A stretch of DNA of 42,078 bases from Campylobacteraceae bacterium (lineage in GTDB: Bacteria; Campylobacterota; Campylobacteria; Campylobacterales; Sulfurovaceae), in NCBI GenBank assembly GCA_027038275.1, contig JALVXC010000089.1:1-42078 (forward strand), written 5' to 3'. Below are positions 1 to 42,078 of the stretch, piece after piece. Position 1 is the first letter of the stretch. Each line of letters begins with the position of its first letter. The notes under the pieces were generated by a model. That model was not told the DNA's origin and searched no databases. It saw nothing but the letters and a program-made list of their open reading frames with translations. A program made the translations under genes and the position numbers.

Positions 1-88
1 AAGTTGTATATCTTCAGATGGGAAACTTGGTAAAGGTTGTTCAAGTGGATTATATGTTAAGAGTATAAAAAAAGAGAGTTGTAATTAA
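1..88 (+). CDS. C-terminal end of a protein related to the next lipoprotein (partial)
   Basis: An open frame entering from the left edge (codons start at base 2) encodes 28 residues and stops with TAA at 86-88. Its end, with G-K-G-C-S-S-G-L-Y-V-K-S-I and a final C-N, resembles an internal segment of the following lipoprotein (bases about 1154-1239, with N-L-Y-V-K-T-I and S-C-N). The upstream gene is therefore probably a tandem paralogue that ends earlier. Function is unknown. The call rests on one short match, but the shared spacing of Gly, Cys and L-Y-V-K makes chance unlikely. Confidence 0.6.
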   Translation, partial: SCISSDGKLGKGCSSGLYVKSIKKESCN

Positions 89-107
89 AGAGGTACTCCT
101 CTTTAAT
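84..107 (+). terminator. Hairpin after the left-edge gene
   Basis: A perfect 10-bp stem (ATTAAAGAGG / CCTCTTTAAT) with a 4-base loop overlaps the stop codon of the partial gene. No clean T-run follows, so termination is plausible rather than certain. Confidence 0.5.
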
Positions 108-198
108 ACACTCTATTAACTTCTTTGTACTTATTTTAATCTTATTTAACTAATAAACTAATTATATTAATACTATATTTAAATATATAGTTTATTTT

Positions 199-204
199 TA
201 TAAT
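199..204 (+). promoter_or_regulatory. Possible -10 box for the exported-protein cluster
   Basis: TATAAT lies in a very AT-rich intergenic stretch, 50 bases before the lipoprotein start. A 7-bp inverted repeat (172-191) sits just upstream. In DNA this AT-rich a chance TATAAT is common, so the call is weak. Confidence 0.3.
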
Positions 205-253
205 ATTTTTTTAAATGTAGTGTTTTTGTAATAAATGATATAAAGGAATAAAA

Positions 254-1714
254 ATGAAAATAAATATTATTTTAAGCACTATTGCAACAGTTGCATTAGC
301 ATCTTTGATTGGTTGTGGAAGTAGCAGTAGTGGAGACTCTTCTACTACAGGACATTTAGTAGACTCTGCTGTTAGTGGAGCAAGTTATAGTTGTGGTGAT
401 GTAAATGGTACAACAGATAAAGATGGGACATTTACATGTAAGAGTCTACCTGTAACTTTCTCTATTGGAAGTGTAAAACTGGGTACTATCTCATCTCTTC
501 CAAGTGATGGAAAAATATACCCACAAGATTTAGCAGGAGTAAAAAGAAGTGATACAAACAATACAAAAGTCAAAAAACTAGCACAGTTTCTTCAATCTTT
601 AGATAAAGACCATAATGCATCTAATGGTATAACAATAGATTCAGCTTTAGCATCTAAAGTCAAGAAAAATATTACTGATTGGGAAGGCGTAGATATGGAG
701 GCGTATCTGTATGATATAGACTCAAATATGAATGTAGTAAGTGAAGATGATGCTGTAAAACATTTAGAGGGACAATTTAGTAGAGGTTCTTCTAGTAATG
801 GAGATGATGATTCTTCTCGTTCAAATAGTAGCCATCATAGCAATCAAGTTAAAGTCTTAACTGTAACAACACCAGATAGTGTTAAAGGCTATACAATCTA
901 TTCAAATGAAGCACTTACAGGTAAAGGACAATATACTACACATCAAAAAGTTGTAACTAAATTTGAGTGTGATGGTAGTTTTACTGATACAATAACAACC
1001 TTTTTAAGTGAAAAAGATATAGATATAATAACAGGAAATGATATATCTGTTGATTCAGATTCTTTAAATTTTAATGGAACAAAGAGTAATGGAGAGATAG
1101 TATCTTCTTCAATACCTTTAAATTCAAAACATCAAATTGTAGCAGGGAAAACTTGTTACTATAGTGGAGGACAAGGTTCTGGAGAAAATTGTCCTAATAA
1201 TCTTTATGTAAAAACAATTACTAAAGACAAATCATGTAATACTCAATCTAATAATACTCAACCTAAAAAATGGTATCTTAAATATAGTATCGATGCTTCT
1301 GAACCATTTGGACCATCTACTATGATTATTAAAAATTTTAAATATGATTGTAGTGGTACTGCATATGATAAATATGGAAAAACATGTACAGAGGTTTATA
1401 AAGATTCAAAAGATGTTTCTCTTAGTTATAGTGGTTTGATTGCAAAAGATACAGACTTAGAACCTATGTATATTTTTGAAAAGGGACTACAGTTGCATTA
1501 TGTCTATCCAAAAGCAAATGGTTCACAAGGATTTGTTGATATTAATCAGCTTGGTATGGCAGAAGGTTTTAATGGCTTTCTATGTGGAGGTAAATGGAAA
1601 GACAGTTATAGTAATAATTTAGAAAATGGTAAAGCCTTTACTATTAAAGTAACAGGTGGAGCAGGTACATGTAAGTTAGAGTTTAAACCGTGTACAAAAG
1701 AGCTTTGTGAATAG
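254..1714 (+). CDS. Predicted surface or outer-membrane lipoprotein, unknown function
   Basis: The 486-residue protein begins with a lipoprotein signal ending in the lipobox L-I-G-C, so Cys21 should be lipidated; a Ser/Gly linker follows. The N-terminal domain (about residues 34-180) has paired cysteines and an alternation of D-S-A-V-S-G, D-G-T-F-T-C and P-V-T-F-S-I-G-S, a style I associate with a repeated Campylobacterota lipoprotein group but cannot name as a family. A Ser/His-rich linker (about 178-198) leads to a second Cys-rich half resembling the partial gene at the left edge. AAAGGA precedes the ATG. It heads a run of six exported-protein genes, 26 bases before the next. Lipidation is well supported; the role is unknown. 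Confidence 0.85.
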   Translation: MKINIILSTIATVALASLIGCGSSSSGDSSTTGHLVDSAVSGASYSCGDVNGTTDKDGTFTCKSLPVTFSIGSVKLGTISSLPSDGKIYPQDLAGVKRSDTNNTKVKKLAQFLQSLDKDHNASNGITIDSALASKVKKNITDWEGVDMEAYLYDIDSNMNVVSEDDAVKHLEGQFSRGSSSNGDDDSSRSNSSHHSNQVKVLTVTTPDSVKGYTIYSNEALTGKGQYTTHQKVVTKFECDGSFTDTITTFLSEKDIDIITGNDISVDSDSLNFNGTKSNGEIVSSSIPLNSKHQIVAGKTCYYSGGQGSGENCPNNLYVKTITKDKSCNTQSNNTQPKKWYLKYSIDASEPFGPSTMIIKNFKYDCSGTAYDKYGKTCTEVYKDSKDVSLSYSGLIAKDTDLEPMYIFEKGLQLHYVYPKANGSQGFVDINQLGMAEGFNGFLCGGKWKDSYSNNLENGKAFTIKVTGGAGTCKLEFKPCTKELCE

Positions 1715-1740
1715 ATTTTTGATAATTAGGAGAAAAAATT

Positions 1741-3357
1741 ATGCAAAAAATATTATTTGGTTTTGTGTTGGTTTTTGCAACACTTTTTACAAATGCCATG
1801 GCAGAAGATAGCCCTAAAGCAGTTATTGTCTTTGATGCTAGTGGTAGTATGTGGGGGCAGATAAAGGGTAAATCTAAAATAGAGATTGCCAGAGATGCCC
1901 TAAAAAATGTGGTGAATGAATGGAATCCAAAAGTTGAACTTGGATTGACAGTTTATGGTCATCGTAGAAAAGGTGACTGTAACGATATTGAATCGGTTAT
2001 TCCTGTAGGAAAAGTAGATAAAGATAAAATAATCAAAAGAGTAATGGGTATTCAACCAAAAGGAAAGACACCTATTAGTCGCTCTTTGCGAAAGGTAGCA
2101 GATGAGTTAAAATATACAGAAGAGAAAGCAACTATTATTCTTATCTCTGATGGAAAAGAGACTTGTGATAGTGACCCTTGTAGTGTGGCAAAAGAGTTAG
2201 AGAAAAAGGGTATAGATTTTGTTACTCATGTTATTGGTTTTAATGTAGATAAATCTACCGATAAGCAGTTAGAGTGTATTGCAAAGGCTACTGGTGGAGA
2301 GTATTTTTCTGCTAAGAATGCGTCAGCTTTAAATGATGCTATGAAGAGTATTGTAAAAAAAGTTGAGAAAGTTGAACCTCCTAAGCCAAAGGCTAAGAAG
2401 TTAGAGAACAATTTGGAAGTTACTGCTAGTGAAACAGAGGGTGGTAAGGGGGTAAATGCTAATTGTAAAATTTACAATGAGGACAAAAGTCGTAATTGGT
2501 CGATATATCCTAGAAAAGATAAAGATAGTTCTATGGGATATGAACAGTTAGCAGTTGGAAAATACTCTTTAAATTGTGAATATAATGCTTTTAAGAAAAA
2601 AGATATTCCAGTAGAGATAAAAGCAGGTGAGACAACCAAAGTTCATGTTGTATTTGGTCAAACAGGTAAAGTATTTGTAAGTGCAAGTGAAACAGAGGGT
2701 GGCAAATGGTTAAATGCTAATTGTAGAATTTACAATGAGGACAAAAGTGATGATTGGGTGATATATCCTAGAAAAGATAGAGATAGTTCTATGGGATACA
2801 AACAATTACCAGTTGGAAAATACTCTTTAAATTGTGAATACAATGCTTTTACAAAAAAAGATATTCCTGTAGATATAAAAGCAGGTGAGACAACTAAAGT
2901 TCATGTTCTGTTTCCATACTTTTATTTAGAATCAAAATGTTTAAAACCTAACGATAGAGTTAGATATGAAATCTATGAAGCTAATGGAGCGTTAGTTTAT
3001 GATAGAACAAAACCTTGTTCTAAAAAATTTAAAGTAACACTTGATGAGGGTACATATAGCATTGAGGGCAAAGTAAAGGAAGCAAAAGCAACAACTAAAA
3101 TAGATGTAAGTCTCAAAGAGCAACACAATGCAGTTTTGGACTTTACAAAGCAAAATCATGAAGAGGAGATAGAAGCAGACACTTCAACACAAAATAGTAC
3201 CTCTACACAAAACAGCAATAAAGAGGCAAATAAAAATTCAGCTAAGACTATAACTGTAGGTGATAAGGTTATCAATATAGAGAGCTTAAGTGATGAGCAA
3301 ATTAAAAAACTTCAAGATATGAAAAAAATGCTTGAGATGTTTGGAAATAGAAAATAA
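1741..3357 (+). CDS. Exported VWA-domain protein with two tandem C-terminal repeats
   Basis: The 538-residue protein has a signal peptide (cleavage near Ala21). A von Willebrand factor A domain follows, with the metal-site motif D-A-S-G-S starting at residue 32, a later T-P-I-S-R segment and an I-S-D-G-K-E-T strand, which together fit a complete MIDAS. Such domains bind partners through a divalent cation. After a Lys/Pro linker come two near-identical 86-residue units (DNA period 258 bases, the same motif at 2428 and 2686), each with S-E-T-E-G-G-K, Y-P-R-K-D and Y-S-L-N-C-E-Y. A third diverged beta-rich unit and a Lys/Gln/Asn-rich tail end the protein. AGGAG precedes the ATG. It probably acts in the periplasm or at the surface beside the lipoprotein; the partner is unknown. 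Confidence 0.85.
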   Translation: MQKILFGFVLVFATLFTNAMAEDSPKAVIVFDASGSMWGQIKGKSKIEIARDALKNVVNEWNPKVELGLTVYGHRRKGDCNDIESVIPVGKVDKDKIIKRVMGIQPKGKTPISRSLRKVADELKYTEEKATIILISDGKETCDSDPCSVAKELEKKGIDFVTHVIGFNVDKSTDKQLECIAKATGGEYFSAKNASALNDAMKSIVKKVEKVEPPKPKAKKLENNLEVTASETEGGKGVNANCKIYNEDKSRNWSIYPRKDKDSSMGYEQLAVGKYSLNCEYNAFKKKDIPVEIKAGETTKVHVVFGQTGKVFVSASETEGGKWLNANCRIYNEDKSDDWVIYPRKDRDSSMGYKQLPVGKYSLNCEYNAFTKKDIPVDIKAGETTKVHVLFPYFYLESKCLKPNDRVRYEIYEANGALVYDRTKPCSKKFKVTLDEGTYSIEGKVKEAKATTKIDVSLKEQHNAVLDFTKQNHEEEIEADTSTQNSTSTQNSNKEANKNSAKTITVGDKVINIESLSDEQIKKLQDMKKMLEMFGNRK

Positions 3358-3368
3358 GGAGATAAAAA

Positions 3369-4628
3369 ATGAAAAAGTTAATATTACTCTCTGCTTTAAG
3401 TGCTTTGGCTATGGCAGACTTCACATTAGAGTATCAAATGGACGGCAATGAAAAGCAGATTCTTAAATATAAAGATGCCAATCATATAAAAATTATAAAT
3501 AGAGAAGCAAAAAGTAATGAAAATAGTGAAATACTACTTATTGGCAATAAAAAATATATGGTTGTAAATGAAAATGGCAAGAAGCGTTATATGGATATGG
3601 ATGTCATGATGCAACAGATGAAGCAGATGGCAAGTATGATGGGTGGGGCAGAACAATCTAACACAAGAGAACCTGAACCTGAGTTTAAGGTTGTCAAAAA
3701 AGGTGGCAAGAAAAAGGTAGCAGATATAGATGCTGAAGTTTGGACACTAGAGGTTAATGACAATGGTCATAAAGAGCGTATGAATGTTTCAGTTACTAAA
3801 AACAAACAGATAGTCGATGCTATACATAAATATACTAACGCTATGAACTCTTTAAGTGGAATGGATGAGCAGGGACAAGATAGTCTTTCTAAGATAATAA
3901 ATATTGCCGATGGGTATGTAGCAATAGAGTTTGATGGTATGAAGCTTGTTAAGTACGATACATCAGATATTCCTGACTCTCTTTTTGTTTTACCAAAAGA
4001 TGTGGATAAGGTTAATAAATTAATGGTAGGTAAGCAGAGTGTTGCAGGTACAAAACCACCTCTTTGTCCTATTACAGGTTCACATGGTAAAGCAAAACAG
4101 CTTGATGCTATGACAAAAGAGAGTGTAGATGGGTGGAAACGCATTGAGAGTGCTAACTGTAGTAGTATGATGAAGATGACACTAGAGAATGCAATCTATA
4201 AAAAAGGAGACAGCTATATACATCTAAGTCTCTCTGTTAATGTAGATGGTGAAAATGGAATGGTTGCAAGATACAAAACAAGCAATATGAAAATCTCTCA
4301 CTATCAACGAGGAAAAATAGATGGAATGCGTTATCAGACTGCTTTACTTGAAAGGATAGGTCAGTATGTTATGGATATAAAACTGCCTAATGCTATGTTG
4401 ACATTAACAGCAACAAAAAATGCTAAAGTAGATTTACCAAAATTTGCAAAATCGGCATTGGATTTAAAAAAGTTTGTTCCTGTGAAAAAGTCTCAACCTA
4501 CAGCCGAAGATGCTCTAAAGTCTATTGGAGCGATGTTTGGTGGTGGTCAAAATGGAGGTGGAAAAGCACAAAATAGTGAAGAGCTACAAAAGGCAGGAGA
4601 GATGTTAAAAGGTCTTTTTGCAAAGTAA
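3369..4628 (+). CDS. Exported Met-rich protein, possibly DUF4412-like, unknown function
   Basis: The 419-residue protein carries a short signal peptide (about residues 1-16). Its N-terminal beta-rich part ends in a Met-rich stretch with repeated M-Q-Q-M and M-K-Q-M. The pattern of strands plus a Met-rich linker recalls DUF4412-type periplasmic proteins, but this is only a resemblance. The second half holds P-L-C-P-I-T-G and a later Cys, then a Gly/Lys/Gln tail. AAGGAG precedes the ATG, 11 bases after the VWA gene, so the two are almost certainly co-transcribed. I do not recognise a firm family. Confidence 0.8.
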   Translation: MKKLILLSALSALAMADFTLEYQMDGNEKQILKYKDANHIKIINREAKSNENSEILLIGNKKYMVVNENGKKRYMDMDVMMQQMKQMASMMGGAEQSNTREPEPEFKVVKKGGKKKVADIDAEVWTLEVNDNGHKERMNVSVTKNKQIVDAIHKYTNAMNSLSGMDEQGQDSLSKIINIADGYVAIEFDGMKLVKYDTSDIPDSLFVLPKDVDKVNKLMVGKQSVAGTKPPLCPITGSHGKAKQLDAMTKESVDGWKRIESANCSSMMKMTLENAIYKKGDSYIHLSLSVNVDGENGMVARYKTSNMKISHYQRGKIDGMRYQTALLERIGQYVMDIKLPNAMLTLTATKNAKVDLPKFAKSALDLKKFVPVKKSQPTAEDALKSIGAMFGGGQNGGGKAQNSEELQKAGEMLKGLFAK

Positions 4629-4657
4629 GATATTTATCAAAATAAAAGGAGAAAAAG

Positions 4658-5455
4658 ATGAAAAAAATAGTATTAGCAATAATAGTTTTAGGAATGACTT
4701 CTGCACTAATAGCAGATGAACCAAAAATAGAGCAACTTCAACTACAAAAAGTTGAAAAAAAAGAGTTAAAACCTGTCTCTATTCATAACAATAAAAATAT
4801 CTCAATTATCAATAAAGTTCAATCATTGGAGTTTCATCCCTATAAAGTAAAGTCAGGAAAAATAAAGTTTGAGAAGAGAAAATACTATATGCAAAGCTCA
4901 ATGCACATAGACTCTAACAATAACGTAACAGGTAGTAGAAGTAACCCTTTTTATGTATCTGATGAGATTACTTACTATTGGGACAACTATGGTGATATTG
5001 CTTATGAAGTTGACTATCAAGTCTCAAAGTTTGGAGGAGACCCTCTACCTCAAAAAGTAAAAAAATATGAAATGCTTTGGAAGGGAAATCGTCGTTACTA
5101 CTATGATGTAAGGAAACAGAAATCCTCTTATGACCCATATTATACTCGAATAGAGTGTTTTAAAAAGAGACAAAAATATGAACAAGATGGTTGGTTAGCA
5201 GTTATGTATCCAAAAGCAAAATATCTTGCAACAGAGACAGTTGCTGGTAAAATGGCAAAACACTATAAAGAGAGTGAGATGTTTGACTTTTATGCTTGGA
5301 GAGGTCTATTGCTTAGAGAGATGATGTATTCTTCAAAAATTGAAAATGGAAAAGATGTACGATTTGAACCAGAGAATGAGAGAGTTGCTGTAGATATTAA
5401 AACAGATATAAATATAGCCCCATCTATTTTTGCTCCTAAGTGGTTAAAAAAATAG
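4658..5455 (+). CDS. Exported protein of unknown function
   Basis: The 265-residue protein has a clear signal peptide (about residues 1-19) and a mature part rich in Lys, Tyr and Glu. A central block of alternating charged and aromatic residues suggests beta structure. I recognise no family, catalytic motif or membrane anchor. AAGGAG lies upstream of the ATG and the gene follows the previous one by 29 bases, so it belongs to the same operon. A soluble periplasmic location is inferred from the signal peptide. Confidence 0.75.
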   Translation: MKKIVLAIIVLGMTSALIADEPKIEQLQLQKVEKKELKPVSIHNNKNISIINKVQSLEFHPYKVKSGKIKFEKRKYYMQSSMHIDSNNNVTGSRSNPFYVSDEITYYWDNYGDIAYEVDYQVSKFGGDPLPQKVKKYEMLWKGNRRYYYDVRKQKSSYDPYYTRIECFKKRQKYEQDGWLAVMYPKAKYLATETVAGKMAKHYKESEMFDFYAWRGLLLREMMYSSKIENGKDVRFEPENERVAVDIKTDINIAPSIFAPKWLKK

Positions 5456-5460
5456 TATAG

Positions 5461-6510
5461 ATGAAAAAACTACTTATACTTATCTTTTTAGTTACTATAT
5501 CATATGCAGAGTATTACCCAAATGCTCTGTTTGCAGAGGTTGATGGTGTTGCTCATAATGACACACTTAATGTAAGAGTAGCTCCAGATTATCATAGTAA
5601 AAGAATAGATGCTTTACCACAATATGCTTTTGTTGGTGTTGACTTTTGCAAAAAGGTAGGTAAATCTACTTGGTGTAAAATCTTTCCTATTGCTCAAAGG
5701 GACTATTTTAAGGCTGGTTGGGTCAATGCACGGTATCTAAAATTTGATAATGATGGGGGTTATGTTATTGTTGATGGAAAACCAAATTGTGATTATGCTT
5801 TAAGATGTAAAAATCGTAAGTGTGAAGTAGTTACTGGATATATAACTAATCCAAATACAGACTATATTACATCTCTTAAAATAGAGTGGATAGATAGAAT
5901 AAGACTTAAAGGTGCAGGACGCTTTGAGGCAATGCCTAATGAACCTGAAGCAACAGGTTATTGTACTAGTGACCACCATATATATGATTTTTTAGATAGA
6001 CAAAAAAAGATAAAGCAGTTAGGTGAAGGAAGCCAAAAGGCATTTGAGATATTATCTATATTGCGTCATTTTGACACTATGGGTATTGATGGATTTTTAA
6101 ACTCTATTCACCCTAAAAAAGGGGTTGTAATGACATGGAATACCTATTTTGGAGCTAAAGAGGATATTGTTTTTACAAAGAGTGATATTAAGAGATATAT
6201 CAATAACTATTCCAAAAAAATCTTTTGGGGTTACACTGATGGTAAAGGTGATGAGGTTTATCTAAGCTTTCATGACTATATCTCTAAGCTTACAAAACCT
6301 ATAGATATTAGCAAAATAAAAAAGTTAGAAAACCTTAAAGGATTCCATTGTTCTTCAAAGAGTGAGTGTAAAGGGTATGAGTTTTTTTGGATAGATAAAA
6401 AATTGGAAACAAAAAGAAATGATTATTGGCAAGGGCTTGTTATAATAGTTGAAAAGTATCATGACAAATGGTATGTAGTGGGTCTTCTTAGAGACCGATG
6501 GACAATATAG
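5461..6510 (+). CDS. Exported protein with an SH3-like domain
   Basis: The 349-residue protein has a signal peptide (about residues 1-16). A bacterial SH3-like segment follows (about 30-95), marked by L-N-V-R-V-A-P-D near its start and G-W-V-N-A-R-Y-L-K-F at its end. Such domains often bind cell-wall or surface ligands. A short Cys-rich part (C-D-Y-A-L-R-C-K and C-E-V-V-T-G-Y) comes next, and the C-terminal half looks like a separate globular domain of unknown family. The ATG lies 5 bases after the previous stop with no clear ribosome-binding site between, so translation is probably coupled. Confidence 0.75.
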   Translation: MKKLLILIFLVTISYAEYYPNALFAEVDGVAHNDTLNVRVAPDYHSKRIDALPQYAFVGVDFCKKVGKSTWCKIFPIAQRDYFKAGWVNARYLKFDNDGGYVIVDGKPNCDYALRCKNRKCEVVTGYITNPNTDYITSLKIEWIDRIRLKGAGRFEAMPNEPEATGYCTSDHHIYDFLDRQKKIKQLGEGSQKAFEILSILRHFDTMGIDGFLNSIHPKKGVVMTWNTYFGAKEDIVFTKSDIKRYINNYSKKIFWGYTDGKGDEVYLSFHDYISKLTKPIDISKIKKLENLKGFHCSSKSECKGYEFFWIDKKLETKRNDYWQGLVIIVEKYHDKWYVVGLLRDRWTI

Positions 6511-6519
6511 GTGAAAAAG

Positions 6520-7368
6520 ATGAAAAAAGTTTTAAATAGAGTTTTGATTTTAAGTCTGCTGTTTTCTATAAGTTTATATGCAAAAGAGGTTAAATGGCAT
6601 AATCTTAAAAAAATAAATTTATATAAAAGTGGTGATTATCATCTAAGAGAAGATGTTATTGCATTGGAGATAAGAACTTATGATGATATTGATAACTATA
6701 AAAAACCTGCATATATTCCTGTATCTGTATATGCAAAACCTTTAAACTCCATAGATAAAAAGTTACTTAAATATTTTCATGATGCTTCTCCTGATTTTAG
6801 TCGTAAAGGAGATATACGAAAAGTACCAGATTTAAAAGGTGATAAAACTAGAGCATTTATGCTTAAAAAAGATAATGTGGTTTATAGAATGAATGAGATT
6901 TCAGATGTTGTTCATGCTCTAGGAGAGATAGATAGACCAGCAGAAGCCTATCTTGTTTGGTGGATAAGTTCTAAATACAGTGGCATAGAAGATACCAAAA
7001 AATGGAAATTTGCCAATAGCCCTGTTGTTAAAAGTATGAAATATCATCAAACTTTACAAGGTTATGAGATGATTATTAAATATATAATATCAAGAAGTTA
7101 TGATAAAGACTATGAATATTGTACAGATTCTCAAATTTTTACAGATAAGATAATTGTTGATAAAAATGGTCAGATAGTCTATTTTAAGCAACTAAATAAG
7201 TCAAAAGTAGAAACAGGATGTTCTGCTATGTGTATTTTACCTCCACCACCAAAACCTACTGGTGTAGCTCCTAAAAAAAATAGACCATTACCTGTACGAC
7301 AAGACCCTATAAAGCCAAAAGAGCAAAATTTGTTAGAGAAGGAGATAGCTAATGAGTCAGAGTTTTAA
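6520..7368 (+). CDS. Exported protein of unknown function, last of the cluster
   Basis: The protein has about 282 residues, a signal peptide and a Pro/Lys-rich tail that starts at a P-P-P-P-K-P-T segment after two cysteines. I prefer the ATG at 6520: AGGTG at 6509-6513 sits at a good ribosome-binding distance. An in-frame GTG at 6511, directly after the previous stop, would add three residues. The Pro-rich end may cross the wall or bind a partner, but this is inference. No family is recognised. No strong terminator was seen before the purA promoter. Confidence 0.75.
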   Translation: MKKVLNRVLILSLLFSISLYAKEVKWHNLKKINLYKSGDYHLREDVIALEIRTYDDIDNYKKPAYIPVSVYAKPLNSIDKKLLKYFHDASPDFSRKGDIRKVPDLKGDKTRAFMLKKDNVVYRMNEISDVVHALGEIDRPAEAYLVWWISSKYSGIEDTKKWKFANSPVVKSMKYHQTLQGYEMIIKYIISRSYDKDYEYCTDSQIFTDKIIVDKNGQIVYFKQLNKSKVETGCSAMCILPPPPKPTGVAPKKNRPLPVRQDPIKPKEQNLLEKEIANESEF

Positions 7369-7428
7369 TTAGGAAATAGTGCCGTGCCTCAAAAATAAAA
7401 TTTCACCCACCCCTAAACAGAGTTAAGA

Positions 7429-7434
7429 TATAAT
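7429..7434 (+). promoter_or_regulatory. Probable -10 box for purA
   Basis: TATAAT lies 38 bases before the purA ATG in the 104-base gap after the exported-protein cluster, giving a leader of about 30 bases. The -35 region is not clear, as is usual for sigma-70 promoters in Campylobacterota. Confidence 0.5.
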
Positions 7435-7472
7435 TCCACGATTTTTAAAAAACTAAAGGCAATGGTATATAG

Positions 7473-8726
<1,254 letters not shown>

Positions 8727-8735
8727 GGAGTATAG

Positions 8736-9287
8736 ATGAGACTAAAATCCAAACAGACAGGCTATGTAGCAAATAAGATAGGTATTGATTTGGCTAATGC
8801 TCCATTTGTAACTATGCCAAAGGGTAAAGAGGCTGTTGTTGAGGTGTGTAAAGAGATTATTGATGAAAATCTTGAAAAAGAGAAGAAGCTAGATGCTAAA
8901 GTCAATGAGATGATAGAAGCAAACTATGATGAGATAGAGATTCAGCAGGTAAAAGAGCGTGAACTCTTTTTTATGATTAAAAAGCGTTTAGCACCTGAGT
9001 ATGGGGTTATTATGAACTACGATGACCGATACAATGAGGTCTCTCACCAAATCTTAGATGAGCTTTACGACAGATACCTCTTAGAGTATGAGGTTAACGA
9101 TAACCAAGTAAGAAATATTATCTTTAAATCATTTAAAGCCTTTGCAGATGCCTATGACAAGATAGATGATATTGTCTACGACAAGATTAAAAAGATGAAA
9201 AAAGAGTATATACCTGGTTCGCTTGAGTATGAACTACTCTATGACCGTCTTTATGAGGAAGAGTTAAAAAAGAGAGGAATGTTGTAG
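8736..9287 (+). CDS. DUF507 family protein
   Basis: The 183-residue protein is rich in Glu and Lys and predicted mostly helical, with no signal peptide. Its size, the start M-R-L-K-S and the C-terminal Y-E-L-L-Y-D-R-L-Y-E-E-E match the DUF507 family, which in Campylobacterota commonly lies beside carA. The function is not established. AAGGAG precedes the ATG. The stop TAG at 9285-9287 shares its last G with the GTG start of carA, so translation is coupled. Confidence 0.85.
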   Translation: MRLKSKQTGYVANKIGIDLANAPFVTMPKGKEAVVEVCKEIIDENLEKEKKLDAKVNEMIEANYDEIEIQQVKERELFFMIKKRLAPEYGVIMNYDDRYNEVSHQILDELYDRYLLEYEVNDNQVRNIIFKSFKAFADAYDKIDDIVYDKIKKMKKEYIPGSLEYELLYDRLYEEELKKRGML

Positions 9288-10405
9288 TGAAAAAGGTCTC
9301 ATTGTATTTTGAAAATGGTCTGTTACTAGAGGCAAAAAGTTTTGGTGCAGAGGGTACATCTGTTGGAGAAGTAGTTTTTAATACCTCTTTAACAGGTTAT
9401 CAAGAGATTGTAACTGACCCCTCCTATGCAGGGCAGTTTGTAACCTTTACAACTCCAGAGATTGGAAATGTTGGGTGTAATGCACAAGATATGGAGAGCA
9501 AAGGAGCATACTGCAAGGGAATAATTGTTCGTTCATACCAAAAGAGACCCTCTAACTTTAGATGTGAAGAGACCTTAGCAGAGCTTCTTAAAAAACATGG
9601 TGTATTGGGTATTACCGATATTGACACACGCTTTATTACCAAGATGTTAAGAAGTGAAGGCTCTATGATGATGATTGCTTCAACCGAGATTCATGAAGCA
9701 GATGAGCTTAAAAGAGTGCTAGAGTCAACTCCTAGAATTGAAGAGATAAACTATATAGAGCAGGTAAGTACAAAAGAGCCATACATTCACAAAGAGGCAA
9801 GATACAATTCAGAGAAGTTTGAGTATGAGAAACCAAATACCTCTAAAAAGATTATCGCTTTGGACTTTGGAGTTAAACGAAATATCTTAAATGAGCTAAC
9901 TCATGCAGGTATGGAGGTTGAGGTTGTACCAAATAGCATGGAGGCTTCTGTTATTATAGAGAAGTTTAAAGCTAAAGAGATAGATGGTGTCTTCCTTTCA
10001 AATGGACCTGGTGACCCACTTATTTTAAAAGATGAACAGGAGAAGATTAAAAAGTTAATTGAAGCTAAAGTTCCTCTCTTTGGAATCTGCCTTGGACATC
10101 AACTCCTCTCTATTGCCCATGGGTACGACACCTACAAACTAAAGTTTGGTCACCATGGAGGAAACCACCCTGTAAAAAAACAAGCTAATGGCATGGTAGA
10201 GATTACAGCTCAAAACCACAACTACAATGTTCCAGACAATATTGTAGAGGTGGCAACAGTAACTCATAGAAATCTATTTGACAACACTATTGAGGGGTTA
10301 AAGTACAATGACTCTCCAACTATGTCAGTTCAACACCACCCAGAGGCGAGTCCAGGACCTCATGAGTCGGCTTATATCTTTAGTGAGTTTAGAGAGATGT
10401 TGTAG
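9287..10405 (+). CDS. carA: Carbamoyl-phosphate synthase small (glutaminase) subunit
   Basis: The 372-residue protein is the glutamine amidotransferase subunit that feeds ammonia to CarB for carbamoyl phosphate, used in arginine and pyrimidine synthesis. The N-terminal half has F-N-T-S-L-T-G-Y-Q-E-I typical of CarA. The class I amidotransferase half has L-S-N-G-P-G-D-P, the nucleophile elbow G-I-C-L-G-H-Q with the catalytic Cys, and H-H-P-E-A-S-P-G-P-H for the His/Glu pair. It starts with GTG overlapping the DUF507 stop. The TAG stop lies inside a dispersed-repeat copy. carB is not in this window. Confidence 0.96.
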   Translation: MKKVSLYFENGLLLEAKSFGAEGTSVGEVVFNTSLTGYQEIVTDPSYAGQFVTFTTPEIGNVGCNAQDMESKGAYCKGIIVRSYQKRPSNFRCEETLAELLKKHGVLGITDIDTRFITKMLRSEGSMMMIASTEIHEADELKRVLESTPRIEEINYIEQVSTKEPYIHKEARYNSEKFEYEKPNTSKKIIALDFGVKRNILNELTHAGMEVEVVPNSMEASVIIEKFKAKEIDGVFLSNGPGDPLILKDEQEKIKKLIEAKVPLFGICLGHQLLSIAHGYDTYKLKFGHHGGNHPVKKQANGMVEITAQNHNYNVPDNIVEVATVTHRNLFDNTIEGLKYNDSPTMSVQHHPEASPGPHESAYIFSEFREML

Positions 10406-10434
10406 GGGCGACCTCTGTGTCTGCCCATATCGAC
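10402..10434. repeat. Dispersed repeat copy (half element) at the carA 3' end
   Basis: GTAGGGGCGACC followed by TGTGTCTGCCCATATC matches the left arm of the palindromic element at 37229-37287 with one single-base gap and a few substitutions; the flanking TTG and CATATC also agree. The right arm is absent here. The carA stop codon (10403-10405) lies within it. Confidence 0.6.
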
Positions 10435-10444
10435 ATATTAAAAT

Positions 10445-11548
10445 CTAAGGAAATCTTACTTTATTTTTCCTTTTTGGAGAGTGCAAATAAAACTTCACAA
10501 TATCTTTTAAATCTATATCTTGATTAGCTAAATATACTTTTTTATCCTCTTTAGGAACAGTTTGATATTTTGCTAAATATCTTTTTTTAATCTTCGTTGC
10601 TAATTTATGAACAGCCATGGCATAGTAGTCACTGTGGTTATAGCGAGTAATAACATAAAAATTTTTAGCTCCATACCAAAGCTCATCATATTTTGCCTTT
10701 TGAAGCTTTATGAGCATAACTTGCTTATTGTAGGGGAAGTGAACTCTTGGTTTAATACCTTTTAAGTCTCGTCTATGATATTTATAAGAAAAACCTGTCT
10801 TTAGCCCATAAAATCGGTTACCTTTATAGCTAACTCGTACACCTACAGGTTCATCTTTTTTCCAACCATTCTCTTTAAAGTAGTTAGCAATACTCCCTAT
10901 GGCATCTTCTGCTTTATTAAGGCGTATTTTACCATCGTTATCAAAGTCAACAGCATAGTGTTTGTAGTTGCTTGGCATAAATTGTGCTAGACCAATAGCT
11001 CCAGAGTGTGAACCTTTAACTGCTCTTGGTTCTATTTGTTCCTTATAACACATTTTTAAAAACTCCTTTAGTTGATAACGGTAAAACTTTCTACGTTTTT
11101 TTCCTTTATCAAAAGCAAGATGAGTAAGAGAGTCAAATACATAATAAGTTCCACGATTTTTGCCAAAGTAGCTCTCTATCCCAATAATTGCTGTAATATA
11201 CTCAGGTGGTACACCATACTTTTTATAGGCTTTTTGTAGAGTGTTATAGTGTTTAAACATAAACTCTGCACCTAGATTAGTTTGGTTATGCTCTAAATGC
11301 ATTTGAGCATAGATATCCCATTTACCTTTTGGTTTAGAAGATTTTTTAACTTTTTTTTGGGATTTCTTTTGTGGAATATAGGGGATTTTACGTACATTTT
11401 TAAAGAGATTATATAGATACTCTTTTTTATAATGGTATCTGCTATGCATCTGCTCAATAAATCGCCTCACCTCTGCTTTTTTAGTGTAGTCAACTGCAAA
11501 GAGAGAGCTTTGTGCAACAAGTAGAAAAACTGCTATAAGCTTATGCAA
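10445..11548 (-). CDS. Lytic murein transglycosylase, MltB-like
   Basis: The 367-residue protein begins with a signal peptide ending near S-L-F-A. It would cleave peptidoglycan between MurNAc and GlcNAc in the periplasm. The catalytic region shows I-I-G-I-E-S-Y-F-G-K-N with the general-acid Glu, then S-L-T-H-L-A-F-D, G-S-H-S-G-A-I-G-L-A-Q-F-M-P-S and D-F-D-N-D-G-K, the set typical of MltB (SLT family 3). No lipobox Cys is seen, so it is probably soluble. The start is TTG at 11548-11546, six bases after GGAG on the minus strand. It converges with carA. Confidence 0.9.
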   Translation of the reverse strand: MHKLIAVFLLVAQSSLFAVDYTKKAEVRRFIEQMHSRYHYKKEYLYNLFKNVRKIPYIPQKKSQKKVKKSSKPKGKWDIYAQMHLEHNQTNLGAEFMFKHYNTLQKAYKKYGVPPEYITAIIGIESYFGKNRGTYYVFDSLTHLAFDKGKKRRKFYRYQLKEFLKMCYKEQIEPRAVKGSHSGAIGLAQFMPSNYKHYAVDFDNDGKIRLNKAEDAIGSIANYFKENGWKKDEPVGVRVSYKGNRFYGLKTGFSYKYHRRDLKGIKPRVHFPYNKQVMLIKLQKAKYDELWYGAKNFYVITRYNHSDYYAMAVHKLATKIKKRYLAKYQTVPKEDKKVYLANQDIDLKDIVKFYLHSPKRKNKVRFP

Positions 11549-11638
11549 AATAGACTCCTTTTTTAAATATTTTGCAAAGTATAGCAGTTTTATGGTTGTT
11601 TTTAAATATTTTTATTTATTAGTTTATGTTTTTAAGAA

Positions 11639-12805
11639 TTAATTATCTGAAATTTCTCCTACTATCTCTAATGCTCTCTCTTTAGCTCTTTCAATATCTT
11701 CATCTAAAATCAAACTAACAGCCATACGACGACCAATATGACTTTCAGGTTTTCCAAATATTCGTACATAAGAGCTATCAGTAAAAGCATTATCAGGAAT
11801 ATTAAGTATAGGATTTGAACTCTCACTTTTAGCTTTATAGGCTCCACAAGCACCTGCACCATAAGTAGTGTAATTTAGTGGTAGCCCCAAAACAGCTCTT
11901 ACATGTAGTGCAAACTCACTTTGACTTTGAGTAATAAGTGTGACCATACCTGTATCATGTGGGCGTGGGCTAAGTTCAGAAAAGTAGACCTCTTCACCTT
12001 TAACAAAAAACTCAACACCAAAGATACCACGACCTCCAAGCCCATCTGTAACAGCTTTAGCAATCTCTTTAGCTCTGTTTAGAGCAGATTCACTCATGCT
12101 CATTGGTTGCCAAGATAAAATAAAGTCACCATCTTTTTGCACATGACCAATAGGGTCACAAAAAACTGTACCTGTCTCATTGCGAACAGTCAAAAGGGTA
12201 ATTTCGTAGTCAAATGGCACAAACTCTTCAACAATAAGCTCACTTGCATCACCTCTTGCCTCTTTTGCAATCTCCCAAGAGGCTTCAATGTCATCAGCTG
12301 TTTTTGCAATACTTTGACCATGACCTGATGAACTCATAACAGGTTTAATAACACAAGGAAAACCTATCTCTTCACCTGCTTTTTTTAGCTCCTCTAAGCT
12401 TTTGACAAATTTATACTTAGATGTCTTAAGTCCTAGCTCTTCAGAGGCAAAAACACGAATATTTTTACGGTTCATAGTCTTGTTAACTGCTTCAGCATTT
12501 GGAATAATATGATAACCTTTAGCCTCTGCTTCAAAGAGAGCATCAATAGAGATAGCCTCAACCTCTGGCAAGATATATGTAGGCTTCTCTTGCTCAATAA
12601 GCTCAACTACTGCCTCTTTATTTAGCATATCAATAACATAAGCACGATTGGCCACTAGGTGAGCTGGAGCATTTTCATATTTGTCAACAGCAACAACCTC
12701 AATACCTAATCTTTGAGCCTCAATAGCAACCTCTTTTCCAAGTTCTCCTGAGCCTAAAAGCATAATTTTAATAGCATCTTTTTGTAATGGTGTGGTAAAT
12801 CTCAT
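11639..12805 (-). CDS. purT: Formate-dependent phosphoribosylglycinamide formyltransferase
   Basis: The 388-residue ATP-grasp enzyme makes formyl-GAR from GAR, formate and ATP, so purine synthesis here can use formate rather than formyl-tetrahydrofolate. The N-terminus has [10 protein letters not shown] for substrate binding. The ATP-grasp core has [16 protein letters not shown], and the metal-binding end has [21 protein letters not shown]. The length is normal. The ATG is preceded by AAGGA. It appears monocistronic, separated from glnK by a terminator. Confidence 0.95.
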
Positions 12806-12881
12806 TAGGATATATCCTTATAGTTTTAATGGTGTAATTGTACCGAATTAGGGTTTAGGGGGAGTTATTTTAAGTAAAGAG

Positions 12882-12911
12882 AAAAAAAATAGGAACAAAC
12901 TGTTCCTATTT
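12882..12911 (-). terminator. Intrinsic terminator of the amt-glnK unit
   Basis: On the minus strand an 11-bp perfect stem (AAATAGGAACA / TGTTCCTATTT) with a 3-base loop runs into eight T residues, 12 bases after the glnK stop. This is the clearest intrinsic terminator in the window. Confidence 0.85.
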
Positions 12912-12923
12912 AAATTAGTAATC

Positions 12924-13265
12924 TTAAAGAGCCTCAGCGTCAGTTTCACCTGTACGTACTCTTACAACATGAGATATGTCAGAGACAAAGATTTTACCAT
13001 CACCAATTTTACCAGTGTGAGCAGCCTCTTTTATGGCATTTACTGCTGTATCTGCAAACTCTTGTGTGCTTACTATAATCTCAATCTTAACTTTTGGAAT
13101 AAACTCAACTACATACTCAGCTCCTCTGTATAGTTCAGAGTGACCTTGTTGTCGCCCATAACCTTTAACTTCTGAGATTGTCATACCCTCAATTCCAGCT
13201 TCTACTAGTGCCTCTTTTACATCTTCTAGCTTAAATGGCTTAATTATTGCTTCAATTTTTTTCAT
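12924..13265 (-). CDS. glnK: PII nitrogen regulatory protein
   Basis: The 113-residue protein is a complete PII signal protein, which senses ATP/ADP and 2-oxoglutarate and can plug the Amt channel. It shows [12 protein letters not shown] at the start and a T-loop with Y46 and Y51 in the standard positions (E-L-Y-R-G-A-E-Y). The usual G-K-I-G-D-G-K-I-F nucleotide loop and V-R-V-R-T-G-E end follow. It lies 36 bases after amt and shares its transcript, which favours glnK over glnB. Whether Tyr51 is uridylylated here cannot be told from the sequence. Confidence 0.93.
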
Positions 13266-13301
13266 ATTTATATCCTTTGAATTGTATTTAAGAATGAACC
13301 T

Positions 13302-14618
13302 TTATAGATTCATTCCTCTCTCACCATGAACTGATTCATCAAGACCAATCTCTTCACACTCTGCATCAACTCTACCACCACCAGTAAGTGCAGATGCTAC
13401 AAAATAAACAATAACAGTACCAACAAGTGTCCATGCTCCAACAATAAGAACAGACTCTACTTGAACCATAAATTGACCCATTCTGTCACCAGACTCTTTA
13501 AGTGGACCGTCCCAAAGTAAATCTTGGTCATTAAGAGCAAGAAGACCAGTCATTAGTGCACCCCAAAGACCTGCTAGGAAGTGAATACCAAATGCATCAA
13601 GAGAGTCATCGTATTTGAACATCTTTTTAAGACCTACAACACCGAAGAATCCAATAACTGAACCACCGATACCTACAATAAATGCTCCACCAACGCTTAC
13701 AAAACCAGCAGCAGGAGTAATAGCAACTAACCCAGCGACAATACCAGAAGCAAGACCAAGAAGAGTTGGCTTTTTGTAAACAACCCACTCAATTACCATC
13801 CATGCAATACCAGCAGCAGCAGTAGCTACAGTTGTTGTAAGTAGAGCCACACCAGCAACAGCATTAGCACCAAAAGCAGAACCTGCGTTAAATCCATACC
13901 AACCGAACCATAAAATCGCTGCACCAACAGCTGTAAGAATGATAGAGAAAGGTTTCATAGCAGTTTTATTATATCCAGCTCTTTTACCTACTAAGATAGC
14001 AAGAACAAGACCTGCTAGACCACCGTTCATGTGTACAACAGTACCACCAGCAAAATCTAAAGCACCTGCATCAAAAAGTAATGCACCATCTCCACCCCAA
14101 ACCATGTGAGTAATTGGAGCATAAACAACAAGTCCCCAAATTGCTACAAATATAAGCCATGTAGAGAACTTCATACGTTCAATAACTGAACCAGAAGCAA
14201 TCGCTACTGTAATAGCTGCAAAAGTACCTTGGAATGCAATAAATACAAACTCAGGATAATTTGCAGTTGCAGAGAGTGCCTTCCAGTCTGTAGCAGAGAG
14301 AAGAATATTTCCAAAACCACCTATAAACTGTTGCATACCAGCTGAACTAGCTGTTCCAAATGCAAGTGAGTAACCTGCAACAATCCACATAACAAATGCA
14401 ACTACAAATGCACCCATAACCATTGTAAACGTATTAAGTGCATTTTTACTTCGTGTCATACCTGCATAAAATAGTGCAAGACCAGCTGGTGTCATAAGTA
14501 ATACAAATGCAGTAGAGACCATCATCCATGCTGTATCACCAGAATCGAGTTTGTCCTCAGCAAATGTAAGAACGGGTAGGGCTAACAGTGTTAGCAGTGC
14601 TAGAAATTTATTTTTCAT
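13302..14618 (-). CDS. amt: Ammonium transporter
   Basis: The 438-residue membrane protein of the Amt/Mep/Rh family carries ammonium across the inner membrane. A cleavable N-terminal segment (to about Ala20) is followed by about eleven membrane helices. Family landmarks are D-T-A-W-M-M at the external start, F-Y-A-G-M-T-R-S-K-N, D-F-A-G-G-T-V-V-H-M-N-G-G with the first pore His, and F-G-I-H-F-L-A-G-L-W-G with the second. AAGGAG precedes the ATG, and glnK follows in the same operon, the usual arrangement for PII control. Confidence 0.95.
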   Translation of the reverse strand: MKNKFLALLTLLALPVLTFAEDKLDSGDTAWMMVSTAFVLLMTPAGLALFYAGMTRSKNALNTFTMVMGAFVVAFVMWIVAGYSLAFGTASSAGMQQFIGGFGNILLSATDWKALSATANYPEFVFIAFQGTFAAITVAIASGSVIERMKFSTWLIFVAIWGLVVYAPITHMVWGGDGALLFDAGALDFAGGTVVHMNGGLAGLVLAILVGKRAGYNKTAMKPFSIILTAVGAAILWFGWYGFNAGSAFGANAVAGVALLTTTVATAAAGIAWMVIEWVVYKKPTLLGLASGIVAGLVAITPAAGFVSVGGAFIVGIGGSVIGFFGVVGLKKMFKYDDSLDAFGIHFLAGLWGALMTGLLALNDQDLLWDGPLKESGDRMGQFMVQVESVLIVGAWTLVGTVIVYFVASALTGGGRVDAECEEIGLDESVHGERGMNL

Positions 14619-14649
14619 AAACTTACTCCTTCATTTTTTTATATCGCTT

Positions 14650-14655
14650 AGTATA
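14650..14655 (-). promoter_or_regulatory. Possible -10 box for amt-glnK
   Basis: On the minus strand TATACT sits 31 bases upstream of the amt start. No sigma-54 type GG/GC signature was seen in the 242-base gap between amt and the first porin. Confidence 0.4.
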
Positions 14656-14797
14656 ACTTGATTTTAAGAAAAAGTCTGTTTTGTATTGTATAAAAAATAG
14701 ACAATTCTAATATAGAAATATTTATATAATTTATAGTAAGCATAAAATTCTAAAGTAACAAAAATTTTTATTTTTATGTAAAATTAAGAGTATATAC

Positions 14798-14827
14798 TTG
14801 CAAAAGTTAAACCTTTTATGTTATCAT
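14798..14827 (+). promoter_or_regulatory. Promoter of porin 1
   Basis: TTGCAA (14798-14803) and TATCAT (14822-14827) are separated by 18 bases, with 33 bases between the -10 and the ATG. The same arrangement, at the same distances, lies before the second porin, which argues for a real duplicated promoter. Confidence 0.6.
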
Positions 14828-14860
14828 GATTTTACAATTTCATATAAAAGGAGTAAATAC

Positions 14861-15994
14861 ATGAAGTTTATAAAGTTAAGTTTAATTGCAGCATTAGCTG
14901 TAACAACAGCAATGGCGGGGGATGCTAAAATTTCTGGAGATGCAAAAGTTTTTTATAGTACATCAGATGCAAATAAAGCAGACCTTTTTGATAAAGGTGC
15001 AAACTCAATGGGTGATGCCGCTATAAGTCTTGATTATTCAAGAGATATTGCAGATGGAGTCTCATTAAATGCAGGAGTGACAGGTGTTTCAACTCTAGGT
15101 CTTGAAAGTACACTTGTTGGTGCTACATGGATTGACCATGCATTAAAAGATAGAGCATGGATTGATGTTGCTAATGTAACAGCAAAACTTGGAAATACTA
15201 CAGCTGTAATTGGTCGTCAAAAACTTGACACACCTTTGGCATTTACTGAAACTTGGAATATTGCAGAGAATACATTTGATGCATTTACATTTGTAAATAG
15301 CGATTTAACTGATACTACATTGGTTGCTTCTGCTGTTACTAGAGCAAATGGTGGTGAATTTACAAATATTCAAGGTGGTATGACAGATGTAGGTGAAGGT
15401 ATCTATGCATTTGGTGCTGTAACTAAACTTATTCCAAATACAACAGCACAACTTTGGTACTATGATTTTGCACATAATGATAACAAAAAACTATGGGTAC
15501 AAGCAGATGCAAATGTAGCTAGTGGTATAACTGCTGGTGTTCAATATGCTAAAGCAATGGTTGATAATGGAGATGACTCTTCAGTTATAGCTGCAAAATT
15601 AGGTTATGATGCTAAGCCAATGAGTCTATATGCAGCTTATTCAAAAGCTGATGATAAAGGTACACTTGGTTTTGCTAACTATGGTGGATTTGGTGCTTCA
15701 AAGCTCTATACAGAAGCATGGTGGAACTTAGGATTTGTATCTAAACCAGGTGCTCAAGCTGTTGCTGTTGGTGCTTCAACAGATGTTTCAGGTCTTGGAC
15801 TTACTGCTCAATATACTACAGTAACAAATGATAGTAATCTTGCATCTGATGAGATGGATGAAGTTACATTAACAGCAACTAAAAAAGTTGGACCTGTTGA
15901 TGCTACATTGGCATTAATTAATACTTCATCTGATGATGATACTATTGATGGTAATACAGTTCAAGCTTACATAACTGTACCTTTTTCACTTTAA
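14861..15994 (+). CDS. Outer-membrane porin 1
   Basis: The 377-residue protein has a signal peptide ending in A-M-A. The mature part is made of alternating short strands rich in Ala, Gly, Thr and aromatic residues, as in a beta-barrel porin. It ends in T-V-P-F-S-L, a plausible outer-membrane terminal strand. The frame stays open upstream to 14798, but AAAAGGAG is correctly placed only for the ATG at 14861, and the longer version would bury the signal peptide and overlap the promoter. The next gene is a clear paralogue. The substrate cannot be inferred. Confidence 0.85.
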   Translation: MKFIKLSLIAALAVTTAMAGDAKISGDAKVFYSTSDANKADLFDKGANSMGDAAISLDYSRDIADGVSLNAGVTGVSTLGLESTLVGATWIDHALKDRAWIDVANVTAKLGNTTAVIGRQKLDTPLAFTETWNIAENTFDAFTFVNSDLTDTTLVASAVTRANGGEFTNIQGGMTDVGEGIYAFGAVTKLIPNTTAQLWYYDFAHNDNKKLWVQADANVASGITAGVQYAKAMVDNGDDSSVIAAKLGYDAKPMSLYAAYSKADDKGTLGFANYGGFGASKLYTEAWWNLGFVSKPGAQAVAVGASTDVSGLGLTAQYTTVTNDSNLASDEMDEVTLTATKKVGPVDATLALINTSSDDDTIDGNTVQAYITVPFSL

Positions 15995-16000
15995 TAAATA

Positions 16001-16029
16001 AATAACCATGAGTTTATCTCATGGTTATT
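16001..16029 (+). terminator. Terminator after porin 1
   Basis: A perfect 12-bp stem (AATAACCATGAG / CTCATGGTTATT) with a 5-base loop lies 6 bases after the stop codon and is followed by a T-rich stretch. Confidence 0.75.
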
Positions 16030-16072
16030 ATCTCTTTTTCCCCTTTCTTTAATTTAAATTATAACTATATAT

Positions 16073-16102
16073 TTGCAAAAATAAATTCTTTTATGTTATT
16101 AT
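16073..16102 (+). promoter_or_regulatory. Promoter of porin 2
   Basis: TTGCAA (16073-16078) and TATTAT (16097-16102) are 18 bases apart, and the flanking sequence closely resembles the porin 1 promoter, including CTTTTATGTTAT across the spacer and -10. Confidence 0.6.
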
Positions 16103-16135
16103 GATTTTTTAATTTAATATATGAGGAATAGATAA

Positions 16136-17293
16136 GTGAAGTTTAAAAAAATAAGTTTAATAACACTATTAGCTATAACAACAGCAATGGCAGATAATGC
16201 GAAGATTTCAGGAGATGCTAAACTATATTATAGCACTTTTGATGGTGGAGAGAGTGACCTCTTTAGTAAAACAGGGTCAATAGGAGATACAGCACTAGAG
16301 CTTAAGTACTCAAGAAACTTAAAAGAGGGGATTGTTATTAATGCTGGTATTACTGGTGTCTCCACATTGGGTTTAGAGGATAGTTTAGTTTCTGGAACAT
16401 GGGTAAATCATAATGGTGGAGTTAAAGACCAAGCATATATTGATACAGCAAATATTGTTGCAAAAGTGGCAACAAATACAACTTTAGTGGTTGGTCGTCA
16501 AGAGCTAGATACTCCATTTTTTTACTCCGAAAAATGGAATATTGTACCAAATACCTTTGATGCCGTTGTAGCTGTTAACAATGATATTCCCGATACAACA
16601 TTTGTTGGTGCATGGGTTGGTAGAGGAGATGGTGATGCTAAAACAGTAAATGCAGTTAATGGAAATGGAGGGTTTAGCTCTTTTGGAGGTCACCCTGCTT
16701 ATGCATTTGGTTTAATTAATAAAAGTATTCCAAATACAGCTGTACAAGCTTGGTACTATCAAGTTCCATCTACAGCAAAAGCATACTGGTTACAAGCTGA
16801 TACAGCTATAACTAAAGAGACTTCGCTTGGACTTCAATATGCAAATGCTAAAAATAGTAATGAGTCTGACAGTAGTCAAGCGGCTGCTGTAAAAGTTGGT
16901 TATGCTGCTGGTCCTTTAACATCACATGTTGCTTACTCAAAAAGAAGTTCTGTTGGTTCAATTGATATTGCAAATATTGCTACAGGTGGTGGTGAGTCAA
17001 AACTCTATACAGAGGCTTTTTTAAACTATGGTCTAGTAGGTTCTCGTAAAGCTGAGACTATTGCTGTAGGTGCAGACTATGATATTGGAACAGCTGAACT
17101 TGGTCTACTCTATACCTCTGTTGATACAGATAAATTAAACAGTGATGTAAAAGAGGTTGCGTTAACGGCAACTACAAAAGTTGGACCAGTTGATACAACT
17201 TTTGCATTTATTAATACTGATGCAAAAGGTGCTAATTCAGCTCTTGATGGTAATACAGTTCAAGCTTACTTAACAGTCCCTTTCTCACTTTAA
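16136..17293 (+). CDS. Outer-membrane porin 2 (paralogue of porin 1)
   Basis: The 385-residue protein has the same layout as porin 1: a signal peptide ending A-M-A, a start of mature sequence with A-K-I-S-G-D-A-K, matching strands throughout (for example V-V-G-R-Q-E-L-D-T-P against V-I-G-R-Q-K-L-D-T-P), and the end T-V-P-F-S-L. It starts with GTG; GAGGAA precedes it at a proper distance. It carries loop insertions relative to porin 1, including a Gly/Asn-rich one near residue 170. A tandem duplication including the promoter is the simplest origin. Substrate unknown. Confidence 0.85.
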   Translation: MKFKKISLITLLAITTAMADNAKISGDAKLYYSTFDGGESDLFSKTGSIGDTALELKYSRNLKEGIVINAGITGVSTLGLEDSLVSGTWVNHNGGVKDQAYIDTANIVAKVATNTTLVVGRQELDTPFFYSEKWNIVPNTFDAVVAVNNDIPDTTFVGAWVGRGDGDAKTVNAVNGNGGFSSFGGHPAYAFGLINKSIPNTAVQAWYYQVPSTAKAYWLQADTAITKETSLGLQYANAKNSNESDSSQAAAVKVGYAAGPLTSHVAYSKRSSVGSIDIANIATGGGESKLYTEAFLNYGLVGSRKAETIAVGADYDIGTAELGLLYTSVDTDKLNSDVKEVALTATTKVGPVDTTFAFINTDAKGANSALDGNTVQAYLTVPFSL

Positions 17294-17301
17294 TTTATAT
17301 G

Positions 17302-17319
17302 GTGCGATAGCAATCGCAC
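17302..17319 (+). terminator. Short hairpin after porin 2
   Basis: A GC-richer 7-bp stem (GTGCGAT / ATCGCAC) with a 4-base loop lies 8 bases after the stop. No strong T-run follows, so termination is likely but weaker than after porin 1. Confidence 0.5.
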
Positions 17320-17452
17320 TCTATTAAAAATTCTCTAAAATCAAAACTTCAAATACCATAAAACTATAAGAAATAAAACTAATTTTCTCACTAAAAACAA
17401 TAAAAAGTTACAAAAAAACACATAAAATGTTAAAAAATATCAAATTTAATGT

Positions 17453-17458
17453 TATAAT
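17453..17458 (+). promoter_or_regulatory. Probable -10 box of the PilJ-like/NIT-kinase operon
   Basis: TATAAT lies 94 bases before the first gene of the operon. The implied transcript would begin just before a short ORF with its own ribosome-binding site. A second TATAAT at 17526-17531 is close to the start codon and is a weaker alternative. Confidence 0.5.
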
Positions 17459-17477
17459 AGCAGATGGGGAAGTTGAG

Positions 17478-17516
17478 ATGAATGCTCTAACGCTTCTCTC
17501 ATACCTCCTCAATTAA
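17478..17516 (+). CDS. Possible 12-residue Leu-rich leader peptide
   Basis: ATG at 17478 opens a 12-codon frame, MNALTLLSYLLN, ending with TAA at 17514. GGGGAAG lies five bases upstream, a good ribosome-binding site. Five of twelve codons are Leu, all of CTN type and three of them CTC, which is unusual in this AT-rich genome. CTCCT within the frame (17505-17509) is complementary to AGGAG of the next gene's ribosome-binding site (17542-17546). Expression and any attenuation role are inference. Confidence 0.35.
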   Translation: MNALTLLSYLLN

Positions 17517-17552
17517 TTTATTACTTATAATCAAAAGAGTAAGGAGAAAAAA

Positions 17553-18329
17553 ATGAAAAAATTTTATATGAGTTTAATAATTATATTTTTTGCAACAACT
17601 AGTGCATTTGCTAAGACAGGAATATCAAATGCAGAAAAATTAGAGTTAATCAATATTGTCAATCAACAGCAAATTCTTTCACAACGGATTTCAAAGGCAT
17701 ATTTGTATGTTAACAAAACAAATGTATCGGGCAATGCCGATAAGCAGTTAAAGAGTGCATTAAAGAGTTTTTATAAAACATACTCTACAATTAACACCTC
17801 TACAAAGAGTCCACAAATTAGAACTATAATGGCTTATATTAAAAAAAGTTCTAATAAGTTTAATAGATTGGTCAAGCAACCACATAGTAAAGAGAATACA
17901 AAAAAGATTTTAGACCTTAGTGCGGATGTTTTGGCAAAAAGTAAAAAGGTGGCAACTTTGTTGAAAAAAGATTTAAATAAGAATATATATGAGGCTATGG
18001 AAAAGTCAAATCAACAACAGGTTTTAGCAGAGAAGATTGCAACTTATTGTAAAGCTTTAGAGTTAAATAAAGATGATGAGGTACTTAAACAGAAAATAAA
18101 AGTTGCTATTGAAACATTTGCTATAAATCATAAAAAACTGATGAACAATAAACAGAATAGTAAAATAATCTCAAAAAAGTTAAAAGAGGTCGATACAATT
18201 TGGAAAACAGCTTATCCCATTTATGAGGGTAAGGCATCATTTATCAACTCTTTTGTATTTAATTCAACAACTAGAATTTCAAAAAAGATGAAAGAGATAT
18301 CTAAATTATATATGGCAATGAAAAAATAA
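17553..18329 (+). CDS. Periplasmic protein with two PilJ-like sensor repeats
   Basis: The 258-residue protein has a signal peptide ending near A-F-A. It contains two helical segments of the type IV pili methyl-accepting transducer N-terminal (PilJ) kind. The first starts with N-Q-Q-Q-I-L-S-Q-R-I-S-K-A-Y and the second with N-Q-Q-Q-V-L-A-E-K-I-A-T-Y. In known proteins this motif lies in periplasmic ligand-binding bundles. No membrane anchor or signalling domain follows, so it is probably a free periplasmic sensor or binding protein. AAGGAG precedes the ATG. Its stop overlaps the next start by one base (TAATG). A role as partner of the downstream kinase is inferred from the operon. Confidence 0.75.
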   Translation: MKKFYMSLIIIFFATTSAFAKTGISNAEKLELINIVNQQQILSQRISKAYLYVNKTNVSGNADKQLKSALKSFYKTYSTINTSTKSPQIRTIMAYIKKSSNKFNRLVKQPHSKENTKKILDLSADVLAKSKKVATLLKKDLNKNIYEAMEKSNQQQVLAEKIATYCKALELNKDDEVLKQKIKVAIETFAINHKKLMNNKQNSKIISKKLKEVDTIWKTAYPIYEGKASFINSFVFNSTTRISKKMKEISKLYMAMKK

Positions 18330-19078
18330 TGAAAAAAACAATTTTAATAGTAATTTTCTTCTCAGCACTACTGTTTGGTTCAACGAGAGGAGATGTAAAG
18401 ATTATTGAAGCTTCTGAAAATATTCAATATTTAAGTCAGAAGATTGCTGTTGATTATCTACTTCTCTATAATAAAGAGGGTGACAACCTTTTAAAAAGAA
18501 GAATAGAGAAGAATATAGAGAGATTAGAGTCGTTTGCAAATGAGATATGGGAAATGACTAAAAGTGATAGTACTAAATACTATATAAACTATTTTAAATT
18601 AGACTTAAAAGATATTAAAGCGATTATTAATAAAAAGAAAAGTATTGCAAATGTAAATCTGATTTTAGCTTATGGTGAAGAGTTTATTGAGGGGTCTGAT
18701 GCTATTATTAAAGAGCATCAGTATAAATATACTAAAGAGGAGAAGATGTTGATGTTGAGCAAAAAGGCTCAATATCTCTTTGAGTATATAACAAGCTACT
18801 ATATGGCATCAAAAATAGGCTTAAGCAATGATTTCAATAGAGAGAAAATGTATCAAGCTATAGCTAAAATAGATAAGATTTTAAGAGAGGTTAATGAGTA
18901 TAGCTACTCTAAAGAGCTCAAAAAAAGGGTTGAACAAATTTGCACTATTTGGACAACCAATAAAGCATTTTTTAACAACCAAGATGGGCTTTATATTCCA
19001 CATATTCTATTGCACTCTACTCAATATAGTCAAGATATTTTAGAAGAGATTGAGAGATATCATAAGAAAAATTTATAA
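18329..19078 (+). CDS. Second periplasmic PilJ-like protein
   Basis: The 249-residue protein has a signal peptide (about residues 1-17) and, like its neighbour, two helical halves. One begins I-Q-Y-L-S-Q-K-I-A-V-D-Y and the other K-A-Q-Y-L-F-E-Y-I-T-S-Y. The motif is weaker than in the upstream protein and lacks the Arg after S-Q, so the ligand may differ. There is no membrane anchor. It is translationally coupled to the gene before it and 12 bases from the hybrid kinase after it. A diverged paralogue of the upstream protein is likely. Confidence 0.65.
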   Translation: MKKTILIVIFFSALLFGSTRGDVKIIEASENIQYLSQKIAVDYLLLYNKEGDNLLKRRIEKNIERLESFANEIWEMTKSDSTKYYINYFKLDLKDIKAIINKKKSIANVNLILAYGEEFIEGSDAIIKEHQYKYTKEEKMLMLSKKAQYLFEYITSYYMASKIGLSNDFNREKMYQAIAKIDKILREVNEYSYSKELKKRVEQICTIWTTNKAFFNNQDGLYIPHILLHSTQYSQDILEEIERYHKKNL

Positions 19079-19090
19079 CTAAGGAACTAC

Positions 19091-21625
19091 TTGAGATTTC
19101 TAAACTTACGCAATATATTATATATTATTATTTCTGTTTTTGCACTATTAAGTATATCTTTTGTTACATATAAGTTATACAGCTTCTATCAAGAGTATCA
19201 AAATATTAAAGATAGAAATAATCGTTATTACTATTTTAATGACTTAAATAGACTTCTAAAAAACATTGAAAATGAACGCTTTTTATCTTCTAGCTATTTA
19301 AGTACATCATTAGGGTTTGATGAGCTTAAAGAGAAGAGATTGCAAGTCAATAGTTTATTGAAAGATAGTAGATTATCTATTGATAAAACTCTTTCGACTA
19401 TTCGTCTTCGAGTGGATAAACACAATATTAGTTATAATGAGATGATATATGATGCTTATGAAAAGAGAGTTATTGAGCCAATTCTTGTAGAGATGCAAGA
19501 ACTTGCCTCTTCAAGAGAAGAAAAAAATATTTTAATGTTAGCTAAGTTACGCAATAGTATAGAGATAGAAGAGAGTTTTTTATCTTTTATGCTTTTAAGG
19601 TCTAAAGCGATGAGTAGTAGTGATTTAAAGTTTTGGGACAATATTATTGCAAATAGAACTTTACCATATTTTATGCAGAGTAGAAGATTTACCACTAAAC
19701 ATTTTAGAGATATTGGAGATAAAGAGTATACTCAAATTTTGATAGATTCGGCAACTGGAAAGTATGGTATTACTTTTGATAGATGGCACTACTTGACCAT
19801 GCAAAAGCTTGAAAAAATTAACCATATAGAAAATACTTTTAATGGTTATGCAGTAAAAAAGCTCAATAAAAGTATATCAGATATTGAGTATCAGATAAAA
19901 AAGTACTTTTCAGTACTACTTCTTCTTGTTCTTCTATTTATACTTGTACTCTTTTCTCTATACTATTTTTTTAAAATGCGTAAAGAGGCATATTACCTTA
20001 AAAATACCCTTAGAAATATTGAAGTAGATATAGATGTTGACAAGAGAAGAGAGCTAGAGTATCTTCTTAAACGAAATAATAGTATTGAAATATATAAGTT
20101 TCTTGCTAATGCAATTAAAGAACCAAATCGTGCAAAAGACCTCTTTTTAGCAAATATGTCACATGAGATACGAACTCCCCTAAATGGAATTGTAGGTTTT
20201 ACAAAAGAGTTACGCCAGACACCTCTAAATGCTGACCAAGAGGAGATGCTCTCTATTATTGAAGAGAGCTCTAACCAATTGATTCATATTGTTAATGATA
20301 TTTTAGATTTTTCTAAAATTAAAGCAGGAAGAGTTGAGCTAGAGTCTATACCTTTTGACCCTATTGCTACTTTTGAATCATCAGTTGATACTTTTATAGC
20401 TAAAGCACGAGAAAAAAATGTTGAGTTAAAAGTTAATATTGACCCAAATATTCCTAAAGGGCTTATAGGTGACCCTACAAAGCTTTCTCAAATTTTAAGT
20501 AATTTAATCTCTAATGCTATTAAGTTTACAGAAGCAGACGGTTTAGTTATTGTCTCAATATTAAAGGTAATAGAGAATGATGAAAATGCACTACTAAAAT
20601 TTAAGGTTAAAGATTCAGGTATAGGAGTAAGTAAAGAGGAGAGAAAGAAGATTTTTGAAGCCTTTTCACAAGCAGATGTAAGTACCAATAGAAAGTATGG
20701 AGGTACAGGGTTAGGGCTTAGTATATCAAGTCAGTTTATTCAATATATGGGAGGAGAGTTGGAGATAGAAAGTGAAGTTGGAGAGGGCACTACATTTTTC
20801 TTCTCTTTAACTTTTGAGAAGACTTCCTCTTCTACTAGATACAATAGATTGAACTACTCCTCTTATAGTGTGGGGTATGTGCCTCCTATTATTCCTCAAT
20901 GTGTTGATAGATACCTAAAGAACTATGTTGAGTTCTATGGTTCAAAATTTAAGACCTATAACCGATATGAGATTCTAAATTTAGAAAAAAATGAGTTACC
21001 AGACCTACTTTTTATGGATTATAAGTGTTTTAAGAGTCAAAAACAACTAGAGGTCTTTTTAGATTTACCTCTAAAAACAGTTTTAATTGTTGCAGATAAT
21101 AGAGAAGATGAGTTAGTTAAAGTAAGAGATAAGATAGATTATCTTCTTCATAAGCCTGTTAATTTTACACGTACACTAAAAGCACTAGATATATTAGTTT
21201 GTCAAAAGCAAGATAGTGATGTAAAACAAGAGTTTAAAACTATTAGGTTTATAAATAGAAAAGCACTAATTGCAGAGGATAATAAAATTAATCAAAAGCT
21301 TATGAGAAATATTTTAGAGCGTTTTGGTTTTGACGTAACAATAGTAGAGAATGGCAAAGAGGCAATTGAGTCTCGTAAAGAGAGTAGTTTTGATATTATT
21401 TTTATGGATATTCAAATGCCTATTATGGGAGGAGTTGAGGCAACTAAGAAGATTTTGGCTTTAGAAAAAGAGGAGTCAAAAGAGCATATTCCAATTGTTG
21501 CTTTAACAGCTAATGCATTAGAGGGAGATAGAGAGAAGTACTTAAATTTTGGTATGGACGGATATTTATCAAAACCTATTAATATGAGTAATTTAGAGAA
21601 AATTTTAGTAACCTTTATTAGTTAA
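19091..21625 (+). CDS. Hybrid sensor histidine kinase with NIT-like periplasmic domain
   Basis: The 844-residue membrane kinase starts with TTG after AAGGA. Two membrane helices (about residues 9-30 and 272-294) flank a 240-residue helical periplasmic domain. Its N-E-R-F-L-S-S-S-Y-L motif and following Arg/Leu-rich helices resemble the nitrate/nitrite-sensing NIT domain. No HAMP is evident. HisKA has S-H-E-I-R-T-P-L with the phosphorylated His at 358; HATPase has N-L-I-S-N-A-I-K-F, D-S-G-I-G-V and G-G-T-G-L-G-L. A degenerate receiver-like stretch (about 590-710) precedes a complete receiver with phospho-acceptor Asp773 and a K-P-I end. No output domain is present, so it must pass phosphate to another protein. 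The ligand is unproven. Confidence 0.9.
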   Translation: MRFLNLRNILYIIISVFALLSISFVTYKLYSFYQEYQNIKDRNNRYYYFNDLNRLLKNIENERFLSSSYLSTSLGFDELKEKRLQVNSLLKDSRLSIDKTLSTIRLRVDKHNISYNEMIYDAYEKRVIEPILVEMQELASSREEKNILMLAKLRNSIEIEESFLSFMLLRSKAMSSSDLKFWDNIIANRTLPYFMQSRRFTTKHFRDIGDKEYTQILIDSATGKYGITFDRWHYLTMQKLEKINHIENTFNGYAVKKLNKSISDIEYQIKKYFSVLLLLVLLFILVLFSLYYFFKMRKEAYYLKNTLRNIEVDIDVDKRRELEYLLKRNNSIEIYKFLANAIKEPNRAKDLFLANMSHEIRTPLNGIVGFTKELRQTPLNADQEEMLSIIEESSNQLIHIVNDILDFSKIKAGRVELESIPFDPIATFESSVDTFIAKAREKNVELKVNIDPNIPKGLIGDPTKLSQILSNLISNAIKFTEADGLVIVSILKVIENDENALLKFKVKDSGIGVSKEERKKIFEAFSQADVSTNRKYGGTGLGLSISSQFIQYMGGELEIESEVGEGTTFFFSLTFEKTSSSTRYNRLNYSSYSVGYVPPIIPQCVDRYLKNYVEFYGSKFKTYNRYEILNLEKNELPDLLFMDYKCFKSQKQLEVFLDLPLKTVLIVADNREDELVKVRDKIDYLLHKPVNFTRTLKALDILVCQKQDSDVKQEFKTIRFINRKALIAEDNKINQKLMRNILERFGFDVTIVENGKEAIESRKESSFDIIFMDIQMPIMGGVEATKKILALEKEESKEHIPIVALTANALEGDREKYLNFGMDGYLSKPINMSNLEKILVTFIS

Positions 21626-22313
21626 TTGCAGGAATCTCTAAAATAACCTCTTGCTTTTTAAAATGAATATTTATATGATTTTTATGTGCTAAAAGTTCAA
21701 TATCTCTATCGTTATTTGCATCTCTTTTATTACTTTTAAGTTGAATAACAATAATTGAGTAGCGTTTATTTTTAACTACAACTCGTTCACCTAATTTAAT
21801 TTTTATAAGTATATCTACACTTTTGCTCTCTTCAAATTGTGTAAAGATGTTTCGTAGAAGTAGAGAGAAGTTATTTTGGTGAATTTGAAATTTAGGTATA
21901 TCGTAGTCAGTTATAAGTTTGATTTTTCCTTTATATCTCATATTAAAGAGTTCTATGTTTGCTTGTAGTAGGACATTTATATCAGTTAATGTGTATCCAT
22001 CTAGTAGGTTACTATTATTTATAGTTGCCATTGGTTTGTTGTAGAGGTAGATTCCTATATAATCTTCATTATCATAGAGCACATTAATTCCATAGAATTC
22101 AAAAGAGTTAAAAGATAGGTGTAATACAGTTTTTTGTGAGCCAAAAGTTTGAGGTGCATGAGTAAGTGCAATATCAAAAATCTCTTTAGGTAGACAAGAG
22201 CCCATAAGAAGTTCAGCTGAGGTATTAAGGTACTTTATTTTACCTTGGTTATTAAACAAGATAAAGGGATTAGAGTCATTTTCTATAAAAAACTTAAAAT
22301 TAATCGAGTCCAT
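21618..22313 (-). CDS. PAS-domain protein with degenerate kinase-like C-terminus
   Basis: The preferred start at 22313 gives 231 residues; an upstream in-frame ATG at 22355 would add 14 and lie deeper in the preceding gene. Residues about 1-95 form a PAS-like domain (P-F-I-L-F-N-N-Q-G-K-I-K-Y-L-N). The rest resembles a sensor kinase of the NtrB kind by its I-N-V-L-L-Q-A-N-I-E-L-F helix and the L-L-L-R-N-I-F region where an N-box would be. I see no phospho-acceptor His motif and no glycine-rich ATP boxes, so it is probably not an active kinase. It overlaps the Fis-type gene by 14 bases and its stop overlaps that of the hybrid kinase gene on the other strand by 8. Confidence 0.65.
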   Translation of the reverse strand: MDSINFKFFIENDSNPFILFNNQGKIKYLNTSAELLMGSCLPKEIFDIALTHAPQTFGSQKTVLHLSFNSFEFYGINVLYDNEDYIGIYLYNKPMATINNSNLLDGYTLTDINVLLQANIELFNMRYKGKIKLITDYDIPKFQIHQNNFSLLLRNIFTQFEESKSVDILIKIKLGERVVVKNKRYSIIVIQLKSNKRDANNDRDIELLAHKNHINIHFKKQEVILEIPAIN

Positions 22314-23034
22314 GTTCTTGTATCTTCTTTCGTAAGGTATTTCGATTGAGTCCAAGGACAGCTGAGAGTTTAAGTTGAGATTTAAATTTTTTTAAACCAG
22401 CAATAAGTAGAGGCTCTTCATATAGACAGATATTTTCTCTATAGGCATTATTTCCATCTAAATTCTCATATAGATACTCTTCAAGTATATTTTTTATCTC
22501 TTTACTGGTAATAGTTTTATAAATAAGCTCTTTATAGAGGGAGGCTCTAAGAGATTTTATATTTTCACTCAAATCAAGTTTAGTTGTATCAAGCTCAACA
22601 TGGTAGTCAAACATTAACTCTTTTTCTATCTGATTTTGAAAAAATTTGATTAGAAGGTCCAAATCTTCTCGCTCTTTTAGATTTGGCATTCTGTAGATAA
22701 AGGCAAATTTATTCTCTATCTTCTCTGTATTCTCTATACGGTTAGCAATAGCAATAATACGTTTGTTTTCAAAATTTAACTGTTCAAAGTTAAGCAGTTT
22801 CTCAAAGTTGTAGATAATAAGTTCACTGTTACTCTCAAGTACAATTTCTAACTCTTCATAATTGATTGCATCAATATATATTGAGTTTGGAAAGAGACTT
22901 TTTATAAGTGTTTTTTTACCTATATGCTCTTCTCCTACCAACAAAGAGGAGACAAAAAGAGACCTAGTTAGGGTTAACCCTTTAACAATATTATCTATTT
23001 GATGCGAATTGCTTAAAAAATGAACAGATTTCAT
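22300..23034 (-). CDS. Reduced NtrC-like regulator with Fis-type DNA-binding domain
   Basis: The 244-residue protein ends in a Fis-type helix-turn-helix (S-A-V-L-G-L-N-R-N-T-L-R-K-K-I). The front resembles a worn sigma-54 activator AAA+ domain: G-E-E-H-I-G-K-K-T-L in place of Walker A, I-I-Y-N-F-E-K-L where Walker B would be, K-R-I-I-A-I-A-N-R for sensor I, and P-N-L-K-E-R-E-D-L. The GAFTGA loop needed to contact sigma-54 is missing, so it should not act as a sigma-54 activator. No receiver domain is present. The PAS protein gene overlaps its end. A repressor or architectural role is possible. No ribosome-binding site is seen. Confidence 0.7.
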   Translation of the reverse strand: MKSVHFLSNSHQIDNIVKGLTLTRSLFVSSLLVGEEHIGKKTLIKSLFPNSIYIDAINYEELEIVLESNSELIIYNFEKLLNFEQLNFENKRIIAIANRIENTEKIENKFAFIYRMPNLKEREDLDLLIKFFQNQIEKELMFDYHVELDTTKLDLSENIKSLRASLYKELIYKTITSKEIKNILEEYLYENLDGNNAYRENICLYEEPLLIAGLKKFKSQLKLSAVLGLNRNTLRKKIQEHGLD

Positions 23035-23058
23035 CTTTAAATTATAGTATAAATTGGT

Positions 23059-23104
23059 TAAAAGAGAGAAGCTCTAATTCTTTATTAGATAAATCTCTCT
23101 TTTA
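23059..23104 (-). terminator. Hairpin after the small membrane protein gene
   Basis: A perfect 11-bp stem (TAAAAGAGAGA / TCTCTCTTTTA) with a 24-base loop starts 4 bases past the stop codon and ends in four Ts on the minus strand. It separates this gene from the Fis-type regulator. Confidence 0.6.
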
Positions 23105-23108
23105 TGTT

Positions 23109-23507
23109 TCACCTTATTACTTGTTGTTGACTATTTTTAAGTTTTGAGTTGAGTTCATTTAACAGATTATCATCTTTAAAATTGATAAAACAGATTTTTC
23201 TTGTAATATCTTTGAGTGTTGTCATCTCATCTTTTATAGATTTTTTTAAAACTTTTGTAACGTTTTTATTTTTTGGCAAATCTACTGAAAAGAGAAGGTC
23301 ATCTGTTAAGTAGAAGTATAACCTATGCTCATCTTTAATAATATTTAGATTTTCTCTTCTCTCTTGATTGTTAATATTGATAATATAACCTAAAACTACT
23401 ATAGTTAATAGAATTGCTAAATATAAAAATAGATTTTCTGCAAATATAATAGTTCCAACTCCTCCTAAGATAATAGAGAATATAGCTAAAAGTAATTTAT
23501 TTTTCAT
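23109..23507 (-). CDS. Small inner-membrane protein, unknown function
   Basis: The 132-residue protein has one long or two short membrane helices in its first 45 residues (L-L-A-I-F-S-I-I-L-G-G and L-Y-L-A-I-L-L-T-I-V-V-L). A charged cytoplasmic or periplasmic part of about 85 residues follows, with many Lys and Asp. I recognise no family. AAGGAG precedes the ATG. The gene stands alone between a terminator and the 139-base gap after mutS, in which I see nothing beyond a weak AT-rich hairpin. Confidence 0.65.
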   Translation of the reverse strand: MKNKLLLAIFSIILGGVGTIIFAENLFLYLAILLTIVVLGYIININNQERRENLNIIKDEHRLYFYLTDDLLFSVDLPKNKNVTKVLKKSIKDEMTTLKDITRKICFINFKDDNLLNELNSKLKNSQQQVIR

Positions 23508-23646
23508 TTGATACTCCTTTTATAAATTTTTAATATATCTGAGAATAACGGCGAATTGTGTACTAATTGTGAAAATTAAGTAGTTAAAGATAGTAATGTA
23601 AAACCTATATGGGAATAAATGTAATAAAAAAGTTTATTCTTAATAT

Positions 23647-26580
23647 TTACTTTTCTTCATAATGTAGTTTTATCCCTTTTGAGGTCATAACAAAGCCTGA
23701 AATAAGAATTCTTCCCTCATGTACTAACTTATGGTGTCTTTTGCATAGTGGAATTAGATTGTACTTATGATTCTTATTAATTGAGCCAATCATTCCTGCA
23801 TCATTAGCTAAGTTCTGTTGGGCAATATGGTGAACATCATCAACTCTATCTTCACATAAGGCACATTTTGTAACGTAGAGTTCTCTGTTGTATCGGCTAC
23901 GTTTTTTTAAAGAGAGCTGTTTTAGTTCTGAACTCTTTCCTAAAAGGCTCTGGCGAATCTCATAAGCATTTTTTAGAAAACTCGTATCCATATGTAGAGA
24001 TTTAGCAAACTCTAAACCATAAAGAGAAGAGCCCATACCAAGTTGAAGTTGACGATTGTAGATAAGTGTGTCACTCTCTTCATCGTAAGTTACCCCTAAA
24101 TGTAGTAAAATTAAAGAGTCTACCTTTTGAAGCTTCTCAATATTTTTAAGTTGATGCAGATGTGTAGCAAAGATAAATGTAGCATCTAACTCTAAAAGCT
24201 TTAAGATAGCCCCTGCAACAATGGCAAGTCCTGATTCGGTCTCTGTTCCTTGTGAAATCTCATCTCCTAAAATAAGGCTCTTTTGGGTAGCACGATTAAA
24301 GATATTTTTTAGCTCCATCATCTCTACAGCAAAAGTAGAGAGTCCCTTATAGAGATTATCATGAGAGACAATACGTGTAAAAAGTTGCTCGTACATACCA
24401 AGTCGTAGCTCTTTTGCAGGAACAAAAAAACCAGCTTGGGCTAGTATGACCGAGAGACCAATGCTCTTCATAAGTGAAGATTTCCCTGAAGAGTTAATGC
24501 CATATAGTAAAATGCCATTAACTTTTGCTCCATTACTTGCCTTGAGTGTAATGTGGTTGTGTTTAGTCTCTAAGCCCTCACCTAAGTAGATATCATTTGG
24601 AACATAGACTCCACGCTGTTCATTTGCCTCTATAATAAGATGTCGTAGACCTATAGCCTCATAGGCATTGCACTCATCTACTAAAATAGGAGGTGTAAGA
24701 TTCATACTCTTTGCACACTTGGCATTTGAGATAGCTACATCTATATTGGCAATAAAGACAATAAGCTCATTGAGTAGGTGAGAGAAGCGATTCTCTAGTG
24801 CTATTAGGGTTTGCAAGTAACGCTCTTTGACAAGAGAGACTAATTTGACTTGGTTGTTCTCATAGATTTGTGTTATCTCTTCAAATAGTTTAGAGTTAAT
24901 CTTAACGCTATTTTTAAGATGTTTATAGTGAAAGTCTTTAAAGAAGTAGTGTTTACCCTCAATTGTTACAAAGGACTCTTTTAACTCCTTTTCAATCATA
25001 GTAAAACGATTTTTTGTAAGGTTGATGGTGTAGCCCTCACTCTCTAAGTAACCAATCTCTGAAAAAGAGCTTTTTGTTGAGTTTATGCGTTTATCTTGTT
25101 CAAAAAATTGGTCAATATGGGAAGAGACTCTCTCTAGTTTATCAATTTCATAATTCTGCTTCTCTAAAAGGGTATCAAGAGCAGGGTAGACACCCTCTTT
25201 AAAGATGTTGTCATCTATCTGGTCAATACGAAATTTTGCACATATATCAAGGTTAAAGGTCTGCTCTAGGTAGGCTTTAAACTCAGAGACTTTGGTAGTA
25301 AGGCTATCTTCAATAGTTATCTTATGTTGTGTTGCATCAGCAAGAAGTTGCTCTATTGCTCTAAGAGACATCATAATATAGGTTAGCTCTACAGGGTGAA
25401 GTTTTTGAAGTTTAATACGTCTAGTAATTCTCTCTAAATCGTAGATATTTTTTAGGTGGGTATCGTACTGTTCGCTATAGGGTAGAAGTTTTTGACTAAG
25501 CTCATAACGCCTCTTTAAAATCTCTTTGTCTACAATGGGGTTAAGTAGTCGTTCACGAAGGAGTCTCTTTCCAAAGGCTGTGGAGGTTTTATCAATTAAT
25601 TGTAAAAGTGTTACATCAGATTTATTTCGAGAGATAACTCCTAGTTGCTCTAAAGCATTATTTCCTAAATAGAGATAGCGACTCTCTCCTAAAAAGATAG
25701 GGTGGTTCATCTTTGCTATAATTGCTTCATCATGCTCTATTATAAACTCAATAAGTATAGCAAGAGCTTCAGTAGTATAGGGGTAACGCTCCAAATCAAG
25801 ATACTCAATGGGTGAGAGAAAAGAGTTAATCTGATAGACCCGTTTAAAGAGCTCATTTTGATAACTAATCTTACAATGTTTCTCATTGAATGAGGTAGAG
25901 AACTGCCCTAGCTCCAGATAGGAGGAGAGCCACTCTTTATCTATCTGCTTGTTCTGTAGAGTAACAATAACTTCAGCTGTATTGTAGGTTTGTAGAAGGT
26001 TAAAGAGAATATCCAATGCATAGGTTTTGTCATCTCGGTTAGAGTGCATCTCATTGACAATGGTCTTTCCTGTAGTCACATCTATTGCTGAATATCCAAC
26101 AGAGTAGACACCTTGGTTTTCATCTACTGTAAGTGAGACTAGATTACTCTCTATGGCTTCTGTTTGGTACTCAAAGTTAGTCCCTGGAGAGATAATATTG
26201 GAGACATAACGTTGAACTTTAGGAGGTAGACCCTTTTGTTTAACCATAACAATAGTGTATTTTTTAGTCTCTATAAGTCGTGCAAGATAACGCTCAATCG
26301 AGACTGTAGGAACTCCTGCAAGTAGAGGATTTTTAATAGAGTTTTCAAGAATAGTTTTGTTTTTACGAGTAAGTTGAATATTTAGTAGTTGTGCTATCTC
26401 TTTGGCTTTTCCAATCTTAAGTTCATCGTTGTTGACCTCATAGAGTTCAAAAAAACTACCAATCTCCATTAGTATAATTGTATTTTCACCATATTTGGAC
26501 TCAAAGTGTTTTTGAAGTTCAAAGTAGATTTCAGTAAGAAGTTTACCCTTTGATGAGAGAATTTTTGCAGATGTTTCCAA
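23647..26580 (-). CDS. MutS-family mismatch repair protein fused to an HNH nuclease (MutS7-like)
   Basis: The 977-residue protein has a MutS mismatch-recognition domain near the start with G-S-F-F-E-L-Y, keeping the Phe and Glu that insert at mismatches. Connector, lever and clamp regions follow, then an ATPase with G-I-N-S-S-G-K-S-S Walker A (about residue 690), G-D-E-I-S-Q-G-T-E Walker B and A-T-H-L-H-Q-L. A C-terminal HNH nuclease (about 900-977) has C-A-L-C, D-D-V-H-H-I and L-I-P-L-C-K-R-H-H. MutS with terminal HNH defines the MutS7 group known from Campylobacterota, giant viruses and octocoral mitochondria. As the group is understood, the fused nuclease could replace MutL. Start is TTG with a poor ribosome-binding site. 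Confidence 0.9.
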
Positions 26581-26588
26581 GAGTCTAT

Positions 26589-26612
26589 AGCCTAATTTTT
26601 TTAGGCTATTTT
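26589..26612. promoter_or_regulatory. Hairpin over the mutS start region
   Basis: Between the L,D-transpeptidase gene and mutS a 9-bp stem (ATAGCCTAA / TTAGGCTAT) has a 5-base A/T loop. Its downstream arm on the minus strand contains the only AGG near the mutS TTG. It could be a weak terminator or could mask ribosome entry. Confidence 0.4.
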
Positions 26613-26620
26613 AACATATT

Positions 26621-28333
26621 TTAACGAATAATACGCTTTTGATATTTGTCATAACCATAGAGGTCATCTCTAAACTCTAACTCTCCATCACTATTTACTC
26701 CTGCTGTTAAATAGATAAGATGAATACGTAACTTCTTACTCATGTTGAGTTGTGTTTTACGTTTTCCTTTTAGAATTTTTTTAGCTCTTTTTAGGTTTAT
26801 ATTTTTGTTAAACCTTGCTATGGTCTCTAAGAGCTTTTGTGGTTGTGAGAGTCGTACACAACCATGAGAGTAGGCTCTAAAAGATTTCTTAAATAGATAA
26901 CGAGTTGGTGTATCGTGAAGATAGACCGAAAATCTATTTGGAAATTTAAACTTCATCTTTCCTAGTGCATTTCTAGGTCCTGGTGGTTGCATAAGTCTGT
27001 ATGGGAACTTAGCTCTGCCATATAGATAATCTCTCCAATAGATAAATGAGATATCTATAACACGCGAGTTCTCATCCCATGTACGGTGAGCCTCTATTCC
27101 TTGTCTTCGCAGATAGTTTGGGTCTTTAACCATATGTGGTATAACCTCTCTTCTAACAATTCCCTCAGGAACTTTCCAATATGGATTCAGTACAATATAT
27201 GAGATATAGTGGCTAAAAATTGGGGTAGGGTGACGCTTGTCTCCTACAATAACCTTTAACTCTTGTTTGGTTAGATTATCTTCAATATAGTGAAGCATAA
27301 ACTCAGGTAGATTGACAACAATATAGCGTTTTTCCTCCTCTCTAGGTAGCCATTTTATTCGGTCAATATTGAGTAGAACTTTTTTAATTTTATCATCAAC
27401 AGAGAGATTAAGTGCTTTTTGTGTAGCTCTTCCTACAACTCCATCAACAGCTAAACCATGACGTTTTTGAAACTTTTTTACAGCTATATCAAGACACTCG
27501 TCAAATAGAGCCTCTCTATTAATGTGAGGAGTATCACTCTCATTGTTTTCACTACTTTGGTTATTATCTATAGAGATAGCTGTTTTGTTTTCATCGCAGG
27601 TAATATTATAATCACCAGATTGAGTTAGTCGAGTACGTAGCTTCTTAACAATGTCTCCACTACTTCCTAATTTTAAGCTTTTAAATGGTGGTAGTTTATC
27701 CCAACCACCATTTGCTTTAATTTTCTTTAGTTTTTTTAGACCTCTAATAAGTTTTTGGTAACCAAAATATTTAGGGGTTATCTCTTTTATAGTTTGGTTA
27801 ATGTCTGATTTCAACAGTAGCTCATCTATCTTTTGAGGTGCTTTATACTTTATCCAACTACCATTAATTCGTCTCTTCTTTAGTGCCAAGAGTCTATATT
27901 TAAACTGTTTCCATTTAATTTCTCCATAAAGAGTATGGGCTAAAAAATTATTGTATAAAGATGTAAGCTTAAGCTCTCTTCGTAGTATTTGCTCTTGTGT
28001 AGCATTAGTCTCTAGTCTCTTTTCAAGTTGTATAGCAGTGTTATAGAGTAGACCTTTTTTATTGAGAGTAGGGTCATCTTTAACAAGGGTTATTAGCTCT
28101 TTGGCTCTCTCTTTGTTAATCTTATTATCTTTTATCCATAGAGTTTGGTAGTTATGTCTTTTGTAAAATCTTTTTAAAAAACGTTTTTGTGGGACATTCT
28201 TTAAAAGTCTTGTAGGTATTTTTCTAAAGGCGATTTTTAGCTCTTCTGAAGAGTTTATATCGCTATTAACTATAGCATTAGACGATAAGGTTGTTAAAAG
28301 AATAAAAAATAGAATTTTTTGCATAGTTGACAT
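26621..28333 (-). CDS. Murein L,D-transpeptidase, YcbB-like
   Basis: The 570-residue exported protein would form 3-3 peptidoglycan cross-links or attach proteins to the wall. A signal peptide covers about residues 4-20. A helical scaffold region follows, then a peptidoglycan-binding motif (K-K-F-Q-K-R-H-G-L-A-V-D-G-V-V-G) near residue 300. The YkuD catalytic domain has H-D-T-P and S-H-G-C-V-R-L with the nucleophile Cys. The length is close to that of E. coli YcbB/LdtD. GGAG lies 7 bases before the ATG at 28333; an in-frame ATG at 28324 is an alternative. Confidence 0.92.
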   Translation of the reverse strand: MSTMQKILFFILLTTLSSNAIVNSDINSSEELKIAFRKIPTRLLKNVPQKRFLKRFYKRHNYQTLWIKDNKINKERAKELITLVKDDPTLNKKGLLYNTAIQLEKRLETNATQEQILRRELKLTSLYNNFLAHTLYGEIKWKQFKYRLLALKKRRINGSWIKYKAPQKIDELLLKSDINQTIKEITPKYFGYQKLIRGLKKLKKIKANGGWDKLPPFKSLKLGSSGDIVKKLRTRLTQSGDYNITCDENKTAISIDNNQSSENNESDTPHINREALFDECLDIAVKKFQKRHGLAVDGVVGRATQKALNLSVDDKIKKVLLNIDRIKWLPREEEKRYIVVNLPEFMLHYIEDNLTKQELKVIVGDKRHPTPIFSHYISYIVLNPYWKVPEGIVRREVIPHMVKDPNYLRRQGIEAHRTWDENSRVIDISFIYWRDYLYGRAKFPYRLMQPPGPRNALGKMKFKFPNRFSVYLHDTPTRYLFKKSFRAYSHGCVRLSQPQKLLETIARFNKNINLKRAKKILKGKRKTQLNMSKKLRIHLIYLTAGVNSDGELEFRDDLYGYDKYQKRIIR

Positions 28334-28791
28334 TGCCCAACTCCTCTTAGAGTAAATATATCAAAGAGTTAGTATAGTAAAAAGTTGCAAATAAAACAAC
28401 TCTTTTTATTAAAAAAATAAATTAATGTATAGTTCTAGTCTGTTTTGCGTCATATCAAATTATTATACTACTTAAGTTTGAGGCTCATTTATTATGGTCA
28501 GGTACTTATATTGTTATATTTATTTCATGGTGGCTAATTTAATTTTACATGATAATTTTAAATTTAAATAAAAAGATAAGCCCCTATAAAATTTGAAAAT
28601 TATGTTTTTACTTTAGCTAAAGAGCTTAATCTAGAATTGAGCTATGAAAAGTTCTTTAAGTGGATTCTCTCTAGGGATAGATTTTAACGGCTATTTGCTG
28701 TGGTATTTTATTTTGATGTTCGGTGAAATCGAACCTACAATAATTTAGATGTCTGATAATAACTAGAGCATTGCTCTAGTTATATTTTTAC
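28334..28791. other. Gene-free 458-base stretch with possible coding remnants
   Basis: No intact gene is present. A start-less open frame on the plus strand (from the codon after an in-frame stop near 28577 to TAA near 28684) would read as about 35 residues including A-K-E-L-N-L-E-L-S-Y-E-K-F-F-K-W. It looks more like a protein remnant than random AT-rich sequence. A 7-bp hairpin at 28718-28734 is followed by CTACAA, the complement of the TTGTAG that opens the dispersed repeat. No element boundaries were found. Confidence 0.4.
28759..28783. terminator. Hairpin after petC
   Basis: An 11-bp perfect stem (ATAACTAGAGC / GCTCTAGTTAT) with a 3-base loop sits 8 bases past the petC stop. The T-run lies on the plus-strand side, so for petC it may act as a 3' stabilising hairpin or a weak terminator. 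Confidence 0.6.
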
Positions 28792-29766
28792 TTAGTGTAA
28801 ATCTCTCCATTGGGACTGTTTCCAGAGGTAAGCTAAGATTGTAAATAGGAAGAAGAATCCAAGAACCCATGGTCCAGCGATTGCTCTTGCTGGTGCAGAA
28901 GGGTCACCTGTCTCAGCTAAGTACTCCATAACTTTCTCCATACCCTCATGGTTAAGTCCTGTTCTAGGCATTGCTGTACCTGGAAGTTGACTTTGAGGAT
29001 TCTCAATAAATGTATCTAAGAAGTGCTCACTTCTAGCTCTATAGATAATAGATAAATCTGGTGGAAGTTTACCAAGGTAGTTAGCTAAAGCATTTTGCTC
29101 TTGTGCTACTTTTTGGTCATACTTCATTCTATCTATATCTTGACCTGTTTTAATGTTAGACTTAGTTTTAGGAATCTCTCCTAGTTGAGTCAATTTACCA
29201 TAACGGTTAGCGTGACATCTACTACAAGCCTCTTTAAATGCCTCTTTTGGTGTTACCTCTCCAGCTTTTTTAGCTTTTAAGTATGCAACAACGTTTGCTA
29301 TATCTTGTGGATTAGATACCATGCTCATTACAGCACCCATTGGATGGGTCATATCTCCATTTGGATATTTATGGTCAACATTAGTTGCCATTGCTGGGTC
29401 TTTAATAAGTGCAATTAAGAAGTTTTTGTCATATAACGCACCTGCATGTTCTAAGCTAGGAGGTGTAACACCACCCATATTTCCTGCACCTTTCATGTGA
29501 CAACTTGCACAGGTAGAATTGAAAGTTGCTTCACCAGCTGCTACATCACCTTTTAAAGATGCAATTTTTTTAACTTCTGACCAAAATTTCTTTTTAGCTT
29601 CTTTTTTATCTTTTGAAGCCTCCTCAATATCAGCAGTTCCATCATATACTAAACCATGTCCTTCGACATGTTTATGCATTTGAGAGTGAGCAAATGGTTC
29701 AACTCCCCAATATAGTATAAGTGTAAAAGCTGCTACAATACCAAGTATCTTTAACTCTTTATTCAT
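28792..29766 (-). CDS. petC: Diheme cytochrome c of the bc1 complex
   Basis: The 324-residue protein takes the place of cytochrome c1, carrying electrons from the Rieske protein to periplasmic acceptors. It has an N-terminal membrane helix (about residues 7-24) and two c-type heme sites, C-A-S-C-H near residue 87 and C-S-R-C-H near 180, each in its own cytochrome fold. M-G-A-V-M-S-M and G-T-A-M-P-R-T-G are likely to hold the Met ligands. A C-terminal membrane helix precedes the end. Diheme cytochromes here are typical of Campylobacterota. It lies 10 bases after petB. Confidence 0.93.
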   Translation of the reverse strand: MNKELKILGIVAAFTLILYWGVEPFAHSQMHKHVEGHGLVYDGTADIEEASKDKKEAKKKFWSEVKKIASLKGDVAAGEATFNSTCASCHMKGAGNMGGVTPPSLEHAGALYDKNFLIALIKDPAMATNVDHKYPNGDMTHPMGAVMSMVSNPQDIANVVAYLKAKKAGEVTPKEAFKEACSRCHANRYGKLTQLGEIPKTKSNIKTGQDIDRMKYDQKVAQEQNALANYLGKLPPDLSIIYRARSEHFLDTFIENPQSQLPGTAMPRTGLNHEGMEKVMEYLAETGDPSAPARAIAGPWVLGFFFLFTILAYLWKQSQWRDLH

Positions 29767-29776
29767 CCTATACTCC

Positions 29777-30991
29777 TTACAGCTTTTTTTCTAATTTTGT
29801 AATAATTGGTAGTGCAATCCAAAGAGCAAAGAATGTCAATGCAGCAACTAAACCAATTGTACTCCAAATACCTTGTGGAGGTAATTTACCCATAAATGTT
29901 AAGACTATCATATCTATTAACATTGCCCAGAACCAGAAGTGGAATAGCCCTCTTCTACTAGCAGGTGCAACATTTGGACTTCTATCTAAAAATGGAAGTG
30001 TAAAGAAAATTACCTGTGCAATAGCAAATGCAATTAGTCCAATATTTGTTGAGAATGGACGTAAAATCTCATAAGACCATAAGAAGTACCACTCAGGATA
30101 GATGTGTGTTGGTGTTTTAAGACCATTTGCTGGGTCAAAGTTTACAGGGTCCATTGCGAACTCGAAGTGGTAGAATACCAAGTAGAAGAACATAATGAAG
30201 TAGACACCCATTACAAATACATCTTTACTTAAAAATACAGGAGAGAATGGAATAACTTTAGATTCAGCTCTTTTTCCCTCTTTCCATAATCTAGCAGACT
30301 CTTCAAAGTCAATCTCTTCACCATCTTGATTGTTAACGTGTGGAAGTCTAAGTGTTCCAAAGTGGAATACAATAGCACCAATAATTGCTAACGGCATAAG
30401 AAGTACATGAAGCATAAAGAAACGACCAAGGAAAGCTTGACCTGGAACGTAGTCACCTCTAATCCACTCAACTAAACCATCAGCATGTAGTGAACCACCA
30501 GAGAATAGGTTTGTAATAACCATACCAGCCCAGTAACTCATTTGACCCCATGGTAACATATATCCAGAGAATGCTTCAGCAGAGAAGAGTACAAATAGTA
30601 ACATACCTGAAATCCAGATAAGCTCTCTACCTTTTTTGTATGAACCATAGTAGATACCTGTAAACATGTGAATATAGATGATTAAGAAGACAACCGATGC
30701 ACCAACACCATGAATATGTCTCCACAACCAACCATAACCAACCTCTGTCATAATAGTATAGTTTACACTGTCAAATGCTAAATTTGTATCTGGTTTATAA
30801 TACATCAACAAGAAGATACCAGATACCAAAAGAATACCAAATGTAGCAGCAAGAACCATTCCCATTGCCCATAAGAAGTTAATATTTTTGGGAATCCAAT
30901 ATTCAGATTGCATTACTTTTTTAAGGGTATTTATCCCAATACGCTGATCTAACCACTCGTTTAAGCTGTTTGCTTTTTCAAAATGTGCCAT
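29777..30991 (-). CDS. petB: Cytochrome b of the bc1 complex
   Basis: The 404-residue membrane protein holds the two b hemes and both quinone sites of the complex. Helix B has R-H-I-H-G-V-G-A-S and H-M-F; helix D has H-V-L-L-M-P and H-F-G, giving the four heme ligands. The P-E-W-Y-F-L-W motif of the Qo site is complete. This is the long form, with the b6-like and subunit IV-like parts in one chain. GGAGG is placed before the ATG, and the gene follows petA by 11 bases. Confidence 0.95.
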   Translation of the reverse strand: MAHFEKANSLNEWLDQRIGINTLKKVMQSEYWIPKNINFLWAMGMVLAATFGILLVSGIFLLMYYKPDTNLAFDSVNYTIMTEVGYGWLWRHIHGVGASVVFLIIYIHMFTGIYYGSYKKGRELIWISGMLLFVLFSAEAFSGYMLPWGQMSYWAGMVITNLFSGGSLHADGLVEWIRGDYVPGQAFLGRFFMLHVLLMPLAIIGAIVFHFGTLRLPHVNNQDGEEIDFEESARLWKEGKRAESKVIPFSPVFLSKDVFVMGVYFIMFFYLVFYHFEFAMDPVNFDPANGLKTPTHIYPEWYFLWSYEILRPFSTNIGLIAFAIAQVIFFTLPFLDRSPNVAPASRRGLFHFWFWAMLIDMIVLTFMGKLPPQGIWSTIGLVAALTFFALWIALPIITKLEKKL

Positions 30992-31002
30992 ATAACCCCT
31001 CC

Positions 31003-31530
31003 CTATACTTTTAGTGTTGTGCCATCAGCCAACATCTTTTTATATTCAGGTCCTTCTTCACCAAGTACAAGTTTTGTCCCATCAATTTTAAATGGAGGGA
31101 TATCTAGTCCTCTTGGTGGTGGAGCTTTTGTTACCATAGCTGTTGAATCATATTGTCCACCATGACAAGCACATAAAAAACCTTCTTTAGCTGGATTATA
31201 TCCTGGAATACATCCAAGGTGTGTACATAGACCTACAGCTACCATATAATAGTCATCTCCTATCTTGATAAGTCTCTTTAACTCATCAGATTTTTTTGCT
31301 TTTTCAACCATCTCTTTAGACTGTTTTAAAACGAAGATAGGTTTACCTCTCCATTTCTCTGTTACAAGAACATTCTCTTGTGCATCTTTTAAGTCAATGG
31401 TTGTAAAACCAGCAGCTTTGACACTTGGAAGTGGATCCCAAGTTCGTTTCATTGCGTAGAGGGCACCAATACCACCTAGAGCAGTAAACCCTCCGAGTGC
31501 CATACCCATAAAATCGCGTCGATTACTCAT
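31003..31530 (-). CDS. petA: Rieske iron-sulfur protein of the bc1 complex
   Basis: The 175-residue protein carries the [2Fe-2S] cluster that takes the first electron from quinol. The N-terminus has a twin-arginine signal (N-R-R-D-F-M-G) and a single membrane anchor. The cluster is bound by C-T-H-L-G-C and C-A-C-H-G-G-Q-Y, both intact, and P-P-P-R-G-L follows as in the family. It is the first gene of petABC. Confidence 0.95.
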   Translation of the reverse strand: MSNRRDFMGMALGGFTALGGIGALYAMKRTWDPLPSVKAAGFTTIDLKDAQENVLVTEKWRGKPIFVLKQSKEMVEKAKKSDELKRLIKIGDDYYMVAVGLCTHLGCIPGYNPAKEGFLCACHGGQYDSTAMVTKAPPPRGLDIPPFKIDGTKLVLGEEGPEYKKMLADGTTLKV

Positions 31531-31916
31531 TCCTTTTCCTTTCTAATGTAGTTTGAACTTCTAGTATAAGTAAAAATTTATTAAGTTATTATAATAAATC
31601 ATAGTTCTTTATCAATTTTTTGATAATATTACGGTTTTTTTCTATATTTACACATCTATATCCTGTTTAAGCTTCCTCCTTTTTAGATAAGTTTTTATTA
31701 TAATCATTATTATTAAAACCTATAACTATTCTAATCTTAAGTAATTCAAGTAATATTTTATGATTTTACCTTTATTCTATAGTTGTCTCATTCTAATCTA
31801 ATTAGATTAATAAACACCTACTCAATTATATAATTTACTCTTAGTTTTATGAGAGCTTATGCTTATATTTGATACTATATAAAAGTGTTATTTTTTATTG
31901 TAAGGGAGGGCAGTTT
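31531..31916. promoter_or_regulatory. 386-base divergent control region, petABC / TerB-like gene
   Basis: Very AT-rich. It holds a 7-bp inverted repeat with a 4-base T loop (TTATCAA / TTGATAA) near 31610-31627, and a perfect 16-base palindrome TAATCTAATTAGATTA at 31794-31809 that could be an operator. TATATAA-like sequence near 31880 may be the -10 for the TerB-like gene. No gene was found in it. Confidence 0.45.
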
Positions 31917-32258
31917 ATGGATAAAATGATAAAAGAGTCTGTTGCAATACTATTTTGTCATGCTATTAAACTAGATGATAAGGATTTAAAGGTTGAAAAG
32001 CCTCTGTTTTGTCAGTTTATTGGGCAAGATTTTGATTGTAATAGTGATGAGGCTGAAGAGTTAATGAAAGATGTAATGAGTAGAGATTGTGATGATATTG
32101 ACAGTCATATATCTATTATTAGTAGTGCTTTATACAACGAACTCTATTGGAAGATGAATATACTCAAACAGTTAAATCATATTATTTTTAAAAGCAATAT
32201 TAGAAATGAGGATTATGAATTTTTTGATAAGGTAAAAAACTCATTTTTTAAAAGGTAG
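31917..32258 (+). CDS. TerB-like small protein 1
   Basis: The 113-residue acidic, all-helical protein begins M-D-K-M-I-K-E-S-V-A. Its helix pattern and Asp/Glu-rich turns resemble the TerB (tellurite resistance) fold, but the resemblance is weak and the role is unknown. I chose the ATG at 31917 because GGGAGGG precedes it and homology with the paralogue at 41432 begins exactly there; the frame is open further upstream but unlike the paralogue. No signal peptide or membrane helix. It converges with the hemerythrin gene. Confidence 0.7.
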   Translation: MDKMIKESVAILFCHAIKLDDKDLKVEKPLFCQFIGQDFDCNSDEAEELMKDVMSRDCDDIDSHISIISSALYNELYWKMNILKQLNHIIFKSNIRNEDYEFFDKVKNSFFKR

Positions 32259-32280
32259 TTTGCATATCTAATGCAAACTA
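32256..32280. terminator. Bidirectional terminator containing both stop codons
   Basis: A perfect 10-bp stem (TAGTTTGCAT / ATGCAAACTA) with a 5-base loop. The TAG of the TerB-like gene is its first three bases and the TAG of hemerythrin (minus strand) its last three. A-rich and T-rich flanks suit termination in both directions. Confidence 0.75.
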
Positions 32281-32673
32281 TTTGCTCTCAATAAACTTTT
32301 TATATTTCATATCTTCATCTAAAACATGTTGTAGTAACCAAGTTGTTACAAACTCACCAATATCTTTAATGTGTGAATCTTTGTCTATTCCTAAAGCCAA
32401 CTCTTTTAACTTTTTTGAAAATGCGTTATGTTGAGATATATGCTCGTTTAGTTTAGGATACTCTTGCTCTTGCATATACATCTCTTCATAGATAAAATGC
32501 TCTACAGAGTAGTCATTTAGTGCTATAAAGAGTTTTCTAAAAGTTTCATGGTCATCTACACCTGATTTTACAAGTTCATAGATTTCATTGGAGAGTTCAA
32601 AGAGACCTTTGTGTTGCTCATCAATCTTATCTTCTCCCATGGAGTAGCTATCTTTCCATTTTAGTAGTTTCAT
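32278..32673 (-). CDS. Bacteriohemerythrin
   Basis: The 131-residue protein is a single-domain hemerythrin that binds O2 at a di-iron site and may store, carry or sense oxygen. The iron ligands appear in order: H in D-E-Q-H-K-G-L-F, H and E in V-E-H-F-I-Y-E-E, H in I-S-Q-H-N-A-F, and H and D in L-L-Q-H-V-L-D-E-D. The family-typical start W-K-D-S-Y-S-M-G is present. GGAG precedes the ATG. It is near petABC but separately transcribed. Confidence 0.93.
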   Translation of the reverse strand: MKLLKWKDSYSMGEDKIDEQHKGLFELSNEIYELVKSGVDDHETFRKLFIALNDYSVEHFIYEEMYMQEQEYPKLNEHISQHNAFSKKLKELALGIDKDSHIKDIGEFVTTWLLQHVLDEDMKYKKFIESK

Positions 32674-32893
32674 TATTTATCTCCATACTCTTTCATGTAA
32701 AAAAGTATATTTCAACAAATCTTACAAGAGTATTAAATTCTATAAAAGATGAAAAAATATTTTTTATAAAAAATAGTGACATTTGTTAAATAACTCTTAA
32801 ATAATTAAACTAAAATTAATGCATAAAACTATATAAATATGGTGCAATTTAAATTAATATATTGCTTGTATTATATTTAAATATTATAAGAGT

Positions 32894-32899
32894 TATAAT
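32894..32899 (+). promoter_or_regulatory. Probable -10 box for adk
   Basis: TATAAT lies 41 bases before the adk GTG in the 267-base gap after hemerythrin. The rest of this gap is AT-rich with no gene seen. Confidence 0.45.
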
Positions 32900-32940
32900 T
32901 CTGATGAATAACTAACAAAATAATCTAAAAGGATAAAGAA

Positions 32941-33528
32941 GTGTCAAAAAAACTAATACTGCTCATTGGAGCACCAGGTTCAGGAAAAACAACAGATGGT
33001 CAAGCAATTGCTAAAAATCATCCAGAAATTACCTCATACTCTTTAGGTAACCTACTTAAAGAGGAGATAGCTAGAGGAACTGCTACAGGAAAGATTATCA
33101 ATGACTATGTCTCAAAAGGTGATTTAGTTCCAACAGCTATTGCTATTGATACACTCTGTAGTGCTATTAAAAAAGCACCGACTGAGGTTGTACTTGTTGA
33201 TGGTTTTCCAAGAAAAGAGAAACATATGAAAATCTTTGCTGATGTTGTCTTTAATGAATCAGATAAAGTTGACCTTATCTCAGTAATTGAGGTTCGTGTT
33301 AGTGAAGATGTAGCAAGAGAGCGTGTATTAAACCAAGAATCAACAAAAGAGGATGAAGAGCTTTTCAACCATCAAATGGCAGTATATAAAGATGCTATTG
33401 AGCATATAGAGGAGTTCTACAATCATGATAATCTACTTAAAGTTATTGATGGAGAGCAAGATGTTGATGTAGTTGTTGCAGAGATTGATGCTTTTCTTAA
33501 AGAGAAGGTGGCACTTGCCCCTGCATAA
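32941..33528 (+). CDS. adk: Adenylate kinase, short Campylobacter type, with altered LID
   Basis: The 195-residue protein would interconvert ATP + AMP and 2 ADP. It has the P-loop G-A-P-G-S-G-K-T-T, the AMP-binding L-V-D-G-F-P-R and I-E-V-R-V-S-E-D-V-A, as in the short Campylobacter enzyme recalled from memory. It departs from that enzyme in the LID: after R-V-L, where Campylobacter has G-R-N-R-G-A-D-D, this one has N-Q-E-S-T-K-E-D, and the later N-R-M is H-Q-M. Two conserved arginines are therefore lost. Start is GTG after AAAGGA. A hairpin separates it from frdC. It could instead be a diverged nucleotide kinase. Confidence 0.8.
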   Translation: MSKKLILLIGAPGSGKTTDGQAIAKNHPEITSYSLGNLLKEEIARGTATGKIINDYVSKGDLVPTAIAIDTLCSAIKKAPTEVVLVDGFPRKEKHMKIFADVVFNESDKVDLISVIEVRVSEDVARERVLNQESTKEDEELFNHQMAVYKDAIEHIEEFYNHDNLLKVIDGEQDVDVVVAEIDAFLKEKVALAPA

Positions 33529-33533
33529 TAAAT

Positions 33534-33554
33534 TTGGAAGCATTCTGCTTCCAA
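33534..33554 (+). terminator. Hairpin between adk and frdC
   Basis: A perfect 9-bp stem (TTGGAAGCA / TGCTTCCAA) with a 3-base loop lies 5 bases after the adk stop. Only a short T-run follows, so some read-through into frdC is possible. Confidence 0.6.
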
Positions 33555-33599
33555 CCTTTCATAATTAAAAAATCATTTTACAATTTAAAGGATTATTCC

Positions 33600-34373
33600 G
33601 TGTCTAAAATAGATATTAACGGAGATATTGTTGAAAGCCTTACTGGAACAACAATCGAAAAAAAGAAGAGTAGAATTCCAGCAAGATTGGATTTTTTACA
33701 GAGTGCTACTGGGCTAATTTTAGCTCTTTTTATAATATTTCATCTTATTTTTGAATCTTCTATCCTATTTGGAAAAGATAGTATGTATGCCATAACTAAG
33801 ATGTTCGAGGGAGAGTTTATAGTTAAAGATGGTTCACCTATTTTTATCTCTACCTTAGCAATGGTTATCTTTGCTATTTTTATTTTTCATGCTTTTTTGG
33901 CTATGAGAAAGTTTCCTAGCTCATACAGAGAGTATCTACGTTACCGTACCCATGCTAAGCTTATGAATCATGCTGATACCAATCTTTGGTTTATTCAGAT
34001 AACTACAGGATTTATGCTATTTTTTTTAGGCTCAATTCATCTATATATTATGATGACACAACCACAAAACATAGGACCTTTTGCTTCATCAGATAGAATC
34101 TATAGTGATTTAATGTGGCCAATGTATCTTATGTTATTGGTCTCTGTAGTACTTCATGCAGGAGTTGGAGTCTATAGACTAATAATGAAATGGGGTTGGT
34201 TTGATGGAGAGAATCCACGACAAAATAGAATTAGGACTCGTAAAATTATTAAAATAGTAGTAGTTTTTTATCTTTTAATTGGTCTTTTCTCTTTAGCTTC
34301 ATATATAAAGATTGGGTATGAACATAGAGTAGATTACGGGAAAAGATATAGTGTTAATATGGGAGATAAATAA
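33600..34373 (+). CDS. frdC: Fumarate reductase cytochrome b subunit
   Basis: The 257-residue, five-helix membrane anchor carries two b hemes and the menaquinol site. It aligns along its length with Wolinella succinogenes FrdC (from memory). The heme ligands H44, H93, H143 and H182 correspond to H48, H97, H147 and H186, a constant shift of four. The quinol-site Glu66 corresponds to Glu70. Glu180, the key residue of the E-pathway for protons, is replaced by Val184. The start is GTG at 33600 after AAAGGA; the frame is open to 33534, but that part overlaps the hairpin. frdA overlaps by one base. Confidence 0.94.
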
Positions 34374-36352
34374 TGAATATTAAATATACAGATGCACTAA
34401 TTATTGGTGGTGGACTAGCAGGATTACGCTCTGCCATTGCAACGACAAGTAAGGGGCTTGATACTATAGTTTTAAGTTTAGTCCCAGTTAAACGCTCACA
34501 CTCAGCAGCAGCACAAGGTGGAATGCAAGCGAGTCTAGCAAATGCTATTATGAGTGAGGGTGACAACGAAGATGTCCATTTTGCTGACACAGTAAAGGGA
34601 AGCGACTGGGGTTGTGACCAAGAGGTAGCACGAATGTTTGTAAACACTGCACCTAAAGCCATTAGAGAACTTGCCTCTTGGGGTGTGCCTTGGACTAGGA
34701 TTCAAAAAGGCGATAGAGATGTAGTAATTAACACCAAAAAGACTACTATTACTGAAAAAGATGAGGCTCATGGGCTTATTAATGCACGAGACTTTGGTGG
34801 AACTAAAAAGTGGAGAACCTGCTACACCTCTGATGCTACAGGTCATACCATGCTCTATGCTGTTGCAAATGAGGCGATGAGAAGAGGAGTGGTAATTGAA
34901 GATAAAAAAGAGGCAATCTCACTTATTGTTGAAGATGGTAGATGCTATGGAGCTATTGTTAGAGACCTAAAAGATGGAAAGCTCATAGCCTATGTGGCAA
35001 AAGGGACAATGTTGGCTATAGGTGGGTATGGACGAATCTATAAGCAATCTACCAATGCAACTATCTGTAAAGGTACAGGTCATGCCATTGCACTTGAAGC
35101 TGGTGCATATATGGGAAATATGGAGGCTGTGCAGTTTCACCCAACCCCAATCGTTCCATCGGGAATACTTCTTACAGAGGGTTGTAGAGGTGATGGTGGA
35201 GTACTTAGAGATAAAGATGGTTATAGATTTATGCCAGATTATGAGCCTGAAAAGAAGGACTTAGCAAGTCGAGATGTAGTAAGTAGACGAATGCTAGAGC
35301 ATATTAGAAAAGGAAAAGGTGTTCCATCTCCTTATGGTGACCACTTATGGTTAGACATCTCTATTTTGGGTCGTGAGCATATTGAAAAAAACCTACGAGA
35401 TGTTCAAGAGATTAGTAAAACCTTTAATGGTATTGACCCTGCTGATGAGGGCGAAAAAGGTTGGATGCCTGTTCTTCCAATGCAACACTACTCAATGGGT
35501 GGTATTAGAGTTACTCCAAAAGGAGAGAGTGTCAACATAAAGGGACTCTTCTCTGCTGGAGAGGCTGCTTGTTGGGATTTGCATGGATTTAACAGACTTG
35601 GAGGAAACTCTGTTAGTGAGGCAGTGGTCTCTGGAATGATTATTGGGGACTACTTTGCTGACTTTTGTAGTGAACATGAGATAAACATAGATACAAAAGT
35701 AGTAGAAAAAGCACTCAAAAAACAGGACGATTATCTAAATGAACTCCTAGCCATGGAGGGAGATGAGAATATTTATGATATTAAAGATGAGATGCGAAAT
35801 GTTATGCAAGAGAATGTTGGTATCTTTAGAAATGGTAAAGATTTAGATTATGCTGTTAAGCGACTAAGTGAACTACTTGTTAAATCTAAAAATATCACAA
35901 TTACAAATAAACACCGACTACTCAACCCTCAACTAGAAGAGGCATATAAAGTTCCAATGATGCTAAAAGTGGCTCTATGTGTCGCCAAGGGTGCAAGAGA
36001 GCGAACAGAGAGTAGGGGAGCTCACTATAGAGAGGACTACCCTAAACGAGATGATGTAAATTGGCTAAAGAGAACCATTAGCTATTGGGCAAATGAAGAT
36101 GATATTGAGCCAACTCTTCAATATGAAGAGCTAGATATTATGAAGATGGAGATGCCACCTGCCTTTAGAGGTTACGGTAAAAAAGGAAATACTATTGAAA
36201 ATCCATTAAGCCAAAAGCGACAAGATGAGATAGACAAGATAAAAGAGGCAAACAAAAATGCCAATCGTTATGAGTTACAAGATGCAATTATGCCTTATGA
36301 GTTACAGAGTGAATACAAAAGAGAAAATGAGAGAATAGGAGTTGCACAATGA
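34373..36352 (+). CDS. frdA: Fumarate reductase flavoprotein subunit
   Basis: The 659-residue protein carries covalent FAD and the fumarate/succinate site on the cytoplasmic side. The FAD fold starts with I-I-G-G-G-L-A-G-L. The FAD-linked His is in [10 protein letters not shown], and catalytic Arg and His lie in the [10 protein letters not shown] and H-Y-S-M-G-G segments. The length agrees with the Wolinella subunit (656). The ATG overlaps the frdC stop by one base and the frdB start overlaps its own end, so frdCAB is tightly coupled. Confidence 0.96.
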
Positions 36353-37158
36353 GCAAAAAAGAGGAGGCTTCTTTAGAGAAGCAAGAGCAAAACATTGAAA
36401 ATGCAAAAGAGATTGCACAAAAGAGAGATATGAGCATAGATGAGGGCAGAGAGATTACAATTAGGTCATTTAAATATGACCCCTCTAACCCTAACTCAAA
36501 ACCTAAGTTTGTAGATTATAAACTACGAGAGACCCCTGGTATGACTCTATATATTGCTTTAACTAAAATTAAAGCGACTATTGACAATGACCTATCTTCA
36601 GATTTTGTCTGTAGAGCAGGAATCTGTGGTGCATGTGGTATGTTGGTCAATGGAAAACCAAGACTTGCTTGTAAAACATTAACTAGCAACTTTGAGAGTG
36701 GAAAGATAGAGCTTCTACCTTTACCAACCTTTAAGCTCATTAAAGACCTCTCAGTTGACACAGGTACATGGATGAAAAATATGAGTCTTAGAGTCAACAG
36801 TTGGATTGTCTCAAAAGAGAAGACCGATATATCTAAAATAGAAAAGCCTGTTGAGCCAGAAGTAGCTGATGAGGTATTTGAGCTTGACAGATGTATTGAG
36901 TGTGGTCTCTGTGTTGCTAGTTGCTCTACAGCAATTATGAGAGAGGATTTTGTAGGTGCTGTAGGACTCAACAGAGTAGCAAGATTTCAAATAGACCCTC
37001 ACGATGAGCGAAGTGATGAAGATTTTTATGAGCTTATTGGAGATGATGATGGAATCTTTGGTTGTATGAGTCTACTTGCTTGTGAAGACCACTGTCCTAA
37101 AAACTTACCATTACAGAGTAAAATAGCCTATATGCGTCGTAAGATGGTTAAAGTTTAA
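36349..37158 (+). CDS. frdB: Fumarate reductase iron-sulfur subunit
   Basis: The 269-residue protein links the flavin to the b hemes through three clusters. The [2Fe-2S] site is [10 protein letters not shown] with a later Cys; the [4Fe-4S] and [3Fe-4S] sites use [19 protein letters not shown] and C-P-K-N. The protein follows Wolinella FrdB closely but has about 30 extra charged N-terminal residues. GGAG placed 7 bases before the ATG, with the ATGA overlap, supports that longer start. The next structure downstream is the palindromic repeat. Confidence 0.95.
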
Positions 37159-37228
37159 ATATATATAATATAATTGAGTTAAACAGATAAATAAAAACAG
37201 AAGATAAAATAAAAATTTTATATTAATT

Positions 37229-37287
37229 TGTAGAGGTAGACCAATGTGTCTACCCATATCTTAGGCAGACACATTGGTCTGCCTCTA
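37229..37287. repeat. Palindromic dispersed repeat downstream of frdB
   Basis: Two 25-base arms (37229-37253 and 37263-37287) are inverted copies with only two differences and a 9-base loop. The arms read GTAGAGGTAGACC and on. The left arm, with flanks, also matches the half copy at the carA end (10402). It may double as the frdCAB terminator. Its look is that of a REP-like or miniature non-autonomous element; no coding capacity. Confidence 0.8.
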
Positions 37288-37331
37288 CACAATTTATTTA
37301 TATTTTGAAATTTAATAGGGATTTGAATAAA

Positions 37332-37407
37332 TGGTGGCGCCAGACGGAATCGAACCGCCGACACAAGGATTTTCAGTCCTTTGCTCTACCAACTGAGCTA
37401 TGGAGCC
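37332..37407 (-). tRNA. tRNA-Phe (GAA)
   Basis: The minus strand gives a 76-base cloverleaf with encoded CCA. The anticodon loop C-T-G-A-A-A-A carries GAA. D arm, five-pair anticodon stem and T arm with TTCGATT all form. The acceptor stem pairs at six of seven positions; the fourth pair is U4-C69, a mismatch. It follows murD in the same direction, with a hairpin between. Confidence 0.95.
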
Positions 37408-37439
37408 ACGCTTCATAAAAAAGGAGTACTTCTTATGTG

Positions 37440-37463
37440 AAGTGGCTGAAATTATAGCCACTT
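37440..37463 (-). terminator. Hairpin between murD and tRNA-Phe
   Basis: An 8-bp stem (AAGTGGCT / AGCCACTT) with an 8-base loop lies about 20 bases past the murD stop. No T-run is obvious, so it may be an incomplete terminator or a processing site for the tRNA. Confidence 0.45.
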
Positions 37464-37483
37464 AGACTTAATTAAAACTTAAA

Positions 37484-38689
37484 TTAGCTGATATTTTTAA
37501 TAAATCTAAAAAACTCCTCTCCACGATGTTTATAGGAGTTAAATTGGTCAAAACTAGCAGCTGCTGGAGAGAGTAGGGCAACTTCATCTTTAGTAAGTTT
37601 TTGAGAGATAGCACTTACAGCATTTTCTAATGTTTCACAAGCAGTAAACTCAACACCATGCTCTGTGGCTAATTTGGCTAGTTTTTCACTATTTGCTCCA
37701 ATAGTATAGAGGTGTAGTTTTTTGTTTGCTATTAGCTCAAAGAGAGGTGTTAGGTCTGCCCCTTTGTCCTCTCCTCCAACAATAAGGTGAATAAATCTAT
37801 CATCATAGGTTTTTACAGCTTGAATGGAAGCGTCTAAGTTCGTAGCTTTTGAGTCATTTACCCACAATCTCCCAAGGCTATCTAACATCTCCTCTTGACG
37901 GTGATTATCTAAGGTAAAGGCATTGATAGCCTCATAGTCTATCTCATCGAAAAGAGCTTTAGTAACTGCTAGTGCTAAGAGAGCATCTTCTAAGAAAGCT
38001 CCTCTAAAACGAAGTTTTGAGCTATCTATAGAGAAGTACTCCTCTAAAAACTCTGTTGAGTCATACTCTACCACATAAGCAGAAGTCTCAGGCAGATTAA
38101 GTCCTTTTGGTACTAGTGCTAGTTCACCCTCTTTCATAGTACGTAGAGGTTTTAGTTTGTCTGCTTCATAATTTTCTGCTGTTCCATGCCAATCTATGTG
38201 GTCAGGGGTAATAGGAAGTAGAATGTAGATATTTGGTGAGGCTATGTTTGTATGGTGTAGAGTAAAAGAGCTTGACTCTAAAATCCAAATAGGTGCTTTG
38301 GGGTCAAGCTGGGCTAAAGGAGTTCCAATGTTTCCACCTGCAACTGAGCCTCTCTTTTTGAGTAGATGTTGAAGCATTTGAGTAGTGGTTGTTTTACCAT
38401 TTGTCCCTGAAATCCAAATACTAAAGGGCATCTCTTTTGCAAAGTAGTCATATTCACTCAAAAGATTTTTTGCCGATTTTATAAGAGGGTGATGAGGTGG
38501 CACACTAGGTGTTGTGACCTCTAGGTTGCTACTCTCTGGGTCAAATAGGTGTGAGGGGAAGATTTGGTTTGACTCTTCATCTATGTAAGGCTCTTTAGCT
38601 TTATCATCGTAAAAAGTACACCCTCCACCAAGCTTTTTAGCAATTGCTTTTGTTGTTAGACCGTATCCAAAAAGTGTAGGTTTATTCAT
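37484..38689 (-). CDS. murD: UDP-N-acetylmuramoylalanine-D-glutamate ligase
   Basis: The 401-residue cytoplasmic Mur ligase adds D-glutamate to UDP-MurNAc-L-Ala. The ATP loop is I-S-G-T-N-G-K-T-T-T-T. E-S-S-S-F, L-L-P-I-T-P-D-H-I-D-W-H-G and the central D-N-H-R-Q-E-E and N-D-S-K-A-T-N motifs follow in order, ending with the family's L-L-S-P-A-A-A-S-F-D-Q-F. It is slightly shorter than the E. coli enzyme, as usual in this phylum. mraY precedes it by 11 bases, so they share a transcript. Confidence 0.95.
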   Translation of the reverse strand: MNKPTLFGYGLTTKAIAKKLGGGCTFYDDKAKEPYIDEESNQIFPSHLFDPESSNLEVTTPSVPPHHPLIKSAKNLLSEYDYFAKEMPFSIWISGTNGKTTTTQMLQHLLKKRGSVAGGNIGTPLAQLDPKAPIWILESSSFTLHHTNIASPNIYILLPITPDHIDWHGTAENYEADKLKPLRTMKEGELALVPKGLNLPETSAYVVEYDSTEFLEEYFSIDSSKLRFRGAFLEDALLALAVTKALFDEIDYEAINAFTLDNHRQEEMLDSLGRLWVNDSKATNLDASIQAVKTYDDRFIHLIVGGEDKGADLTPLFELIANKKLHLYTIGANSEKLAKLATEHGVEFTACETLENAVSAISQKLTKDEVALLSPAAASFDQFNSYKHRGEEFFRFIKNIS

Positions 38690-38700
38690 CTCTTTGCTCT

Positions 38701-39765
38701 CTATCGAATTTTAAGTGTAATGAGTGCAGCAAGGTTAGAGAGAAAAGCAATCATCCAAAAACGTATAATAATCTTATTTTCAGCCCACTTTTTCATCTCG
38801 AAGTGGTGGTGAATAGGTGCCATAAGAAAAATTCGTTTGTTTCGTAACTTATAGCTTCCAACTTGTAAAATAACCGATAGAGTCTCTATAATAAATATAA
38901 GTCCAATAAGTACAAGTAGAACTTCACTCTTGCCTAAAATAGCCATATATGAAACTACTCCACCAATAGCTAAAGAGCCTGTATCACCCATAAATATTTC
39001 AGCAGGGTAACAGTTGTACCATAAAAAGCCAAGCAAAGCACCAGATAGAGAAGCAGCCAATATGGTTACCTCTCCTACACCTTTAATATTTGGAAGCAAG
39101 AGGTATCCAGAGAAGATAGCATGACCAACTAAGTAGACAATTACCCCTAGAGTAGTTAAAGAGATAATAGATGGAACAGTAGCTAATCCATCGAGTCCAT
39201 CAGTTAAGTTTACAGCATTTGACATTGAAAGAAATACAAAAACCCAAAAAGGAATAGCAAAATATACTCCTCCATCAAATAGAGGTTCTTTTAAAAATGG
39301 GATATAGATAGTTGTAGGAAAGTCAGCTACAATAATTATATATAGAACAACAATTGTCCCAATAACTCCTTGGAGAAGAAGCTTTCCTTTAGCAGATAGC
39401 CCTGCTAAGTTATCAGCTTTTAAAACTTTTCCTAAATCATCTTGAAATCCAATAAGTGAAAATCCAATAAGTGTTATGAGTCCTGCAACTACATATGGAT
39501 TTTTTAGATTGGAAGTAAAGAGTACAGCAAAAACAGTAGCAATAACAAACATAGCTCCACCCATAGTTGTAGTATTGGCTTTATTTGCATGGTTAGGAAC
39601 ATATTTATTTATTGGTTGATTTGTCTTTTTTGATATTGCCCACATCATATATCTAGGTATAAGAATAAGAGTTAAAAGAAAGGCAATAAAAAAGCCAAAA
39701 CCAGCACGAACAGAGATGTATTGAAACAGATTGATGTCGAAATATTCATAAAAAGCATATAACAT
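38701..39765 (-). CDS. mraY: Phospho-N-acetylmuramoyl-pentapeptide transferase
   Basis: The 354-residue inner-membrane enzyme joins UDP-MurNAc-pentapeptide to undecaprenyl phosphate to give lipid I. About ten membrane helices alternate with the signature loops: T-T-T-M-G-G-A-M-F near residue 65, [13 protein letters not shown] with catalytic Asp residues near 190, F-M-G-D-T-G-S-L-A near 265, and [10 protein letters not shown] with the His cluster near 323. It is the first gene of the mraY-murD unit and is divergent from gpmI. Confidence 0.96.
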
Positions 39766-39838
39766 ATTAGATAATATCCTGATTGTAAGTAAAGTAGTGA
39801 TATTTTACTTAAAATTTTATAAAAGTAGGGTTCATTTA

Positions 39839-41320
39839 ATGGAGATTCAGAAGACAATTTTAATTATTACTGATGGAATAGGGTGTAAACCCGATAGTAT
39901 CTGTAATGCATTTAAAGATGCAACAAAACCAACTTACGATAGATTGATGGTAGAAGCACCTAAAACGCTCATCTCTACACATGGTTTAAGTGTAGGGTTG
40001 CCTAAGGGGCAGATGGGAAACTCTGAAGTGGGTCACATGACTATTGGGTCAGGGCGAATTTTATACCAAGATTTGGTAAAAGTTTCTTTGGCTATTGAAG
40101 ATGGAAGCATTGAAAAAAATGAAGCACTCAATGGTACTTTAGCAAAAAGTAGTCGAGTACATATTATTGGGCTTTTAAGTGATGGTGGGGTTCATTCACA
40201 TATTGAACATATTATAGGTTTAGCAAAATTGGCTCAAAAGAGAGAGAAAAAGGTCTTTTTGCACCTTATTACCGATGGGCGTGATGTTGCACCTGACTCT
40301 GCAAGAATCTATATAGAGCAGATAGAGGCTATCTGTTCAGAGTCTATTCAAATAGCTACTATTGGTGGTCGTTTCTATACAATGGACAGAGATAACCGTT
40401 GGGAGAGAGTAGAGAAGGGTTACAATGCTATTGTAAAAGCTGAGCCAAAAACTGAACTTTCAGCCATAGGGTATGTAACAAAAAGTTATGAGGCTAAAAT
40501 TTTTGATGAGTTTTTAGAGCCTGTGGCATTAAGTAGCTATGAGGGAATGCAAGATGGTGATGCTGTTATTATGGCAAATTTCCGTTCCGATAGAGCTAGA
40601 GAGATTACAACTGCTTTAGGAGATAATGAGTTTAATAGTTTTGAGCGAGACTATTTACCTCTAAATATAGTTACTCTAACTCAATATGATGCAACTTTTA
40701 ACTACCCTGTTATGTTTAACAAAGAAGTTCCTAAAAATACTTTAGCAGAGGTAGTAAGTAGTGCAAAACTAACACAGCTCCATACAGCAGAGACAGAGAA
40801 GTATGCTCATGTAACTTTCTTCTTAAATGGTGGGCAAGAAGAGCCTATGATTGGCGAGAGTAGAGTACTTATTCCTAGTCCAGATGTAAAGACCTATGAT
40901 ATGAAGCCCGAAATGTCAGCACCAGAGGTGGGAGAGGCTGTTCTTAAAGGTATGGATGAGGAGTATGACCTTATAGTTGTAAACTTTGCCAATGGTGATA
41001 TGGTAGGACACACAGGAAACTATGAGGCTGCATGTAAGGCTGTTAATGCTGTAGACAGAGAGATTGGAAAGATTATAGAAAAAGCAAAAGAGAAAAACTA
41101 TGCGATTGTACTTACCTCTGACCATGGTAACTGTGAAGAGATGAAAGATGCTAATGGAAATATTTTAACAAATCATACAGTAGGTGAAGTTTGGTGTTAT
41201 GTTTTAGCAGATGGTGTCAAAAAGCTAAAAGATGGTGGAGGATTAAATAATATTGCTCCTACTGTACTTGAAATTATGGGACTTGAGATTCCAAAAGAGA
41301 TGGATAAGAGTCTTCTGTGA
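39839..41320 (+). CDS. gpmI: 2,3-bisphosphoglycerate-independent phosphoglycerate mutase
   Basis: The 493-residue manganese enzyme interconverts 3- and 2-phosphoglycerate. The first metal site is I-T-D-G-I-G, and the phospho-acceptor Ser lies in [35 protein letters not shown] and T-S-D-H-G-N-C-E follow in the normal order. I chose the ATG at 39839, since family homology starts at M-E-I-Q-K-T and an AGGG is nearby; the frame is open to 39797 without such support. Confidence 0.95.
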
Positions 41321-41431
41321 AATGTAATAATAATAAACACTATTTTAAATATTAATCAACAATTTTATTTGAAATTATGTTTATTATGCTATTATATTAG
41401 AAGATATTATTTTAATAAAGGGAGGTTTATA

Positions 41432-41773
41432 ATGGATAGAATGATTAAAGAGTCAGTAGCAGCACTCTTTTGTTATGTTATTAAATTAGACAATAAAGAT
41501 TTAGATGCTGAACGACCTCTCTTTTGTCAATATATGAAACAAGATTTTAATATGACAAGAGAAGAATCAGATGCTTTGCTCAATGAAGTAATGCAGAAAG
41601 ATTATAATATAGATACCCATATCTCTATTATTGCTAATGCCTTACATAATGAAATATATACGAAAATGTCTGTACTTAAACAGTTAAATCATATTATTAC
41701 TAAATCAAAGATTGAAGATGATGATTATGATTTATTTGATAAAGTAAAAGAGGCATTCTTCCCAAATTCATAA
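41432..41773 (+). CDS. TerB-like small protein 2 (paralogue of 31917-32258)
   Basis: The 113-residue acidic helical protein begins M-D-R-M-I-K-E-S-V-A and matches the other copy along its whole length, for instance V-L-K-Q-L-N-H-I-I against I-L-K-Q-L-N-H-I-I. GGGAGG precedes the ATG. The upstream open frame back to 41369 is not shared by the paralogue and is rejected. As with the other copy, the fold call is weak and the role unknown. Confidence 0.7.
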   Translation: MDRMIKESVAALFCYVIKLDNKDLDAERPLFCQYMKQDFNMTREESDALLNEVMQKDYNIDTHISIIANALHNEIYTKMSVLKQLNHIITKSKIEDDDYDLFDKVKEAFFPNS

Positions 41774-41803
41774 GGAAAATTATCTATTTTTAATTTTCCT
41801 TTT
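41772..41803 (+). terminator. Terminator after TerB-like gene 2
   Basis: An 11-bp perfect stem (AAGGAAAATTA / TAATTTTCCTT) with an 8-base loop overlaps the stop codon and ends in a short T-run. Confidence 0.7.
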
Positions 41804-41876
41804 CTCCCTATTCTTATTTCATAACAATTTAACAAGCATTTCACTACAATTAACCAAAATTTTAAAAAGGTAAAGT

Positions 41877-42078
41877 ATGAAATTTACAGGTAAAAATGTA
41901 CTTATTACAGGTTCAAGTAGAGGTATAGGTGCTCAAATAGCAAAAACTTTGGCAGGATATGGACTAAAAGTGTGGATTAACTACCGAAGTGGTGAAGCAG
42001 AAGCTAAAGCAGTACAAGAGGAGATTGTAAATGCAGGTGGCAAGGCAGAAGTAATTGGTTTTGATGTAAGCGATGAGA
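41877..42078 (+). CDS. fabG: 3-oxoacyl-ACP reductase, start only (partial)
   Basis: The first 67 codons of a short-chain dehydrogenase run off the right edge. The nucleotide-binding loop V-L-I-T-G-S-S-R-G-I-G and the second strand W-I-N-Y-R-S with the acidic D-V-S-D that follows fit FabG, which reduces 3-oxoacyl-ACP in fatty acid synthesis. AAAAAGG precedes the ATG. The catalytic Ser-Tyr-Lys lies beyond the window, so another SDR enzyme is possible, though the placement after gpmI agrees with fabG in this phylum. Confidence 0.8.
   Translation, partial: MKFTGKNVLITGSSRGIGAQIAKTLAGYGLKVWINYRSGEAEAKAVQEEIVNAGGKAEVIGFDVSDE

Follow-up and report, generated by a model that had tools for sequence, protein, structure and literature searches.

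We describe here a gene cassette that encodes one to six secreted double-PilJ proteins together with one hybrid histidine kinase carrying a NIT-type periplasmic domain, as judged from sequence. It probably constitutes a three-layer periplasmic sensor, in which soluble co-sensors would act through an adaptor, P2, on the kinase. The ancestral ligand would be nitrate-like, and the copy found in the DNA analysed in this study, a stretch of 42,078 nucleotides (the window), would be either retuned or ligand-blind. In the window, open reading frame calls place P1, P2 and the hybrid kinase in three co-directional genes that form a tight operon on the + strand:

17430..17458, + strand: promoter-like site, TTAAAA and TATAAT hexamers spaced by 17 nt, with a TG preceding TATAAT, the -10 hexamer (consensus scan, 10/12 matches)
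17553..18329, + strand: P1, predicted secreted protein of 258 aa with two PilJ-type four-helix bundles (ORF, Pfam, AlphaFold2, fold comparison)
18329..19078, + strand: P2, predicted secreted double-PilJ homologue of 249 aa, array-terminal clade (ORF, HHalign, clade, covariation)
19091..21625, + strand: hybrid histidine kinase, 844 aa, TTG start (domains, TM segments, motifs, fold)

P1 and P2 overlap by 1 nt and 12 bp separate P2 from the kinase gene. The promoter-like site upstream of P1 is a weak candidate, since the total number of such sites barely exceeds that in shuffled sequence. All three genes are under purifying selection, with dN/dS values of 0.10-0.24 for each. A preliminary description had proposed two free double-PilJ proteins and a NIT-type hybrid kinase in this segment, and the open reading frames, domains, homology and folds agree with this layout. 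A gene for a cognate response regulator adjoining the cassette was sought within the window and none was found. The convergent genes at 21618-23034 were rejected as partners, as they are also present without the cassette (L044). Amt and PII genes are located near the cassette, at 12924-14618.

Both P1 and P2 start with a signal-peptide-like sequence followed by no hydrophobic segment, and their periplasmic location is predicted from this N-terminal sequence only. The window P1 matches the Pfam PilJ profile (PF13675) with an E value of 8e-5 and 23.1 bits, the curated cut-off of 26.6 not being reached. PilJ homology is accepted for this subthreshold protein because its relatives match, i.e. 41 of 41 P1 orthologues (E<=0.01), the best at 5e-22. 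The AlphaFold2 model of P1 is all-helical (pLDDT 89.6) and contains eight helices, i.e. two bundles. Among solved structures, NasR (4akk_B) comes closest to it through its NIT domain, with Z 19.2 for 241 residues, and single-bundle matches were obtained with PilJ (7zjr; Z 15.5, rmsd 2.1, 115 aa) and with the nitrate chemoreceptor McpN (6gcv; Z 14.6, rmsd 2.3, 113 aa). The fold predicted for P1 is the PilJ-type four-helix bundle and not that of a periplasmic binding protein, the model having helices only, in two bundles. The PilJ profile does not match the window P2, and matches 12 of 49 P2 orthologues. P2 is homologous to the P1 family (HHalign 99.9%, E 2e-35), and four-helix PilJ-type bundles can be predicted for it by this homology. 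It belongs to a clade of its own, array-terminal, with the motif EA[ST]ENI[RQ]YLSQK at residues 28-38. The P2-clade gene sits directly before the kinase gene in each testable locus, and we propose that P2 serves the kinase as an adaptor.

The kinase comprises TM1, the periplasmic NIT-type domain, TM2, HisKA (348-413), HATPase (460-575), a degenerate receiver and a canonical receiver (REC 726-838), without Hpt. Its catalytic motifs are intact, with H358 in HisKA and D773 in the canonical receiver, and it lacks the extra C-terminal pseudo-receiver present in longer relatives. The NIT profile (PF08376) gives no match with the window sensor and matches 32 of the 46 aligned kinase-sensor homologues (best 1.3e-15). 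Because PDB sequence searches with the P2 and kinase-sensor profiles returned chance matches only, a fold comparison was needed. The AlphaFold2 model of the sensor is confident (89.7) and helical; NasR 4akk_B matches it with Z 19.7 (rmsd 4.8, 238 aligned), versus Z 10.2 for the second-best match. The modelled periplasmic domain has the NIT fold, a double four-helix bundle as in NasR, so that the helical bundles anticipated earlier are predicted for both P1 and the kinase sensor. HHalign found no match between the kinase sensor and the P1 family, and we therefore claim only a shared fold, not a common ancestry, for NIT and double-PilJ.

An independent genome scan found P2 followed by the kinase in 48 of 48 testable loci (gaps of -59 to 18 bp), each of them from Campylobacterota of the Sulfurovum/Nitratifractor type. 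Arrays of one to six PilJ genes occur at some 55 loci, whose flanks vary. The proposed conservation of these genes together in relatives is thus borne out. The cassette occurs in lineages of the Sulfurovum/Nitratifractor type and in one further family, not in Campylobacterota at large; its hosts are vent-dwelling Sulfurovum-like bacteria. Related kinases without any PilJ partner also exist. The window's genome contains a second, complete canonical module that bears the GxxR motif discussed below (contig C84). Five species-level genomes conserve the window-type copy, and two further genomes have relatives of it that lack GxxR; the window copy is a shortened, divergent member of the larger-array family. 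The loci were searched for a constant neighbour that might point to the ligand, and Amt/PII with a porin, a molybdopterin oxidoreductase, phosphate transport genes and truA were found instead. As the flanks differ between loci, no neighbour was accepted as an indicator of the ligand. The molybdopterin oxidoreductase adjoining one locus (L039) is of the formate dehydrogenase / assimilatory nitrate reductase type. In one subclade member a REC-GGDEF-EAL gene lies 0 bp after the cassette, and the window's genome encodes a protein 54% identical to it; this may be a hint at the cassette output.

GxxR is the nitrate motif (PMC8199190), and in McpN the R61A substitution abolished nitrate binding (PMC6381276). 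R61 is the GxxR arginine of McpN. The motif is present in both repeats of the upstream array proteins (m2, 34/39 and 31/39; m3, 32/34 and 32/34; m4, 11/12 and 11/12), in 1 of 47 members of the P2 clade and in 0 of 7 of the window subclade. The window P1 has NQQQ in its place, at residues 37-40 and 153-156, P2 has ENIQ and KKAQ at the corresponding positions, and the kinase sensor, also without GxxR, has ERFLSSSY at the matching place. All seven subclade members share the R to Q change in both P1 repeats and in P2 repeat 1. From these comparisons, the absence of GxxR in the window subclade is a derived loss in both proteins, and the earlier remark that an arginine contact is not obvious was correct. 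Loss of the motif through loss of nitrate respiration was rejected, as GxxR-less modules are mostly found in NapA-positive genomes. The module and NapA co-occur (64/76 versus 41/74, p 1.6e-4, uncorrected for phylogeny or completeness). Since GxxR is gone from both window proteins and purifying selection is kept, the window copy is most likely not a nitrate sensor: it would respond to another ligand, or serve as a branch that needs no ligand. Continued sensing of nitrate or nitrite by this copy, at either the NIT domain of the kinase or a Gln-based site in P1, seems rather doubtful. The genomes carry NapA and the subclade neighbours are nitrogen-related (Amt and PII, and the molybdopterin oxidoreductase beside L039), but these neighbours vary among loci and may be incidental. 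The shared R to Q changes and the McpN R61A result argue against it, as does residue 213, the second basic position in NIT, which is a Tyr in the five closest members. Against nitrate as the ancestral ligand in the favoured reading, it counts that one NIT domain assayed elsewhere failed to bind nitrate (PMC6381276), so that the fold does not fix the ligand.

A kinase sensing by its own NIT domain, with the secreted proteins as ligand buffers, scavengers or structural parts that make no contact with it, is an unlikely alternative. The window kinase does retain R63, the GxxR-matching arginine of NIT, and a complete NIT domain, and the partnerless related kinases imply that this domain can work alone. 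However, R63 is relaxed where PilJ partners are present: 18 of 19 kinases without partners have it versus 26 of 46 with partners (Fisher p 0.003). The kinases of L048 and of the second module in the window's genome (L029) have lost NIT bundle 1 (occupancy 0.18) and retained bundle 2 (1.0), yet they keep PilJ partners, which carry GxxR. With GxxR kept in the upstream array proteins, the R63 drift and these half-NIT kinases lead us to conclude that sensing appears to have moved from the kinase into the soluble proteins. The invariable P2-kinase adjacency and the covariation of P2 with the sensor beyond shared kinase-core history also speak against an isolated kinase. The partial correlation between P2 and the sensor is 0.40 given the kinase core and P1, that between P1 and the sensor -0.05 given the kinase core and P2, and that between P1 and P2 0.67. 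The N half of P2 covaries with P1 (0.86), and the C half of the sensor covaries with the P2 C half (0.45 versus 0.15 with the P2 N half), which suggests an adaptor role for P2 between P1 and the kinase NIT domain. The correlation order P1-P2-sensor is also the gene order, and recombination linkage could contribute. Linkage alone does not predict two of the observations: the sensor tracks its own kinase core no more closely than it tracks P2, and the P2 C half tracks the farther sensor half no less well than the nearer one. Covariation thus supports, but does not prove, a physical complex between partners and kinase. Conservation and covariation both favour the soluble co-sensors of the preliminary description; the two proteins are however probably not equivalent, P2 being adaptor-like, and P1 and the members of longer arrays binder-like. 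Finally, that the window copy is a paralogue decaying beside the complete C84 module is highly improbable and was rejected: GxxR and the C-terminal pseudo-receiver are lost, the array is shortened and a canonical copy is at hand, but the dN/dS of all three genes, the intact catalytic motifs and the conservation across species disfavour decay.

In the three-layer sensor that we favour, a small planar anion, most probably nitrate, would be the ligand of P1 and of the further upstream array proteins in the ancestral form. The GxxR arginines of their two bundles would reproduce within one molecule the dimer site of NarX/McpN. P2 would pair with P1-type proteins through its N-terminal bundle and dock through the C-terminal one on NIT bundle 2 of the kinase. 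From the domain content, docking would alter kinase activity and phosphate would pass from H358 to D773; the next acceptor would be an Hpt or a response regulator whose gene lies elsewhere, with c-di-GMP turnover as a possible output. More tentatively, sensing may have left the kinase. The array would then consist of pseudo-dimeric NIT-fold proteins, multiplied by gene duplication and perhaps each specific for a different anion, and all would feed P2, seated on a docking domain derived from NIT. The whole would be a receptor with multiple inputs, and the window module a retuned member reading a ligand new for PilJ/NIT.

NarX/NarQ of E. coli share with the cassette a PilJ-type helical sensor, a histidine kinase and, with the ancestral array proteins, GxxR. 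Their sensor lies within the kinase, with the site across the dimer, whereas the cassette has separate secreted tandem PilJ proteins and a HisKA hybrid kinase with a NIT-type sensor and receivers, without a GxxR PilJ sensor of its own; the window copy moreover lacks GxxR. The NIT domain of NasR, the Klebsiella oxytoca antiterminator, has two four-helix bundles like P1 and the kinase sensor, but NasR itself works in the cytosol as a one-component regulator that binds RNA, without kinase or partner proteins. McpN and PilJ are membrane-anchored chemoreceptors in which the PilJ domain is covalently part of the receptor, and not free as in the cassette. In TorT-TorS, LuxP-LuxQ and XylFII-LytS a soluble periplasmic partner senses and a membrane kinase, often hybrid, transduces. 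By analogy, the working principle of the cassette is likely similar, its predicted soluble periplasmic partners being encoded alongside a hybrid kinase. GltB-GtrS (PMC7927077) also combines a soluble partner, and QseG-QseE (PMC12691602) a partner, with a membrane kinase. Partners of the TorT-TorS type are mostly of periplasmic-binding-protein fold or lipoproteins, one per kinase, whereas those of the cassette share the NIT/PilJ fold with the sensor and come in tandem arrays that can expand and that end in a dedicated protein. In the Streptomyces conservons, CvnA are NIT-domain kinases whose accessory proteins take over sensing when their own domain is lost (PMC13343842). This likeness to the cassette concerns the assumption of sensing by accessories of a NIT-kinase family; CvnF/CvnE are GAF or P450 proteins proposed near the HATPase domains, neither secreted nor PilJ, in a different phylum. 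In the literature searched we found no description of the cassette, and no papers on Sulfurovum and PilJ or on Campylobacterota nitrate-sensor kinases. The earlier statement that no such layout had been described is consistent with this, and tandem secreted PilJ proteins with a NIT-type kinase would be an undescribed layout within that literature.

Known PilJ and NIT modules each form part of a single receptor. In the cassette, PilJ/NIT-type proteins appear free, as arrays encoded next to a kinase whose fold is related to theirs. It may represent a first candidate periplasmic sensing route in a group of sulfur-oxidising vent bacteria for which a nitrate sensor kinase is absent from the literature searched. 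Natural intermediates exist, namely kinases without partners, full NIT domains with partners and half NIT domains with partners. They would offer a route to study how sensing shifts from a membrane receptor to soluble co-sensors, and how a nitrate-type sensor may be retuned.

The three window genes lie head to tail on the forward strand, with the following open reading frames:

17553-18329 (+): P1, a double-PilJ protein
18329-19078 (+): P2, a second double-PilJ protein, overlapping P1 by one base
19091-21625 (+): hybrid histidine kinase, starting 12 bp past P2

Both P1 and P2 have a signal-peptide-like N-terminal stretch and no later hydrophobic segment, and the kinase has two hydrophobic segments. 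HisKA, HATPase and canonical receiver domains were identified in the kinase by domain search, and a motif check located H358 and D773. Between the HATPase and the canonical receiver, the sequence reads as a degenerate receiver. The kinase is a short form, without the extra C-terminal domain. Comparison with four close relatives gave dN/dS values of 0.10–0.24 for P1, P2 and the kinase, indicating purifying selection on all three. The PilJ and NIT assignments of the preliminary description were weak on single sequences: P1 matched PilJ under the Pfam cut-off, and window P2 and the kinase sensor, searched alone against Pfam, gave no match. They are upheld by a PilJ match in 41/41 P1 orthologues, by the homology of P2 to P1 along its entire length in profile comparison, and by NIT matches in 32 of 46 kinase sensors (top value 1.3e-15). 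AlphaFold2 yielded confident models of P1 (confidence 89.6) and the kinase sensor (89.7) with the expected helical bundles. For both, the nearest solved structure is the NasR NIT domain (Z 19.2, 241 residues for P1; Z 19.7, 238 residues for the sensor, with a runner-up at 10.2), and single P1 bundles match PilJ (Z 15.5) and McpN (Z 14.6). Because of these matches, the double-PilJ protein as modelled is arranged like a NIT domain, so that the partner has the same fold as the receptor. No connection between the kinase sensor and the P1 family was found by sequence-profile comparison, and we therefore claim that the fold is common without implying common ancestry.

When 84,980 species genomes were scanned independently with the P2 family, 50 P2 loci emerged, each of them from Sulfurovum, Nitratifractor or unassigned Campylobacterota MAGs. 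The genes are conserved together in relatives: the kinase is the next gene after P2 in 48/48 readable loci, with a spacing most often of 4–18 bp. P2 is present in 76 of the 150 genomes of the window genome's family; beyond it, clear matches are limited to a single additional family of the order (397 genomes sampled). Arrays comprise one to six double-PilJ genes, and the genes flanking the modules differ between loci. The window's genome carries a second module with three double-PilJ genes (contig C84, locus L029) and also encodes two orphan double-PilJ proteins.

Judging from their sequences, the members of an array are not all alike. The kinase is always immediately preceded by a member of one clade (P2), whose first bundle has EA[ST]ENI[RQ]YLSQK and whose second bundle lacks an anion motif. 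The anion motif GxxR is the nitrate contact of NarX/NarQ and McpN (PMC8199190, PMC6381276), and mutating its Arg abolishes binding in McpN (PMC6381276). For bundles 1 and 2, respectively, it is found in 34/39 and 31/39 members of the P1 clade, 32/34 and 32/34 of the next clade upstream and 11/12 and 11/12 of the fourth array clade; in the P2 clade the count is 1/47. A shortened 139-aa protein resembling the P1 ends, with the middle missing, replaces P1 at two related loci (L037 9395-9814, L047 9159-9578). Secreted 560-aa PilJ-module proteins without a kinase occur at L044 (7332-9014, four modules) and L043 (8266-9957), where they are part of a small conserved operon.

Some related kinases have no PilJ partner: one clade, of approximately 880 aa, stands alone, and another belongs to a PAS-protein operon. 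The NIT Arg matching R63 is present in 18/19 of these partnerless kinases versus 26/46 partner-associated ones (p 0.003, uncorrected for phylogeny). GxxR is retained in the partners of the latter, whose R63 position is less kept. The kinases of the second module and of a related locus, L048, have wholly lost NIT bundle 1 and kept bundle 2, and their partners bear GxxR. That R63 drifts and bundle 1 is lost while the partners keep GxxR points to the soluble proteins as the probable binders, with NIT bundle 2 as a putative docking surface. How the proteins may be connected was addressed by comparing distance matrices across 41 modules. The partial correlation between P2 and the kinase sensor is 0.40 (bootstrap 0.23–0.55) with kinase core and P1 removed, and that between P1 and the sensor is -0.05 with kinase core and P2 removed. 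P1 and P2 correlate at 0.67. The P2 N half tracks P1 (0.86), and the C half tracks the second sensor half at 0.45, versus 0.15 for the N half. This pattern held with a substitution-weighted distance and without two odd modules. The order P1, P2, sensor is also the gene order, and linkage may therefore contribute. However, the sensor tracks P2 as well as or better than it tracks its own kinase core (in 71–98% of bootstraps, according to the measure used), and the C half of P2 tracks the farther sensor half no worse than the nearer one; both patterns speak against linkage alone. A chain from P1 through P2 to the kinase thus has moderate support from covariation.

Nitrate is our best guess for the ligand of canonical modules, from the GxxR motif and the co-occurrence of module and NapA (64/76 versus 41/74, p 1.6e-4, with no correction for phylogeny or completeness). 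A NIT domain assayed in other work showed no nitrate binding (PMC6381276). In the window subclade (the window, L039–L042, L038 and L032), GxxR is gone from both P1 bundles (most members show NQQQ there), and in P2 the Arg is replaced by Gln, giving 0/7 at every position. The window copy is neither decaying nor a casualty of lost nitrate respiration, because it is under purifying selection and NapA is still present in most subclade genomes. Most likely, it would respond to another ligand or transmit something besides ligand occupancy. The nitrogen genes Amt and PII near the window cassette hint at a nitrogen context, which may be incidental.

No response regulator or Hpt gene adjoining the cassette was found in the window, and genes near other modules provide leads only to the output. 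At L032, a REC-GGDEF-EAL gene starts 0 bp after the module, and the window's genome encodes a protein 54% identical to it. Three loci (L061, L078, L086) have genes for a FIST protein and another hybrid kinase upstream of the arrays, beside the PilJ cassette, with LuxR-type regulators nearby; L078 and L086 add a weakly matching Hpt-like protein by these genes. NosP-type FIST proteins sense NO. At L060 (9111-10103), L063 (9390-10379) and L074 (4487-5497), a gene for a di-haem cytochrome c peroxidase of the MauG family is located inside the array or immediately ahead of it, which may connect these modules with redox state or peroxide. Around the window cassette, two tandem, clearly related porins are directly upstream (14798-17293, +), with one porin at the corresponding place in L041 and L042. 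Two overlapping genes converge with the kinase (21618-23034, -). One encodes a 244-aa product that has a Walker-A-like stretch and ends in an HTH of the Fis/NtrC type, without an AAA+ domain; the other encodes a 245-aa NtrB-like protein with no recognised domains. L040 and L042 retain this pair; in another genus (L044), a similar pair is present without the cassette. Further on, a MutS-like protein (23647-26580, -) has domains I–III and V and an HNH-like C-terminal end; we take it to resemble the MutS7/HNH type of epsilonproteobacteria and octocoral mitochondria.

The preliminary description knew of no system with this layout, and likewise no paper was found in the open-access literature searched that describes arrays of free PilJ proteins alongside a NIT kinase. 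Pairing a membrane kinase with a soluble partner is a known principle. What goes beyond it here is the fold of the partner, its occurrence in arrays, the proposed adaptor role of P2 and the apparent move of the binding site.
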